Source of the DNA: Thiotrichales bacterium
GTDB taxonomy: Bacteria > Pseudomonadota > Gammaproteobacteria > Thiomicrospirales > Thiomicrospiraceae
Direction: 5' to 3'
Assembly: GCA_016938655.1 (NCBI GenBank)
Contig: JAFGUG010000023.1
Location: 62,001-126,000, forward strand
DNA: 64,000 nucleotides
In this document: positions 1 to 64,000 of the stretch, in pieces
Position numbering within the stretch: position 1 is the first letter of the stretch
How the letters are laid out: every line of letters starts with the position of its first letter
The notes under the pieces: model-generated
What the model was told of the DNA's origin: nothing
Databases searched by the model: none
Seen by the model: the letters and a program-made list of their open reading frames with translations, nothing else
Translations under genes and position numbers: made by a program

Positions 1-229
1 GTGGTTGGATAGACAAAATTATCCAGTTTGTACAGTTGCAAAGCGGATGAGATGGCACTGATGTCTTGTTTGGCTTTCACCAATCGCGCTTCATCAGGAC
101 GATCCATTAACTTAGGCGCAACAAAAGCGGCCAATACCGCCAAAATAACCACCACAACCATCAATTCAATTAAGGTAAAACCCGATTGTTTGTGACGGTT
201 TGTAGCGTATAAAGTTTGTGATTTCACGT
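1..229 (-). CDS. gspG: Type II secretion major pseudopilin GspG (N-terminal part; truncated by window edge)
   Basis: Reverse strand from GTG at 229 reads [70 protein letters not shown], a classic prepilin GFTLIE motif; first gene before gspF. Confidence 0.93.
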
Positions 230-348
230 TGTAACTCCTTAAAAAGGCTTTGATTAACATCGAATAAAGTAACTGTTTATCTTAATTTGTGGGTTGTAAA
301 AGTCAGCAGGCCTGCTAAGTTTGACGTTTGCTGTCCATGCGTTAGCCT

Positions 349-1572
349 TTAACCGACCATTTGATTCATTTCAAATATCGGCATCATAATCGCCAATACA
401 ATGGTCAGTACCACGCCACCCATGATAATAATCAGCATGGGTTCCAAGACACTCACCAAGGTATTGGCCGCATTCTCAACTTCTTGTTCATAGTGAGTGG
501 CGGCTTTTAACAGCATATTATCCAACTCGCCGCCCCCTTCACCGGTTTGTACAAGGTTCAGTAACAAGGGCGGAAAGAAGCCCGCTTGCTGCATTGATAC
601 GCTGATCTTTTTACCCTCACGAACTTTCACCACCATCTCTTCAACCGCTTGTTTCATAGGGTCTAAGCTCATGACTTCCGCCGAGATTTTAAGGGCATCG
701 GTGACGGTCACGCCACTAGACAACAACACACCAACGGTTCGTGACCAACGTGCAGTGGCCGCATAAATTAAAAACCGTTTAACTCCCGGCAAGCGCATTA
801 ATAGTTGGTGGGTTTTAAAGCGCCATTTGGCTTGGCGCATTAACAGTTTAAAACCAATCCAGATCGCTAGCGTGAGCACAATCAAGGTGCCCCATTGCGC
901 TTGCACAAACTCGCTAATGGTGAGCATTCCTTGCGTCAACGGTGGCAGGTCTTGTTGCATATTATCAAACACCCCGACCACTTTGGGCACTACAAAAATC
1001 ATTAAGAAAAAGACAATCACTACCGCAACCACGACCATCAAAACCGGGTAGATCAGTGCGGTTTTCATTTTTTTATGCAGCTGGTCTTGTTGCTCTATGG
1101 CATCGGCCAGACGTGATAATACCTTATCTAAATGACCACTCTCTTCACCCGCTCGAATGGTGGCGATAAAGTCACCACTGACTTGATACGGGGCCACATC
1201 TAAAGCGTGCGCCAGTGAATACCCCTCTGAAACCCGAGTATGTAAACTGGCCAAAAAACGCTGCATCATTTTCGATTCGGCTTGCTGAGAGATGGATTGC
1301 AACGCTTGCGTTAGAGGAGTACCGGCATCCAGCAGCGTAAACAGTTGTCGAGTGGCCAAGGCCAAATCTGAAATTTGTATTTTAGGGGTAAACAGGCCAA
1401 TTTTAGCCTGCCCTTTTCCAGCACGTTTTTTTTGTTCAATGGACTTCAGTTCAACCGGTGTTAAACCCTGCTCACGCAACTGTTGACGCACCTGACGTTC
1501 TGAGTCACCCTCCATTAGGCCTTTTTTTACTTGGCCTGCGGCGGTCAGAGCTCGGTATTCAAATGCGGCCAT
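349..1572 (-). CDS. gspF: Type II secretion inner membrane protein GspF
   Basis: 407 aa; GspF/PilC family signature (MAAFEYRALTAAGQVKKGLMEGDSERQVRQQLREQGL...), three TM segments; next to gspE. Confidence 0.95.
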   Translation of the reverse strand: MAAFEYRALTAAGQVKKGLMEGDSERQVRQQLREQGLTPVELKSIEQKKRAGKGQAKIGLFTPKIQISDLALATRQLFTLLDAGTPLTQALQSISQQAESKMMQRFLASLHTRVSEGYSLAHALDVAPYQVSGDFIATIRAGEESGHLDKVLSRLADAIEQQDQLHKKMKTALIYPVLMVVVAVVIVFFLMIFVVPKVVGVFDNMQQDLPPLTQGMLTISEFVQAQWGTLIVLTLAIWIGFKLLMRQAKWRFKTHQLLMRLPGVKRFLIYAATARWSRTVGVLLSSGVTVTDALKISAEVMSLDPMKQAVEEMVVKVREGKKISVSMQQAGFFPPLLLNLVQTGEGGGELDNMLLKAATHYEQEVENAANTLVSVLEPMLIIIMGGVVLTIVLAIMMPIFEMNQMVG

Positions 1573-1619
1573 GGCTCACCCATTTCTCTATTAGGTGATT
1601 AAAACAAAGCGCATACACG

Positions 1620-3095
1620 TTAACTTTGCGTAACACGTAGCACCTCTTCTAAGCTGGTTGCACCGCTTAAGACTTTAGCCAAACCACTCTGTTTTAGCGA
1701 TTGTGTGTCGGCATGAACATGGCGCTCTATTTCTGGTTCAGAGGCATTTGAGTGAATCATTTGGCGAACCGCATCATCCACCACCACCATCTCATACAAG
1801 CCCATTCGACCTTGATAACCGGTGTGCTGGCACTGCTCACAGCCCACAGGTTTATAAATGGTGGCCTGCTCAATACCCAAGGCGGCACACTCAACCTCAT
1901 CCGCTTGATGGGGCTCTTTACAGTGTGGGCATAAACTTCTAACCAAACGCTGCGCCAAAACCCCCACCAAACTGGATGATAACAAAAACGGTTCAATGCC
2001 CATATCGCGTAAACGGGTAATGGCACCAACGGCGGTATTGGTGTGCAATGTTGACAACACCAAGTGTCCGGTCAAAGAGGCCTGCACAGCAATTTCAGCG
2101 GTTTCAAAGTCACGAATCTCACCAATCATCACAATGTCCGGGTCTTGTCGCAAAATGGCTCGTAAGCCTTTTGCAAAGGTCATATTGGCTTTGCTGTTGA
2201 CTTGTGTCTGGCTGATTCCATCAATGTGATATTCAACTGGGTCTTCGACGGTCATAATATTGCGTTGTGTGTCATTCAAACGACTCAAACCGGCATATAA
2301 AGTCGTGGTTTTACCTGAGCCAGTAGGCCCAGTCACCAAAAAGATGCCATAAGGTTTATCGAGTACTTTTTGAATATCCGCAAGCGTTTTGTCGTCTAAT
2401 CCCAACTGCTGCAGATTAAGGCGCCCAGCACTTTTATCTAACAAACGCATGACCACTCGTTCGCCAAAACTGGATGGAATGGTGGAAACACGTAAATCGA
2501 CCGCTCGCCCACCGAGCTTTAAGGCAATACGACCATCTTGTGGCAAACGTTTTTCGGCAATATCCAAACGCGCCATAACCTTAATACGTGAAATCAACAT
2601 ACTGCCAATACCGGACTTTGGCGTTAAAACTGTGTTCAAGCGACCGTCAACTCGGAAGCGAATGCGTAATTGATTCTCAAAGGGTTCAATATGCACATCA
2701 GAGGCATTGGCACGAATCGCTTCGGCCAGTATGGCATTTAACAATTTAATAACCGGCGCGTCATCCGCGCTGTTTAACAAATCTTCTGGCTCACCGAGTT
2801 CTGCCACAACGGTGGCTAAATCTTCGCTTTCAAACTCATCCATTGCTGCCATCGAGTTTTGGCCACTGCCAGCAAACGCGGTTTGTAATTTACGCTCAAA
2901 ATCACTCTCATTTAAAACTTGAAACGTAACCTCGGTTTTATCGGCCTCTTCAGCTTGCTGAATTTGGCGTTGTATCTCGATTAAGGCAGAAGCCGGCGTT
3001 TTTTGAGTATAAAAGATCCCAGTCTGCCCACTCGTTAATGGACTCAGCACGACATTATTATTTCGACAAAATGAGAAACTCAGTTCAATCTTCAT
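1620..3095 (-). CDS. gspE: Type II secretion ATPase GspE
   Basis: 491 aa; Walker A GPTGSGKTTTLYAGL, ASP/HIS boxes, CxxC metal-binding region (CPHCKEP...CEQCQHTG). Confidence 0.96.
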   Translation of the reverse strand: MKIELSFSFCRNNNVVLSPLTSGQTGIFYTQKTPASALIEIQRQIQQAEEADKTEVTFQVLNESDFERKLQTAFAGSGQNSMAAMDEFESEDLATVVAELGEPEDLLNSADDAPVIKLLNAILAEAIRANASDVHIEPFENQLRIRFRVDGRLNTVLTPKSGIGSMLISRIKVMARLDIAEKRLPQDGRIALKLGGRAVDLRVSTIPSSFGERVVMRLLDKSAGRLNLQQLGLDDKTLADIQKVLDKPYGIFLVTGPTGSGKTTTLYAGLSRLNDTQRNIMTVEDPVEYHIDGISQTQVNSKANMTFAKGLRAILRQDPDIVMIGEIRDFETAEIAVQASLTGHLVLSTLHTNTAVGAITRLRDMGIEPFLLSSSLVGVLAQRLVRSLCPHCKEPHQADEVECAALGIEQATIYKPVGCEQCQHTGYQGRMGLYEMVVVDDAVRQMIHSNASEPEIERHVHADTQSLKQSGLAKVLSGATSLEEVLRVTQS

Positions 3096-5212
3096 AGTCC
3101 CAATAACTCATCCGTGCCGGCATCAATGACGAAATCAGAGCTCTCTTGAGGAGCAGCTGGTTTTTGTGTTTGCTGCTGCGTTGCCTTGTTAACCGTGGAA
3201 GGTTTAATGTCGATTGGGGTTGACGGCTCACCTTTCTCCCACTGTTCAATACTTGGCAGTCTAGGGCGCAAGCCATTAAGCATGCCTGAGTCGTATTTTT
3301 GCAACATCGCGTCTTGATCACGTTGAATCAATGAATATTTTTTACGACTGTAATAATCACTTTGAGCATTGTCACGCACAATCACTGGGCGTAAAAAAAT
3401 CATCAAATTCACTTTTTCTCGCTCATTGGATTTTGAACGGAACAGTGCCCCTATTCCCGGAATATCGCCTAGTCCCGGTACTTTTGAAACCACTTCGGTT
3501 TCACGTTCATTGATTAATCCGCCCAACACGATCACCTTACCGTCACCGACAATGACGCGAGTTTTGATTTGACGTTTGGTGGTTTGAATATCAACCGCTT
3601 CATCTTTTGGCAAGACATCTGATACTTCTTGGTCGATGTCTAAATAAATCTCATTGCCTTCATTAATCTGCGGTTTAACTTTAAGTTTTAAACCGACGTT
3701 TTTACGCTCGATGGTACTAAACGGGTTAGTGACACTGGTCGTTGTACTGGTGTAACTACCCGTTTGAAAAGGCACCTCTCGCCCGACTATGATTTCTGCT
3801 TCTTCATTATCGAGCGTTAAGATTGAAGGCGTTGCCAATACGTTTGAGTTAGAGTCGCCATTTAAGGCACGAATTAACGCGCCCCAACCTTGACCATTCG
3901 AATTAACGTTACCAATACCAGTGGTCACACCACGACCGATTGCATTAATTTGCGTCACGGGGTCTCCACTTAATAAGGCTGGAAGCGTACCTGAAAAATT
4001 AATAAGACCTGAAATATTATCCGTATAAGCCCCCCATTCCACGCCTAGATCAGCCGCTTTGGTTTCTGATATTTCAACAAAAATCGCTTCAATCAAAACC
4101 TGTGCACGACGAATATCCAACTGTTTCACCACGTCTTTTAAGGCACTGACCATGGAAGGCGGTGCACTAATCACCAAGGCATTCATGCGTTCATCGGCCT
4201 CAATACTGATTCTATCTTGCAAGCCTTTATCGTCTAATCGAGGAGCGTTCGTGTTGTTAACCACCGAACTAGCGCCGCCATCGGCTGGGGCATCTCCAGC
4301 AACTGGAATTTCAATCGATCCTTCGTCATTTGCTGCGGCAGAGGCTAACAGTGAACGATTAGAAGAGAGTTTTTGAAGCACTGGAACTAAATCAGCGGCT
4401 TTAGCGTAACGCAAATAAATAACTTGAACACGGCCTTGAGTTGGGACTTTTACGTCCAGTTCAGCTATTAAAGTACGCAACATTAAACGTTTATTTTCAT
4501 CACCAATTAAAATTAGACGATTTGTGCGCTCATCAAAACTTACTTTGGCACTGGTGCCACCTTTGGGGAGCACGTTTCGAAGGGTTTTAGCCACTTCTTC
4601 AGCAGAAGCATTCTGTAACTCAACAATTTCATAACCACTTTGGGTATCGACATCCACACGACGCAGGACGCTTTTAATACGTTGAATATTGGCCACCGTA
4701 TCCGTCACAATCAGTTTATTGCTTTCAGCTAAAGCAACCAAATGTCCCTCTCTAGCCACTAAAGGGCGTAACACCGCAACCAGCTTAGATGCAGCCACGT
4801 TATTAACCGTAATTACCTCAGAGACCCAAGCCTCTTTTTCTTCGTCTAGGCCACGGTAAGGCAGTTGGTCACGCGCGAGGTTAGCCGGCACAATTTTAAT
4901 GACGTTACCACTCGGCACAGCCGTATAACCATGCACATTCAAAATGGTTAGTAGGGTTTCATAAAGAGCGTCTTTACTCATAGCTTCAGGCGCAATTAAG
5001 GTAACCTTGCCTTTCACTCTAGGGTCGATAATAAAGTTATGCCCTGTCACCTTTGCCACAGCCTCGATAACAGTAGATATCTCTGCTTGTTTAAAGTTCT
5101 GTTTTAACGTCTCTTCTTGCGCCCAAGCAACATTCGCAAAAATGATGGAACCTGAAAACGAAACCATTCCTGCTAAACTCAATGCCCGTAAGAGTGTTTT
5201 AAAATTTGTCAT
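3092..5212 (-). CDS. gspD: Type II secretion outer membrane secretin GspD
   Basis: 706 aa; signal peptide, N0-N3 domains, secretin domain (VPGLGDIPGIGALFRS). Confidence 0.96.
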   Translation of the reverse strand: MTNFKTLLRALSLAGMVSFSGSIIFANVAWAQEETLKQNFKQAEISTVIEAVAKVTGHNFIIDPRVKGKVTLIAPEAMSKDALYETLLTILNVHGYTAVPSGNVIKIVPANLARDQLPYRGLDEEKEAWVSEVITVNNVAASKLVAVLRPLVAREGHLVALAESNKLIVTDTVANIQRIKSVLRRVDVDTQSGYEIVELQNASAEEVAKTLRNVLPKGGTSAKVSFDERTNRLILIGDENKRLMLRTLIAELDVKVPTQGRVQVIYLRYAKAADLVPVLQKLSSNRSLLASAAANDEGSIEIPVAGDAPADGGASSVVNNTNAPRLDDKGLQDRISIEADERMNALVISAPPSMVSALKDVVKQLDIRRAQVLIEAIFVEISETKAADLGVEWGAYTDNISGLINFSGTLPALLSGDPVTQINAIGRGVTTGIGNVNSNGQGWGALIRALNGDSNSNVLATPSILTLDNEEAEIIVGREVPFQTGSYTSTTTSVTNPFSTIERKNVGLKLKVKPQINEGNEIYLDIDQEVSDVLPKDEAVDIQTTKRQIKTRVIVGDGKVIVLGGLINERETEVVSKVPGLGDIPGIGALFRSKSNEREKVNLMIFLRPVIVRDNAQSDYYSRKKYSLIQRDQDAMLQKYDSGMLNGLRPRLPSIEQWEKGEPSTPIDIKPSTVNKATQQQTQKPAAPQESSDFVIDAGTDELLGL

Positions 5213-5273
5213 ATCGATTCCAATTATTTCCGTTTTGTCATTTCGACATTAAGTAAGTTGCATTAGAAGATGG

Positions 5274-6137
5274 TTAATTTAAATTGACCGAAAGCGTAAC
5301 AGAAGAACCTTGTCGATCAACCGTTAATTCAAATTGCGATTCATTTAAGAAGGTTTGCCAAAGCCCCGGCTCTTGAGCCATCTCTTGAATAGAACGCCCA
5401 TTGACGGCTTTTACCAAATCACCCGATATAAAACCAATCGCATTAAACAACTCTGGGTTCGATTTTGGCCAAACTTTAACCGCCGTCCAGTTACCATTTT
5501 TACCAATCGGCTTAAAACGCACATATTTAGAAATTGAAATGGGGCTTTTACGTAAAGTTTCACCAATCTCTTTTAAAGCGGCAGCTTCTTTTTCATTTAA
5601 TTCAGAAGCCACAGCGCTTGTCGTCACTCCGTTAGAAGCGCTCTCAATCAACCCTTTGGTCAACTCTTCCATCATCAAACGTTCACGTTTACCCCGATGT
5701 GAGATCACCACTTGATCAGCATAAACCTCAATCAAGTCAACCCCCTTAACAATCTCTTCACCCTCACCTACAACCAACGTCTGGCCAGACGACTGAATAA
5801 TCGCCACGCCCGCTCCATCAACGTCAATTACCCCTTTTAAAGTCAGCTTTAAACGCGTATCGGTCATTTCAGAAACCGGCTCAGATGCTTCTAAACTTGT
5901 TTGCAACGCTTTAGCGTCCGGTTTACCCATTAAATAGGATGGGGTACCCTGAATGGGTTTGACAGAGGAAGATTGAACAGACAAAACAGGAAGAGGGGGT
6001 GCGACTGGGTTTTGCAAAAACAAACTGGCATTTTGCCCAACGAGCCAAGCAACCAGAGCCAGCAAAAACACACTTACCCAACCGACAAGAGAACGGTTAA
6101 GTAATATCGATTGTAACGAAGTCATCAAATTGACCAT
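5274..6137 (-). CDS. gspC: Type II secretion protein GspC
   Basis: 287 aa; N-terminal TM, HR domain and PDZ-like C-terminus (FISGDLVKAVNGRSIQEMAQ); upstream of gspD. Confidence 0.85.
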   Translation of the reverse strand: MVNLMTSLQSILLNRSLVGWVSVFLLALVAWLVGQNASLFLQNPVAPPLPVLSVQSSSVKPIQGTPSYLMGKPDAKALQTSLEASEPVSEMTDTRLKLTLKGVIDVDGAGVAIIQSSGQTLVVGEGEEIVKGVDLIEVYADQVVISHRGKRERLMMEELTKGLIESASNGVTTSAVASELNEKEAAALKEIGETLRKSPISISKYVRFKPIGKNGNWTAVKVWPKSNPELFNAIGFISGDLVKAVNGRSIQEMAQEPGLWQTFLNESQFELTVDRQGSSVTLSVNLN

Positions 6138-6317
6138 AAAACAAACGGTCTCACCAAGTAGGTTTACTATTAAAAAGAACTGTTATTGTATCTTAGAAAA
6201 CTGCGTAAAAGAGTCAATTTTCACGAACAAATATACGCACAAATTTAACAAAAACTTAACAAGCAAACCGTCAACCACATGGAGTAAAACTAACCACTCA
6301 TACAAATTTAAGGCAAA

Positions 6318-6356
6318 AAAAAGCCGGCACTTAAAAAATTAAGTGCCGGCTTTTCT
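6318..6356 (-). terminator. Rho-independent terminator just outside the left island junction (probably the ancestral tRNA-Met terminator)
   Basis: AAAAGCCGGCACTTAAAAAATTAAGTGCCGGCTTTT: long perfect GC-rich stem flanked by A/T runs. Confidence 0.8.
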
Positions 6357-6362
6357 GGTATT

Positions 6363-6379
6363 TATGGTGGCTACACCGG
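6363..6379. repeat. Island left attachment repeat (truncated copy of tRNA-Met 3' end)
   Basis: TATGGTGGCTACACCGG, identical to 27115-27131, which is the 3' end of the tRNA gene. Confidence 0.9.
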
Positions 6380-6737
6380 ACACCACACATAAACGAAGCC
6401 AAGCGGGGTTCAGAAGGTTTTTTTGCACATTTCCACTAATTGTATACAAGAAGTATACAAAACAACTTGCTTTGTACTTTATTTAAGATTGTTTGCTATA
6501 TTTCATAAGTTAAGACTTTATGGCAAATAAAACTAAATAAAACCAATCTCTAATCATTTACTTTTAAAAAAGATATTTTTCTATCTTGGTCAATATAACC
6601 GGAATTTTGTCATCAAATATGGATTGATGCAGTTAATAAAATACCATTATATTTATAAAAATTAAATAACACATACTTTATATTTTCGATAATTACTAAG
6701 ATCCCTAAAACACTAGACACTTTTATTCCAGTAATCA

Positions 6738-7262
6738 CTAATCGTCTTCTAACTGATTAGCAATGTAGTCCAATATCTCATTGATTTCAGTAGTGTCAAG
6801 TTTGTCATTAAGATTGCGATAATAATCGAGTTTTTTTAAAAACCTAGACTTCTTTCTAACTACATCAAATAACTCGTCAAATTTTGAAATGACATTCCAC
6901 TCCGATTCAAAGGCTCCCGTAAAACTACTCTGTGTGTACCCTAATCTTTTGTTGTATTTTAAGTATCTGCCTTTAATTTTTTTTCGTTTCGACTCAGATA
7001 GATGTATTGCTTTATTTCTAGCAGAATAATCTTTCCAATAGATGTAAACTCCATCATTCTTAATCGTAATGGAGGGGTAAAACTTAGGAATAAAATTATT
7101 ATTCCGTGCCACAATTTTAATCACTTCTTCATATTGCTCATACAACAGCAGCGCAACGTTATAAAGTTCAACCTGCTCAATCACTTGGATTTCAATCAAC
7201 ATTTCATTTAATTCTTTTTTTTCTAATTCACCCTGTTCATTTCTCAAAAAATAACCACTCAT
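6738..7262 (-). CDS. Hypothetical island protein; possibly MobI-like mobilisation accessory protein
   Basis: 174 aa intact ORF; GVYIYWKDYSA...KKIKGRYLKYNKRLGYTQSSFTGAFESEWNVISKFDELFDVVRKK resembles in outline the K-G-x-Y/F...E...R pattern I recall for MobI proteins. Homology not verified. Confidence 0.6.
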   Translation of the reverse strand: MSGYFLRNEQGELEKKELNEMLIEIQVIEQVELYNVALLLYEQYEEVIKIVARNNNFIPKFYPSITIKNDGVYIYWKDYSARNKAIHLSESKRKKIKGRYLKYNKRLGYTQSSFTGAFESEWNVISKFDELFDVVRKKSRFLKKLDYYRNLNDKLDTTEINEILDYIANQLEDD

Positions 7263-7353
7263 TATTTATCTAATTCTCACTTTATATTGTCTTAATAACC
7301 CTTTTCTGTTTCTACGTTAACTATCACTATGCAGAAAGTAACTGCACTTTCTA

Positions 7354-7397
7354 TTTATGTAAAAACCAACTACCAAGCCATTACTTTATGTAAAAAC
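7354..7397. repeat. 13-bp direct repeats TTTATGTAAAAAC (7354-7366 and 7385-7397) beside inverted repeat AGAAAGT-AACTGC-ACTTTCT (7333-7352)
   Basis: Read directly from sequence, upstream of the 174-aa ORF. Confidence 0.75.
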
Positions 7398-7489
7398 TCA
7401 CTGTTTTTTGTTTTTAAATACAACAATTTTATATAAAGCATTAAATTTAATTTTTGATGAAAAACGTGCTTAATTAAATATGAAAAAAA

Positions 7490-7603
7490 AGCCGACTTTG
7501 CTAAGCTGAGTTTAATATTTCAATAAGCACTTAGTAGTGCTAGTTAGAAGATTTCTCCTAAGAAATAAAGGACACACAGCTAACACAGCTATGTGTCTTT
7601 TTT
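7490..7603 (+). ncRNA. Candidate structured leader RNA or sRNA ending in a Rho-independent terminator
   Basis: Three successive hairpins: AGCACTTAGTAGTGCT (7526-7541), ATTTCT-CCTA-AGAAAT (7551-7566), GACACACAGCT-AACAC-AGCTATGTGTC (7571-7597) followed by T6. 5' end is a guess. Confidence 0.45.
7571..7603 (+). terminator. Rho-independent terminator
   Basis: 11-bp stem with one mismatch followed by TTTTTT. Confidence 0.75.
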
Positions 7604-7640
7604 ATTTATGGTGTCTAAAAATATTACAAACAATATGTTA

Positions 7641-7658
7641 TGTGTCATATCTGACACA
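7641..7658. promoter_or_regulatory. Perfect inverted repeat TGTGTCA-TATC-TGACACA, candidate operator or RBS hairpin
   Basis: Immediately upstream of the AAAGGAG RBS of the 7664 ORF; related half-site at 8542-8560 upstream of the SNF2 helicase gene. Confidence 0.5.
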
Positions 7659-7663
7659 AAGGA

Positions 7664-7960
7664 GTGCTCATAGAAAGAATCATTGAACTTAATGAATATC
7701 GTTCTGATACTGATTTCAAAATACACGAAATTGTAATGCGTTTAAATTGCGCTAAAACCCAATCAAACTTCGCAAAAATTGATAAATACATATCAATCAT
7801 TAACGCAGATTTTATTGCTGAAAAGCTTTGGAATAATTCCATCAAACTAGAAAGCAAGGAGGAATTAATTATTCGCATAAAGTGCACGGACACGATGTAC
7901 ACAATGCAAGCACTTATTCGGTTTGTAAGATATTTAAAAGAAAGAACGCTCTATGATTGA
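7664..7960 (+). CDS. Small hypothetical protein (98 aa) upstream of RM-like operon
   Basis: GTG start with strong RBS (AAAGGAG); overlaps the next ORF by 8 nt. Confidence 0.6.
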   Translation: MLIERIIELNEYRSDTDFKIHEIVMRLNCAKTQSNFAKIDKYISIINADFIAEKLWNNSIKLESKEELIIRIKCTDTMYTMQALIRFVRYLKERTLYD

Positions 7961-8159
7961 AAGTTTAGATGTCATTTTGGACTTCAAAATCTGCAAAGGA
8001 AATATCTTAAAACTCAGAAAAGCAAATGAATATTTTAAACGCTATGACTTTATCAACGTTGACCTAAATGATGATTTAAGCGTAACCGTAGAAAGCAATC
8101 ACGCTGATGACTCAATAATTATTGTGATTGATCTACTTGAAATATTAATCAACGATTGA
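7953..8159 (+). CDS. Small hypothetical protein (68 aa)
   Basis: Translationally coupled to the ORFs on both sides. Confidence 0.55.
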   Translation: MIESLDVILDFKICKGNILKLRKANEYFKRYDFINVDLNDDLSVTVESNHADDSIIIVIDLLEILIND

Positions 8160-8170
8160 AAAGGAGAAAT

Positions 8171-8485
8171 ATGGGAAAGAAAAAACAACATACAAAAATA
8201 AAGTTATTTGATTTTGCTCCGGACAAAATCACCATTCGGCTAATAGGTTCCAGAACCTCAAAAATGAGCGACTTTGAAAACTTAGTAGATAATTTTCAAC
8301 AAAAGTTTTCCAATTTACACATAACGATAAGTCAACAAACATTAACCCAAAAAGAGTTTTCCTTCGAAATTGAAAGCGATACTTATATGAAGTTTAAACT
8401 CATAAAGAAAATCTTTAATTTCTTAAAAAAGAGTGTCGAAATAAACGATACGAAAGATGAGATCACGGGTGATGTTTACTTCTAA
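8171..8485 (+). CDS. Small hypothetical protein (104 aa from the ATG at 8171)
   Basis: AAAAGGAGAAAT RBS directly before ATGGGAAAG; track ORF begins at 8156. Confidence 0.6.
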   Translation: MGKKKQHTKIKLFDFAPDKITIRLIGSRTSKMSDFENLVDNFQQKFSNLHITISQQTLTQKEFSFEIESDTYMKFKLIKKIFNFLKKSVEINDTKDEITGDVYF

Positions 8486-8598
8486 AAGTGTTAACTGTAT
8501 GACTACCACAATAAAATAATCAATACTACTTAGATTTTGACTTGTGCTCAACTGACACAACAATGATAATGAGCTAGACATATTGAGAGGGGAAACTG

Positions 8599-11500
8599 GT
8601 GTCTAGCTTTATTATTGATAACAAAACAACAGAAAAACTGTATGAATATTTAGAATCGAATATTTCAAACGAATCCAAAGTTTCGTTATTAATCCAGGCC
8701 CTTACCCTTTCTGGTTTTGAAGCACTTGAAAAACCATTATCCAAATCCTCTACCCAACTTATCCTTGCAACCAATAAAACGCCCTTAGCACAAAGAATTG
8801 CTTGCGAATCAGGTGAAGAAAAACTTCTAAATCGACTCAACCAAAAGGACTTAGCAAAGCGTTTATTAAAGTGGTTAAACACCAAGGTTGAAATCAAGGG
8901 CATCCCTGAAAACCGAATAACCCAAAACCTATTCCATATTGAAAACGCACAAGGCCAAAGCTTTATCCAAGGTTCATCCCCTCTTACGGCTTCGGGGTTA
9001 GGCTTGATTCAATCAACTCGTCTTGAAATGAATATGGGCGAAACAATCCCTTCACAAACAGAAGCTTTAAAAACTTGGTTTGATTCTCTCTGGAATGACA
9101 ATACCACCTCTCAAAACATTTTAGCCGACTTAAAATCAGCAACTGAATTACTCGCCCAAGATCAAACCCCAGAAACCATCTACTTTTTAACCTTGTACAA
9201 AATCTTTAATGATTTACTCGAAGATATTGATGAAGAATCGATTGTCAAAACAAAAACAGGGTTTAAAGAAACACGAGTTTGGGACAAGCTTTATAAATTT
9301 CAAAAAGATGGTGTGCTTGGAATCATCGACAAGCTAGAACGTCATAACGGCTGCATACTTGCAGACTCTGTGGGTTTGGGTAAAACCTTTGAAGCCCTTG
9401 CGGTTATTAAATATTACGAACTTCGAAACGACCGTGTTTTAGTACTGGCACCCAAAAAACTAAGGGACAACTGGACTTTATATACCCAAAACGACAAACG
9501 TAACCTGCTTGCCCAAGACCGTTTTAGTTACGATGTTTTGAACCATACCGATTTAACCCGTGAAAAAGGTCTATCAGGAGACATTAACCTAGAAACCGTT
9601 AATTGGGGTAACTATGACCTTATCGTGATAGATGAATCACACAATTTTAGAAACGCCAGCACCTCAGATGTAAGACATACTCGCTACTCTAAACTGATGG
9701 AAGACATTATTTCCAAAGGTGTTAGAACCAAGGTATTAATGCTATCAGCCACACCCGTTAACAACCGCTTAAATGACTTAAAAAATCAAATTGCATTTGT
9801 CACCGAAGGAAATGATTACGCCCTTGCAGATTTGGGCATTCTAAACATCTCACAAACCCTTAAACGCACCCAGAGCAAGTTTAATGAATGGTTAAAGCTG
9901 CCAGATGCCAGTCGTACTACTGAAAACCTGCTTAATACAGTGAACTTTGATTATTTCAAATTACTCGATCTATTAACAATTGCTCGTTCTCGTAAGCACA
10001 TTGAGAAATACTACAATTTAGAAGAAATTGGTCAATTTCCTACCAGACTAAAACCACACAATATCCAAGCTGACTTCGATACGTTATCTGAATTTCCATC
10101 TCTTAGAGAGATAAATAAAACCATTAGTCGTTTAAATATGAGCACCTTCTCACCACTGAAATACGTTCAACTCAATAAACGTAAAGACTACGAGAAAAAA
10201 TACGATACACGCTTAAAAGATAGCCAATCTGTATTTTCTCAACTGGATCGTGAAAAAAGCTTAGTTGGTTTAATTAAAATCAATATGCTTAAACGTTTGG
10301 AAAGCTCCATCCACTCTTTCCACCTAACAGCTGAACGCCTGCTTAAAGACGTTGAAAGACGAATCAGCCAATTAGAACACCACGCTCAGGGTGAAGTGGA
10401 AGAACTCAAAATATTAGAAACTGACATTGATTCAGCAGAACTTGAAGCATTAATGGTGGGGAACAAGGTCAAAGTGCTGATTCAAGATATGGATCAGGCT
10501 CAGTGGATGTACGACCTAAAAGAAGACCAGCGTTATCTAATCGAAATTGTAAATGCCGCCAAAGCCATCACCGCTGAACGTGATCAAAAACTGAAATTAC
10601 TTAAACAACAAATCAGTAACAAAATTCAAAATCCATTAAATCCAGATAACAAGAAAATCATTATCTTTACCGCTTTTGCCGACACTGCACTATACCTTTA
10701 TAAACACCTATCAGACTGGGCTAAGGAAGAGCACAATATTTATTCAGCACTGGTTGTTGGAGCGGGAACCAATAAAACCACCAACAAACTAGTACGTTCA
10801 GATTTAAATGAAATTCTGACCGCTTTCTCGCCCATTTCAAAAGAACGAGATAAAACGGGCTTACCCGATGAAGCGGAAATTGACCTGCTCATCGCAACCG
10901 ACTGTATTTCAGAAGGTCAAAACCTTCAAGATGGTGATTTTCTCATTAACTATGACATTCACTGGAATCCTGTGAGGATCATCCAACGGTTCGGTCGAAT
11001 TGACCGCTTGGGCTCAAAAAACACCCAAATACAGCTGGTTAACTTCTGGCCAAATATGGAGCTAGATGAATACATAGACCTAGAAGCACGTGTATCAGGT
11101 CGAATGGTACTTTTGGATGTAAGTGCCACAGGTGAAGAAAACATCATTGATGCGAACAATGCCGGCAGAATGCGAGATTTAGACTACCGCAGAAAGCAGC
11201 TTAAAGAATTGCAAGACACCGTTTTAGATTTAGAAGACATTTCCGGTGGTTTATCCATTACAGACCTAACCCTCAATGATTTTAAAATCGATTTATCTAA
11301 TCAACTTAAAACCCACAGTGAGATATTAGAAAACTCGCCCAATGGCTTGTATTCAGTTATACAGTTAGATGACCATCTACAAAACGCAGGCTTACAACCA
11401 GGCGTTTTATTCTGTTTAAAAAGTCTAAGTGAAGACTTTGCCAAAACCCATCAAAGCAATGAACCTTACGCCCTTTACCCATATTTCCTAGTGTATGTGG

Positions 11501-11799
11501 CACAAGACCAAACCATTACCCTGCCTTACACCCAAGCTAAGAAGACATTAGATATTTTAAAAAAACACAGCTTAGGCAATAAAACCCCTAACCAAGCCTT
11601 GTTTAAACAAGTTCAAAGTTCAACTCAGTACCAAGCACACTTAAAATCAGCTATTGAACATATTCAAGGTAAAAAAGCCGAAGAAGGGATTAATAGCCTG
11701 TTTACTCGTGGCGGCACTCAACTCGATGCTTTTAGTGGCACAACTGATTTTGAAGTCATCAGCTATCTAGTATTAGTCAATACAGTCGAGGAAAACTAG
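8599..11799 (+). CDS. SNF2-family (SF2) helicase with PLD-like N-terminal region
   Basis: 1066 aa; Walker A LADSVGLGKTFEALAV, DESH box (IVIDESHNFRN), SATPVNNRLNDL, helicase C motifs (TDCISEGQNLQDGDFLINYDIHWNPVRIIQRFGRIDRLGS). N-terminus contains FIQGSSPLTASGLG, like a PLD second half-motif. GTG start with RBS. Confidence 0.9.
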   Translation: MSSFIIDNKTTEKLYEYLESNISNESKVSLLIQALTLSGFEALEKPLSKSSTQLILATNKTPLAQRIACESGEEKLLNRLNQKDLAKRLLKWLNTKVEIKGIPENRITQNLFHIENAQGQSFIQGSSPLTASGLGLIQSTRLEMNMGETIPSQTEALKTWFDSLWNDNTTSQNILADLKSATELLAQDQTPETIYFLTLYKIFNDLLEDIDEESIVKTKTGFKETRVWDKLYKFQKDGVLGIIDKLERHNGCILADSVGLGKTFEALAVIKYYELRNDRVLVLAPKKLRDNWTLYTQNDKRNLLAQDRFSYDVLNHTDLTREKGLSGDINLETVNWGNYDLIVIDESHNFRNASTSDVRHTRYSKLMEDIISKGVRTKVLMLSATPVNNRLNDLKNQIAFVTEGNDYALADLGILNISQTLKRTQSKFNEWLKLPDASRTTENLLNTVNFDYFKLLDLLTIARSRKHIEKYYNLEEIGQFPTRLKPHNIQADFDTLSEFPSLREINKTISRLNMSTFSPLKYVQLNKRKDYEKKYDTRLKDSQSVFSQLDREKSLVGLIKINMLKRLESSIHSFHLTAERLLKDVERRISQLEHHAQGEVEELKILETDIDSAELEALMVGNKVKVLIQDMDQAQWMYDLKEDQRYLIEIVNAAKAITAERDQKLKLLKQQISNKIQNPLNPDNKKIIIFTAFADTALYLYKHLSDWAKEEHNIYSALVVGAGTNKTTNKLVRSDLNEILTAFSPISKERDKTGLPDEAEIDLLIATDCISEGQNLQDGDFLINYDIHWNPVRIIQRFGRIDRLGSKNTQIQLVNFWPNMELDEYIDLEARVSGRMVLLDVSATGEENIIDANNAGRMRDLDYRRKQLKELQDTVLDLEDISGGLSITDLTLNDFKIDLSNQLKTHSEILENSPNGLYSVIQLDDHLQNAGLQPGVLFCLKSLSEDFAKTHQSNEPYALYPYFLVYVAQDQTITLPYTQAKKTLDILKKHSLGNKTPNQALFKQVQSSTQYQAHLKSAIEHIQGKKAEEGINSLFTRGGTQLDAFSGTTDFEVISYLVLVNTVEEN

Positions 11800-11801
11800 G
11801 C

Positions 11802-12623
11802 GTGTCTTTTATCGAGTCATTCAACTTCCCTTCTCCGCTTCTCATTAACCAAAAACTCACTAAAAAGAGTTTTTATGAAATGGGCAGCCTTAGTAATGCC
11901 CAACAAAAGCTATTACAAGAACACGTTGACACGATTGAACTCTCCGCACACCTAACCGCTGATAAAACGAATATCCCTGTATATAAAACTGATAAAAATG
12001 AATATCTCGAAATCTTGCTCATTGAAGTTCAACTTAAAAATAACCAGGCCTGGTCAGATTCCAGTAATAAACAAAGCAGTAAACACATTAAATCACTACA
12101 CGAACTATTTCATAAAGCCATTCCCTACCCAGTAGTTCTTATAATCCACTCAGGGCAACAGAGCCAGTTATCATTGGCTGAAAAGTTCATCAATCAAGCC
12201 GATATAGAGAATGACAAACTCATTATGAATGAACTCATTCAAACTGACTGGCTAGACCCAAACCAATTGCAACCAGAAGAACAGCTATTCTTAGATTCCA
12301 TACAATACAACCAACTCCATAAGCAAAACCTTTACACCTTTTACCAAAGCCTGATCCAACGTTTTACCGCTCTATTGCTTGCAAAACAAACGGGTAAATT
12401 CCATTTAGCCTCACCATTAGAGCAACCTAGACAAAACGATATTCACCAACAGCGCCAAAAGCTAAAAACTATTATGCAACTGGACAGGGAAATCACTGAA
12501 CTCAAAAACAAAATAGCCAACTGCAATCAGTTCAATGAAAAAGTAGAACTCAATATGCAATTACAAAAGCTAAATAACCAACTAAAACAGGTGAAATGGC
12601 ATTTACAGCAAAACTGTTTATAA
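11802..12623 (+). CDS. DUF4391-like protein
   Basis: 273 aa, GTG start just after the SNF2 stop; length, internal pattern and position next to SNF2 helicase and Mod match DUF4391 proteins as I remember them. Confidence 0.7.
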   Translation: MSFIESFNFPSPLLINQKLTKKSFYEMGSLSNAQQKLLQEHVDTIELSAHLTADKTNIPVYKTDKNEYLEILLIEVQLKNNQAWSDSSNKQSSKHIKSLHELFHKAIPYPVVLIIHSGQQSQLSLAEKFINQADIENDKLIMNELIQTDWLDPNQLQPEEQLFLDSIQYNQLHKQNLYTFYQSLIQRFTALLLAKQTGKFHLASPLEQPRQNDIHQQRQKLKTIMQLDREITELKNKIANCNQFNEKVELNMQLQKLNNQLKQVKWHLQQNCL

Positions 12624-12714
12624 TGGGGTTCAACAATACCCCTCCTGCTACCCAAGTCTTTTTAAGACAAGAACAGCACCCTGCGAGGGGTTACTTGTTT
12701 TTGAGGAATGAAAA

Positions 12715-13815
12715 GTGAATCAACAAACAGATCTAAGAGGTTACCTTCCTCCTAAATTACCGTTAGAACAAGCACTAGAAACCAAAACCGTGCTTAAAAA
12801 AACCATCTCTGCCAATGTCGCTTTGGCAAGGTTAAATGGTGTTACGGCTCTTATTCCCAACCAAGCTGTTTTAATCAACTCTTTGATTTTGCAAGAAGCA
12901 AAAGATTCCAGTGAAATCGAAAACATCATTACCACGCACGATGACTTATACCGTTCAACCATAGACCAAACCAATTTATCTCAATCGGTTAAAGAGGTGC
13001 AATATTACGGTGAAGCACTGCGTAAGGGTTTTGAGCTAGTTACCCAAAACAAACTCCTGCTTACAAAAGACATTGTGCAAGTTCAATCGATTCTAGAAAA
13101 AAACGATGCGGGCATTCGTAAACAAGGTGGCACCAAACTTAAAAACGACCAAACGGGCGAAGTAATATTTACCCCACCACAGTATGAAATTGATATTCGT
13201 GATGCTCTCGCCAACCTAGAACAATACATTAATGATTCAGAATTGGATGATATAGACCCACTGATTAAGATGGCGATTATCCATCACCAGTTTGAAACCA
13301 TACACCCGTTTTACGATGGTAACGGGCGTACAGGCCGAATCCTCAATATTCTGTACTTGGTTTTAAATGGGTTGCTTGATTTGCCAATTCTCTACCTCAG
13401 CCGTTACATCACAACCCATAAATCGGATTATTACGATTTATTGCAAAGAGTAAGAACTGAACAGGCTTGGGAAGAATGGATTTTATTTATGCTGGATGGT
13501 ATTGAACAAACCGCCAATCAGACCATTGACTTAATACAGAAAATCGACAAATTAATGTCTGAAACAGCCACGGTGATTCAGCAGAAATCACCCAAACTCT
13601 ACTCCAAAGACTTATTGGAGGTACTGTTTGTTCATCCCTACACCAAAATTGAATTTACCGAGCAAGCTATGAATGTTTCAAGGAAAACCGCTTCAACCTA
13701 TTTAAATAAATTGGTTGATCTGGATATACTGCACCCCGTCAAAATGGGTAAAAGCAAATACTTTATTAACACTCGCTTTTATCAACTTTTAAGTGGCAAG
13801 CTACCTAATGAGTAA
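12715..13815 (+). CDS. Fic family protein with N-terminal inhibitory helix and C-terminal winged-helix region
   Basis: 366 aa; Fic motif HPFYDGNGRTGR, inhibitory motif SSEIEN (S/T-x3-E-N); GTG start. Confidence 0.93.
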   Translation: MNQQTDLRGYLPPKLPLEQALETKTVLKKTISANVALARLNGVTALIPNQAVLINSLILQEAKDSSEIENIITTHDDLYRSTIDQTNLSQSVKEVQYYGEALRKGFELVTQNKLLLTKDIVQVQSILEKNDAGIRKQGGTKLKNDQTGEVIFTPPQYEIDIRDALANLEQYINDSELDDIDPLIKMAIIHHQFETIHPFYDGNGRTGRILNILYLVLNGLLDLPILYLSRYITTHKSDYYDLLQRVRTEQAWEEWILFMLDGIEQTANQTIDLIQKIDKLMSETATVIQQKSPKLYSKDLLEVLFVHPYTKIEFTEQAMNVSRKTASTYLNKLVDLDILHPVKMGKSKYFINTRFYQLLSGKLPNE

Positions 13816-13930
13816 AAAACACCAAAAATGTAACATGACCTAAATAACATGAGTAAAAAACAACAAAATTTACTCACGTTGACCAACGAACAAGTAAAAA
13901 ACGCAAGAATTTACCCAAACAGGAAACACC

Positions 13931-15583
13931 ATGACCCAAGCACCCGACATTCAAACACTTAACGGCCAAAGTATGAACCTAACCGAGCACAATATCGAAC
14001 AGTTAAAACAGCTATTCCCCAATGTGTTTACAGAAGGCAAAATTGACTTTGAAGCCCTTAAATCTGAGCTGGGTGAATTTACTGAAACCGATAACGAACG
14101 TTACCAATTTACTTGGAATGGTAAGGAGCAAGCCAAACGCATTGCCACCACGCCAACTTTGGGAACCTTACGCCCAGCACCAGATGAATCGGTGAATTGG
14201 GACACCACCGAAAATATGTATATTGAGGGGGATAACCTAGAAGTCTTAAAGCTCCTGCAAAAATCCTATTTTGGCAAAGTCAAAATGATCTATATCGACC
14301 CGCCATACAATACTGGGAATGATTTTGTTTACAAGGATGATTTTAAAGATAACCTATCAAATTATCAGCGTCTTACTGGTCAAAAAGATGACGAAGGCAA
14401 TCCCCTTACCACGAATACAGACAGTTCAGGACGATACCATTCCAACTGGCTGAATATGATGTACCCTCGCCTTAAACTCGCTAGAAACCTGCTTAAAGAC
14501 GATGGTGTGATTTTTATCTCTATTGATGACAATGAAGTGCATAACCTTAGAAAGATTTGTGATGAAATTTTTGGAGAGGGTAAATTTATAGGAGCAATTG
14601 CCTGGCAACATAGCTTACAAGGCAAAGGATACTCAGGTAAGCTATCCATCCACCATAACTATATTATCTGTTATTGCAAATCACCTTCTTTTGAACTTGG
14701 TATGTTTAAAAGAACAGACGAAGACAACAAAAACTACTCGAATCCCGATAATGACCCAAATGGCGAATGGAGAACAGGGGATGTTAGAAATGCACTTTAT
14801 AGGCCTAATTTAATATATCCAATTAAAACTCCTTCTGGAAATGAAATACAACCACCAGAAAAGGGGTGGCGTTGGAGTCAAGGGACGGTTCAAGAAAAAA
14901 TTAAAACTGGTGAGATTATTTTTAGCAAAGATGAATCTAGAATAATTAGAAAAATTTATTTAAAAAACCAAGAAGGAAGAGTCCCTGAAAGTTTGTTTCT
15001 AGGGAAAATTTTTGGAACGTCAAGAGATGCAAATTCAGAATTAAAAAAGCTTTTTGGTGATAATGTACCTTTTGACACACCCAAGCCTACATTACTTATA
15101 TCTAAACTATGTGAACTGAATCTACACAAAAATGAAATCGCACTGGACTTTTTTTCAGGTTCAGGCACCACAGCAGATTCAATAATGCAAGTAAATGCAG
15201 AAGATGATGGCAATCGAAAATTTATTTGTGTGCAAATACCAGAGCCTAGTCCAGATGACTCTGTGGCTAACAAATCTGGTTACAAAACCATAGCCGAAAT
15301 TGGTAAAGAACGCATTCGCCGTGCTGCTAAAAAAATTAAAGAAGAGCACCCTGATACCCAAGCGGACCTAGGATTTAAAGTCTTTAAACTTGATACCTCT
15401 AATATAAAAAAATGGCAACCTAACCTAGACGACTTAAATAACGACCTGCTATCAGCTGTGGATAACATTCTGCCAGACCGCACCAGCCAAGATTTGCTCT
15501 TTGAAGTGATCGTCAAATACGGTCTACCTTTAACCCTACCCATTGAACAAATCAACATTCAAAACAACGGTCAAGCCTACTAG
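13931..15583 (+). CDS. Type III RM DNA adenine methyltransferase Mod (N-terminal 550 aa, ends at in-frame TAG)
   Basis: Motif IV DPPYNTG, motif I LDFFSGSGTTADS; frame continues after TAG with a conserved Mod C-terminus. Confidence 0.93.
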   Translation: MTQAPDIQTLNGQSMNLTEHNIEQLKQLFPNVFTEGKIDFEALKSELGEFTETDNERYQFTWNGKEQAKRIATTPTLGTLRPAPDESVNWDTTENMYIEGDNLEVLKLLQKSYFGKVKMIYIDPPYNTGNDFVYKDDFKDNLSNYQRLTGQKDDEGNPLTTNTDSSGRYHSNWLNMMYPRLKLARNLLKDDGVIFISIDDNEVHNLRKICDEIFGEGKFIGAIAWQHSLQGKGYSGKLSIHHNYIICYCKSPSFELGMFKRTDEDNKNYSNPDNDPNGEWRTGDVRNALYRPNLIYPIKTPSGNEIQPPEKGWRWSQGTVQEKIKTGEIIFSKDESRIIRKIYLKNQEGRVPESLFLGKIFGTSRDANSELKKLFGDNVPFDTPKPTLLISKLCELNLHKNEIALDFFSGSGTTADSIMQVNAEDDGNRKFICVQIPEPSPDDSVANKSGYKTIAEIGKERIRRAAKKIKEEHPDTQADLGFKVFKLDTSNIKKWQPNLDDLNNDLLSAVDNILPDRTSQDLLFEVIVKYGLPLTLPIEQINIQNNGQAY

Positions 15584-15793
15584 GCCTGGAATGTCGCAAA
15601 CAATGCAATGATAGCCTGTTTTGACGAAAACCTAACCCTAGAAGCCGTTCAAGCTATCGCCGCCCTAAGCACCCTAGAAAACCCAGTGCTAAGAGTCGTC
15701 TTCCGAGACACCAGCTTCCAAAACGACATAACCAAAACCAACGCCATCCAACGCCTAAAACAAGCCGGCATTGAAGATGTTTTGAGTATTTAA
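15584..15793 (+). pseudogene. C-terminal fragment of Mod in the same frame as 13931-15583
   Basis: AWNVANNAMIACFDENLTLEAVQAIAALSTLENPVLRVVFRDTSFQNDITKTNAIQRLKQAGIEDVLSI, the usual end of type III Mod proteins. Possible reinitiation ATG at 15608. Confidence 0.85.
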
Positions 15794-15808
15794 ATAAGGA
15801 ACATAACT

Positions 15809-17821
15809 ATGAATTCAAGCTACTTTTATACTCAAATTCAAGAAAATGAAACAAATCGCCAAATACTAAACAACATAAAATCATATGCTGAAACTAATAA
15901 AAAACAAACGTTCGTTGTTAATCGACCATTAGGAGATAAAAAGTACAATTATAACTACCAAGATAATGCCCTAATCCTTTTAATACCAAAGCACAAAATC
16001 ATATTCTTAGATCTGCATGGAAATAACGAAGACTTTGAAGAGTTTCTAGATGAATTCGTGGAAGATCTTGGATATATTTCTGACAAGTTCATGTATAAAG
16101 AATCTATTGGTAGACCCAAAACATGGAAAAAAAATATAACAACAAGTATCGATCTGACTAGTCATAATGACTCAATAGCTAAAATTATTGACCAAAGCAT
16201 TTTGACGCCAGAGAACCAAAGAATATGTGAGTTAGTGATTTCTTTAATTACAGGAAGTATTAATGATATAGAAAAAATTGGTGTTGAAACTCCTGAAACA
16301 CTGTTAGATAAAGTTAAAAGTAAAATTATTTTATTTGATGGAGAACAAACAAGATTTATATATCAAGAAAACACAAAAAAAAGAACATCTATTCAAGGCT
16401 TATCCGGTACCGGCAAAACTGAATTATTACTTCATAAATTAAAAGAGTTATATACAACTAAGAAAGACTCAAGAATCATGTTTACCTGTTTTAATGAAAT
16501 CTTAGCATCAAGTTTACGGAAAAGAATTCCGGACTTTTTTAATTTTATGAAAGTAGAAGAACAAATTCTTTGGCATGAACGACTATGGATGGTTAGGTCT
16601 TGGGGATCCCGAAACAATAAAAACTCAGGAACTTATCGCTACATTTGTGATTACTATGGCATTGACTTTAACGCCTATAATTACAACATGTCTTTTGATA
16701 AAGCTTGTTCAATCGCAATTACCGAAATCAAGAGTATTTTCTCAAATGAAGGTGCTAGACAAGCTTTTGACTATGTTCTCATAGATGAAAGTCAAGATTT
16801 TCCAAGTTCATTTTTTGAGCTCTGTGAATTAGTTACCAACAATACCGTGTACGTAGCAGGAGATATATTTCAAAATATTTTTGATGCGAACCCAAACAAC
16901 TCCACCAATACAGATTTTATTTTGAATCGCTGTTACAGAACTGACCCTAGAACTTTGATGTTTGCTCACGCTGTTGGAATGGGGCTTTTTGAAGAGCACA
17001 AATTAAATTGGCTTGAAGACAGTGCATGGAAAGCATGTGGTTATCTAATTAATAAACAAGACAACACCTACTATTTATCCAGAGAACCAATTAGACGATT
17101 CGAGGACCTTGATATTGAAAAATTCGAAAGTATTAAACTAAAAACAATAGAGTTTGAATCAGCAATAGACGTTATAAATAATTTAATCACAATTATTAAA
17201 GATTTGAAAAATGAAAACAACACTCTAACACCTGATGACATTGCCATCATATTTTTAAATGATGGAAAAAGAACTTATAACCTCATCGACCAAACAGCAA
17301 GAGAAATTTTTACTGAATTTCAATGGAGTGTAAACAAAGCATATGAGAGCAAAAGCAAAATACCAGGTACATTGTTTATAAGTAATAGAAACAATGTTAA
17401 AGGCTTGGAGTTTCCTTTTGTCATCTGCGTATCTTCTGATTTAAAGCATGATTTAAAATATAGAAACGCTCTTTACATGTCCCTGACACGGTCATTTCTT
17501 CGTTCATATCTACTTTTATCAAACAGAAACTATATTGCCCCTATTGAAGAGGGTGTAAAAGAAATAAACGCCTCTGGTGTTATTAAAACAAGAGAACCAA
17601 ATCAAGCAGAAAAAGACAAAATAAAACAAACAATTATAGAATTTAATAAAGAATACAGTATGTCGTACAGGGAATTTTTATATGCTATTTTTGATAAACT
17701 TGAAATAAAAAAACACAGTCGTTCAAAATTAGAAAAAATGTTAGATTCCCTTGAATTAGACGATAAGTTTAATGAATCAATTGTCATTGATTTTATTAAC
17801 CGAAACATAGATTTTATTTAG
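15809..17821 (+). CDS. SF1 (UvrD/Rep-like) helicase inserted between mod and res
   Basis: 670 aa; GLSGTGKTELLLHKL, VLIDESQDF, VAGDIFQNIF, NRCYRTDPRTL, VKGLEFPFVICV, YMSLTRSFLRSYLLLS. Confidence 0.9.
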   Translation: MNSSYFYTQIQENETNRQILNNIKSYAETNKKQTFVVNRPLGDKKYNYNYQDNALILLIPKHKIIFLDLHGNNEDFEEFLDEFVEDLGYISDKFMYKESIGRPKTWKKNITTSIDLTSHNDSIAKIIDQSILTPENQRICELVISLITGSINDIEKIGVETPETLLDKVKSKIILFDGEQTRFIYQENTKKRTSIQGLSGTGKTELLLHKLKELYTTKKDSRIMFTCFNEILASSLRKRIPDFFNFMKVEEQILWHERLWMVRSWGSRNNKNSGTYRYICDYYGIDFNAYNYNMSFDKACSIAITEIKSIFSNEGARQAFDYVLIDESQDFPSSFFELCELVTNNTVYVAGDIFQNIFDANPNNSTNTDFILNRCYRTDPRTLMFAHAVGMGLFEEHKLNWLEDSAWKACGYLINKQDNTYYLSREPIRRFEDLDIEKFESIKLKTIEFESAIDVINNLITIIKDLKNENNTLTPDDIAIIFLNDGKRTYNLIDQTAREIFTEFQWSVNKAYESKSKIPGTLFISNRNNVKGLEFPFVICVSSDLKHDLKYRNALYMSLTRSFLRSYLLLSNRNYIAPIEEGVKEINASGVIKTREPNQAEKDKIKQTIIEFNKEYSMSYREFLYAIFDKLEIKKHSRSKLEKMLDSLELDDKFNESIVIDFINRNIDFI

Positions 17822-17831
17822 TAGCATTAAA

Positions 17832-18497
17832 ATGAAAAAATTTGAATTTTACCTAAATAAAATGGATGTTGATTTATTCTTCAAGCCTATTCGGCGCAAA
17901 GAAGATTCAATTCAAGTTTTAATGAACGCTATAAAAATCATGCTATTACCAGCAATCGAAAGTGAGGAAGCACTAGGCAAATTAACCTTAATCAAAGACG
18001 GACGCATGAGTCGATTATTCTTTATTTCTGAAAAGAAAATTTTTTCAATCTTTTTCCCATTTTTCGTAAACTCGGATGATGATTGCTTAGTATTCTCGTC
18101 CTCACAAATAGATTCTATTGATCATAAAATTACTTCTGATGTTATTTCCCTTTTTTCCTGCGAAGAAAAAATTGACTCTGAATGCTTTTTAGATTTTATG
18201 GAGCCTCTATGGGAAGATCCAATAAATTACCATCGTAATATGTGGCCCTTTGTCAAAGAACTACTACTTATTGAAGATGGATACATTAGGTTCGATTATG
18301 ATCCAGACAATCACAATGAATTATTACATCCTATAAATCACTTTGACATTTTCTATTCAAGATCCCAAGTTAAGATAGGCTCTCACACCGAACTTGATGA
18401 AGAAAGGTTTATTGACATATTAGACTTAGCATCAGATTGCCATTTTTTAGCTCAATGTAATGAGATCAAAAACTGTGTAAAGAGCTTAACCAAATAA
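17832..18497 (+). CDS. Hypothetical protein, DUF2290-like
   Basis: 221 aa; IRFDYDPDNHNELLHPINHFDIFYSRSQVKIGSHTELDEERFIDIL resembles the YDP...HP..H...F pattern I associate with DUF2290; needs profile search. Confidence 0.6.
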   Translation: MKKFEFYLNKMDVDLFFKPIRRKEDSIQVLMNAIKIMLLPAIESEEALGKLTLIKDGRMSRLFFISEKKIFSIFFPFFVNSDDDCLVFSSSQIDSIDHKITSDVISLFSCEEKIDSECFLDFMEPLWEDPINYHRNMWPFVKELLLIEDGYIRFDYDPDNHNELLHPINHFDIFYSRSQVKIGSHTELDEERFIDILDLASDCHFLAQCNEIKNCVKSLTK

Positions 18498-18510
18498 AAA
18501 GAATTAAACG

Positions 18511-21500
18511 ATGAAACTCCAATTCGACCAAAACCTACCCCATCAAAAATCCGCTTGGGAAGCCGTTGTTAGCTTGTTTGAAGGCCAAGAAAGTTGTGCT
18601 GTGCCTTTTACAATGCCGCAGATAAATGTACCAACGCCAAAAGGATCTGGTGGTGATAAGTTGATGGCGTTAGATTATGGTCAGGAATCCCAGCTGGGTA
18701 CTTCTAACCGTTTAGTTTTAAACGAAGAAGAACTGTTAGACAACCTTAAACGGGTTCAGTTAAAGCACGGTTTAAAGCCGGTAAAGACACTTGATAAAAA
18801 CGATTTAAATTACACCGTTGAGATGGAAACCGGTACGGGTAAAACCTACGTTTATCTTCGCTCTATCTATGAACTCAATCAGTCTTATGGTATGACCAAG
18901 TTCATTATTGTAGTGCCCTCCATTGCGATTAAAGAAGGTGTTAAAAAGTCACTGGAAATTACCAAAGATCACCTGTCAGCCATTTACAAAGGCGTGAATG
19001 CCGATACCTTTGTTTATGATTCTAGCAACCTTGAACAAGTTCGTAACTTTGCTGAATCTAGCCATATTCAGATTATGGTGATTAACATTGATGCTTTCCG
19101 TAAGAGCTTTACCGACCCTTCAAAAGAAACCGCAGCCAATATTATTCACCGTGCTAATGACAGACTTGAAGGTATGCGCCCTATTGAACTGATTGCTAAA
19201 ACCAATCCAGTCGTCATTATTGATGAACCACAATCTACTACAAATACTGAAATAGCTAAAAAAGCCATTAAGTCTTTAAATCCAATATTCACAATTGGGT
19301 TTTCAGCAACACACAGAGAGAAGTATCTCCCTATCTACAAACTTGATGCCGTTGATGCGTACAACAATAAACTGGTTAAACAAATTGCCGTGCTCCCAGT
19401 TTTACCAGAAGACGACAATAATAATGCTTATATCAGACTCGTGAATGTTCGCAATAAAAATGGCGTTTGTGAAGCACAATTAGAGTTTGAATCCCTGACC
19501 AGAACTGGAAGTATTAAACGTGAAAAGAAATGGTTAAAACAGGGTGCAGACCTTTATGAGTTAAGTGGCCGGGACATTTATGAAGGCTACATTATTAAAG
19601 ATATTTCCGTTGCCGATGGTGATGAATGGATAGACTTTACCTCGACCGATGATTACATCGAATTGGGTCAAAGTATTGGTGGCGTTGATGATTTAGCTCT
19701 AAAACGTTTACAGATTGCCAAAACGATTGAAAAACACCTTGAACGTGAATTGGTCCTCAATGACCAAGGCATTAAAGTGCTCAGTCTTTTCTTTATCGAC
19801 AAGGTAGCCAACTATCGTGTTTATGATGAAGAAAACCGACCAGGCCTGGGTATTTATGCACGTATGTTTGAAGAAGAGTTTTTGCGTTTGGCCAAGTCTC
19901 GAAAGTTTCAATCGCTGTTTAACGAAGTTAATTTAGAAGTTGAAGTCTCTAAAATACATAACGGTTATTTTGCAGCCGACAAAAAAGGCATTGCCAAGGA
20001 TACCAAAGGAAACACCCAAGCGGATGAGTCTGCATATGACTTGATTATGAAAGATAAAGAAAAGCTACTGGATTTAAAAACACCGTTGCGTTTTATCTTC
20101 TCCCACTCGGCGTTGCGTGAAGGTTGGGATAACCCGAATGTCTTCCAAATTTGTACCTTAAACGAAACCGCCTCTACCATTAAAAAACGACAAGAGATTG
20201 GGCGTGGTTTGCGTTTAGCAGTAGATCAAACGGGGAACCGAGTGACTGATAGTAGTTTTTCTATTAATACACTTACCGTTATTGCTAACGAATCTTATAA
20301 CGATTTTACTGCTACCCTGCAAAAAGAAATTGAAGAAGAGGATGGTATTAAGTTTGGGGTGATTGAGGATCACGCCTTTGCCAGCATCGTTATTCAACAA
20401 ACGGAAAACGATATTGTCTTTATGGGTGCTGAGGATTCCGCTAAGCTCTGGGATCATCTTAAAACCAATAATCTAATAGATGGTAAGGGTAAAGTTCAAG
20501 ACAGCCTTAAAACCGCTTTGAAACACGACACCCTAACGTTACCGGAAGACTTTGCACCCTTTAAAGTTGAAATTGAACGCATCTTGAAGAAAGTGGCTGG
20601 TGGACTGGATGTTAAAGATGCCTCTAAATCACACGTTGCTACGCTTAAAAAAGAAGTAGTGCTAGGTGAAGATTTTCAAGCTCTTTGGAATCGTATTAAA
20701 TACAAGACGATATACCAAGTGGACTTTAACCTAGATAAACTGATTTTTGATTGTATTCACGAAATGAAGGTCAATATGACCATTGCGAAACCCAAATTTA
20801 AAACGGGCTTAGCTGAAATTACAATGGACGTTAGCGGTGTTGGTGTCAACAATGTGAAAGAGAACGTGCAAACCTATGATGCACATTATCAATCCTTGCC
20901 AGACATACTGACCTATCTGCAAAATAAAACGCAGTTAACTCGCAAAACCATCGCCAGAATGCTAACTGAAAGTGGCAGACTAAAAGACTTTACTAAAAAC
21001 CCACAAAAATTTGTGGAGCGAACCTTAGAAATTATTCAACGCAAAAAGATGCACGCACTGGTTGATGGTATTAAATACGAGAAAATTGGCGACCAAACGT
21101 TTTATGCCCAAGAATTGTTTGAAGAGCGTGAGCTGAGTGGTTACCTGCAACAAAATATGATGGCGGTCGATAAAAGCGTATACAGCCACATTGTTTACGA
21201 TTCTGCGACCGAATCGACCTTTGCCCAAGGTTTAGAGCAAAATGACGATGTTAAGCTTTATACAAAGCTTCCGAGCTGGTTTAAGATTGAAACCCCCCTG
21301 GGTTCTTATAATACAGACTGGGCGGTATTAATCGAACAAGATGGTTCTGAAAAACTCTATTTCGTTATCGAAACCAAAAGCAGTCTTCTACAAGAAGATT
21401 TACGCCTTGCTGAGCAAGACAAAATCAAATGCGGTACTGCTCATTTTGAAGCGCTTGAAAATGATATTCAATTCATTCAAGCAACAAAGATTAATGACTT

Positions 21501-21519
21501 GGTAGATCGTATTGCTTAA
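18511..21519 (+). CDS. Type III restriction enzyme Res subunit
   Basis: 1002 aa; METGTGKTYVYLRSIYEL, IIDEPQ, GFSATHREKY, LREGWDNPNVFQICTL, C-terminal nuclease-like region YFVIETKSSL. Confidence 0.95.
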   Translation: MKLQFDQNLPHQKSAWEAVVSLFEGQESCAVPFTMPQINVPTPKGSGGDKLMALDYGQESQLGTSNRLVLNEEELLDNLKRVQLKHGLKPVKTLDKNDLNYTVEMETGTGKTYVYLRSIYELNQSYGMTKFIIVVPSIAIKEGVKKSLEITKDHLSAIYKGVNADTFVYDSSNLEQVRNFAESSHIQIMVINIDAFRKSFTDPSKETAANIIHRANDRLEGMRPIELIAKTNPVVIIDEPQSTTNTEIAKKAIKSLNPIFTIGFSATHREKYLPIYKLDAVDAYNNKLVKQIAVLPVLPEDDNNNAYIRLVNVRNKNGVCEAQLEFESLTRTGSIKREKKWLKQGADLYELSGRDIYEGYIIKDISVADGDEWIDFTSTDDYIELGQSIGGVDDLALKRLQIAKTIEKHLERELVLNDQGIKVLSLFFIDKVANYRVYDEENRPGLGIYARMFEEEFLRLAKSRKFQSLFNEVNLEVEVSKIHNGYFAADKKGIAKDTKGNTQADESAYDLIMKDKEKLLDLKTPLRFIFSHSALREGWDNPNVFQICTLNETASTIKKRQEIGRGLRLAVDQTGNRVTDSSFSINTLTVIANESYNDFTATLQKEIEEEDGIKFGVIEDHAFASIVIQQTENDIVFMGAEDSAKLWDHLKTNNLIDGKGKVQDSLKTALKHDTLTLPEDFAPFKVEIERILKKVAGGLDVKDASKSHVATLKKEVVLGEDFQALWNRIKYKTIYQVDFNLDKLIFDCIHEMKVNMTIAKPKFKTGLAEITMDVSGVGVNNVKENVQTYDAHYQSLPDILTYLQNKTQLTRKTIARMLTESGRLKDFTKNPQKFVERTLEIIQRKKMHALVDGIKYEKIGDQTFYAQELFEERELSGYLQQNMMAVDKSVYSHIVYDSATESTFAQGLEQNDDVKLYTKLPSWFKIETPLGSYNTDWAVLIEQDGSEKLYFVIETKSSLLQEDLRLAEQDKIKCGTAHFEALENDIQFIQATKINDLVDRIA

Positions 21520-21612
21520 ACTCATCTGCGGTTTAATCGAGTTGTTGCTCGACTCAATAAAAGGGCTATTTTGGTTAATCTTGTTAATTATCGTAATAGC
21601 CTTTTTCATCAC

Positions 21613-22665
21613 CTAAACCCCACCATACAGATCCAATTCTTTTTTTCGTCTTATAGCCTCCTCCATCAAATCCAAAAACTGCCTATCTGTTTTGCTAAGC
21701 TCGGATTTTTTTTCCTTTTCTCTCAACTTATTAAGATAATCATCTTGTTCATTAAAATTATCATTCACAATGGTAAGGGAAGAGTCTTGAACGTGCGGCG
21801 GTATATCTTGCTCAGGTAATGAATTATCCGTCTCGCACGGCTTTTTGGGAGAGTCATTTAAAAGAGAACTAGTAATAGAGTTATCTTGTGAACTTATTTG
21901 ACCCGCTTTCATTGAACTTATTTGACCTATATCACTACAATTATTTAACCCGTTCGTTGCTTCAATTTGACCTGCATCACTGCGATTATTTGACCTGTTA
22001 TCGTTGACAACTTCACATCTACTTTTACACTTATCTGAACAGCCCTTTTTCCAAGTCTTGCCACCGTTAAAATTTATCTTCCATTGTGATTTAGTAACAA
22101 CAAGCCCCCCCTTTCCTGAAAAACTTAAATTGCGATAGTAATCGACATTTGCCTCAGTTTTAACTTTCATTTTAACTAACATCTTATTAGCACATAACAT
22201 TCTTAAAACTTTAATAATTACCGCTTGACTAGACCCCGTATCTCTATTGAATTTTGTTTTCGATATGTAGCAAGTTTTCTTATCTTTTCGGACTTGATGC
22301 GAGGTTTGACCAATGAAAATTAAAGCCTTTAACTGTGCAGCAGAAAAACTATTGTTAGACACAAAGTTAAAAAACTCATTTTCAAAGGGAATACTCGAAC
22401 CCAACTGTTTCATAGAAACAAAATAACCATCAACGATAATAAAACCTTTCTTTTTTAAAGCTGACTTAGATTTTGAGATATTTACAGGAGACACTCCAAA
22501 ATTTTTAGCTACCCGAGCATTCTGAAAATACACCTTCTCACCACTATTTCCCATACGCCTAGCAACAAACAACAAAATTAAAATCTCATTCTTACTCAAT
22601 TTATTTTCAAAAATAATCTTGATTGTTTCTCTGTGTAAATTAAATGTATTTATCTTTTCGTTCAT
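21613..22665 (-). CDS. Replication-initiator-like protein with winged-helix N-terminal domain
   Basis: 350 aa; HTH-like segments (YFQNARVAKNFGVSPVNISKSKSALKKKGFI; ISKTKFNRDTGSSQAVIIKVLRML), Cys cluster KKGCSDKCKSRC, low-complexity middle region containing DNA repeats. Confidence 0.6.
   Translation of the reverse strand: MNEKINTFNLHRETIKIIFENKLSKNEILILLFVARRMGNSGEKVYFQNARVAKNFGVSPVNISKSKSALKKKGFIIVDGYFVSMKQLGSSIPFENEFFNFVSNNSFSAAQLKALIFIGQTSHQVRKDKKTCYISKTKFNRDTGSSQAVIIKVLRMLCANKMLVKMKVKTEANVDYYRNLSFSGKGGLVVTKSQWKINFNGGKTWKKGCSDKCKSRCEVVNDNRSNNRSDAGQIEATNGLNNCSDIGQISSMKAGQISSQDNSITSSLLNDSPKKPCETDNSLPEQDIPPHVQDSSLTIVNDNFNEQDDYLNKLREKEKKSELSKTDRQFLDLMEEAIRRKKELDLYGGV
21894..21995. repeat. Five iteron-like repeats TTATTTGACC inside the Rep-like ORF
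   Basis: 21894 TTATTTGACC, 21918 TTATTTGACC, 21941 TTATTTAACC, 21963 CAATTTGACC, 21986 TTATTTGACC; start-to-start spacing 24, 23, 22, 23 bp. Confidence 0.8.
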
Positions 22666-22841
22666 TACTTACTCCTTATGTTTAATTCGAAGTAATTATT
22701 AAGTTCAGGAACTTACTTTTTATTTTTAATGCACACCAAAAACAGCACATTAAAAATATTTAATTGGTGAAAAATAAGCCTCTTTAAAAATAAATGCTCT
22801 CCCTTGTTTTATTACTATTTCAATAACAAAGGAGAAAGAGA

Positions 22842-23243
22842 GTGAACATAAAATTTATACAAGAAATAAAGACGAGAACAATAAGAGAAAGACTGAATAG
22901 TTTTAATAAAAATGAGCAAGAACTAATTTTTAATTCAGATGAATGTGGAAGTCCAGAATCGAGTTTTGTTATGCAAAGCTATTATCAATATTTAGCAGAA
23001 CACACCATTGATGCTCAATTAGTTATTAGAACCAAGCAAAAATTTTACTTAGCTTTACAGGCAAAAAAAGTAGATCCTCAAATAATTTCGGACTGTCTAG
23101 ATATTCTTCACAGAGAACAAGAGAAGCTAATTGCTATTGGATATTACTCAGCTAGTTTATTAAAAATGCTTTCACTGTTTCATCATATCGATATCGAACA
23201 GATAACTTATGAAGAAATTATAGACATCAAAAAGCTAAATTAA
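22842..23243 (+). CDS. Hypothetical island protein (133 aa)
   Basis: GTG start with AAAGGAG RBS; intact ORF, no recognised domain. Confidence 0.65.
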   Translation: MNIKFIQEIKTRTIRERLNSFNKNEQELIFNSDECGSPESSFVMQSYYQYLAEHTIDAQLVIRTKQKFYLALQAKKVDPQIISDCLDILHREQEKLIAIGYYSASLLKMLSLFHHIDIEQITYEEIIDIKKLN

Positions 23244-23528
23244 TTCTTAAAGAAAGGTTTCCAAAATTTCTATCCAGCCCTAAGGGTTTTATCAAAAAAG
23301 CCCTATTCTTATAGATAAGAAAAAGATCGCCTCTTCCCTACCGCCTAAATTAAATCCATACAATTATCATTTATTTCAGCAAGTTAAGCTTTACGCTAAA
23401 AACATAACAGTCATAAAAGACAATCTATAAAAATAAATTTAATTATGCATTTTTGTATCTGTTTAAAAATTTTTAGATTAAAAAAAATTAATAAACTGAC
23501 CTTCAACACAAATTGAAGGAGACTGATA

Positions 23529-23987
23529 ATGAAAAATATAAAAAACATAATTGAACAACTAAGCTTTGAAAATGAAGACTTTGAAGCAGAGGCTCTAAAT
23601 TACGATGAATCTTTATACACTGATCCAGAAAGACTAGAAAATTTCATCCAAAATAGAAATGTTATCTCAACGAATGCTGACTTATCATTACTAAGAAATG
23701 AACTAAATGAGTTTTACGCAAAAGAGTCAAAGATAACCCCTGACGAAATAAAAACTGTTTATCTGGCTTTAAAGAATAGAGAAAAACATCCAAGAGGGTA
23801 TTTTGATAAGGCAGGAAGATTTTATGTCAATGACAGTGATTTAATAGATGTAAGGGCGCCTTCAGCTAAATATCCTTATTCACAAATGCAGGCCGCTAGA
23901 ACAGCTAAATTTGTTAAGGCACTGGCACATAAATACCGTGTTCAATCGTTATCGGAATTAAAAAAAGTTGCATTTTCAGAACCTTAA
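23529..23987 (+). CDS. Hypothetical island protein (152 aa)
   Basis: ATG with GGAG RBS; no recognised domain; followed by a terminator-like hairpin. Confidence 0.7.
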   Translation: MKNIKNIIEQLSFENEDFEAEALNYDESLYTDPERLENFIQNRNVISTNADLSLLRNELNEFYAKESKITPDEIKTVYLALKNREKHPRGYFDKAGRFYVNDSDLIDVRAPSAKYPYSQMQAARTAKFVKALAHKYRVQSLSELKKVAFSEP

Positions 23988-24007
23988 CCACCTCACCTTT
24001 ACAATCC

Positions 24008-24032
24008 ATAAGCCCTCTATTATAGGGCTTTA
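24008..24032 (+). terminator. Rho-independent terminator-like hairpin
   Basis: AAGCCCT-CTATTAT-AGGGCTTTAATTT. Confidence 0.6.
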
Positions 24033-24225
24033 ATTTCTTAAACAGATCAACCAGTTCAACTAAATAAAAATATCAAAATTTATATAAACTGACTAATTTT
24101 TTTCCTTCAACCATTGAAATCTAAAAAATTTATAAGTTGTTGATATTAATATGTATTTAAAATCAAAATAATGCTGAAACGATTGTAATATAAAGCTTAA
24201 AGTTAATAAATTTAGGAATAATATA

Positions 24226-24606
24226 ATGAAGTCACGCAGGCAAATAAAAAGGGAAAAGTACAAGGAACAGTTAATACAAGAAACTTCTTATTTATATGAA
24301 GAAGTATCTAAGAAACACACCCCTGACCATATTGATGAAAATACCCCGCTTCACTTCGCCCAGAAATTCATAGACATTGCTGCTGTAACAAACGCAATCA
24401 TTCATCTAAAAATGATCTTCAACAGACAAAGAAGAATGACTAACAGAGCAAAATACAACAAAACAAAATATATGAGTGTGATCAATGACAACCACAAAAT
24501 TTTGAAAGAAAACGGTTTTTATTCAAATGGGTTGATGAAAGTTCAGCGAGAAGAAAAAACGGCATCACTTGATGAAATACTGAACTTAAAACCAATCAAA
24601 AAATAA
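24226..24606 (+). CDS. Hypothetical island protein (126 aa, basic)
   Basis: Intact ATG ORF rich in K/R; no recognised domain. Confidence 0.65.
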   Translation: MKSRRQIKREKYKEQLIQETSYLYEEVSKKHTPDHIDENTPLHFAQKFIDIAAVTNAIIHLKMIFNRQRRMTNRAKYNKTKYMSVINDNHKILKENGFYSNGLMKVQREEKTASLDEILNLKPIKK

Positions 24607-24613
24607 CGAGCGG

Positions 24614-24829
24614 TTAATTACTTTTTCTCTTTAAACGAATGCTAATGAACTTCATCAAAAGAAATATTATTAAAAATATGACTAACAACAATGTTGTCAG
24701 CTCTACATATTTGTCTGTAAAGGTATTGACTAAGACATAAATAACAAGAAAAAACTTTAATCTCATTGTAGAAAATTTAAGTCTATATTCAGTCTCTTTT
24801 ATTAATTCATCCAAGCCCTCTCTATTCAT
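24614..24829 (-). CDS. Small membrane protein (71 aa)
   Basis: Two hydrophobic segments (FFLVIYVLVNTF; LLLVIFLIIFLLMKFI) and basic tail. Confidence 0.5.
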   Translation of the reverse strand: MNREGLDELIKETEYRLKFSTMRLKFFLVIYVLVNTFTDKYVELTTLLLVIFLIIFLLMKFISIRLKRKSN

Positions 24830-24961
24830 CTATAACCAGCAACATCAGACTATTAGCAGTCAGCATTATTAATTCCAGAGCGATTATTTCAAATAGACTA
24901 ATACGAGCTTCGCAATTGATATACATTTGAATAACAGTCAAATTTAAAGCAAAAGAAAGCA

Positions 24962-25456
24962 TTAATAATTGTCGTCATCAAATGATGAAAATGAATCTTC
25001 GAACATATCACTTGAATCATCACTAAACATATCTGTTGATGAGTCTTCGAAAACATTACTGAAAGAATCATCAAAGGCGTTATTAGCATCCTCAAAAGAC
25101 ATTGCCGTCTCATCATTCATCCAATCGTCTTCAACCACACCATAAGCATTTCCACGAATATCAATAGTGCAATCAACCATTGGCGTACCATCAATATTTA
25201 CACCAGGGAAAGTACTACCCTCTAAATAATCATCATCAAAAATGTTATTACTGATATGGTCATCACCGTCATATTCACTATTATCCGGCTCAATTAGGTC
25301 AAATGGCAATTCATCATCGTTATAAGCGTAAAAAACTGTATCCATCGCTGATAAGCGCTCATAAATAGATGAATCAGAAACAACTGACTTTTGCTCAACT
25401 TCCGCTTGTGGATTTGAGTTTAGAATCATTGAAAAAATATTGGCAAATACATTCAA
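24962..25456 (-). CDS. Extremely acidic hypothetical protein (164 aa)
   Basis: By eye about 42 D/E versus 3 K/R; repetitive C-terminus FDDSFSNVFEDSSTDMFSDDSSDMFEDSFSSFDDDNY. Confidence 0.7.
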   Translation of the reverse strand: MNVFANIFSMILNSNPQAEVEQKSVVSDSSIYERLSAMDTVFYAYNDDELPFDLIEPDNSEYDGDDHISNNIFDDDYLEGSTFPGVNIDGTPMVDCTIDIRGNAYGVVEDDWMNDETAMSFEDANNAFDDSFSNVFEDSSTDMFSDDSSDMFEDSFSSFDDDNY

Positions 25457-25547
25457 ATAGGCACCTCACATAATTATTAACATAGTTATATATGCTGCCA
25501 GGTAGTCTTTTTTTAATCAATTTAATCAATATAATAAATTACAATTA

Positions 25548-25577
25548 AAAAGGCCTGCATTTAGCAGGCCTTTAAGA
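25548..25577 (-). terminator. Integrase terminator
   Basis: AAAAAGGCCTGCATTTAGCAGGCCTTT hairpin just downstream of the integrase stop on the minus strand. Confidence 0.75.
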
Positions 25578-25596
25578 AGATCTTATATACGGTAGC

Positions 25597-26844
25597 TCAT
25601 TTGTTATCTAAATGACTCTTAATATATTTACTCCATTTATTCATCATTTTAGTTCTAACCTTCATATATTGTGCTTTGTTATAAACACCTTTTACCCCGC
25701 CAACCTGATGGCTTAGCTGCGCTTCAATTTCAGCATCATTAAACCCTAACTCATCTCTTAATAAAGTACTGGCGCAATGTCTAAAACCGTGTGCAGATGC
25801 TTCTGTAATACCGTTTCGTTTAAGTGCATTCGTTAATGTACCTGCACTAATTGGTTTGCGATCGCCTGCCCTGTAAGTGGATAAAAAAACATACTCTGAA
25901 TGACCTGATACTGCTTTCAATTTTTTTAACATTTTCAAAACTTGCTTTGAAATCGGAACAATAAACTCCCTATCCTTTTTCATTTGAGCAGCACTAAAAT
26001 CAATTTTTTTGTTCTTAAAATCAACTTGTTCCCATCTTAAACCTGTAATTTCAGATGGTCGAGTAAACAAATGTAAGCCCATTACAAGACAAGCTTTAAC
26101 CTCTTGCACAGCACGAATGGAATATACTTTCCGCACTAACTCTTTATATTCAGTACTTGTAGTAACATGCCTAAAATTTTTACTTTTCTTGGCTGGAAAT
26201 AAAACTTTCGGAACCATCTTTGCATAATTCAAATCCGTAAATGCCTTACCGTTGTCGTAATTTTTGGCAATAGCCCATTCATACATTCCTTTTAGAACAT
26301 TGGCAACTTTATCTCTTACATTAAGGATACCAAGGTCTTGTATTTTTGACAGAACCCCAGTTAGTTCTTTAACTTTAACTTCATCTATATACATATTACC
26401 TATGAAGGGTAATACGTGTTTGCGAAAGCGTAAATTATGCTTGTGAAGTGTTTGTTCTTTCCAATCATGTGCCATTTTGAATTCACAGTAATCTTCATAA
26501 ACTTCTTGAAATGTTTTTCTTTCAAAACCATCATTAGCTACTTTCTTTTGAAGCAAATTAGCACTTTGAAATGGATCCAAACCATCAGCTAAAAGTGAAT
26601 TATTTCGCTCGACTTCAAAAATAGCTTGCGACAAGGTTAGGTCAGGAATAACACCTAACTTACGAAATGTATATTTACCTTCTAAGGTTTTATAACGGTA
26701 CTCCCATCTTTTTTTATTTTTTGTTGTAACAAACAAATATAGGTTTTCTGAGATAGGTATTCTTTCACCCTTAACGCCACCGTTAATTTGAATAATGTCT
26801 AAACTGCTTAAATTTCTATCTGATATTTTTTTATTTAGGATCAT
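25597..26844 (-). CDS. Tyrosine recombinase / phage-type integrase (P4-like, DUF4102 N-terminus)
   Basis: 415 aa; HLFTRPSEITGLRWEQVDF, SAHGFRHCASTLL, LSHQVGGVKGVYNKAQY: catalytic R...H-x-x-R...Y residues. Confidence 0.95.
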   Translation of the reverse strand: MILNKKISDRNLSSLDIIQINGGVKGERIPISENLYLFVTTKNKKRWEYRYKTLEGKYTFRKLGVIPDLTLSQAIFEVERNNSLLADGLDPFQSANLLQKKVANDGFERKTFQEVYEDYCEFKMAHDWKEQTLHKHNLRFRKHVLPFIGNMYIDEVKVKELTGVLSKIQDLGILNVRDKVANVLKGMYEWAIAKNYDNGKAFTDLNYAKMVPKVLFPAKKSKNFRHVTTSTEYKELVRKVYSIRAVQEVKACLVMGLHLFTRPSEITGLRWEQVDFKNKKIDFSAAQMKKDREFIVPISKQVLKMLKKLKAVSGHSEYVFLSTYRAGDRKPISAGTLTNALKRNGITEASAHGFRHCASTLLRDELGFNDAEIEAQLSHQVGGVKGVYNKAQYMKVRTKMMNKWSKYIKSHLDNK

Positions 26845-26897
26845 TGGTCCCTCCTTATATAGTAATTTCCTCCTTCAAGAGAAATACAAAGTTAAAT

Positions 26898-26946
26898 TTG
26901 TATACAAAAAAACACTGATCTTTCCGGTAAATGATTTTGTATACAA
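26898..26946. repeat. Candidate integrase arm-type sites TTGTATACAA (26898-26907, 26937-26946); matching copy near the left end (6440-6460)
   Basis: Identical 10-mer near both island ends. Confidence 0.5.
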
Positions 26947-27082
26947 AAAATATACAGATGTGATGTGATTTTTTCTATTTAATGGAGTAAAAAAAAGATA
27001 AAAAAACAGGAAAATTAAATTGACATTAAATATATGATTTTAAAAGATATATATCTATAAATATATAAAATAAAAGGTAATA

Positions 27083-27110
27083 AAAAAGCCCCGACAGTGC
27101 GGGGCTTTAA
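27083..27110 (-). terminator. Island-borne terminator downstream of reconstituted tRNA-Met
   Basis: AAAAAAGCCCCGACAGTGCGGGGCTTTA hairpin. Confidence 0.8.
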
Positions 27111-27114
27111 GATA

Positions 27115-27131
27115 TATGGTGGCTACACCGG
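27115..27131. repeat. Island right attachment repeat within tRNA-Met 3' end
   Basis: TATGGTGGCTACACCGG, identical to 6363-6379. Confidence 0.9.
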
Positions 27132-27193
27132 GATTTGAACCTGGGACCCCATCATTATGAGTGATGTGCTCTAACCAGCTGAGCTATGTAGCC
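27117..27193 (-). tRNA. Elongator tRNA-Met (anticodon CAU)
   Basis: GGCTACATAGCTCAGCTGGTTAGAGCACATCACTCATAATGATGGGGTCCCAGGTTCAAATCCCGGTGTAGCCACCA folds as cloverleaf, anticodon loop CTCATAA, encoded CCA; very close to E. coli metT as remembered. Confidence 0.97.
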
Positions 27194-27207
27194 AAAATGT
27201 GTCGCGT

Positions 27208-27235
27208 ATTATAGCGATATTACTTCCCTTGTCAA
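27208..27235 (-). promoter_or_regulatory. Sigma-70 promoter of tRNA-Met
   Basis: Reverse strand TTGACA-16 bp-TATAAT. Confidence 0.85.
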
Positions 27236-27540
27236 TAAAGACATTCAACTTTCTATAAAAAAAATTAACTTTTCATCACAAGCACATTCATTGCACCAAA
27301 ACGATAAATAATTATTCCAAAAAAGGGATAAATAGAACCTATTTATTACTTCAAAACCCTGTTAAAAGTACTTAAACCATAAAAAACAATTACTTAAAAT
27401 TATTGGCACATTAAATGTTTTAAGGATATTACGTTCAACGCAGAACGTATGAACACAGCCTGTCAAAGTCGTCCTCGCTCCCTGTAATTCCAAATTTTTA
27501 CACAATTTCTTGCCTTACTTTAAAAAGGGATTTAACGCTC

Positions 27541-28785
27541 ATGAAGAAAAAAATCAATAAACCAAACTTAATGCGTCGTAACCTAATTAAAGGTTTAGCC
27601 GCATTACCAGCAGCAATGCTTTTGGCTTCGACTAGTTATGCCGCACCTTCTGTTAACACAACAGGTCTTGCGGTAACCGACGATACTGTTACGGTTGGTA
27701 TTCTCCACTCTATTACAGGAACAATGGCGATCAGTGAAACAGGTTCTGTTCAAGCTGAGAAACTTGCGATTGAACAAATTAATGAAATGGGTGGTGTATT
27801 AGGTCGCCAAATTAAGTATATCCAAGAAGATGGTGCAAGTGACTGGCCTACCTTTGCTGAAAAATCTAAAAAACTTCTAGTATCAGACAAGGTAGCAACT
27901 GTTTTTGGTTGCTGGACTTCTGCCTCACGTAAAGCAGCGCTTCCTGTTTTCGAACAGTATAACGGTATGCTTTTCTACCCTACTTTCTACGAAGGCCTAG
28001 AGCAGTCTCCTAACGTAATCTATACAGGTCAAGAAGCTACTCAGCAAATTCTTGAGGGTATTGACTGGGTATCAAGAGAGAAAGGCGCCAAAAAATTCTT
28101 TCTACTCGGCTCAGATTATATTTGGCCAAGAACATCTAACAAAATCGCAAGAAAACACATTGATAAACTTGGTCTAAAAGTTGTTGGTGAAGAGTATTAC
28201 CCTCTTGGACACACTCAATTCAACTCGGTCATCAACAAAATCAAACTTAAGAAGCCAGATGTTATTTTTGCTGCCGTTGTAGGTGGTTCTAACGTTGCAT
28301 TTTATAAGCAGCTTCAAGCAGCAGGTATTGATTTAACAAAAGAAAAACCAATTGTTTTAACCATTTCGGTTACTGAAGATGAAATTTTAGGTATTGGTGG
28401 TGAAAACATTGATGGTGCTTACGCATCGATGAAGTATTTCCAAAGTCTACCAAATGAAAACAACAAGAAATTTGTTGAAGCATTTAAGAAACGTTGGGGA
28501 GATAACATTGTTATTGGTGACGTAACGCAAGCGGCATACCTAGGGCCATGGCTATGGAAAGCCGCTGTAGAGAAAGCTGGCTCATTTGATGTAGATGCAA
28601 TTCGTAAAACCCTACCAGGAATCGAACTAACGACAGCGCCTGAGGGCTATGTAAAAGTTCACCCAAACCACCACCTATGGTCTAAATCTCGAATTGGTCA
28701 TGCCAAGCCTGATGGGCAATTTGAAATCGTTTATGAATCTAAAGATTTAATCGAACCAAACCCGTTCCCTGAAGGTTACCAATAA
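27541..28785 (+). CDS. urtA: Urea ABC transporter substrate-binding protein UrtA
   Basis: 414 aa; VTVGILHSITGTMAISETGS, AAVVGGSNVAFYKQL; followed by urtBCDE. Confidence 0.96.
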   Translation: MKKKINKPNLMRRNLIKGLAALPAAMLLASTSYAAPSVNTTGLAVTDDTVTVGILHSITGTMAISETGSVQAEKLAIEQINEMGGVLGRQIKYIQEDGASDWPTFAEKSKKLLVSDKVATVFGCWTSASRKAALPVFEQYNGMLFYPTFYEGLEQSPNVIYTGQEATQQILEGIDWVSREKGAKKFFLLGSDYIWPRTSNKIARKHIDKLGLKVVGEEYYPLGHTQFNSVINKIKLKKPDVIFAAVVGGSNVAFYKQLQAAGIDLTKEKPIVLTISVTEDEILGIGGENIDGAYASMKYFQSLPNENNKKFVEAFKKRWGDNIVIGDVTQAAYLGPWLWKAAVEKAGSFDVDAIRKTLPGIELTTAPEGYVKVHPNHHLWSKSRIGHAKPDGQFEIVYESKDLIEPNPFPEGYQ

Positions 28786-28931
28786 TTTAAATGGGCGCGG
28801 TTCATTTATGAACTGCGCCTAATTAAAAGCTTTAAAGGAGTTAGAGCTTTTAATTAGGTGCACTGAATAATCTTAAAAAAACTAACCAACTTTAAATCTT
28901 AATTATTTCTACCCGCCAGGAGGGATAAAAC

Positions 28932-29858
28932 ATGTTTGCTGAATATACATGGGCCGAACTCGGTTCTATCTTTGCCATGCAAGGTTTTGCAGGCTTAATA
29001 CTCTTTTCAGTGCTTTTATTAATGGCACTTGGTTTGGCGATTATATTTGGCCAAATGGGCGTAATCAATATGGCTCACGGAGAGTTCATGATCCTTGGTG
29101 CTTATATCACATATCTTACGTCAAACCTGTTCTCGACATTCATACCGGAATTGTTCGGAATCTACTTTTTTGTTGCCATCATATTGGCCTTTATAGGTAC
29201 TTTTATATTAGGCTCCATTGTTGAATGGTCACTTATCAGACACCTATACAAACGCCCATTAGACACTCTTCTTGCAACATGGGGCTTGAGTTTAATACTT
29301 CAACAACTGTATAGAACAGTTTTTGGACCTCGAGAAGTTGGGGTTACCAATCCAGAATGGATGATGGGGTCTTATGCGATTTCAGACTCCATAGAAGTTC
29401 CTATAAATGGAATGATCGTTATGGTTATCACACTTTTTGTAACCTTAGGCGTTTACATTTTTCTACAAAAATCACGAAAAGGTAAACAATCTAGAGCTGT
29501 TGTTCAAAACCGAGCAATGGCTGGTGCTGTCGGTATTGATACTGCTCGTGTAGACAGATTCACCTTTGCCCTCGGTTGCGGTATCGCAGGAATTGCAGGA
29601 GCAACCTTTACGATGATTGGGTCAACAGGGCCGACCTCAGGTCAACTCTATATCGTTGATACCTTCTTAGTAGTCGTTTTTGGCGGCGCAGCAAGCATTC
29701 TTGGAACCATTGCGTCAGCATTCAGCATTTCCCAAGCACAATCTATTATGGAATTTTTCTTAAGTGGATCAATGGCAAAAGTATTAACCCTTTTAACAAT
29801 TATTGTGATCTTGATGCTCCGTCCTCAAGGGCTTTTCGCACTTAAAGTTCGTCGCTAG
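28932..29858 (+). CDS. urtB: Urea ABC transporter permease UrtB
   Basis: LivH-like permease, GQMGVINMAHGEFMILGAY; syntenic. Confidence 0.95.
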   Translation: MFAEYTWAELGSIFAMQGFAGLILFSVLLLMALGLAIIFGQMGVINMAHGEFMILGAYITYLTSNLFSTFIPELFGIYFFVAIILAFIGTFILGSIVEWSLIRHLYKRPLDTLLATWGLSLILQQLYRTVFGPREVGVTNPEWMMGSYAISDSIEVPINGMIVMVITLFVTLGVYIFLQKSRKGKQSRAVVQNRAMAGAVGIDTARVDRFTFALGCGIAGIAGATFTMIGSTGPTSGQLYIVDTFLVVVFGGAASILGTIASAFSISQAQSIMEFFLSGSMAKVLTLLTIIVILMLRPQGLFALKVRR

Positions 29859-29867
29859 GAGAAGAAA

Positions 29868-30983
29868 ATGCTACAAACAAAACTTAAAGACTTAGCACCT
29901 AAAAATGATTTGATAAATCTAGCAATCTTAGCTGCCTTATTGCTAGTGGTACTTCCATTAATATTTGACATTTTTAGACTAAACCTAATCGGTAAATACT
30001 TAACCTTTGCATTTGTTGCCGTAGGCTTAATGTTGTCATGGGGATTAGGAGGAATACTCAGCTTAGGTCAAGGTATCTTTTTTGGTATTGGCGGTTATTC
30101 AATGGCGATGTTTTTAAAGCTTGAAGCTTCAAGCCCTGAAAACACAAGCATTCAGTCAACCCCTGGAATACCTGACTTCATGGATTGGAACCAATTAACA
30201 GAACTTCCTTGGTTTTGGGAACCGTTCCATAGCTTCGGCTTCACTGTTTTAGCTATTTTTATCCTACCTGCTTTATTCGCCTACATTATTGGTGCAGCAA
30301 TGTTTAAACGAAGAGTAGGCGGCGTTTATTTTGCAATCATCACTCAAGCAATCGCTGCAATCTTGACAATTTTAATCATTGGTCAACAGGGTTTTACCGG
30401 GGGTGTAAACGGAATTACTGACTTAAGAACCTTACTCGGATGGGACATTCGTACGGATTCAGCTAAATACATTCTGTATTTCATAAATGTATTCTTGCTG
30501 ATCGGGGTAATGATTGCAGCGCAGTACATTCGAAAAAGCAAATTGGGGCGTCTACTTGTAGCGATGCGCGACAGTGAAGACCGTGTTCGATTCTCAGGAT
30601 ACGATGTTTCAAACTTCAAAATATTCATTTTCTGTATTGCTGGTGTATTTTCATCAATTGGTGGCGCAATGTTTACCTTGCAAGTTGGCTTTATGTCTCC
30701 TTCACTCATAGGAATCGTTCCCTCAATTGAAATGGTTATATTCGCAGCAGTTGGAGGTAACCTCTCAATCTTTGGCGTTGTCTATGGTGCATTGATTGTC
30801 AATTGGGCAAAAACCATTCTCTCTGAATCCTATCCAGAACTCTGGTTATTCGCAATGGGTGCTTTATTTATTGCCGTAGTCCTTGCTTTCCCTAAAGGTC
30901 TAGCAGGTCTATACAGTGTTCATGTAGAGCCCTGGATTCATAAAAAGATAGAAGAAATACAAAACAAAAAATCCAAAAAATAA
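29868..30983 (+). CDS. urtC: Urea ABC transporter permease UrtC
   Basis: LivM-like permease, GLGGILSLGQGIFFGIGGYSMAM. Confidence 0.95.
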   Translation: MLQTKLKDLAPKNDLINLAILAALLLVVLPLIFDIFRLNLIGKYLTFAFVAVGLMLSWGLGGILSLGQGIFFGIGGYSMAMFLKLEASSPENTSIQSTPGIPDFMDWNQLTELPWFWEPFHSFGFTVLAIFILPALFAYIIGAAMFKRRVGGVYFAIITQAIAAILTILIIGQQGFTGGVNGITDLRTLLGWDIRTDSAKYILYFINVFLLIGVMIAAQYIRKSKLGRLLVAMRDSEDRVRFSGYDVSNFKIFIFCIAGVFSSIGGAMFTLQVGFMSPSLIGIVPSIEMVIFAAVGGNLSIFGVVYGALIVNWAKTILSESYPELWLFAMGALFIAVVLAFPKGLAGLYSVHVEPWIHKKIEEIQNKKSKK

Positions 30984-31018
30984 ACATAGATTAATGAATA
31001 AAGGTATTGGAGCAAACA

Positions 31019-31765
31019 ATGTCCCAACAAAAAGATTTTGTATTAAGCATTGAAGGGCTAACCGTATCCTTTGATGGCTTTAAAGCAGTAAATGATGTCT
31101 CACTGTACATTGAAGAAGAAGAAATACGTGTAATTATTGGCCCTAATGGGGCAGGAAAAACCACTGTTTTGGATTTAATTTGCGGTAAAACCCAATCAAC
31201 TTCTGGATCAATAAAATTTAAGGGTAAGGAGTTAACCAAGCTTAAAGAGCATGAAATTGTTCACGCTGGAGTAGGTCGGAAATTCCAAAATCCATCGATA
31301 TATGAAGATTTAACCGTTTTTGAAAACCTAGAATTATCTTACCCAAAAGGTAAAAACGTATGGGGCGCATTAACTTTCACCCGCGACCAAAAAGTGATTG
31401 ATAAAGTTAACGAAATTGCAGCTATGATCTTTTTGGATGACAAATTAGAAGACCCCGCCAACCTATTAAGTCATGGTCAAAAACAGTGGCTTGAAATTGG
31501 CATGCTCCTTATTCAAGACCCGGAATTATTAATGCTGGATGAGCCCGTGGCTGGTATGTCGGTATCAGAAAGAAAGAAAACGGCTGAACTTTTAAAGCTC
31601 ATTACTAAAGATAGATCGGTTCTAGTAATCGAACACGACATGCACTTTGTTGAAGAAATTGCTGACAAGGTGACAGTCCTTCATCAAGGGCAAGTCCTTT
31701 CAGAAGGTTCAATGGAGAAAGTTCAGTCAGATCCAAAAGTCATAGAAGTCTACCTGGGACATTAA
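31019..31765 (+). CDS. urtD: Urea ABC transporter ATPase UrtD
   Basis: GPNGAGKTTVLDLICGK, LSHGQKQWLEIGMLL; likely ATG at 31019. Confidence 0.95.
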   Translation: MSQQKDFVLSIEGLTVSFDGFKAVNDVSLYIEEEEIRVIIGPNGAGKTTVLDLICGKTQSTSGSIKFKGKELTKLKEHEIVHAGVGRKFQNPSIYEDLTVFENLELSYPKGKNVWGALTFTRDQKVIDKVNEIAAMIFLDDKLEDPANLLSHGQKQWLEIGMLLIQDPELLMLDEPVAGMSVSERKKTAELLKLITKDRSVLVIEHDMHFVEEIADKVTVLHQGQVLSEGSMEKVQSDPKVIEVYLGH

Positions 31766-31776
31766 GGGAGTTAAAA

Positions 31777-32466
31777 ATGCTAGAAATTGAAAATTTACAT
31801 GTGGCATATGGCGAAAGTGAAGTAATTAATGGCCTAAACCTCTCCTTAAAAAAGAATGAAATCATTGCCATTCTTGGAAGAAATGGGATGGGTAAAACAA
31901 CCTTAATGAAATCTCTAATCGACATGATTCCATCAAAATCTGGAAGCATCAAACTTGACGGCAAAGAGCTATTCGGCATGAAAAGTCATGAACGCGTTAA
32001 AGCAGGGTTAGGCTTCGTGCCTCAAGGACGAATGATTTTCTCAACTATGACAGTTCAAGAAAATATCGAAACGGGATTAACCACTACCAACGAAACCCAA
32101 GTCCCTGAAGACTTGTACAACATTTTTCCTGTTTTACGAGAAATGCGAAATCGTAGAGGGGGGAATTTATCCGGCGGACAGCAGCAGCAGCTTGCTATTG
32201 CCAGAGCGCTAGCAAGCAATCCAGACGTCCTTCTTTTGGATGAGCCGACAGAGGGGATTCAACCCTCTATCATCAAAGAAATTGCTCATAAATTGAAAGA
32301 AATACGAGACTCAAGAGGAATTTCAATCATTGTTTCAGAACAGGTATTGAGCTTTGCATTAGATGTGGCTGATCGAATCATTGTGATTGAAAAAGGCAAA
32401 ATCATTCACGACCAACCCAGAGCAGATGTTGACCAAGAAAAAGTTGCATCCTATCTATCCGTTTAA
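31777..32466 (+). CDS. urtE: Urea ABC transporter ATPase UrtE
   Basis: GRNGMGKTTLMKSL, LSGGQQQQLAIARAL. Confidence 0.95.
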   Translation: MLEIENLHVAYGESEVINGLNLSLKKNEIIAILGRNGMGKTTLMKSLIDMIPSKSGSIKLDGKELFGMKSHERVKAGLGFVPQGRMIFSTMTVQENIETGLTTTNETQVPEDLYNIFPVLREMRNRRGGNLSGGQQQQLAIARALASNPDVLLLDEPTEGIQPSIIKEIAHKLKEIRDSRGISIIVSEQVLSFALDVADRIIVIEKGKIIHDQPRADVDQEKVASYLSV

Positions 32467-32510
32467 CTTTACTTAAACTCGCTACACATTTATTACAATA
32501 GGAGAGAAAA

Positions 32511-33746
32511 ATGGCCGAAACAATCATTAAAGTCGACCTTAGTAAATCAGCATATGAGCACGACAACATTCATAATAGATGGCACCCTGACATCCCAATG
32601 GTTAAAACTGTAAAGCCAGGCGATGATTTTATTATTGAGTGTATGGACTGGACCGGTGGACAAATTGAAAACAACGATGATGCGTCCGATGTCCGTGACG
32701 TTGACTTAAGCCAAGTACACTTTTTATCAGGACCTGTCGGTGTTGAAGGTGCTGAGCCAGGAGACCTTCTTGAAGTAGATATTTTAGACATTGGTACTTT
32801 CGAAGATAGCCAGTGGGGATTCAATGGATTCTTTTCTAAAGAAAATGGCGGAGGATTCCTAACAGATCACTTCCCAGAAGCCCAAAAAACAATTTGGGAC
32901 TTTAATGGAATGTTCACTAAATCGAGACATATACCCGGAGTTGAGTTTGCAGGTTTAATACACCCTGGCCTAATCGGGTGCCTTCCAGACAAAAAAATGC
33001 TCGATGAATGGAATACACGTGAAAAAGAACTGTTTGATACCGAACCAGACAGAACCCCTCCCTTAGCTACCCTTCCTTACGCTGAAACTGCTCACATGGG
33101 GCGCATGAAACCAGAAGAAGCTAAAAAGGCAGCAGCAGAGGGTGCGCGTACGGTTCCACCGCGTGAGCATGGAGGTAACTGTGACATCAAAGATTTATCT
33201 CGTGGCTCAAAAATTTACTTCCCAGTTTATGTAAAAGGCGCAGGCCTATCCGTTGGCGATTTACATTTTAGCCAAGGGGATGGTGAAATTACATTCTGTG
33301 GCGCGATTGAAATGGCTGGATGGATTCACCTACGTGTAAACTTAGTAAAAGATGGGATGAAAAAATATGGAATTAAAAATCCTGTATTTAAGCCTAGCCC
33401 AATCACCCCACGTTATGACGACTATCTTATTTTTGAAGGTATCTCTGTTGATGAACAAGGTAAGCAGCACTATCTTGATGTTAACGTTGCATACAAGCAG
33501 GCCTGTTTAAATGCCATTGAATATTTAAAGAAATTTGGTTATTCCGGTGCACAAGCCTACTCTATTCTTGGTACAGCACCTGTTCAAGGCCACATTAGTG
33601 GTGTCGTTGACATTCCGAACTCGTGTGCAACACTCTGGCTCCCAACAGATATCTTTGAATTTGATGTCAACATTAATAGAAACGGACCCGTTAAACACCT
33701 TGACGGTAGCGTAGAAGTTCCTTTAGCACCCGATTTAAAAAAATAG
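32511..33746 (+). CDS. fmdA: Formamidase (acetamidase/formamidase family)
   Basis: 411 aa; characteristic N-terminus (VDLSKSAYEHDNIHNRWHPDIPMVKTVKPGDDFIIECMDWTGGQIENND) and EHGGNCDIKDLSRGSKIYFPVYVKGAGLSVGDLHFSQGDGE. Confidence 0.95.
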   Translation: MAETIIKVDLSKSAYEHDNIHNRWHPDIPMVKTVKPGDDFIIECMDWTGGQIENNDDASDVRDVDLSQVHFLSGPVGVEGAEPGDLLEVDILDIGTFEDSQWGFNGFFSKENGGGFLTDHFPEAQKTIWDFNGMFTKSRHIPGVEFAGLIHPGLIGCLPDKKMLDEWNTREKELFDTEPDRTPPLATLPYAETAHMGRMKPEEAKKAAAEGARTVPPREHGGNCDIKDLSRGSKIYFPVYVKGAGLSVGDLHFSQGDGEITFCGAIEMAGWIHLRVNLVKDGMKKYGIKNPVFKPSPITPRYDDYLIFEGISVDEQGKQHYLDVNVAYKQACLNAIEYLKKFGYSGAQAYSILGTAPVQGHISGVVDIPNSCATLWLPTDIFEFDVNINRNGPVKHLDGSVEVPLAPDLKK

Positions 33747-33760
33747 AGAGGTAAAACCCT

Positions 33761-34117
33761 ATGCCAGTCTATGACTACAAATGCTCTGAACATGGTATTT
33801 TTTATGAACTTGCAACGCTAGATGAATCAAGCCAACCAGCTAAATGTCCGCATTGCCAGACCTTATCACCGAGAATTATTATGGTAGCGCCCGAGGTTTT
33901 AGATATGTCACCTGCCAAACGACAGGCCATAGAAAAAAATGAAGCGGCGCAACATGAACCACAATTCTCTACCGTGGATAGTCGGGCCGAAAATGCTGAA
34001 AAATTAAAGCATGGTTGTGGGTGTCACTATCATAAAAAAGGCGTTTCAAAACTGATGTGGACTGCGGATGGTAAAAAGATGTTTCCATCCATGCGGCCTT
34101 GGATGATTAGTCATTAG
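33761..34117 (+). CDS. fmdB: FmdB-type zinc-ribbon regulatory protein
   Basis: 118 aa; MPVYDYKCSEHGIF...CPHC; follows fmdA. Confidence 0.9.
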   Translation: MPVYDYKCSEHGIFYELATLDESSQPAKCPHCQTLSPRIIMVAPEVLDMSPAKRQAIEKNEAAQHEPQFSTVDSRAENAEKLKHGCGCHYHKKGVSKLMWTADGKKMFPSMRPWMISH

Positions 34118-34141
34118 GACTAAAAAATTAATCTAACTCTC

Positions 34142-34172
34142 TTTTAAATGCTCTTATAGGGCATTTAAAAGC
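34142..34172. terminator. Bidirectional terminator between convergent fmdB and 34193-34456
   Basis: CTTTTAAATGC-TCTTATAGG-GCATTTAAAAG. Confidence 0.7.
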
Positions 34173-34192
34173 TAAACTCATATCAGAACGCC

Positions 34193-34456
34193 CTATTCAG
34201 AGGCGTTCGAATTATTTAAATCCGTCTTATAATTTAACCAAATATTTAAAAAATATAAAATCAAGCCTGGTGTCAAAATCCACCATCCGATTGAAACAAT
34301 GGTGTCAGCAACCTTGACCTCAGATCCAGAATTTATGATCAACGTTATCCAATAAGGAGAGTAGGCTAATAAAATGCCCACAATAATCAGAGAACGCGCA
34401 ACGACACGCCTTTTCTTTTGCTCAATTTTATTTATGTGTTCCATTAATTTATTCAT
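34193..34456 (-). CDS. Small two-TM membrane protein
   Basis: 87 aa with two hydrophobic stretches; last gene of the amiE-associated minus-strand run. Confidence 0.6.
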   Translation of the reverse strand: MNKLMEHINKIEQKKRRVVARSLIIVGILLAYSPYWITLIINSGSEVKVADTIVSIGWWILTPGLILYFLNIWLNYKTDLNNSNASE

Positions 34457-34459
34457 AGG

Positions 34460-34984
34460 TTATTCCGTATCAAGACGCCCATAATAGATAAAACACGCCT
34501 TTTCTTTTTGCAGTAAAGACATTGATTCATTAATATTTGACTCACACATTGTTTTTGCTTTTATCAGCATTGATGAAATGGTATGCGCAGCATAAACTTT
34601 CCACTCATTTTTTTCATGCACAACAATTTGCGAAGCACTCAGCCCTTTCAAACCTTGCTCACCTTTTGTCGAAACTTCTGCAAATATTTTTACAATTGCC
34701 ATATCTTCGCCAGACTCTTCAACGATTGCATCTTTTATAGTCACAACTCTATTTGGATTATACAAAGCGGTATTAAGGTTAATCACTCTGACAAACTGTT
34801 CCTCTGTATAAGTGCTTTTGTCTTTAGAAGACAACAATTGATAACTTCTCTCTGGCTTATTATTAAGTAGGTTTTGATAATACTGTTTGACGACACCAAT
34901 TTGTTTTTGATCATCCGTATCTGCACCCACAACCTGACCTGAAAGCCCGAATAAGACGATAAACATCAACATTACTTTAATCAT
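34460..34984 (-). CDS. Secreted hypothetical protein with signal peptide
   Basis: From internal Met: MIKVMLMFIVLFGLSGQVVGADTDDQKQ...; NTF2/DUF4878-like look; track ORF starts at 35047. Confidence 0.65.
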   Translation of the reverse strand: MIKVMLMFIVLFGLSGQVVGADTDDQKQIGVVKQYYQNLLNNKPERSYQLLSSKDKSTYTEEQFVRVINLNTALYNPNRVVTIKDAIVEESGEDMAIVKIFAEVSTKGEQGLKGLSASQIVVHEKNEWKVYAAHTISSMLIKAKTMCESNINESMSLLQKEKACFIYYGRLDTE

Positions 34985-35027
34985 TAAAAAATTTCCTTTT
35001 TTGTAAACTCTCTTCAAACTTCTGTAA

Positions 35028-35837
35028 TTAAAAAAGACTCTCCACAACCTCTAGTAAGGTTTTCTCTACGTCAACATCATCTGTAATCGGTCTTATTAAA
35101 GCCATCTTACAAGCCTTAACGGGTTCAACCCCTTGATTAATAAGCTGTGCGGCAAAAACCAATAATCGAGTCGACATACCCTCTTCTAACCCCTGCCCAA
35201 TTAAGTTTCTAGAACACTTGGCAATTTCAACTAGATTTGTAGCGATATCGAGGGATACGCCCGTTTCTTTGCATAAAATACCAACTTCAATTTCCTCAGC
35301 AGGATAATCAAACTTTAAACACGAAAAACGCTGTTTAGTGGACGGCTTCAAATCTTTCATAATCGACTGATAACCCGGGTTATAAGAGATTACTAGCTGA
35401 AAGTCTTTATGCACGCTCAATAGCTCACCCTTTTTCTCTAATGGCAAAACACGCCGATGGTCTGTTAAAGGGTGAATAACCACAATCGTGTCCTGCCGCG
35501 CTTCTACAATTTCATCCAAATAACAAATCGCCCCCATTTTAGCTGCGAGCGTTAAAGGACCATCTTGCCAACGCGTCCCTTTTTCATCGATTAAGTAGCG
35601 CCCAACTAAATCAGATGCGGTCATATCTTCATTACAGACAACGGTGACTAAAGGCTTACCTAAACGGTGTGCCATATATTCAACAAATCTTGATTTACCG
35701 CAGCCTGTTGGGCCTTTGAGCATTAAAGGCACTCTTACACCATAAGCGGCTTCAAAGAGTTCAACTTCATCCGATATGGGTTCATAAAAAGGTTTTTGGC
35801 CGATCATAAACGCAGGTTGCAAATCTTCCATTCCCAT
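35028..35837 (-). CDS. MoxR-family AAA ATPase, CbbQ/NirQ/NorQ type
   Basis: 269 aa; LKGPTGCGKSRFVEYMAHRL, ICYLDEIVEARQDT, SYNPGYQSIMKDLKPSTKQRF. Confidence 0.92.
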   Translation of the reverse strand: MGMEDLQPAFMIGQKPFYEPISDEVELFEAAYGVRVPLMLKGPTGCGKSRFVEYMAHRLGKPLVTVVCNEDMTASDLVGRYLIDEKGTRWQDGPLTLAAKMGAICYLDEIVEARQDTIVVIHPLTDHRRVLPLEKKGELLSVHKDFQLVISYNPGYQSIMKDLKPSTKQRFSCLKFDYPAEEIEVGILCKETGVSLDIATNLVEIAKCSRNLIGQGLEEGMSTRLLVFAAQLINQGVEPVKACKMALIRPITDDVDVEKTLLEVVESLF

Positions 35838-35856
35838 AAATTGACACTCCTAATTC

Positions 35857-37605
35857 TTATAAAAAAACCCTGAAAAGCTTTAAATACAATTTAGTTAATA
35901 TTTCAGGTAGCTTTTCGGGGTGACCTAACACTTCATAGTGCCCCTTTTTAAAAATGCGCCCAACATAGTCTTGACCGGTCGAATCAAGAGACAGGCAAAA
36001 AGCATGACAGCCATTCTGCTCAGCTTCCCTTAAGGCAACACGTGCATCTTCTATAAGATATTCTTCATCAAAAACGTCAATATCAGATGGCTGCCCATCA
36101 GATATGACCATAATCAACTTGTGTTGCTCTGGTCTGCTTTGCATTTTCTGATCCGCGTGTCTTAATGCGGCACCCAATCTAGTTGAATACGAAGCCTTTA
36201 AGTCATACAGACCTTGCTCATCAAGAATTACAGAGGGAGACATAAACTCTTTGAAGACCCTATATTTCACATCCTTTCGACCATCAGAAGAAAATCCATG
36301 AACAGCATAATGATGCCCTAGTCGATTCAATAAAGAAGATAAGACGTAGAGCGACTCTGAGGTTATTTCAAGTAAAGAAGTTGGCGTGTTCGGCAAGCAA
36401 TCATTCATAGACTCCGAAAGATCAAGCAATACCAAAAGTACAAACTTGTTCTGCGCATTATGAACCTCTTCAATATAGACATTGGATTCTGACGGTGTAT
36501 ATCCCATTAAACTGTCTACTCTAAAAGACACCAATGCCTCTAAATCCAGTTCAACACCTTGCGGTCGACGGCGTTTTTTGTCGCGGTTAAATTGATAAGT
36601 CTGAATCTTTTTCTGAAGTTGGCCGATTAAACGATCATAAGCCACTAAGGGAACGAGTGGTTCTAAATTAGACTTTGAATGAATCGTTTCTTTAACAATA
36701 CACCAGTTCTGTTTAAGCCGACCTATACGGTAATCCCATTCAGGATAGGCTGATTCGGATGTATTTACTGAGTCTGAAGACAGTTTATGTTCACTGTCTT
36801 TATCAACAGAAGCTAAGCTCATTTGATGGGCTACTGTGGATTGTTGACTATCATCAGCAACACTTTTCCCACATAGACTCTCTTCAAAAGTAACTCCGGT
36901 TACCCCAACACTCTCATTTGAGCGACCACCTTCGTTTATTTCACTCATTATGTGCTCTGTGCTTTCCCAAAGAAACGCGTTGTTATCCCGGTAATCAAAC
37001 AAGTTAAAGGCTGTTCGCTCATTCATACTGATGCGTAATTGACCAATATCATTTGCGACCTGTAAACCAAGTTGATAGCTAGAATTAGAATCATGTAACT
37101 GATCATCCGACAGTGCATGAAAAGCTAAACTCGCTTTTTGAACCAACGGGTGATCGCTTTTATAACTTGGATCTCTTAACGCGTAAGCTAAGCGATAAGC
37201 AATACCGTTAAACCCCTCATCCTCTTGGACAAACTCTAAAAACTGGCGACCGAATATTTTGAAAACCCCTTTAAAATGTTTTTGACTTAAATATTCAACA
37301 CGCGCATCTTCAAAAAGACCAATTAAAACCATCTGACGATTATTGAGTGTTTTTGACTGCCAAGGTTTTGAATAAATAATATGCCCAGCACAATGTAAAG
37401 CGGCACTTAAATAATAATTTCTAGCGTGTTCTAAAGAATTGGCATGGTATGACTTAGGCAGAAATATCTGCTGATGTTCAATGTAAGGCTGTTCAAGATT
37501 TACATCGTTTGGAATGGGGGCAATGGAAAACCGTTTTCCCCAAATGGCTTGAAGAGTCAGGGTCAACTGACCGTCCAAGCTTTTGAGAGAAACCTTGATC
37601 ATCAA
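35857..37605 (-). CDS. VWA-domain protein, CbbO/NorD type
   Basis: 582 aa; VLLDLSESMNDCLP (MIDAS DxSxS), VISDGQPSDIDV. Confidence 0.9.
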   Translation of the reverse strand: MMIKVSLKSLDGQLTLTLQAIWGKRFSIAPIPNDVNLEQPYIEHQQIFLPKSYHANSLEHARNYYLSAALHCAGHIIYSKPWQSKTLNNRQMVLIGLFEDARVEYLSQKHFKGVFKIFGRQFLEFVQEDEGFNGIAYRLAYALRDPSYKSDHPLVQKASLAFHALSDDQLHDSNSSYQLGLQVANDIGQLRISMNERTAFNLFDYRDNNAFLWESTEHIMSEINEGGRSNESVGVTGVTFEESLCGKSVADDSQQSTVAHQMSLASVDKDSEHKLSSDSVNTSESAYPEWDYRIGRLKQNWCIVKETIHSKSNLEPLVPLVAYDRLIGQLQKKIQTYQFNRDKKRRRPQGVELDLEALVSFRVDSLMGYTPSESNVYIEEVHNAQNKFVLLVLLDLSESMNDCLPNTPTSLLEITSESLYVLSSLLNRLGHHYAVHGFSSDGRKDVKYRVFKEFMSPSVILDEQGLYDLKASYSTRLGAALRHADQKMQSRPEQHKLIMVISDGQPSDIDVFDEEYLIEDARVALREAEQNGCHAFCLSLDSTGQDYVGRIFKKGHYEVLGHPEKLPEILTKLYLKLFRVFL

Positions 37606-37624
37606 AAGTACTCAGTCAAACTAC

Positions 37625-38668
37625 TTAACGATGACTTTTAGGCGTGTCTTCATTAGGAATACCTTCAATAGGACACTCTGCAGTACCGACTGTTTTGCGG
37701 GTAATTTTTTCAACTTGTTCTCTGGCTTTTTCAGGATCATTAATCCACGTTGAATAGAAATCATAAGGGCAAGCCGCTACGCCTTGATCGCCTTCGCCCG
37801 AATTAATTTTTCCGGTATAACCTCGGTGTAACAATTTGAACAAATGGTTTTGGGATTGCGCATTCTTACGGAAATCTCTAATTTGAGAAACCGATAATTC
37901 CGCATACTGAATACCGTAATCCTCCTCACCACATTCGCCCAGCGTATGACCGTCAAAACCAACAATGGCAGAGTGACCAAAATACGAGTACACACCATCA
38001 AATCCACTGGCATTGGCAACCGCTACATAGGTGTTATTCATCCATGCCATCGCTTTAGAGACCATAATTTGCTGTTCTTTAGCTGGATACATGTAGCCCT
38101 GACAACGGACAATCAGATCGGCGCCTTTCATGGCACAGTCACGCCAAATTTCAGGATAGTTACCATCATCACAGATAATCAAACTAATCATCATCCCTTT
38201 TGGACCTTCGGTCACATAGGTCTTATCTCCAGGATACCAACCCTCAACCGGACACCAAGGCATGATTTTTCGGTACTTCTGAACAATTTCACCTTGGTCA
38301 TTAATTAAAATTAACGTGTTATACGGCGCTTTATTTGGATGTTCTTCGTGTTGTTCACCGGTTAAGGAGAATACCCCCCAAGTTTTGGCTTTTTTGCACG
38401 CTTCAGAGAAAATAAACGTTTCATCGCCCGGTATGGTTGATGCCGTGTCGTACATCTCTTTAGCGTCATACATAATGCCATGCGTGGAATATTCCGGAAA
38501 GATAACCAAATCCATTCCTGGTAAGCCTTTTTTCATCCCAATCAACATGTCTGCAATTTTTTGAGCATTCTCCAAAACTTCCGCTTTACTGTGCAGTCTA
38601 GGCATTTTGTAGTTTACAACCGCCACACCTACCGTATCGTTACTTGAAGAAATATCACCATGTCTCAT
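37625..38668 (-). CDS. amiE: Aliphatic amidase AmiE
   Basis: 347 aa; [26 protein letters not shown] nearly matches Pseudomonas AmiE as remembered; nitrilase-family triad region [23 protein letters not shown]. Confidence 0.95.
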
Positions 38669-39009
38669 AAAACCACCCCTAGTTTAAATATAAATAATGA
38701 AGTTCTTATATAACAGGATGCATGCCAATATCTCTGATACCAAAAAAAATATATAACCCATTGTTTTATATAAAAATATTTACCAATAAACCTAAGTAAC
38801 TTGCACCTATTCAACTAGACCTACGCGTGTTTGCACCAAAATAAACAATATAAGAAAGAAAGGGGTTATGAATCCAACAGAAGGATGGACTTACACTATA
38901 AAAAGTTGAATTCTTATTTCTATGTTTAATAGAAAAGATAAGTCACTAAATGGAATAAATCAGACAACGTAAAACCAAGCAGGCCTGCTTGGTTTGAATT
39001 GTTATTTGG

Positions 39010-39657
39010 TTAGATTAATAAATGCACACCTAATGCACAAGATAAGACACCAAAGAAGGTGAAGCCGCCTTTCACCCATTGCTTAGATTGCATTAATCGC
39101 TCATTCAAAAAAGCGATTAACAAGCCAAATACAATAAAAATCAGTGCGACACCCAGAGTAAAACTGACAATCATCCAAGCACTGACTGCATCGTGCGAAA
39201 TGGCGGACAATGAGACTAACATTCCTCTTGCACCGCCCATTCCCATTAACACACCAACGGTTGCCGAAGCGGATAACCAACCCAGAAAAGGCTTGCGATG
39301 ATGATGCTCCTTCCCAAACCAAATATGAACATGCTCCTTAGCACCATGCTTGTGAACAGAAAGGTTAATACGGTCGGTCCAAGCTAAAAATAGCAGATAA
39401 AGCCCCATTGCCAAAATGACCATTGCAGCAATCATATCGCCATAGGCCAGCAGCGATTCGGAGACATCAAACTGGGTTAACAGCCAAGCAAAAGCATATA
39501 AACTGACACCATGCCCTAAGGCAAATCCAGCGGATATCATCAAAACACGTTTACGTTGCTTGCCAATCGAAAAGTCCGCAATCGCGGTTAAATGGTCGGG
39601 GCCAAACGCGTGCAGAACCCCGTAAAAAAAGACCAGTAACAGACCCGTTTCTAACAT
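39010..39657 (-). CDS. UreH/NiCoT-like nickel transporter
   Basis: 215 aa, multiple TMs, HAFGPDHLTAIADFSIGKQ, His-rich loop; adjacent to ureG. Confidence 0.88.
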   Translation of the reverse strand: MLETGLLLVFFYGVLHAFGPDHLTAIADFSIGKQRKRVLMISAGFALGHGVSLYAFAWLLTQFDVSESLLAYGDMIAAMVILAMGLYLLFLAWTDRINLSVHKHGAKEHVHIWFGKEHHHRKPFLGWLSASATVGVLMGMGGARGMLVSLSAISHDAVSAWMIVSFTLGVALIFIVFGLLIAFLNERLMQSKQWVKGGFTFFGVLSCALGVHLLI

Positions 39658-40260
39658 TTACAACATTCCTTTATCGATAACGAACGCCACAATCTCATCC
39701 ACCCCTTCACCAATTTTTAGATTGGTAAAAGCATAAGGTTTATCGCCGCGTTGTATTTTAGTATCTCGATCCATAACCGCTAAGTCTGCCCCAACATACG
39801 GAGCCAAATCGGTTTTATTAATCACCAGAAAGTCAGAATGCGTAATACCTGGCCCGCCTTTTCGTGGCAACTTATCACCCGCAGCGACATCAATGACATA
39901 TAAGGTTAAATCGGATAACTCAGGACTAAACGTCGCACTTAGATTATCGCCCCCCGACTCAATAATAATCATCTCTAAACCAGAAAATTTTTCGTTCAAA
40001 TCTTCAATTGCCGTTAAGTTCATTGAGGCATCTTCACGAATCGCCGTGTGCGGGCAACCGCCCGTTTCAACGCCAATAATACGATCTTCTGTAAGCGCTT
40101 CTGCTCGAATTAAAATCTGCTGATCTTCTTTGGTGTAAATATCATTAGTCACAACCGCAATGTTGTAATCCTCACGCATTCGCTTACACAGCACCTCAAC
40201 CAGTGCGGTTTTACCTGACCCAACCGGGCCACCAATTCCTAATCGTAATGCTTGTTTCAT
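39658..40260 (-). CDS. ureG: Urease accessory GTPase UreG
   Basis: [45 protein letters not shown]. Confidence 0.97.
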
Positions 40261-40289
40261 AATAATTCTCTTGTTTAATTTGATGGTCG

Positions 40290-40955
40290 CTAAGAACGAA
40301 ATAGACGACTGTATTGATTTTCATGCTGACTACTTAAAATCGCTAAATGCGCTAAGCTGTTGCCAATACGATTGACGGGCACACCGCCTGATTTTTCGAC
40401 TGCAGCAGATAAACTTTCGTCCATCGCCAGTAACAAAGTTTGCCCTTGAGTCTGCCCAAGCGGCACCAATTTAATCATGGCCGCAATCTGATTCTCTAGC
40501 CAGCTCCAGGCAAAGGCCAACAGGGCATCTTGCAAAGGAACCTGCCAACTCTGAACAAAATAAGCATAGACAATGGGGTAAGAGGCATTGGCTTTTAAAT
40601 CAGCCGGATACTCAAGCCCTAAGGGCGCACCCAAGCGTAACAAGGCTTTAGCAAGATGACGGTCTTCCTCTTTTAATTCCGCGGTTTCTCTTATCGCCAA
40701 ACTAAGTTGTGATAACGATTTTATTGACTCAAAATTGCAGGCCTGCCAAGATCCATACGCATGCGAGATTAAAGCTAAATCATTCGAGGCTAAGCCATGC
40801 ATTAGCACACTATTCAGCCATTCTAAGGCACTATTTTCATCACAAATAATGTTTCCGTGAACCGCCGATTCTACCCCTTGTGAATAAGCATATGCGCCGA
40901 TTGGCAAACTCGGGCTAGAGAGTTGAAGCAGTCGTAATAAAGCCGAGGCATTCAC
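40290..40955 (-). CDS. ureF: Urease accessory protein UreF
   Basis: [27 protein letters not shown]. Confidence 0.95.
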
Positions 40956-40966
40956 AATCTCACCTC

Positions 40967-41455
40967 CTAATGGTGGTGGCTATGTGAATGCGCTTCACCA
41001 TGTTCATGGTCGTGATGATGACTGTGCCCTCCGCCATAGGCACCGCTTTCTGGATGCAGTGATGCCTGCTCCACCAAAACCTCGCCACCTAAAAGCCGAA
41101 CCATATCATCTAAAACATGGTCATGCGCATAACGCAACCATTCTGTCTCAACTTGTAAAGGAACATGTCGGTTACCAAGGTGGTAAGCAATGCGCAGCAA
41201 AAGATGGGAATTATCGGATTTAATCGTAGATACTGTCTCCGATGCGGCAACGACCTCTAACTTATCCCCCTCTTCGTTCGTCAAAACATCACCGGCTTTT
41301 AACACCGTCCCTCTTGGTAAAAAGAGGCCAATCTCTTCTTCAGTAGGCAAGATCACTTTTAAACGACTTTTCTCTCGTTGGTGAAACGTTAAGGTAACTT
41401 TATCTAAAATTTGTGACGTCGGCGGTGACGTCATGACTTGAGTAAATGCTCTCAT
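40967..41455 (-). CDS. ureE: Urease accessory protein UreE
   Basis: RLGNRHVPLQ-like motif (HLGNRHVPLQVE), His-rich C-terminus. Confidence 0.95.
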   Translation of the reverse strand: MRAFTQVMTSPPTSQILDKVTLTFHQREKSRLKVILPTEEEIGLFLPRGTVLKAGDVLTNEEGDKLEVVAASETVSTIKSDNSHLLLRIAYHLGNRHVPLQVETEWLRYAHDHVLDDMVRLLGGEVLVEQASLHPESGAYGGGHSHHHDHEHGEAHSHSHHH

Positions 41456-41490
41456 TAATCAACCTTTGATTATTTAAACGGTTAAACAAA

Positions 41491-43197
41491 TTAAAATAGA
41501 AAATAGCGTTGCGCTAGTGGCAATTCACTCATCGGTTCACAGCTTAGCACCACGCCATCCGACTTTACTTCATAGGTTTCTGGATCAACCGAAACTTCTG
41601 GCATTAAATCATTCAAAACCATATCGGCCTTTGAGATGTTTCGGGTGTTTTTAACCGGCAGAACAATCTTCTCCAACCCCAACTTCTCTTTAATGCCTAA
41701 ATCGTAAGCGGCTTGCGACACAAAGGTAATGGAAGTGCCATACACGGCTTTACCGGCTGCCCCAAACATTGGACGATAATGAACGGGCTGCGGAGTTGGA
41801 ATAGAGGCGTTTGCATCGCCCATTGGCGCAGCCACAATCATCCCCCCTTTAATAATCATAGAGGGCTTAACAGCAAAAAAGGCAGGTTTCCACAAGACCA
41901 AGTCGGCAAACTTACCCACCTCAACCGATCCTACTTTATCTGCAACGCCATGGGTAATCGCTGGGTTAATCGTATATTTAGCAATATAACGTTTAGCTCT
42001 GAAATTATCATTTTCAGCACTGTCCTCAGGCAATGGACCACGCTGAACTTTCATTTTATGAGCGGTTTGCCAAGTTCGGGTAATCACCTCTCCTACACGT
42101 CCCATCGCCTGTGAATCCGATGAAATCATCGAAAACGCACCCAAGTCATGAAAGATATCCTCGGCCGCAATGGTTTCACGACGAATTCGCGACTCCGCAA
42201 AGGCGACGTCTTCAATAATATTAGGATCTAGATGATGGCAGACCATCAACATATCCAAATGTTCGTCGATGGTATTAATGGTAAACGGTCGGGTTGGATT
42301 GGTTGACGAAGGTAACACATTCGACAAACCACACGCTTTGATAATATCCGGTGCATGACCACCGCCCGCACCTTCTGTATGGTAAGTATGAATCACTCGA
42401 CCTTTTAGTGCACCCAATGTATTTTCAACAAAACCAGATTCATTTAAAGTATCGGTATGAATCGCGACTTGAACATCATAATCGTCGGCAACCGTTAAAC
42501 AGTTATCAATGGCAGCGGGCGCTGACCCCCAATCTTCATGCAATTTTAGCCCAATCGCACCGGCTTCAATTTGCTCAATTAACGGCTCAGGCAGTGAAAC
42601 GTTCCCCTTACCTAAAAACCCTAAATTCATAGGATACGCTTCAGCCGCTTGTAACATTTTATGCATATACCAAGGCCCTGGTGTACAGGTGGTGGCATTC
42701 GTTCCCGCAGCAGGTCCTGTTCCGCCGCCAAGCATGGTGGTGACACCGGACATCAGGGCTTCGTCAATTTGTTGCGGGCAAATGAAGTGAATGTGCGAAT
42801 CTACGCCGCCCGCCGTTAAAATTTGGCCTTCACCAGCAATCACTTCGGTGCCCGCACCAATTTCAAAGGTCACATCCGGTTGAATATCGGAATTCCCAGC
42901 TTTACCAATGGCAACAATGTGTCCTTCTTTAATGCCAACATCAGCTTTGACAATCCCCCATGAATCAAGAATCAGGGCATTGGTGATCACGGTATCGACA
43001 ACCAAATCTGAGCAGGCCTGCCCTTGACCCATGCCATCACGAATCACCTTACCGCCACCAAACTTTACCTCTTCTCCATAGGTGGTGTAATCTTTTTCAA
43101 CCTCAATCCACAGTTCAGTGTCGCCTAAACGAACTTTATCGCCGGTAGTTGGGCCGTACATTTCAGAATAAGCCTGTCTATCAATTTTATAACTCAT
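41491..43197 (-). CDS. ureC: Urease alpha subunit UreC
   Basis: 568 aa; [41 protein letters not shown]. Confidence 0.98.
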
Positions 43198-43198
43198 C

Positions 43199-43528
43199 TT
43201 AGTTCTCCAATGCCCCCATCACTAATTGGTTAAAACCATAAACCACACGCTTACCACTCAAGGCGACCAGTTGAACTTTACGCTTTTGCCCTGGTTCAAA
43301 TCGCACTGCAGTTCCTGCCGGAATATCCAAGCGAAAACCTTTAGATAAATCACGATCAAAACTTAAAGCCGCGTTCGTTTCATAAAAGTGGTAATGCGAA
43401 CCAACCTGAATAGGCCGGTCTCCGGTATTCGCAACTTCAACTTCAACCGTTTTAAGCCCGCTATTCAATTCAATTTCACCCGCTTGGGTTTTGACTTCAC
43501 CAGGAATCATCGGTTCTCTCCTAAACAA
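43199..43528 (-). CDS. ureB: Urease beta subunit UreB
   Basis: [34 protein letters not shown]. Confidence 0.97.
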
Positions 43529-43823
43529 TCGGTTGATGCACGGTTACAAGTTTGGTTCCATCGGGAAAGGTCGCTTCAACCTGCACTTCATGAATCATCT
43601 CTGGCACGCCTTCCATCACTTGTTCACGTTCTAAAATAGTCGTACCAAAATCCATTAATTCCGCGACTGTTTTACCGTCACGCGCGCCTTCCAAAATAGC
43701 GCAACTAATCAACGCAACAGATTCGGGGTAATTCAGTTTAAGACCTCTTGCTAAACGTCGCTCGGCTACTAGGCCTGCTGTAAACAGTAATAACTTATCT
43801 TTCTCTCTGGGTAACAATTCCAT
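43521..43823 (-). CDS. ureA: Urease gamma subunit UreA
   Basis: [34 protein letters not shown]. Confidence 0.97.
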
Positions 43824-43844
43824 AAAACCTTTGCCTTTTCTCTT

Positions 43845-44687
43845 CTAAGTATTCCAAATACGTGGCTTAATCGCTGGCACACCTATCACGACTGGTCGAG
43901 CCACCTTCCAAGCTTGATACAAAACACGCTTAATATCATCCAAGTCGTTACCTAATACGCGTAGCACAACCAAATTATCCATTCTAGTAACGCCTACCGG
44001 AGCCAACCAATCCCGATTTTGCAGAATCTCGACCAGGGATTTCATCGTATCGGAATCATTTTTGTAAAACAGTGCAGTGGCTGACAGCTGGCTGCCATTC
44101 AATCCCGCAGCACTGTCAATCAAAGATGAATTCAAATCAATATGCAAACGATCCAAAAAAATCAATCTATCTTCAATATGCAACTCTAACGATTGAAATA
44201 ACGAACCATTTTCAAACCCCTCACCGCGAGCGGGCCGACCTAAACCGATGATGTCCCAAGCGATGAGCTTGTTATTTTGTGACTGCAAAGTAAATTTAAG
44301 GCTATTTTCTGAAACCGATTCATTAAAAAATAGCGTTTCTTGCGGAAGCCACTCCAACTCACAATCCGATGATAAATTTATCGTTTGAGTCTGCTTTGCT
44401 AATCGATCATTGCTTCGGTAAAACTTAGTGGCGGCAGGGGTACTAACCAATCCTTTAGTATCCGGCTTCATCAAAACATTCAATTCAAGAACATCTCCAC
44501 CGACAATCCCGCCTGGGGGATGAATAACTAACACACTCGGACGATTAATCTCTTGATAGTAAGGCCTTTGTAGCACCAAAGGGCCAAAATGTTTTTTATC
44601 TTTTACAACGGTGCGCTGTCCGCTTTGCACAAATGTAAAAGATAAAAAACCTCTCCAACCCTCTTTGATTGATTGCTGTTGAATCAT
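43845..44687 (-). CDS. ureD: Urease accessory protein UreD
   Basis: VLVIHPPGGIVGGDVLELNV, ATKFYRSN. Confidence 0.95.
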   Translation of the reverse strand: MIQQQSIKEGWRGFLSFTFVQSGQRTVVKDKKHFGPLVLQRPYYQEINRPSVLVIHPPGGIVGGDVLELNVLMKPDTKGLVSTPAATKFYRSNDRLAKQTQTINLSSDCELEWLPQETLFFNESVSENSLKFTLQSQNNKLIAWDIIGLGRPARGEGFENGSLFQSLELHIEDRLIFLDRLHIDLNSSLIDSAAGLNGSQLSATALFYKNDSDTMKSLVEILQNRDWLAPVGVTRMDNLVVLRVLGNDLDDIKRVLYQAWKVARPVVIGVPAIKPRIWNT

Positions 44688-44722
44688 GATTAATACTTAC
44701 TCTCTAAAAATTTAAGTAAAAA

Positions 44723-44745
44723 AAAGGGGCCTAAGCCCCTTTTCC
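44723..44745 (-). terminator. Rho-independent terminator between porin gene and ureD
   Basis: AAAAAGGGGCCTAAGCCCCTTTT. Confidence 0.75.
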
Positions 44746-44774
44746 AATTTAACTAACTTTCTACAGGGTCAAAC

Positions 44775-45449
44775 TTATAACGGGAAGCTGTAAGAAACGT
44801 TGATTAATGGCTTCTCATCTGCAGGTGATGCAAGACCATCGCCTTGAGCCTTACTTACAGTAAAACTCAGAGAGTCTGTAGCAGCATAACTAACTCCAAA
44901 ATGAGTGTAATCATCATCGCCCAAGTCATAAAGACCTGCATGAAGACCGAAATCACCCAAAGCGTAGTTTAATGAATAATAACGAAGATCTGTATCTTCG
45001 GTATCAATCATGATTGTTCCAGAAAAATCTGCATAGCTTGCAGAAAGTTCATATTCACTAATAAAACTTACATCACCATCTACATTTCCACCACGACTAA
45101 ACTCAGAACCAATTCCATCACCTGGGTAAAAATATGCCCAGTAAGCAACATTTGCACTAAAATCACCATCTGAATAGCCATACCCAGCATAGAGATCAAA
45201 TTCTGTACTTGTTTTTTCTGAAGAGGTCCAAGCTCCTACATACAAACCAGAGTCGTGTACATAATCCACTCCACCAGTTATTACAGCATTACCTAAACTA
45301 ATATCTTGACCACGCCATAGATAGAAGTTACTTGCACCGGCGTTATAAGACACTTCTGCCTGAGCAACAGTTGGTGCGATTGAAGCTGTTGCAGCACCGG
45401 CAACAACCATAGAAAGAAGTAATGATTTTAATTTGAATGTTTTATTCAT
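44775..45449 (-). CDS. TorF-family putative porin
   Basis: 224 aa; signal peptide, YNAGASNFYLWRGQDISLGNAVITGGVDYVHDSGLYVGAWTSS, terminal VSYSFPL. Confidence 0.88.
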   Translation of the reverse strand: MNKTFKLKSLLLSMVVAGAATASIAPTVAQAEVSYNAGASNFYLWRGQDISLGNAVITGGVDYVHDSGLYVGAWTSSEKTSTEFDLYAGYGYSDGDFSANVAYWAYFYPGDGIGSEFSRGGNVDGDVSFISEYELSASYADFSGTIMIDTEDTDLRYYSLNYALGDFGLHAGLYDLGDDDYTHFGVSYAATDSLSFTVSKAQGDGLASPADEKPLINVSYSFPL

Positions 45450-45632
45450 TTTTTAGTTTCTCCACAGAGTTTCTTATCAAAAAGTTCGAAAGCCATATAG
45501 AAATCATGGTGCCAAAAACGAGTAAAACATTACAATTCAATCAGTTAGGGTTAAAAATGCTATTAATCGGCATTTAAACTTCAATAACAAACTCTGTTAT
45601 GCACCAAATTGGACGGGCACTGCACCATGGAT

Positions 45633-46031
45633 TTAAAATTCTTTTGACGCTTTCTCTAAAAACGCAATTAACTCTGATTCAAGCTGACGAAATTTTTTAA
45701 CCATTTTCTTACCTTCCGCCGTTAAGGCTGTGCCACCGCCTGCTTTTCCACCTTGAGATTTTATTACTAATGGCAAATCCGACATTTGATTTAACTCTTC
45801 AATTAACTTCCAAGCTTTTTTGTAAGACATTCCCATTGCCTTAGCGGCACTGTTAATGGATCCATGCTTTTCTATGTTCTCTAAAAGCTGGATTCTGCCG
45901 ATTCCTAAATACCCCTTATCCTCTCCCGTTATCCAAAACCGGGCTCGGATACGTTTTGAATATGCCTCACCTGGAAGTTTTTCTGTCACGTCCAATTCTG
46001 TATCTTTTATGCCTACCAATTTATCCACCAC
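45633..46031 (-). CDS. ModE-like winged-helix regulator (N-terminal domain only)
   Basis: 132 aa; RIQLLENIEKHGSINSAAKAMGMSYKKAWKLIEELN...KSQGGKAGGGTALTAEG. Confidence 0.9.
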   Translation of the reverse strand: MVDKLVGIKDTELDVTEKLPGEAYSKRIRARFWITGEDKGYLGIGRIQLLENIEKHGSINSAAKAMGMSYKKAWKLIEELNQMSDLPLVIKSQGGKAGGGTALTAEGKKMVKKFRQLESELIAFLEKASKEF

Positions 46032-46196
46032 TTAATTCTAGTAACAGCCAATTCACAAAACCAACCCTAATGGTAATTAAGAATTAGACCATAAACACTG
46101 AGTTTTCTCAGGTTATTAAAAATATCAAACACTAAATAAACGCTATAATTTAGTTTAAGGTTTTTTATCGCTAATTTATCCACAAAGGAGTGAGTT

Positions 46197-46394
46197 ATGA
46201 ATGTAGGTCGTCTTGATCAAATTATTCGCATTGTTATAGGGTTACTTTTTATTGCCCTAGCCTACACAGGCGTTATTGGAACATGGGGTTACATTGGTAT
46301 TGTTCCATTATTAACAGGCCTGATGCGCTGGTGTCCACTTTACTTAATGCTAGGTGTGCAAACCTGCCCACTGCATGAAACAGTAAAGCGTTAA
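46197..46394 (+). CDS. DUF2892 (YgaP TM-like) membrane protein
   Basis: 65 aa; MNVGRLDQIIRIVIGLLFIALAY...GLMRWCPLYLMLGVQTCP. Confidence 0.88.
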   Translation: MNVGRLDQIIRIVIGLLFIALAYTGVIGTWGYIGIVPLLTGLMRWCPLYLMLGVQTCPLHETVKR

Positions 46395-46461
46395 AACAGT
46401 AAAGCCGGGAATTTCCCGGCTTTTTACTGGCAAGCAAAGCTTATTTTAAAAGCCTTAAATC

Positions 46462-47067
46462 TTAGCTCGCATTGAATGACTTAAACTGTGCAATCAACGC
46501 TTCTGGTCGTGTCTTTTTAGTGTCTTTTGTCAAAGCATACACAACCGTCTCACCTTTTGGACCCGCACCAATATCCGTTAAACGGTAAGGCACTTCGCCG
46601 TTCGTCATATACGCTTTAAACAATGCCCAATCACTAAACACGTTTATACGACCTTCATCACGAATCTCTCCGTAAAATTCAGATGCGCCATCTAAGCGTC
46701 CTTCCATCATCTCAATGGATGGAATACCGACTAGCTTCTTTTTATCGTCCTTTGTTAAACCATACATGATAGTTTCGCCTTTTGGACCGGCACCAATAAA
46801 TGTCTTACGGTAGGCGGTTTCACCGACTTGAAGAAATTCTTTGTACAGTTTGGCATCGTAAAAAACATTCATGCAGCCATCATGGTAAACCACAAACATA
46901 TCATCGTTATTTAAGCTTACCGCTTCCACGGGGGTTGCCATTGCCACTTTTTCAACAACGACTTGCTCAACTGCAGCTGTTTTTTCTGGCATAGCTGAAC
47001 AACCCGCCATTAATCCAGTTGCCATCATCGCGACGAATACTTTTTTCATTCTTTTACTCCAATTCAT
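46462..47067 (-). CDS. Lipoprotein with internally duplicated domain
   Basis: 201 aa; lipobox LMAGCSA; two ~65-aa repeats each ending IGAGPKGETxxYxLTKDxKK. Confidence 0.75.
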   Translation of the reverse strand: MNWSKRMKKVFVAMMATGLMAGCSAMPEKTAAVEQVVVEKVAMATPVEAVSLNNDDMFVVYHDGCMNVFYDAKLYKEFLQVGETAYRKTFIGAGPKGETIMYGLTKDDKKKLVGIPSIEMMEGRLDGASEFYGEIRDEGRINVFSDWALFKAYMTNGEVPYRLTDIGAGPKGETVVYALTKDTKKTRPEALIAQFKSFNAS

Positions 47068-47281
47068 TCGTTTTAAAAATACAAATCAGAGTATAAAAAG
47101 GCTACATAACAAAAAAATGAAACCTATATGACAGAAACATTACCAAGAAAATAAAGGGCAACGATAATTAAAAACTGCTCTAAACACTTTGCATTCAGTA
47201 AATATTCTACTTAAGATTGGTCGTATTCGACCGATAACCTTAATACTACTTACTCATATAACAATGGTTTAAAACAAAACA

Positions 47282-48322
47282 ATGACAGATCAAAACAAAT
47301 CCGTTTTCAACCGCTACACCCAAAATAAAAAAGAAGCACGTGCTTTAGCCGAGGGCTGCTTAGAAAAACTTAAGCAATTAGAGCTCAATGCCAACCCAAT
47401 CCACTTTACTTTACTTTTTGAATGGCTAAGCCAAAACGATCCTTTCTTGCACACCGAAATAGAGCAAGCCTTAAACGATAACAGCTATAACAACAACACC
47501 GCTGAGACCCTGTTTATCAACCTTATAGGGCAAATCCTGTACAGCTCTATCCCATCTCAAGAAGTTGAGAACCTGTTGAAAAACTTGCAAAGCCAGTTAG
47601 ACAGCTGGACGAACAGCAGTGATAAAAAACACAGTGAGCTGACCAAACACATCAATGAAATCAAAGCTCTTGAGCTGCCAACCGAAATTCAAAAACCACT
47701 TACCGAACAAATTTTACCGACCATCGAATCGATGATGCAGGAAACCAAACACCTTAAAGATCAAGTTCTAAAAGCGGGTCAAGAGATTCGTCTGCTTAAA
47801 AAAGAGCTTGAAAGAGCCTCTTCCATTAGTAAAATCGACGAATTGACCAACATTGCAAATCGTAATGGGTTTAATGAGATTCTAAACAAAACGGTTAAAC
47901 AGGCCAACAGTGAACAATCAAGCTTTGCTTTAATCCTAATTGATATGGATAACTTTGCGGATATTAATGAGACCTACGGTTATCTAATTGGGGATAGCGT
48001 TTTACGTTACACAGCCAAATTGATTGGTAACGAAGTGGGCTTAAAAGGCAGTTATGCACGATTCGACGGCCAACAATTTATTATTTCAATTCCAAACTGT
48101 TACTACGATGATGCGATGAAAGTAGCCAACACCATTCGCAGCAAAATCTCTGCACGACCACTTCAAATAAAGTCGAATCAAAAAACATTGACGCTCTCTA
48201 TTTCAGCCGCAGTTTCGCTTTATCAAATGGGCGAAAACATTGAAGCCCTTCTTGATCGAGTCATGTCACAACTGAAAGAGGCAAAAAACAGTGGGCGAAA
48301 CCGAGTGATTGGCAACGCTTAA
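47282..48322 (+). CDS. GGDEF-domain protein (degenerate active-site signature)
   Basis: 346 aa; C-terminal GGDEF fold (DELTNIANRNGFNEIL; DMDNFADINETYGYLIGDSVL); the signature position reads YARFDGQQF rather than GGDEF. Confidence 0.85.
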   Translation: MTDQNKSVFNRYTQNKKEARALAEGCLEKLKQLELNANPIHFTLLFEWLSQNDPFLHTEIEQALNDNSYNNNTAETLFINLIGQILYSSIPSQEVENLLKNLQSQLDSWTNSSDKKHSELTKHINEIKALELPTEIQKPLTEQILPTIESMMQETKHLKDQVLKAGQEIRLLKKELERASSISKIDELTNIANRNGFNEILNKTVKQANSEQSSFALILIDMDNFADINETYGYLIGDSVLRYTAKLIGNEVGLKGSYARFDGQQFIISIPNCYYDDAMKVANTIRSKISARPLQIKSNQKTLTLSISAAVSLYQMGENIEALLDRVMSQLKEAKNSGRNRVIGNA

Positions 48323-48344
48323 ACAATATCAAATTGAACCCGAC

Positions 48345-49391
48345 ATGACACAACCTATCCCAACTTCCATCAACCTTATTACTGGCCCACTTGGGTCAGG
48401 CAAAACCACTCTCATCAGACATCTACTGACACTAAAACCAAAAACGGAAAACTGGGTGCTTTTGGTAAATGAATTTGGTAGCGTTGGCATTGATGGTGCG
48501 ATCTTAAGTCAAGATTCCACTGTGCAGAGTGTTCAGCTGCCTGGTGGCTGCATTTGCTGCACGGCCCAAAATGAGTTTGAAGCGGCCATACACGACATTC
48601 TCAAAACCCATCAACCTGATCGTATATTAATAGAGCCAACAGGCCTCGGCGAACCAGATAGCCTTACGGATATTTTACAAGCGCCTTCTTTTAAAAACCT
48701 CATTCAACCGCAAACCCTGTTTGCAGTTTTAGACTGCGCATCCGTGACCTTGCAAGACATTCAAAACTTTACCATTATGCAAACCCTGCTCACAATGGCG
48801 GACATCGTTCTACTAAACAAACATGACTTAGCCAGTGCCGAACAAGTTGAAACCTTACAAGACTATTGCAATTCACTGTTCCCACCCAAACAAGCGGTTT
48901 TAACCTGTCAACAAGGCAAAGTAGCAGGCCACTGGTTAGACTTAGAACACACACAAAGGTCAAACACCCCTTTCTGCAAACCAAGTCGTCACCAAGCATT
49001 ACAGACTTTCATTCCAAAACAGACCAACCATGGGATTATGCTTCCCTTTACACCGGTAACCTTTCCGCACCCCGTAGAGCGGCACTATAAAAACGAACTT
49101 GGCATGCAGTCACTGGGCTACATCTTCAAAAATGATGTGACATTTGACTGGAAAAAACTCCAAAGCCTGTTTCAATCGCTTAATACAGCCGATGAATTCA
49201 TCGGTGTTAAGCGTGCAAAAGGCGTACTAAAGGTGGGGGCACCCTGGATGCTTTTTCAATGGGTCAACCAGCAGGCCAGCCGAGAATACATTAGTTACCG
49301 TCGAGACTCCCGTTTAGAGCTGTTAATCGAAACCGGCACCGCTTTTGATTTTCATGCCTTTGAAACCCATTTAAAAAACTGTCTCATTTAA
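48345..49391 (+). CDS. CobW/COG0523-family GTPase
   Basis: LITGPLGSGKTTLIRHLL, GGCICCTAQ; probable ATG at 48345. Confidence 0.92.
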   Translation: MTQPIPTSINLITGPLGSGKTTLIRHLLTLKPKTENWVLLVNEFGSVGIDGAILSQDSTVQSVQLPGGCICCTAQNEFEAAIHDILKTHQPDRILIEPTGLGEPDSLTDILQAPSFKNLIQPQTLFAVLDCASVTLQDIQNFTIMQTLLTMADIVLLNKHDLASAEQVETLQDYCNSLFPPKQAVLTCQQGKVAGHWLDLEHTQRSNTPFCKPSRHQALQTFIPKQTNHGIMLPFTPVTFPHPVERHYKNELGMQSLGYIFKNDVTFDWKKLQSLFQSLNTADEFIGVKRAKGVLKVGAPWMLFQWVNQQASREYISYRRDSRLELLIETGTAFDFHAFETHLKNCLI

Positions 49392-49503
49392 GCACTGCAA
49401 AAACCACCCTGTCTTTTTCGACAGAATGAAGAGACCAAAGCCATAGATTTTTTTAAGCACCGATAAAAAATTTATTTGTTTATTTTTTTTGAGTTACACA
49501 AAG

Positions 49504-49799
49504 TTATCCACAAGCCTAAACAAGCTTAATCTAGTGCGATTTTTTGAGTTTTCCACAGGGATAAACCAAAATACTCACCCTATTCTGTTTAATTTCCTCT
49601 ATTGCCAAACATTCCAAAATCCACTATATTTTGCGGACACGATTACACTAGATAACTACATGTTGTAGACCAAAGCCGATTTTACACAAGTAATTATCCT
49701 CCTTTGTTAGAGTTTATTTTTGCATTACCTACGTAACTCAATGAAATAGTTATAAAAACATTTTGAGTCGTAAATTCACTTGCACAATTTTTATACACA
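49504..49799 (+). promoter_or_regulatory. DnaA-box cluster upstream of nrdA
   Basis: TTATCCACA (49504-49512), TTTTCCACA (~49550-49558), TTATACACA (49791-49799), same orientation. Confidence 0.55.
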
Positions 49800-49815
49800 G
49801 GTTTAAAAATCCCCC

Positions 49816-52083
49816 ATGTCGAACCAAAATATTCAAGTCACCAAACGTAACGGAACCAAAGAGCCGCTCGATCTAGAAAAAATGCACCGAGTGATTAGTT
49901 GGGCAGCCGAAGGGTTAGAAAATGTCTCGGTTTCTGAGGTTGAACTCAAGTCACACATTCAGTTTTACGACGGCATTACCTCGTCTGATATTCATGAAAC
50001 CATCATCAAATCGGCCGCTGATTTAATCTCGGAAAGCGCACCGGACTACCAACACCTGTCAGCCCGTTTAGCGATTTTCCACCTGCGTAAAAAAGCCTTT
50101 GATCGTTTTACGCCACCGGCACTGTTTGAACACGTTAATAAAATGGTTCGCAGCGGCCTGTACGACGCGCAGATTTTAGAAGACTTCTCTAAAAACGACA
50201 TCGATGAACTGGATAACTACATTCAACATGATCGCGACATGACCTTTAGTTATGCCGCCGTTAAACAGCTTGAAGGTAAATATTTAGTTCAAAACCGCGT
50301 CAGCGGTAAAATCTATGAAAGCCCGCAGTTTATCTACATGCTCATTCCTATGTGTTTGTTTGCGCACTATCCTGCTGAAACCCGTTTGCAGTACATTAAA
50401 GATTTTTACGATGCGTCTTCACAGTTCAAACTGTCGTTACCAACGCCAATCATGTCTGGTGTTCGCACGCCTACTCGCCAGTTTAGCTCGTGTGTCTTAA
50501 TTGAATGTGGTGACTCGCTAGACTCGATTAACGCCACCTCTTCATCCATTGTTAAATATGTTTCACAACGTGCCGGCATTGGCGTCAACGTTGGTCGTAT
50601 TCGTGCATTGGGTAGCGAAATTCGTGGCGGTGAAGCCTACCACACCGGTATGATTCCGTTTATTAAGCACTTCCAAACGGCGGTTAAGTCTTGCTCTCAA
50701 GGTGGTGTGCGTGGTGGTGCGGCCACCTTGTTCTACCCAATTTGGCACTTAGAAGTTGAATCGCTGGTGGTCTTAAAAAACAACCGTGGGGTTGAAGAGA
50801 ACCGTGTGCGTCACCTAGATTACGGCGTGCAAATCAACAAACTCATGTATCAACGCATGATTGAGGGTGGCACCATCACTCTATTCAGTCCATCGGATGT
50901 ACCAGGCCTGTACGACGCCTTCTTTGCTGACCAAGAAGAATTTGAACGCCTGTATAAAATCTACGAAGCGGACGAGAACATTCGCAAAAAGAAAGTCAAA
51001 GCGATTGACCTATTCACCCAAATTGCGCAAGAACGTGCACAAACCGGTCGAATTTATATTCAAAACGTCGACCACTGCAATACGCATAGCCCATTTGACC
51101 CTGCTAAAGCGCCCATTCATCAATCCAACTTGTGTTTAGAAATTGCATTGCCAACCAAACCCTTAAACTCAATTGAAGACCCAGAGGGTGAAATTGCACT
51201 GTGTACGCTGTCTGCCTTTAACTTAGGGGCGTTAGAAAACTTAGATGAGTTAGAAAAACTTTCTGACTTAATCGTGCGTGCGCTAGACAGTTTATTGGAT
51301 TACCAAGACTACCCTGTGGAAGCGGCACGTCACTCAAGCATGGGGCGCAGAACCTTAGGGGTGGGTGTGACTAACATGGCTTACTATTTAGCCAAAAACT
51401 TCACCAAGTACTCAGATGGCTCCGCTAATGGTTTAATGCACCGTACCTTTGAAGCGGTTCAATATTACCTACTTAAAGCCTCAAGCAACTTGGCTAAAGA
51501 GCAAGGCAAGTGTGGATATTACGAAGACACCAACTACGCAAAAGGCATCTTACCGATTGATACCTACAAAAAAGAGTTGGACGAAATTTGTGATGAACCG
51601 CTGCACTTAGACTGGGAGAGCTTACGCTCAGAGATTAAAGAGCACGGGTTACGTAACTCAACCTTAACCGCGTTGATGCCTTGTGAAACCTCTTCACAAA
51701 TCACCAACTCTACCAATGGTATTGAACCGCCACGTGGTTATGTATCGGTTAAAGCCTCTAAAGACGGAATTCTTAAACAAGTGGTTCCAGGCTTTAAAGA
51801 GCTGCGTAATCAATACGAACTGCTTTGGCACATTCCAAACAACAAGGGTTACTTGCAACTGGTTGGGATTATGCAGAAGTTTGTAGACCAAGCGATCTCT
51901 GCCAACACCAACTACGATCCAGCGCGTTTTGACGAAGATAAAGTACCCATTAAATTAGTACTGCAAGATCTGTTGTACGCCTACAAAATGGGGCTAAAAA
52001 CGCTGTATTATCACAATACACGTGATGGTGCGGATGATGCACAAGAAGATGATGGCTGCTCAGGCGGTGCGTGTAAGTTGTAA
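49816..52083 (+). CDS. nrdA: Class I ribonucleoside-diphosphate reductase alpha subunit
   Basis: 755 aa; ATP-cone, catalytic cysteines, TALMPCETSSQITNSTNGIEPPRGYVSVKASKDG, C-terminal CSGGACKL. Confidence 0.97.
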   Translation: MSNQNIQVTKRNGTKEPLDLEKMHRVISWAAEGLENVSVSEVELKSHIQFYDGITSSDIHETIIKSAADLISESAPDYQHLSARLAIFHLRKKAFDRFTPPALFEHVNKMVRSGLYDAQILEDFSKNDIDELDNYIQHDRDMTFSYAAVKQLEGKYLVQNRVSGKIYESPQFIYMLIPMCLFAHYPAETRLQYIKDFYDASSQFKLSLPTPIMSGVRTPTRQFSSCVLIECGDSLDSINATSSSIVKYVSQRAGIGVNVGRIRALGSEIRGGEAYHTGMIPFIKHFQTAVKSCSQGGVRGGAATLFYPIWHLEVESLVVLKNNRGVEENRVRHLDYGVQINKLMYQRMIEGGTITLFSPSDVPGLYDAFFADQEEFERLYKIYEADENIRKKKVKAIDLFTQIAQERAQTGRIYIQNVDHCNTHSPFDPAKAPIHQSNLCLEIALPTKPLNSIEDPEGEIALCTLSAFNLGALENLDELEKLSDLIVRALDSLLDYQDYPVEAARHSSMGRRTLGVGVTNMAYYLAKNFTKYSDGSANGLMHRTFEAVQYYLLKASSNLAKEQGKCGYYEDTNYAKGILPIDTYKKELDEICDEPLHLDWESLRSEIKEHGLRNSTLTALMPCETSSQITNSTNGIEPPRGYVSVKASKDGILKQVVPGFKELRNQYELLWHIPNNKGYLQLVGIMQKFVDQAISANTNYDPARFDEDKVPIKLVLQDLLYAYKMGLKTLYYHNTRDGADDAQEDDGCSGGACKL

Positions 52084-52100
52084 GGTGCGAGGATTGAAAA

Positions 52101-52217
52101 ATGAATGAAATTATCGTCAAAACAAACAGCCTTAAATTTAAACTTACAAACGTCGCCCTTTTTGGAATATTAACTTCAATAGTATTAATTTTTATAGTAG
52201 TTAATCTACTTTCTTAA
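52101..52217 (+). CDS. Possible 38-aa single-TM small protein
   Basis: MNEIIVKTNSLKFKLTNVALFGILTSIVLIFIVVNLLS; ATG after nrdA and before a terminator. Confidence 0.35.
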   Translation: MNEIIVKTNSLKFKLTNVALFGILTSIVLIFIVVNLLS

Positions 52218-52250
52218 ACAAGTAGAAACTGCTAGAAATAAACTATCCAA

Positions 52251-52277
52251 CAAGAGGCTTTTTAGCCTCTTTTTTTA
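52251..52277 (+). terminator. Rho-independent terminator after nrdA
   Basis: AGAGGCTTTTTAGCCTCTTTTTTT. Confidence 0.8.
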
Positions 52278-52739
52278 TGCCTTCTTCCAGGTTTTTGCAT
52301 AACATTGGGTAAAGGGTTTTAACCTGCCTGATTGATTGTGCTATTTGAAAAATCAGCAGGCCTGCTTAGCTTGTCTTGTTTACCAATGTCTGTCTTAATT
52401 ACGCTCTCGTTTACAGACGTAAACGTCCCACTCAAACGCCTTGACCTTGTGCAAAAAACCTCGGTTTAAAAAATCCTTATTGTTTTTAACCGTTCTTTAA
52501 AAGAGGTGTAAAGCCTCTTTTTTATACCTTCTCAAAAGTTAGCAGGCCTGCTTAAATTTATTTTTGGTGGCATCAAAATATTTAGTCTTAAAAATATCGT
52601 AAAAGTTCAGTGTATTTTTTTATTGACTTTAGACTGAATCGACTTGGCTTTGGAATTGCTTAGTGTCATTCAGTCAGTTTACACCGCCGTTTAAACGACC
52701 ATTAAAACAATGGTTCAATGATTTTTTGGAGTCATCTCG

Positions 52740-55613
52740 ATGAAAAACTTAAGTTTAAAAGTAAAGCTCATTCTTGCCATGCTGATTTTGGCGCTCATTC
52801 CATTTACCGTTATTAGTATCGTCACACTCATCAATACCGAAAAATCACTAAAGAGCGCGATTGAATATGAGCTGGTTGCTGTGCGCGACATTAAAGCCGC
52901 TAACTTGACACAATACTTTGACACCATCACCTCTCAGATCAGGCTAGTAGCTAGCAACAACAATACTAAAGTGGCTTATCAAGCGTTTTTAGACGCCTAT
53001 AACAACTACCCTGAATCTAATGACAGAGCACAAGATGCCTCCCTTGTTAAAGGCTACTGGCGTGACCAGTTTGCCAAAAAGTACGCCGACGAAAATGCTA
53101 AAGAATTTGCCACGGATGCCTTTTTTAATAAGTTATCGCCCAAAGCCATGCAATTACAAAACGATTTCATAGCAAGCAATCCGCAACCGTTGGGGAATAA
53201 AAATGCACTCGTTGACTTAAATAATCAAACCGATTACGCCACTGCTCACAGCACCTACCACCCATGGTTTGATAGCTATTTAAATGAATTTGGTTACTAC
53301 GATATTTTCTTGGTTGACCTACAAGGTGACGTGATCTACTCGGTTTTTAAAGAGCTGGATTACGCCACTTCTCTGACCACTGGCCCTTGGGCAAACTCTG
53401 GCCTTGCCGCTGCGTTTAACAAGGCAAAAACATTAAGCGCAGGTGAGGTGTATTTCACCGACTTGGCACTTTATGCCCCCTCTTACGATGCGCCGGCAGG
53501 GTTTGCCGCCTCACCGATATACAACAACGGTCAAATTCAAGGGGTGTTAATTTTCCAAATGCCACTGGATCGTGTTTCAAGTGTGATGTCACAACGTTCT
53601 GGATTAGGCGAAACAGGTGAAAGCTACCTAATTGGCTCAGACAAGCTTATGCGCTCAGACTCTTACCTTGACCCACAAAACCACTCGGTGGTGAACTCAT
53701 TTAGAAACCCGCAAAAAGGAATCGTCAACACCGTTGCTGCAAACTCGGTACTAGCGGGCAAAAGTGCTGTGGAAGAGATTATTGACTACAATGGCAACCC
53801 GGTCATCTCAGCCTACACACCGGTTAAATTTGGTGATTATCAATGGGGTCTATTGGTTGAAATGGATGTTGCCGAAGCTTTTGCGCCGGTAAGCGAACTG
53901 GAAATGCTGGTCTATATTATTGGTTTGATTGGCTCACTGATGATTATTATTGTTGGTTACTTAGTCTCTAACTCGATTGCAAAACCCATTTTGGCGCTGT
54001 CTACCCACATGGAATTGGTTGGCAAAAACTTTGAGTTTTCCAGAACCCTTGAAGCAACCAGCGAAGATGAAGTTGGCCGCGCAACCCAGTCGTTTAACCG
54101 ACTGCTAACCAATACCAAAAACGCCTTAACGGAAGTGGACATTGTTTTAGATAAGATGGCCGCTGGCGATTTAACACAGCGAATTACTGCCGATTTACAA
54201 GGCGATTTAGCAACCTTAAAAAACAGTACCAATCGCTCAATTGAAAACGTTGAAGGCGTTTTGCATGAGATTCAAATTACCGTTTCCGCACTGGAAAAAG
54301 GCGATTTCAGTGAGAATGTGAAGGTTATTGGTCAAGGGATCTATGGCGAAATTTTAAGCAAAATGAACGAATCGTTCCTATCCATCAAATCGATTATTGC
54401 AGACACCAACCAAGTCATGTCTGCAATGAATGAAGGAAACTTCAGTGGTCAAATCAACGCTGATGCAAAAGGGGACTTTTCAATCCTTAAAAATAGCGTG
54501 AATGACTCACTACACAATATGGCTGACGTTATTCACAGCATCAGCGAAGTCGTGGCCGCGCAAGCAGCCGGTGACTTAACCCAAGAGTTGCCTTCCGGGC
54601 GTTTTAAAGGTCAACTTCATGAACTTAAAAATGCCATCAACTACTCCTCTATGCAAGTTAAAGAGGTGGTGGATATTGCCATTAACACGTCAAACATCGT
54701 CAGCTCTGCGGCACATGAAGTATCGCAAGGTGCGCACGATTTAAGTTCACGCGTTCAAGAACAAGCGTCTGCTCTGGAGCAAACCTCTGCCACCATGGAG
54801 GAGATGAGCAGCCAAGTTGAAAGCAATGCACAAAATGCCATGTCTGCCGCAAGCCTTGCCGACACCATGAAAAATCAAGCCGACGAAGGCATGAATGTAA
54901 TGGAAAAAACCATCGAAGCCATGGGCACTATTGAAGAATCCAGTAAAAAGATCTCTGAAATTGTCAGCTTAATTGATGGCATCGCTTTCCAAACCAACTT
55001 GCTGGCACTCAATGCGGCGGTAGAAGCGGCCAGAGCTGGTGAACATGGTCGTGGGTTTGCGGTGGTGGCCGGTGAAGTACGAAGCCTGGCACAAAAATCT
55101 GCCGATGCGGCTAAAGACATCAAAGGCTTAGTCGATGAAACCGTGAATCGTGTTAGCCAAGGTTCCACCTTAGCGCGCAATTCGGGCGAAACACTCAAAG
55201 AGATGAACCTATCGGTTGGAGAAGTGGGCGAAATGCTCAATCAGATTTCGCGCGCCTCTAAAGAGCAATCTGAAGGCTTGTATCAAGTGAATCAAGCGAT
55301 TACTCAAATTGATAACGTGACTCAACAGAATGCCGCCTTGGTTGAAGAGACCACTGCCTCAGCAGAGAGTTTAAGCAACGAAGCCGAAACCCTTAAAAAA
55401 GAGATGATGTTCTTTACGACGGGCACGCAATATGAAACACACGCAAAACCAAGCAGCCAAAATCAAACACGCAAAACCATACATAAAAGCGCGCCGGCCA
55501 TCCCGTCGCCGGTAAAAATGGCGGAAAACTCACCAAAAGCGATTGCTAAACAACCTCAAAAAGCGACAATAGAACCTACAGTATCAAGCGACGATAACTG
55601 GTCTGAGTTCTAA
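52740..55613 (+). CDS. Methyl-accepting chemotaxis protein with Cache-like sensor and multiple HAMP-like repeats
   Basis: 957 aa; two TMs, repeated HAMP-like units, MCP signalling tip ([48 protein letters not shown]), terminal NWSEF. Confidence 0.95.
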
Positions 55614-55627
55614 CTAAGAGGTATGAG

Positions 55628-55984
55628 ATGCACTTTCTACTGGTGGACAATGAGCCAATCATATTAATGATTCAAACAAAAATCCTTGAAAAAACTGGGG
55701 CGAAAGTGGAAGCCGTGGACAGCGGGTTTAAGGCCATTGAGTCCTTACAGTGCAAGCAATATGATGCGGTGGTATTAGATTGCCAAATGCCGGAAATGGA
55801 TGGGTTTGAAACCGCCATGAAAATTCGTCAAATGGGCAATCAAACGCCCATTATCGCCCTCACGGGGAATGATACGGCAGAAGACAGAGTTGAGTGCCGT
55901 GAAGCGGGTATGGATGAGTTCTTAGCGAAACCGCTCAAAATAAGTGAACTAAACACGGTTTTAGGCCGTTTAAACTTAAAATAA
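55628..55984 (+). CDS. CheY-like response regulator receiver protein
   Basis: 118 aa; VVLDCQMPEMDG, ALTGN, LAKPL. Confidence 0.93.
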   Translation: MHFLLVDNEPIILMIQTKILEKTGAKVEAVDSGFKAIESLQCKQYDAVVLDCQMPEMDGFETAMKIRQMGNQTPIIALTGNDTAEDRVECREAGMDEFLAKPLKISELNTVLGRLNLK

Positions 55985-56050
55985 AATGGCGATTGCCGTG
56001 ATTATTTTGCTATGCTGAGTAGATTCAACCATTTACGAACATTCCCTTAA

Positions 56051-56878
56051 ATGTCCTATAAATCTAAAATAGATGTCGCTGAACAACTGCTTCACTCAGT
56101 CAAACTGCCCGAAATTCCATCTGTGGTTATTAAACTGCAAACCCTTCTCTCGGAATCTGAAGCACCTAACCCGGATAAAATTTTAAACATTGTTTCAGGC
56201 AACCCGTTTATGGCCGGTGAATTGGTTAGTTTGGCAAACACACCGTGCATCACCCATTCCGACAAAAATAACATCACCGATTTAAAAGCGGCGATTCACC
56301 GTTTAGGCAACGCGTTTATAAAAAACTACGCACTGTCTATTGCCATTAAGGGCATGCTCGATGATGACAAAATTAAAGGCTTAAGTTACCACAGCCAAAA
56401 AATCGCCTTTTTGAGTGCTGAAATTGCCAAATACAGTCAGGGGATTCGTCCCGATGAAGCCTATTTGTTAGGGATTTTGCATGACATTGGCTCATTTGCA
56501 TTAGCCGAAATAGACCCAAGTTACGGTTCGACGTTTGTTGGACGGCTAGCCAACCATTTTGAGGTGGAACAACAAGAGTTTGCTAAATATGGCACCACGC
56601 ACTCAGCACTTGGGTTTGTGATTGCTCGCAGTTGGAATATACCCAAGAGCATCGCACAATCTTTATTACTGCATCATGAACCGCAAATTGCAGCAGTCAC
56701 GCATATCAAACTGCAAAAGTTTGCCGCGTTGATTGAGCTGGCGCATCTGCTCTCCACACATCAATCCGATTCGCCACAAACACAAGTTAAAAAACACGCT
56801 CTTTGTCATTCACTGTTTGAAATTTTGGAGTGCAATGAAGAAGATATTCGCAAAATACAGACGGCCTCTCAACACTAA
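56051..56878 (+). CDS. HDOD-domain protein
   Basis: 275 aa; LPEIPSVVIKLQTLL, HRLG, LLGILHDIGSFAL. Confidence 0.9.
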   Translation: MSYKSKIDVAEQLLHSVKLPEIPSVVIKLQTLLSESEAPNPDKILNIVSGNPFMAGELVSLANTPCITHSDKNNITDLKAAIHRLGNAFIKNYALSIAIKGMLDDDKIKGLSYHSQKIAFLSAEIAKYSQGIRPDEAYLLGILHDIGSFALAEIDPSYGSTFVGRLANHFEVEQQEFAKYGTTHSALGFVIARSWNIPKSIAQSLLLHHEPQIAAVTHIKLQKFAALIELAHLLSTHQSDSPQTQVKKHALCHSLFEILECNEEDIRKIQTASQH

Positions 56879-56882
56879 GGCA

Positions 56883-57734
56883 TCAACTTTTGGGTTTGGG
56901 AAATTCTGGCCATTCGTAATAGGGATCGCCCTTCACTAAAAAGTGCGGATTCAGAAGGCTTTCAGTTTGAAAATACGTTAAAGGTTGACCATCGGCATCC
57001 ACCAAAACCCCACCCGACTCTTCAACCACACACTGAGCTGCGGCGGTATCCCAAAGCGAGGTTGGGCCAAAGCGCGGATAAATATCGGCACTGCCTTCGG
57101 CCACCAAACACGACTTAATCGCCGAACCCATAAACACCAATTCCACCTCACCCAAGGCATCGAAAAATCGACGTGCCATCTTGCCATGGCGCCGACTGAC
57201 CGCAACTCGAGTCGGCACGCGTGTGGTTTTTAATCGACTTTTAATTTTATGAAGTGGATCTAGGCAGGCCTGCCAAGTTTGTGAATGGGTGTTTTCTGGC
57301 ACCACCCAACGATATGCACCTTGCCCTTTGGCGGCACAGTACAAGACGCGTGTCATCGGTACATAAACCACCCCCAACAAAACCTGTCCATTTTCAACCA
57401 AGCCAATATTCACACTAAACTCACCCGTGCGCTCAATAAACTCTTTGGTACCATCCAGTGGATCAACACACCAAAAAACTGGCCAGGCCTGTCGGCTTGC
57501 AAACGGCACTTCAGCCACACTCTCTTCGGTTAACAACGGAATGTCTGGGGTTAGGCTACGTAACGCTGTGCAAATCAATGCATCGGCTTGGGTATCGGCA
57601 ACGGTAACAGGCGTCCCGTCTTTTTTATTTTCAACTTCGACCCGTTCACTGGCACGGTAAATTTCTTCAATTAAGTCACCCGCTTCAACCGCAATACGGC
57701 AAACTTCTGGCAACAATCCCACTAAATTCATCAA
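56883..57734 (-). CDS. cysQ: 3'(2'),5'-bisphosphate nucleotidase CysQ
   Basis: DPLDGTKEFIERTGEFSVNIGLVENG, inositol monophosphatase family. Confidence 0.93.
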   Translation of the reverse strand: MMNLVGLLPEVCRIAVEAGDLIEEIYRASERVEVENKKDGTPVTVADTQADALICTALRSLTPDIPLLTEESVAEVPFASRQAWPVFWCVDPLDGTKEFIERTGEFSVNIGLVENGQVLLGVVYVPMTRVLYCAAKGQGAYRWVVPENTHSQTWQACLDPLHKIKSRLKTTRVPTRVAVSRRHGKMARRFFDALGEVELVFMGSAIKSCLVAEGSADIYPRFGPTSLWDTAAAQCVVEESGGVLVDADGQPLTYFQTESLLNPHFLVKGDPYYEWPEFPKPKS

Positions 57735-58312
57735 ATATGCTCCAACTCTTTAAGAACCAACATCAGTGCGGCATAGGCTCGGCCTTCACTAAAGTCGGGA
57801 TGTGCCAGTAAATCTGGCCAATCTTTCACTTTCCACGGCACCACTTCCAACGGCTCTGGCTCGTCGCCCTCGGCGTCTTGTGGGGATAATCCCGTTGCCA
57901 ACACAATATGTGTATGATGCGTCATGTAGCCGGCGGCTAAGCTCACAGAATCGAGCAATTTTACCTCAGCCGGTAAATAACCAATCTCCTCTTGGCTCTC
58001 TCGCACACTGGCTTCGCGCCAGGTTTCGCCCGGATCAATCTTGCCTTTGGGAAAGCCCAGCTCATAGCGCCCAACGCCACCACCAAATTCACGAATCAGT
58101 AACATCGTATCTTTGTCCAGCATCGGTATAATAAGCACTGCGCCATTTGGATTACCCAAAAGTCGTTCGTAAATCACCTTCGTGCCGTTGGAGAACTCCA
58201 GCGACTGCGACTGAACCGTAAATAGGCGAGACTGTGCCACAATTTCTTCCGATAAAACCGTTGGAATTGTGCTCTCGTTTGAAGTGAAATCAGATGTTTT
58301 TTTAGTCATGAA
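57731..58312 (-). CDS. nudE: Nudix hydrolase, NudE-like
   Basis: Nudix box GKIDPGETWREASVRESQEEIGY; likely start at an internal Met near 58312. Confidence 0.85.
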   Translation of the reverse strand, partial: FMTKKTSDFTSNESTIPTVLSEEIVAQSRLFTVQSQSLEFSNGTKVIYERLLGNPNGAVLIIPMLDKDTMLLIREFGGGVGRYELGFPKGKIDPGETWREASVRESQEEIGYLPAEVKLLDSVSLAAGYMTHHTHIVLATGLSPQDAEGDEPEPLEVVPWKVKDWPDLLAHPDFSEGRAYAALMLVLKELEHI

Positions 58313-58344
58313 AACCATCATACGCCAAGGAATTTTTTTTGCCA

Positions 58345-59007
58345 ATGAAAGCCTTTATAGACTGGTCAAAAATTGACACCGTATTACTCGACATGGACGG
58401 AACCCTACTAGACTTGCACTTTGATTGGCACTTCTGGATGGAGTATCTGCCGCAAGCCTATGCCGATAAAAATGGCCTGGGTTTGCACGAAGCCAACGAG
58501 ATTATTCACGCCAAAGTACACAGTCAAAAAGGCACGCTTAATTGGTACTGCTTAGATTACTGGACGGCTGAACTGGACTTACCGATTGCGGAACTGAAGC
58601 ATGAACTGAAGCACATGATTAAAGCGCATCCAGATGTCATTGAGTTTTTAGCCAAACTGCGCAGCATGAATAAAAAAGTGATTATGGTCACCAATGCGCA
58701 CCGTGATAGCTTGGCGCTTAAATTGGAGATGACCGAGATTGGTGACCACTTTGATCGCTTAATATCTGCCCACGATTTTGGCCTACCCAAAGAGGACATT
58801 CGTATCTGGTCGGCGATTCAAGAAATCGAACCTTACAATCCCAAACACACGCTACTGATTGACGATAACTTGCTGGCACTTAAAACCGCCAGAAAATACG
58901 GCATTGAACATCTGTTGTGCGCCGTTCACGTGAGCCCTAATCTTAAAAAAGTGAACCCACAGTACTTTAATTTCTTTGAACACTTCAGACAGATTATGCC
59001 GGCTTAA
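58345..59007 (+). CDS. HAD-family hydrolase, GMP/IMP nucleotidase (YrfG)-like
   Basis: DTVLLDMDGTLLDLHFD...W; ATG at 58345. Confidence 0.88.
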   Translation: MKAFIDWSKIDTVLLDMDGTLLDLHFDWHFWMEYLPQAYADKNGLGLHEANEIIHAKVHSQKGTLNWYCLDYWTAELDLPIAELKHELKHMIKAHPDVIEFLAKLRSMNKKVIMVTNAHRDSLALKLEMTEIGDHFDRLISAHDFGLPKEDIRIWSAIQEIEPYNPKHTLLIDDNLLALKTARKYGIEHLLCAVHVSPNLKKVNPQYFNFFEHFRQIMPA

Positions 59008-59052
59008 AGCCAACGGGTTTATCAATCGAATTTAATTGTAAATTCAATGAAA

Positions 59053-59078
59053 AGTCAGCAGGCCTGCTGACTTTTGAA
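59053..59078. repeat. Extended palindrome AAAAGTCAGCAGGCCTGCTGACTTTT (terminator-like)
   Basis: Perfect 26-bp palindrome centred on AGGCCT; one of a family in the window. Confidence 0.75.
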
Positions 59079-59101
59079 ACCGTGCTTATCGCACGCATAA
59101 A

Positions 59102-59731
59102 TCACAACTGAATCACAAACACCTTCTCGACCATGGCATGGCCTTTGCGATTCGTACTCACTTCTGACACCTTTTCAACCTGAGCAAACCCGCTAAACAA
59201 CGCATTCACTTCGTCTTCGGTTACTGAAAACGGGGGGCCAGACATTTGCGATTGATCGTATTCCATGGTCACCATCAACAGCTTACAACCCTTTGGCAAA
59301 ATCGTTTGCAAGTGTTGCACATATTGTTGACGCATTTCAGGCGGTAACGCCACAATCGCGGCTCGGTCATACACCGCTTTAATGTCCGCACAATCTTCGG
59401 CGCTTAATTTAAAAAAGTCACCACACAGCAAGGTCATTGCCGCCAGTTCATAACCACAAAAATGGTCGTGTTTAACTGGCTGTGCTTGAATATGGTTTTC
59501 CACTAAAAACTCGTCTAACGCCTGCTGGCTCAACTCCACACCCAAGACTTCATGACCTTGCTGATGCAACCACAACATATCCAACGACTTACCGCACAAT
59601 GGCACCAACACCGCTTCGTCGCCCTTTAAATCCAGCGTTTGCCAGTGTGTTCTCAAAAATTCATTAATCTCCGACTGATGAAATCCCACCACCCCGCTTG
59701 CCCACATCTTGTGCCAAAATTCTGCTTGCAC
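59102..59731 (-). CDS. tpm: Thiopurine S-methyltransferase family protein
   Basis: FWHKMWASGVVGFHQSEINEFL, LVPLCGKSLDMLWLHQQGHEVLGVE. Confidence 0.93.
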   Translation of the reverse strand: MQAEFWHKMWASGVVGFHQSEINEFLRTHWQTLDLKGDEAVLVPLCGKSLDMLWLHQQGHEVLGVELSQQALDEFLVENHIQAQPVKHDHFCGYELAAMTLLCGDFFKLSAEDCADIKAVYDRAAIVALPPEMRQQYVQHLQTILPKGCKLLMVTMEYDQSQMSGPPFSVTEDEVNALFSGFAQVEKVSEVSTNRKGHAMVEKVFVIQL

Positions 59732-59816
59732 GCTTCTTCCCCATAAAACAATCTAAACACTTTATAATGCTCAAAATTATAACACTCTAACTTTTAACTC
59801 ATAGGGCCATAAGCGC

Positions 59817-60371
59817 ATGAAAAACACTGAAACCAAGCCGACTTTCTGGAAAAAACCGTGGGTTAAAAACGTATTAACCGTCTTGGTGTTTGTGGCCGCT
59901 TATCTGACGTTGCGCCCGTTTATGCAAGGCGACGTGATTCATGGCCAAGTACCGCCGATTGAACTCAAAAGCATCAGCGGCGAAACCTTTGATTTATCCA
60001 ACATTCAAGAACCGACCTTAATTCATATTTGGGCAACGTGGTGCCCCATTTGTGGCGTAACCCAAGGCAGTGTCGAGTCGGTGGCTAACGATTACAAAGT
60101 AATCAATATTGCAACACAGTCAGGCGACGACCAAGCCTTGTTTGACTACGCCAAAGAAAACGAAATGAACGCTGCAATAATCGTGAACGACTTCAACGGC
60201 AAGCTGATGTCGCTGTTTGGCAGCAAGGCTGTGCCAGCGGACTTTATTATTGCACCCGGTGGCGAAATTCAATTTGTGGAAGTGGGCTTTACCTCTGAAC
60301 TCGGGTTGCGTCTGCGTTTATGGTGGGCAGGCCTGTCCAGTTCCCCTGAAACTGAAGCCGTCGCGCAATAA
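59817..60371 (+). CDS. Thioredoxin-like TlpA/ScsD-type membrane-anchored protein
   Basis: N-terminal TM, WATWCPICGVTQGS active site. Confidence 0.88.
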   Translation: MKNTETKPTFWKKPWVKNVLTVLVFVAAYLTLRPFMQGDVIHGQVPPIELKSISGETFDLSNIQEPTLIHIWATWCPICGVTQGSVESVANDYKVINIATQSGDDQALFDYAKENEMNAAIIVNDFNGKLMSLFGSKAVPADFIIAPGGEIQFVEVGFTSELGLRLRLWWAGLSSSPETEAVAQ

Positions 60372-60373
60372 TC

Positions 60374-61066
60374 ATGAAGTTAGACGGCGAGATTATTCAC
60401 AGCGCGCGGGATGAATTTGGTTTGCTGCAAGTGGTGGACAATAAAGTCACTCGCAAACTCTTTTTTGATTCACCCATTGAACAAAGCTGTATTTTCTTAA
60501 ACGCCCCCATGACGTTAAACTTTGAGTACCAAGAAAGGATCGTCGAACTGGTGGTTAAAGCCGCTGCAACGCATAAACCCAAACACGATTTTAGAGTGCT
60601 TATGCTCGGCATGGGTGGTGGCAGCATGGCACAACACCTGTACCACGCTGTTCCCAATTTGCAAATGACGGTGGTGGAGCTCCGCCAAATCGTCATTGAT
60701 GCCGCTTATCAGTTTTTTCAAATGCCCAATGAGCCGGAAATTGACGTGATTCAAGACGATGCCATTGCTTTTATGGCCGAAAATGAACACCAATACGATG
60801 GAATCATTGTTGATATTTTTGATGCTAACGGCTTGCCGTCTAATTTAAGTAATGCCGATTTTCAACGCAATCTTTGGCGCAATTTAAACTCAGCAGGCCT
60901 GCTGATTTTTAATCTGTGGAATGAAGAGTCGCCCACCGGCGAGGGCAAGCCAACCCTTGAAACCGCCGAGGTTTTAGACTATTGGCAACAAGCCCATTCG
61001 CAAAGCCGGTTAAACCAGTATAATGTGCGCACCAGCAATAATTTGATTTTAACGATTCAACGTTAA
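60374..61066 (+). CDS. Spermidine synthase-like methyltransferase-fold protein
   Basis: VLMLGMGGGSMAQHLYHAVPNLQMTVVELRQIVIDAAYQFF. Confidence 0.85.
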   Translation: MKLDGEIIHSARDEFGLLQVVDNKVTRKLFFDSPIEQSCIFLNAPMTLNFEYQERIVELVVKAAATHKPKHDFRVLMLGMGGGSMAQHLYHAVPNLQMTVVELRQIVIDAAYQFFQMPNEPEIDVIQDDAIAFMAENEHQYDGIIVDIFDANGLPSNLSNADFQRNLWRNLNSAGLLIFNLWNEESPTGEGKPTLETAEVLDYWQQAHSQSRLNQYNVRTSNNLILTIQR

Positions 61067-61107
61067 CCCTCAAACGCACCCCATTATTTTAAAAAAGAAC
61101 GAGTTAT

Positions 61108-63030
61108 ATGGCCCTTCTGTATTTACGTGACATCTCTTTAAGCTTCGGCGCCGCACCGCTGTTTAACAAAGCCAACTTTCAAATTGAACCCAATGAACGC
61201 GTCTGTATCGTCGGTCGAAATGGCGAAGGAAAGTCAACGCTATTAAAAGTGATTGAAGGCCAACTCTTAGTGGATAGCGGTACGCGCATTGTGCAAGATG
61301 GCGTAAAAATTGCCAAACTGCAACAAGAAGTGCCGCACGATACCCACGGCAGTGTGTTTCATGTTATCTCAGAAGGTCTTGGAAATTCAGGGCCGTTGAT
61401 TGAGCGTTTTCATGAACTCAGCTTAGAGATGGAAGCCAACTACTCCGAAGAAATTTTAGAGACGTTCACCGAAGTCCAACAGCAGATTGAAGACATCAAC
61501 GGCTGGGAACTTAAGCAACGCGTTGAAACCATTATCTCCAAGCTTGACTTGCCCAGTGAATCGGAGTTCTCCAAACTGTCGGGTGGGATGAAACGCCGCG
61601 TGTTATTAGCGCAAGCGTTGGTACAAGAACCGGAAATTCTTCTGCTTGATGAACCGACTAACCACTTAGACATTCCCTCTATTCAGTGGCTGGAAGGGTT
61701 CTTAAAAACCATTCGTTGCTCCTTAGTGTTTATCACCCACGACCGTGCTTTTTTACAAGCGCTGGCCACGCGTATTGTGGAACTCGACCGCGGTAATATC
61801 GCCAGCTGGGAGTGCAACTACCACACCTACCTTGAACGCAAAGCCGACCAGCTGGAAGCCGAAGCCAAACAAAGTGCCCTATTCGATAAAAAACTGGCAC
61901 AAGAAGAGGTTTGGATTCGTCAAGGCATCAAAGCCCGTCGTACCCGAAACGAAGGCCGTGTTCGCGCACTAGAACGCTTAAGAGAAGAGCACAAAGCGCG
62001 TCGCAGTCAACAAGGCAAAGCCAACTTACAACTCAACAAAACCGCGCTTTCTGGTAAGCAAGTTATCGACATTGAAGACCTGAGCTTCAGTTTTGACAAT
62101 CGTATTATTGTCACCGATTTCTCAAGCACCATTATGCGTGGCGATAAGGTCGGAATTATTGGTGAAAACGGCTGCGGTAAATCGACGCTTATCGCCTTAA
62201 TATTAGGCAAACTGCAACCGACGTCCGGAACCGTTAAACTCGGTACCAACTTAGACATCGCCTACTTTGACCAACATCGTTCACAGTTGGACGAGAACAA
62301 AGCCGTAGCCGAAAACGTCATTGATGAGAGCGATTACGTTGAGATTGATGGCGTGCGTAAACACATCATTGGTTACTTGGGTGACTTCTTATTCTCGCCA
62401 GACCGTGCACGTCAGCCAGTAAAAGCGTTATCAGGTGGCGAGCGTAACCGTTTGTTATTGGCGCGCGTATTCGCCAAGCCATCAAACTTACTCATTCTGG
62501 ATGAGCCGACCAACGATTTAGACGTTGAAACCTTAGAGCTGTTAGAAGAGTTGTTAATGAGCTACAAAGGCACGGTGCTGATTGTCAGCCATGACCGTGC
62601 TTTCTTAAATAATGTGGCCACCAGTTCCATTGTGTTCGATGCACCCGGCATTGTGAACGAGTACATTGGCGGTTATGACGACTGGTTACGTCAGCGTCCC
62701 GATTACTCGCAGATTCTAAAAGAAGAGAAAAAACTTACGCCTCAACTGCCGGAAACCAAAGCACCAGAAAAAGCCCCGGCTCCGGTTGCTAAACCTAAAA
62801 AACTCAGTTACAAAGACCAGCGTGAATACGATGGATTACCGGCGTTAATCGAAGAATTGGAGCAAGCATTAGAAGGCTTAAGTGAGCAGATGAATGACCC
62901 AAGTTTCTATCAAAAACCCGAAGCTGAAACCCAAAAGGTTATCAAAGCCTTAGCGGATAAAGAGGCCGAGCTGGAAGCGGCCTTTGAACGTTGGGAGGTT
63001 TTAGAAGCGATGGTGATGGGCGACCTTTAA
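61108..63030 (+). CDS. uup: ABC-F family ATPase (Uup-like)
   Basis: Two ABC domains (GRNGEGKSTLLK; GENGCGKSTLIA), LSGGMKRRVLLAQAL, C-terminal coiled coil. Confidence 0.92.
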   Translation: MALLYLRDISLSFGAAPLFNKANFQIEPNERVCIVGRNGEGKSTLLKVIEGQLLVDSGTRIVQDGVKIAKLQQEVPHDTHGSVFHVISEGLGNSGPLIERFHELSLEMEANYSEEILETFTEVQQQIEDINGWELKQRVETIISKLDLPSESEFSKLSGGMKRRVLLAQALVQEPEILLLDEPTNHLDIPSIQWLEGFLKTIRCSLVFITHDRAFLQALATRIVELDRGNIASWECNYHTYLERKADQLEAEAKQSALFDKKLAQEEVWIRQGIKARRTRNEGRVRALERLREEHKARRSQQGKANLQLNKTALSGKQVIDIEDLSFSFDNRIIVTDFSSTIMRGDKVGIIGENGCGKSTLIALILGKLQPTSGTVKLGTNLDIAYFDQHRSQLDENKAVAENVIDESDYVEIDGVRKHIIGYLGDFLFSPDRARQPVKALSGGERNRLLLARVFAKPSNLLILDEPTNDLDVETLELLEELLMSYKGTVLIVSHDRAFLNNVATSSIVFDAPGIVNEYIGGYDDWLRQRPDYSQILKEEKKLTPQLPETKAPEKAPAPVAKPKKLSYKDQREYDGLPALIEELEQALEGLSEQMNDPSFYQKPEAETQKVIKALADKEAELEAAFERWEVLEAMVMGDL

Positions 63031-63131
63031 ACACTCTTTTATTGCGCTTAAAACTGAGGTTTAAAACTCAACAGGCCTGCTAACTTTAATGGTAGCAGGC
63101 CTGTTGCTTTTTAAAACGCCTAAAACTTAAC

Positions 63132-63599
63132 TTACTTCGCTAAGATGGCATCAGGCGTTAAATCGCCTCTTAGGGCTTTCCAGCGATTTAAACGGTGTAG
63201 CACTCTTAACAATTGTGTCGCCTTCACCGGGCGGTCTATTTGAAATTTAAAGTAACCTTTGTCAATAAAATCCGACACCGGCAAGGTCTCTTCTGGCGAC
63301 GCCATTAAAATCAACGGCGTTTGTGCCACGCCCGGATTCACGCGCACCACATCCAACCAACAGGCCTCTAAATCAATCGCCAAATCAGGGGTCACAAACA
63401 CCGCCATATAAATACGATGCGTACTGTAACGGCGCGACTCTAAATCAGCCAACATCGACTCAATCGAGTTAAGACCAATCACCTCTAAACCGTAGTGGTT
63501 TAAAAAATCTTTGACCTTCTCAAACAGCACCAAGTCCGGCTCACAAAAAGCGACCTTTTTACCTTTTAACCAAATCAACTCGTCTTTATAGGACATCAT
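63132..63599 (-). CDS. Response-regulator receiver-like protein
   Basis: 155 aa; receiver-like fold pattern (KKVAFCEPDLVLFEKVKDFLNHYGLEVIGLNS...TPLILMASPEE...DRPVKATQLLRVLHRL). Confidence 0.65.
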   Translation of the reverse strand: MMSYKDELIWLKGKKVAFCEPDLVLFEKVKDFLNHYGLEVIGLNSIESMLADLESRRYSTHRIYMAVFVTPDLAIDLEACWLDVVRVNPGVAQTPLILMASPEETLPVSDFIDKGYFKFQIDRPVKATQLLRVLHRLNRWKALRGDLTPDAILAK

Positions 63600-63786
63600 G
63601 GTTCCTCAAACTATTCACGCTATTATCCTTAATGCGACCAGACTTTTGTACAAAATTGAAAAATATTCCCATTAATCGTCCATCATTGCCCTGGGTTATC
63701 ACCACAAACAAATCTGCGTGTTAAGCCGAATAAGGTATAATGTTTACCACTTTTTTTAAACACAAATAAACCTCAGGAAGTCGCCG

Positions 63787-64000
63787 ATGAGCTGTAAGGA
63801 TCAACACACATACTCTACATTTTGTCGTTCACAAAACAACGCGATGAAAGAGCCGATGTTTTTCGGTCAAAACGTCAACGTAGCGCGTTACGACCAGCAA
63901 AAATACCCTATTTTTGAAAAACTCATTGAGAAACAATTAAGCTTCTTCTGGCGTCCTGAAGAGGTTGATCTATCTTCTGATAGAACCGAGTATGCGGATC
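63787..64000 (+). CDS. nrdB: Class I ribonucleotide reductase beta subunit (N-terminal part; truncated by window edge)
   Basis: [71 protein letters not shown]. Confidence 0.93.

Follow-up and report, generated by a model that had tools for sequence, protein, structure and literature searches.

Type III restriction-modification (R-M) systems such as EcoP1I and EcoP15I are classically made up of mod and res, which suffice; they set an m6A mark at an asymmetric site and require two sites for cleavage, and their Mod is a beta-class N6-methyltransferase with an inserted target-recognition domain. In EcoP15I it is the C-terminal domain of Mod that contacts Res (PMC4490356). It is already known that effectors can be nested in restriction operons. 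For example, PrrC is found in the hsd locus of the type IC system EcoprrI, RhuM, DOC and HEPN proteins occur in R-M operons (PMC3710099, PMC12707154), and more than half of the BREX and BREX-related systems consist of a core with variable embedded effectors (PMC12839542). The window analysed here, which is the whole stretch of 64,000 nucleotides, contains at positions 8599–21519 what we consider, with a probability of roughly 80%, to be a four-gene type III R-M operon that resides on a tRNA-Met integrative island and within which two foreign defence modules are nested.

All seven open reading frames of the locus were found on the forward strand at the coordinates given in the preliminary description, which had rightly called them co-directional; they were assigned to families with Pfam, PADLOC and NCBI profile models. 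The packing is tight, several genes being 2, 10 and 13 bp apart. The earlier list of exceptions to a spacing of under 20 bp was incomplete, for it lacked the gap of 225 bp between mod and the helicase gene (225 bp from the TAG that ends mod, 15 bp when the full mod frame is counted). Inspection of the motifs showed the catalytic ones to be intact in the helicases, Fic, Mod and Res. The GC content of the core genes is 0.37–0.395. Counts of internal promoters and terminators were not convincingly above those in shuffled sequences and transcription units were therefore not inferred. The island, also proposed earlier, is borne out by a tyrosine integrase gene (25597–26844, reverse strand; PF00589, phrog_1), a tRNA-Met gene (27117–27193, reverse strand; ARAGORN) and a 17-bp repeat. 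The right boundary lies at the 3' end of the tRNA-Met gene (27115–27131; ARAGORN and the repeat) and the left boundary at 6363–6379, where an exact copy of this end, TATGGTGGCTACACCGG, is the only match to the repeat within positions 1–26900. An empty attachment site was sought in the congener G192, whose urtA region is without tRNA-Met and whose gsp genes are located elsewhere, so that no such site was demonstrated there.

The order SNF2-DUF4391-Mod-Res on one strand, as found in the window, is kept in 69 of 69 complete loci from genomes and plasmids, including those of archaea, Bacillota and Bacteroidota, and in 46 complete contigs from viral collections; the relatives were found via SNF2, so that these numbers show conservation of Mod-Res given SNF2 and not the converse. 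The SNF2 and DUF4391 genes, which had been regarded as extras to a pair in which perhaps only mod and res are conserved, thus belong to the core, whereas Fic and the helicase/DUF2290-like pair, also regarded as extras, are indeed variable cargo among the relatives. The four-gene operon is widespread and apparently without a published name, none having been found in the literature searched, the coverage of which was partial.

The preliminary description suggested a scan for co-occurrence of all seven families. The full seven-gene set is present in none of the 115 other complete relatives examined, and co-conservation of the seven genes was rejected as a reading. This weighs heavily against one integrated system in which no gene is dispensable and all effectors are licensed or held back by the Mod signal. 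Such a system would fit the tight same-strand packing and has a precedent in PrrC, an embedded effector held by its R-M host (PMC12707154, PMC3710099). But 33 of the 69 loci keep the core without any cargo, the contents of the slots vary independently of the core, and the helicase pair is normally free-standing, which together make the integrated system highly improbable. Of the two possibilities raised in the preliminary description, that of several stacked modules therefore holds in outline, as core plus cargo, whereas that of a single extended system of seven genes does not. There is no support for a modification signal common to the modules, since SoFic and the helicase pair occur alone elsewhere.

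Two junctions of the core, DUF4391|Mod and Mod|Res, serve as slots for cargo with fast turnover, as does SNF2|DUF4391 in rare cases. Among the 69 loci, cargo fills SNF2|DUF4391 in 4, DUF4391|Mod in 16, Mod|Res in 28 and any slot in 34; in the viral collections it is found in 23 of the 46 contigs. The gaps between core genes are bimodal, nearly all being either below 150 nt or above 400 nt. On a tree of SNF2 with 113 tips, occupancy of Mod|Res requires at least 34 changes versus 33.6 with shuffled labels, and that of DUF4391|Mod 23 changes versus 28.2. The loci L045 and L047, for example, have SNF2 proteins that are 99% identical and cores with high DNA identity throughout, yet their cargo differs in both slots, as do the target-recognition regions of their Mod proteins; L043 and L079, which are 95% identical, are unlike in the Mod|Res slot. 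The route of cargo exchange would be homologous recombination within the core genes, which are conserved.

The relatives have GmrSD, RhuM, YhcG, DarTG, CBASS, PrrC/RloC-like AAA, PLD and Fic proteins at DUF4391|Mod and Mod|Res, and three distant hosts share a cargo family of approximately 240 amino acids that matches neither Pfam nor PADLOC. Among the cargo proteins searched there are 37 with a Pfam hit; 36 of these are encoded on the operon strand, and most belong to defence or toxin-antitoxin families. The very diverse content, and an occupancy of Mod|Res without phylogenetic signal, are what one would expect if the slots were merely tolerated insertion points where cargo hitchhikes with the R-M genes without any functional tie. 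Against this, nearly all cargo has the orientation of the operon, is placed cleanly between the core genes and consists mainly of defence and toxin-antitoxin families, a sign of selection in favour of co-expressed defence; such a content is not predicted by hitchhiking alone, although it might be by a general defence-island effect. We regard mere hitchhiking as a serious alternative, albeit one with odds clearly below even.

The cargo of the window in the slot DUF4391|Mod is a SoFic-type Fic adenylyltransferase (12715–13815, forward strand; PADLOC SoFic 403 bits) with the domains Fic_N (PF13784), Fic (PF02661) and SoFic-like C-terminal (SoFic-like_C, PF21248). The Fic motif, HPFYDGNGRTGR, and the inhibitory-helix motif SSEIEN are both present, and the score of 419 bits with the NCBI SoFic equivalog model falls short of its cut-off of 550. 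Fic is missing from most relatives, Fic cargo being found in L049, L057, L068 and L073. The GC content of fic equals that of the core, and composition thus gives no sign of a foreign origin. SoFic would be self-inhibited until triggered and would then modify a cell protein.

The slot Mod|Res holds an SF1 helicase of the STM2767 family (15809–17821, forward strand; NF053713 909 bits, cut-off 550) and, 10 bp downstream, a DUF2290-like helicase-associated protein of the STM2766 family (17832–18497, forward strand; NF053714 192 bits, cut-off 70). Both exceed the cut-offs of the NCBI equivalog models; the scores with PADLOC Helicase (91 bits) and with PADLOC DUF2290 (17 bits, E 8.5e-4, marginal) are lower. 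Their GC contents, 0.307 for the helicase gene and 0.32 for its partner, are below that of the core. The pair stands alone in all ten other contexts viewed (4 plasmids and 6 viral contigs), and in L016 it lies apart from the operon on the opposite strand. It would act on phages on its own.

The first core gene (8599–11799, forward strand) encodes an SNF2-family SF2 ATPase (Pfam SNF2-rel_dom, PF00176, and Helicase_C) that scores 434 bits with PADLOC C3a139, "HKD+Snf2". Its N-terminal part, about residues 1–224, has a PLD fold according to an AF2 model and Foldseek, the top hits being SauUSI and BfiI (E 4.4e-8 for 7clg). In an HKD/PLD nuclease-helicase such as SauUSI this domain carries a catalytic HxK; in the window Q and L replace H and K, and among 70 members of the family the H column is Q in 44 and the K column is L in 29; at column 109, H is not one of the frequent letters. 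Because the HxK pair is lost across the family, this pseudo-PLD domain, called "PLD-like" in the preliminary description, is not counted as a nuclease. The dead domain would instead be a platform for DNA binding or dimerisation, and the SNF2 translocase would aid target scanning or loading. Two other assignments were rejected. PADLOC HmaA of Hma gives 85 bits, far below the 434 bits of C3a139. For DISARM, DrmD above its curated cut-off together with DrmA/DrmB/DrmC was demanded; the DrmD model NF038317 gives 146 bits versus a cut-off of 610, and no Drm partner genes are present in the operon.

The second core gene (11802–12623, forward strand) encodes the DUF4391 protein (PF14335, 178 bits). 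Its AF2 model has a pLDDT of 93.9, and assignment to a known fold was dropped, the best structural matches in PDB and BFVD being no better than E 0.02. Eco57I/IIG-type methyltransferases that adjoin SNF2 genes have an N-terminal domain that is a homologue of DUF4391 (hhalign 97%, E 4.5e-11; the Mod control gave 0.2%); SNF2 and a DUF4391 domain are thus also found with a type IIG-like methyltransferase replacing Mod-Res. DUF4391 would be an adaptor joining the SNF2 protein to the methyltransferase, which, if true, places it in a functional frame as the methyltransferase-associated adaptor of an SNF2 translocase.

Mod, the third core gene product (13931–15583, forward strand; PADLOC MTase_III 729 bits), is a type III beta-class N6-adenine methyltransferase with the motif order of this class, DPPY ahead of FSGSGT. 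It is truncated C-terminally by an in-frame TAG (15581–15583), which sits in an insertion of 3–4 residues missing from Mod of 57 relatives. The frame remains open to 15793, and the untranslated stretch 15584–15793 (forward strand) is homologous to the C-terminal domain of these 57; the stop takes away 69 residues of this domain in the window, and the complete, Res-contacting domain of a type III Mod is thus lacking. Res, the fourth core gene product (18511–21519, forward strand; PADLOC REase_III 1072 bits), has the SF2 motor motifs TGTGKT, DEPQ and GRGLR and a PD-(D/E)XK endonuclease domain with DWAV..ETK (RE_endonuc PF19778, 124 bits). By their PADLOC scores Mod and Res are a type III pair, though here separated by cargo. 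In its present state the system is most likely modification-competent at best and restriction-impaired, with the cargo modules intact, because most of the Res-docking domain of Mod is lost through the premature stop; this effect is judged from EcoP15I, and the stop may be read through or be due to faulty assembly.

The stop could be the mark of a decaying R-M operon in which selection still acts on nothing but the nested modules, if on anything, the more so as several relatives also have split mod genes. Against this, Mod has kept its methyltransferase and target-recognition regions in full, all other core reading frames, Res and SNF2 included, are of full length with intact motifs, and in some relatives mod is frameshifted within simple repeats, a hint at reversible switching instead; we therefore hold decay to be unlikely. 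Somewhat less likely still is that the stop stems from an error of assembly or consensus and that the operon is fully functional. The genome is fragmented, with 108 contigs for 2.93 Mb and a contamination of 7.7%, and a small quasi-palindrome surrounds the stop, but the TAG lies within a short in-frame insertion rather than being one substituted base, and the 13-kb operon is otherwise clean.

In the nested-module reading, which we prefer, Mod with Res would mark self DNA and cut unmarked DNA, and cargo would be co-transcribed with the core and so travel and be expressed together with it as independent back-up layers. This independence is unproven, interaction of the cargo with the core being conceivable on the model of PrrC and EcoprrI. 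We put forward as a tentative and rather doubtful extension that SNF2-DUF4391-Mod-Res is a distinct unnamed restriction class, that the dead-PLD SNF2 and DUF4391 form a portable unit serving either type III Mod-Res or a type IIG-like methyltransferase, and that the slots are a general guard platform in which the core holds or senses nested effectors and, once disabled by phages, releases them. If the nested-module reading is right, the operon would be a natural trap for defence genes, and unannotated genes at its junctions would be good candidate effectors. Near-identical cores with different cargo permit direct tests of whether effectors depend on the core, a question dating from PrrC.

With type III R-M systems the operon shares the families of Mod and Res, the order of the two genes and the order of the Mod motifs; it differs in its conserved upstream SNF2 and DUF4391 genes and its intergenic cargo. 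As in the PrrC, RhuM, DOC and HEPN precedents, effectors are nested as a second defence layer, and the passenger families Fic/DOC, RhuM and PrrC/RloC recur in the slots; those precedents, however, are mainly type I loci, whereas the host described here is type III-like, has four genes and is often refilled at two junctions. SoFic, a single-gene Fic defence candidate in PADLOC, has the same domain architecture with intact Fic and inhibitory motifs as the Fic of the window, which lies below the NCBI equivalog cut-off and is nested rather than alone. The helicase pair resembles Helicase+DUF2290, an anti-T7 pair of a P4-like satellite (PMC9122126), and the STM2767/STM2766 families in having an SF1 helicase followed by a partner of about 210 amino acids as a two-gene unit, usually on mobile elements; it is only distant to the PADLOC models and is nested in an R-M operon. 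With BREX the locus has in common an SNF2 helicase and an N6-methyltransferase besides embedded effectors, but its seven proteins gave no match to BrxC, the DUF499 ATPase or PglZ in Pfam and PADLOC searches, which led us to reject BREX, and its effector is a type III Res. Related as well are the loci L182, L187 and L216, composed of SNF2, an Eco57I/IIG-type methyltransferase and AAA genes: their SNF2 belongs to the same PADLOC model, C3a139, and their methyltransferase has an N-terminal domain homologous to DUF4391, but one large methyltransferase takes the place of Mod and Res. These loci resemble the SNF2/N6-methyltransferase pair on a Lactococcus plasmid (PMC6098607).

Family searches assign the seven genes at 8599-21519, all of them present on the + strand at the positions first described, in order to an SNF2 ATPase (PADLOC model C3a139 'HKD+Snf2'), DUF4391, a SoFic-type Fic protein, a type III Mod, an SF1 helicase of the STM2767 family, its partner of the STM2766 family, and a type III Res; a motif check showed the motors, Fic, Mod, and Res to have intact catalytic motifs. 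The preliminary description had taken the seven for one composite operon, either an extended defence system or stacked modules, and had proposed a neighbourhood scan. Scanning GTDB genomes with the SNF2 alignment gave 80 relatives, with eight plasmid loci 88 loci in all; it should be noted that relatives were gathered via SNF2 and that the counts cover mod-res operons with SNF2 only. A conserved order does exist, but only for SNF2-DUF4391-Mod-Res, kept in 69/69 loci running through to Res (Pseudomonadota, Bacillota, Bacteroidota, Desulfobacterota, an archaeal plasmid, and others); the helicase pair lies within the operon in the window only, among the loci examined.

The core intergenic gaps of these 69 loci are bimodal, almost all being shorter than 150 nt or longer than 400 nt, and a slot (core gene junction) was counted as filled at at least 400 nt. 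By this measure 4 loci have cargo between SNF2 and DUF4391, 16 between DUF4391 and Mod, and 28 between Mod and Res, with at least one filled slot in 34/69; in a second set, from viral-collection contigs, the proportion is 23/46 complete contigs. Within the window's class, DUF4391 adjoins SNF2 and Mod in five genomes, the window's own among them, and each of the five carries cargo.

The relative loci L045 and L047, whose SNF2 proteins are 99% identical, match in DNA along the core; the match breaks at both slots, whose genes differ between the two, and again mid-mod, at the target-recognition region. Between L043 and L079 (95%) the difference is a single gene that sits after the mod stop and ahead of the res start. 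Mapped onto an SNF2 tree of 113 tips, occupancy requires 34 changes at the Mod-Res slot (shuffle mean 33.6) and 23 at the DUF4391-Mod slot (shuffle mean 28.2). Cargo turnover is therefore much faster than that of the core.

The cargo ORFs come from mechanical calling and include some spurious ones that are small or overlapping; 36/37 of those with a Pfam match lie on the operon strand. The families are GmrSD, YhcG/DUF1016, RhuM, Fic, Bro-N, PLDc_2, Schlafen AlbA_2, AAA-ATPase with PDDEXK_9, UvrD-like helicases, AAA_21 with DUF4276, SMODS with S_4TM (CBASS), DarT with Macro (DarTG), AAA_13 (PrrC/RloC-like), GGACT, DUF4062, and KilA-N. Fic recurs in L049, L057, and L073; L068 also has it, following DUF4391. 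A family of ~240 aa from three distant hosts (L011:18298-19038, L053:15965-16687, L079:15876-16586), with a conserved 'EVRSSF' stretch and no Pfam or PADLOC match, is a candidate new effector. Small cargo proteins with hydrophobic N-termini (L056:14676-15362, L090:15857-16426, L095:13967-14695, L072:10991-11632) had no PADLOC match and, in L056, L090, and L072, no Pfam match either; they are possible membrane effectors, and that of L056 has a relative in L169. At L164:5858-9073, immediately ahead of res, SNF2 is joined in frame to the end of an apparent GmrSD cargo gene, and a deletion through the operon seems to have produced the fusion.

The helicase pair has a GC content of 0.31, well under the 0.37-0.395 of the core, whereas that of fic equals the core's. 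The pair is free-standing in four plasmids and six viral contigs, and in L016 it lies beside the operon on the opposite strand; it would be a separate module.

The operon was correctly placed in an integrase-bearing island: a tyrosine integrase adjoins tRNA-Met, a 17-bp repeat of whose 3' end marks the island ends (6363 and 27115), and the GC of the island is below that of its flanks. Next to the integrase a very acidic ORF of 164 aa, rich in D/E (24962-25456, - strand), had no PHROGs match and could be a DNA mimic. A MobI-like protein (6738-7262, - strand; weak match below cut-off) and an O-like replication/HTH protein (21613-22665, - strand) flank the operon and may allow the island to be mobilised or to replicate itself.

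The type III action of the Mod-Res families is established, and the pair in the window should work likewise. In structure searches the N-terminal domain of SNF2 has a predicted PLD fold closest to SauUSI and BfiI; because HxK is lost throughout the family, a nuclease role is unlikely. The DUF4391 model (pLDDT 93.9) matched no known fold in such searches. In a sister system (L182:3336-8018, L187:5449-11057, L216:10532-15819, L178:12383-17706) an SNF2 of the same family is followed, in place of Mod-Res, by an Eco57I/IIG-type methyltransferase, whose N-terminal domain resembles DUF4391, and by an AAA protein. Because this domain is homologous to DUF4391 (hhalign probability 97%, E 4.5e-11, 180 columns; 0.2% with Mod as control), DUF4391 is probably an adaptor between SNF2 translocase and DNA methyltransferase. 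SoFic has both its active and its inhibitory helix motif, which would fit an effector freed by a trigger.

The mod ORF ends at an in-frame TAG (15581-15583), which had been overlooked; the frame continues to 15793, homologous to the Mod C-terminal domain. Aligned with 57 complete relatives, this mod alone has the insertion of 3-4 residues in which the TAG lies. One Mod subunit of EcoP15I contacts Res extensively through its C-terminal domain (PMC4490356), and therefore the truncation should leave the methyltransferase and target-recognition parts and impair Res docking. The stop is within a quasi-palindrome with a 7-bp stem (15572-15588), which may hint at the origin of the insertion. In two related genomes mod has a frameshift at a run of nine G (L045:15240-15290, L047:16550-16600), likely a phase-variable Mod in this operon type, and in the operon of one archaeon, a Methanobrevibacter, it is broken beside a (GA)n repeat (L085:17020-17070), possibly another such tract.

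Nested effectors, as in the operon of the window, are already known from restriction operons, for example PrrC in EcoprrI and RhuM, DOC, and HEPN genes in R-M operons (PMC12707154, PMC3710099), and BREX loci carry embedded back-up effectors (PMC12839542). For the four-gene host operon or its slots no published account was found in the literature covered, which was partial and mentions DUF4391 in a single paper. The SNF2-DUF4391-Mod-Res operon therefore extends a known kind of arrangement.
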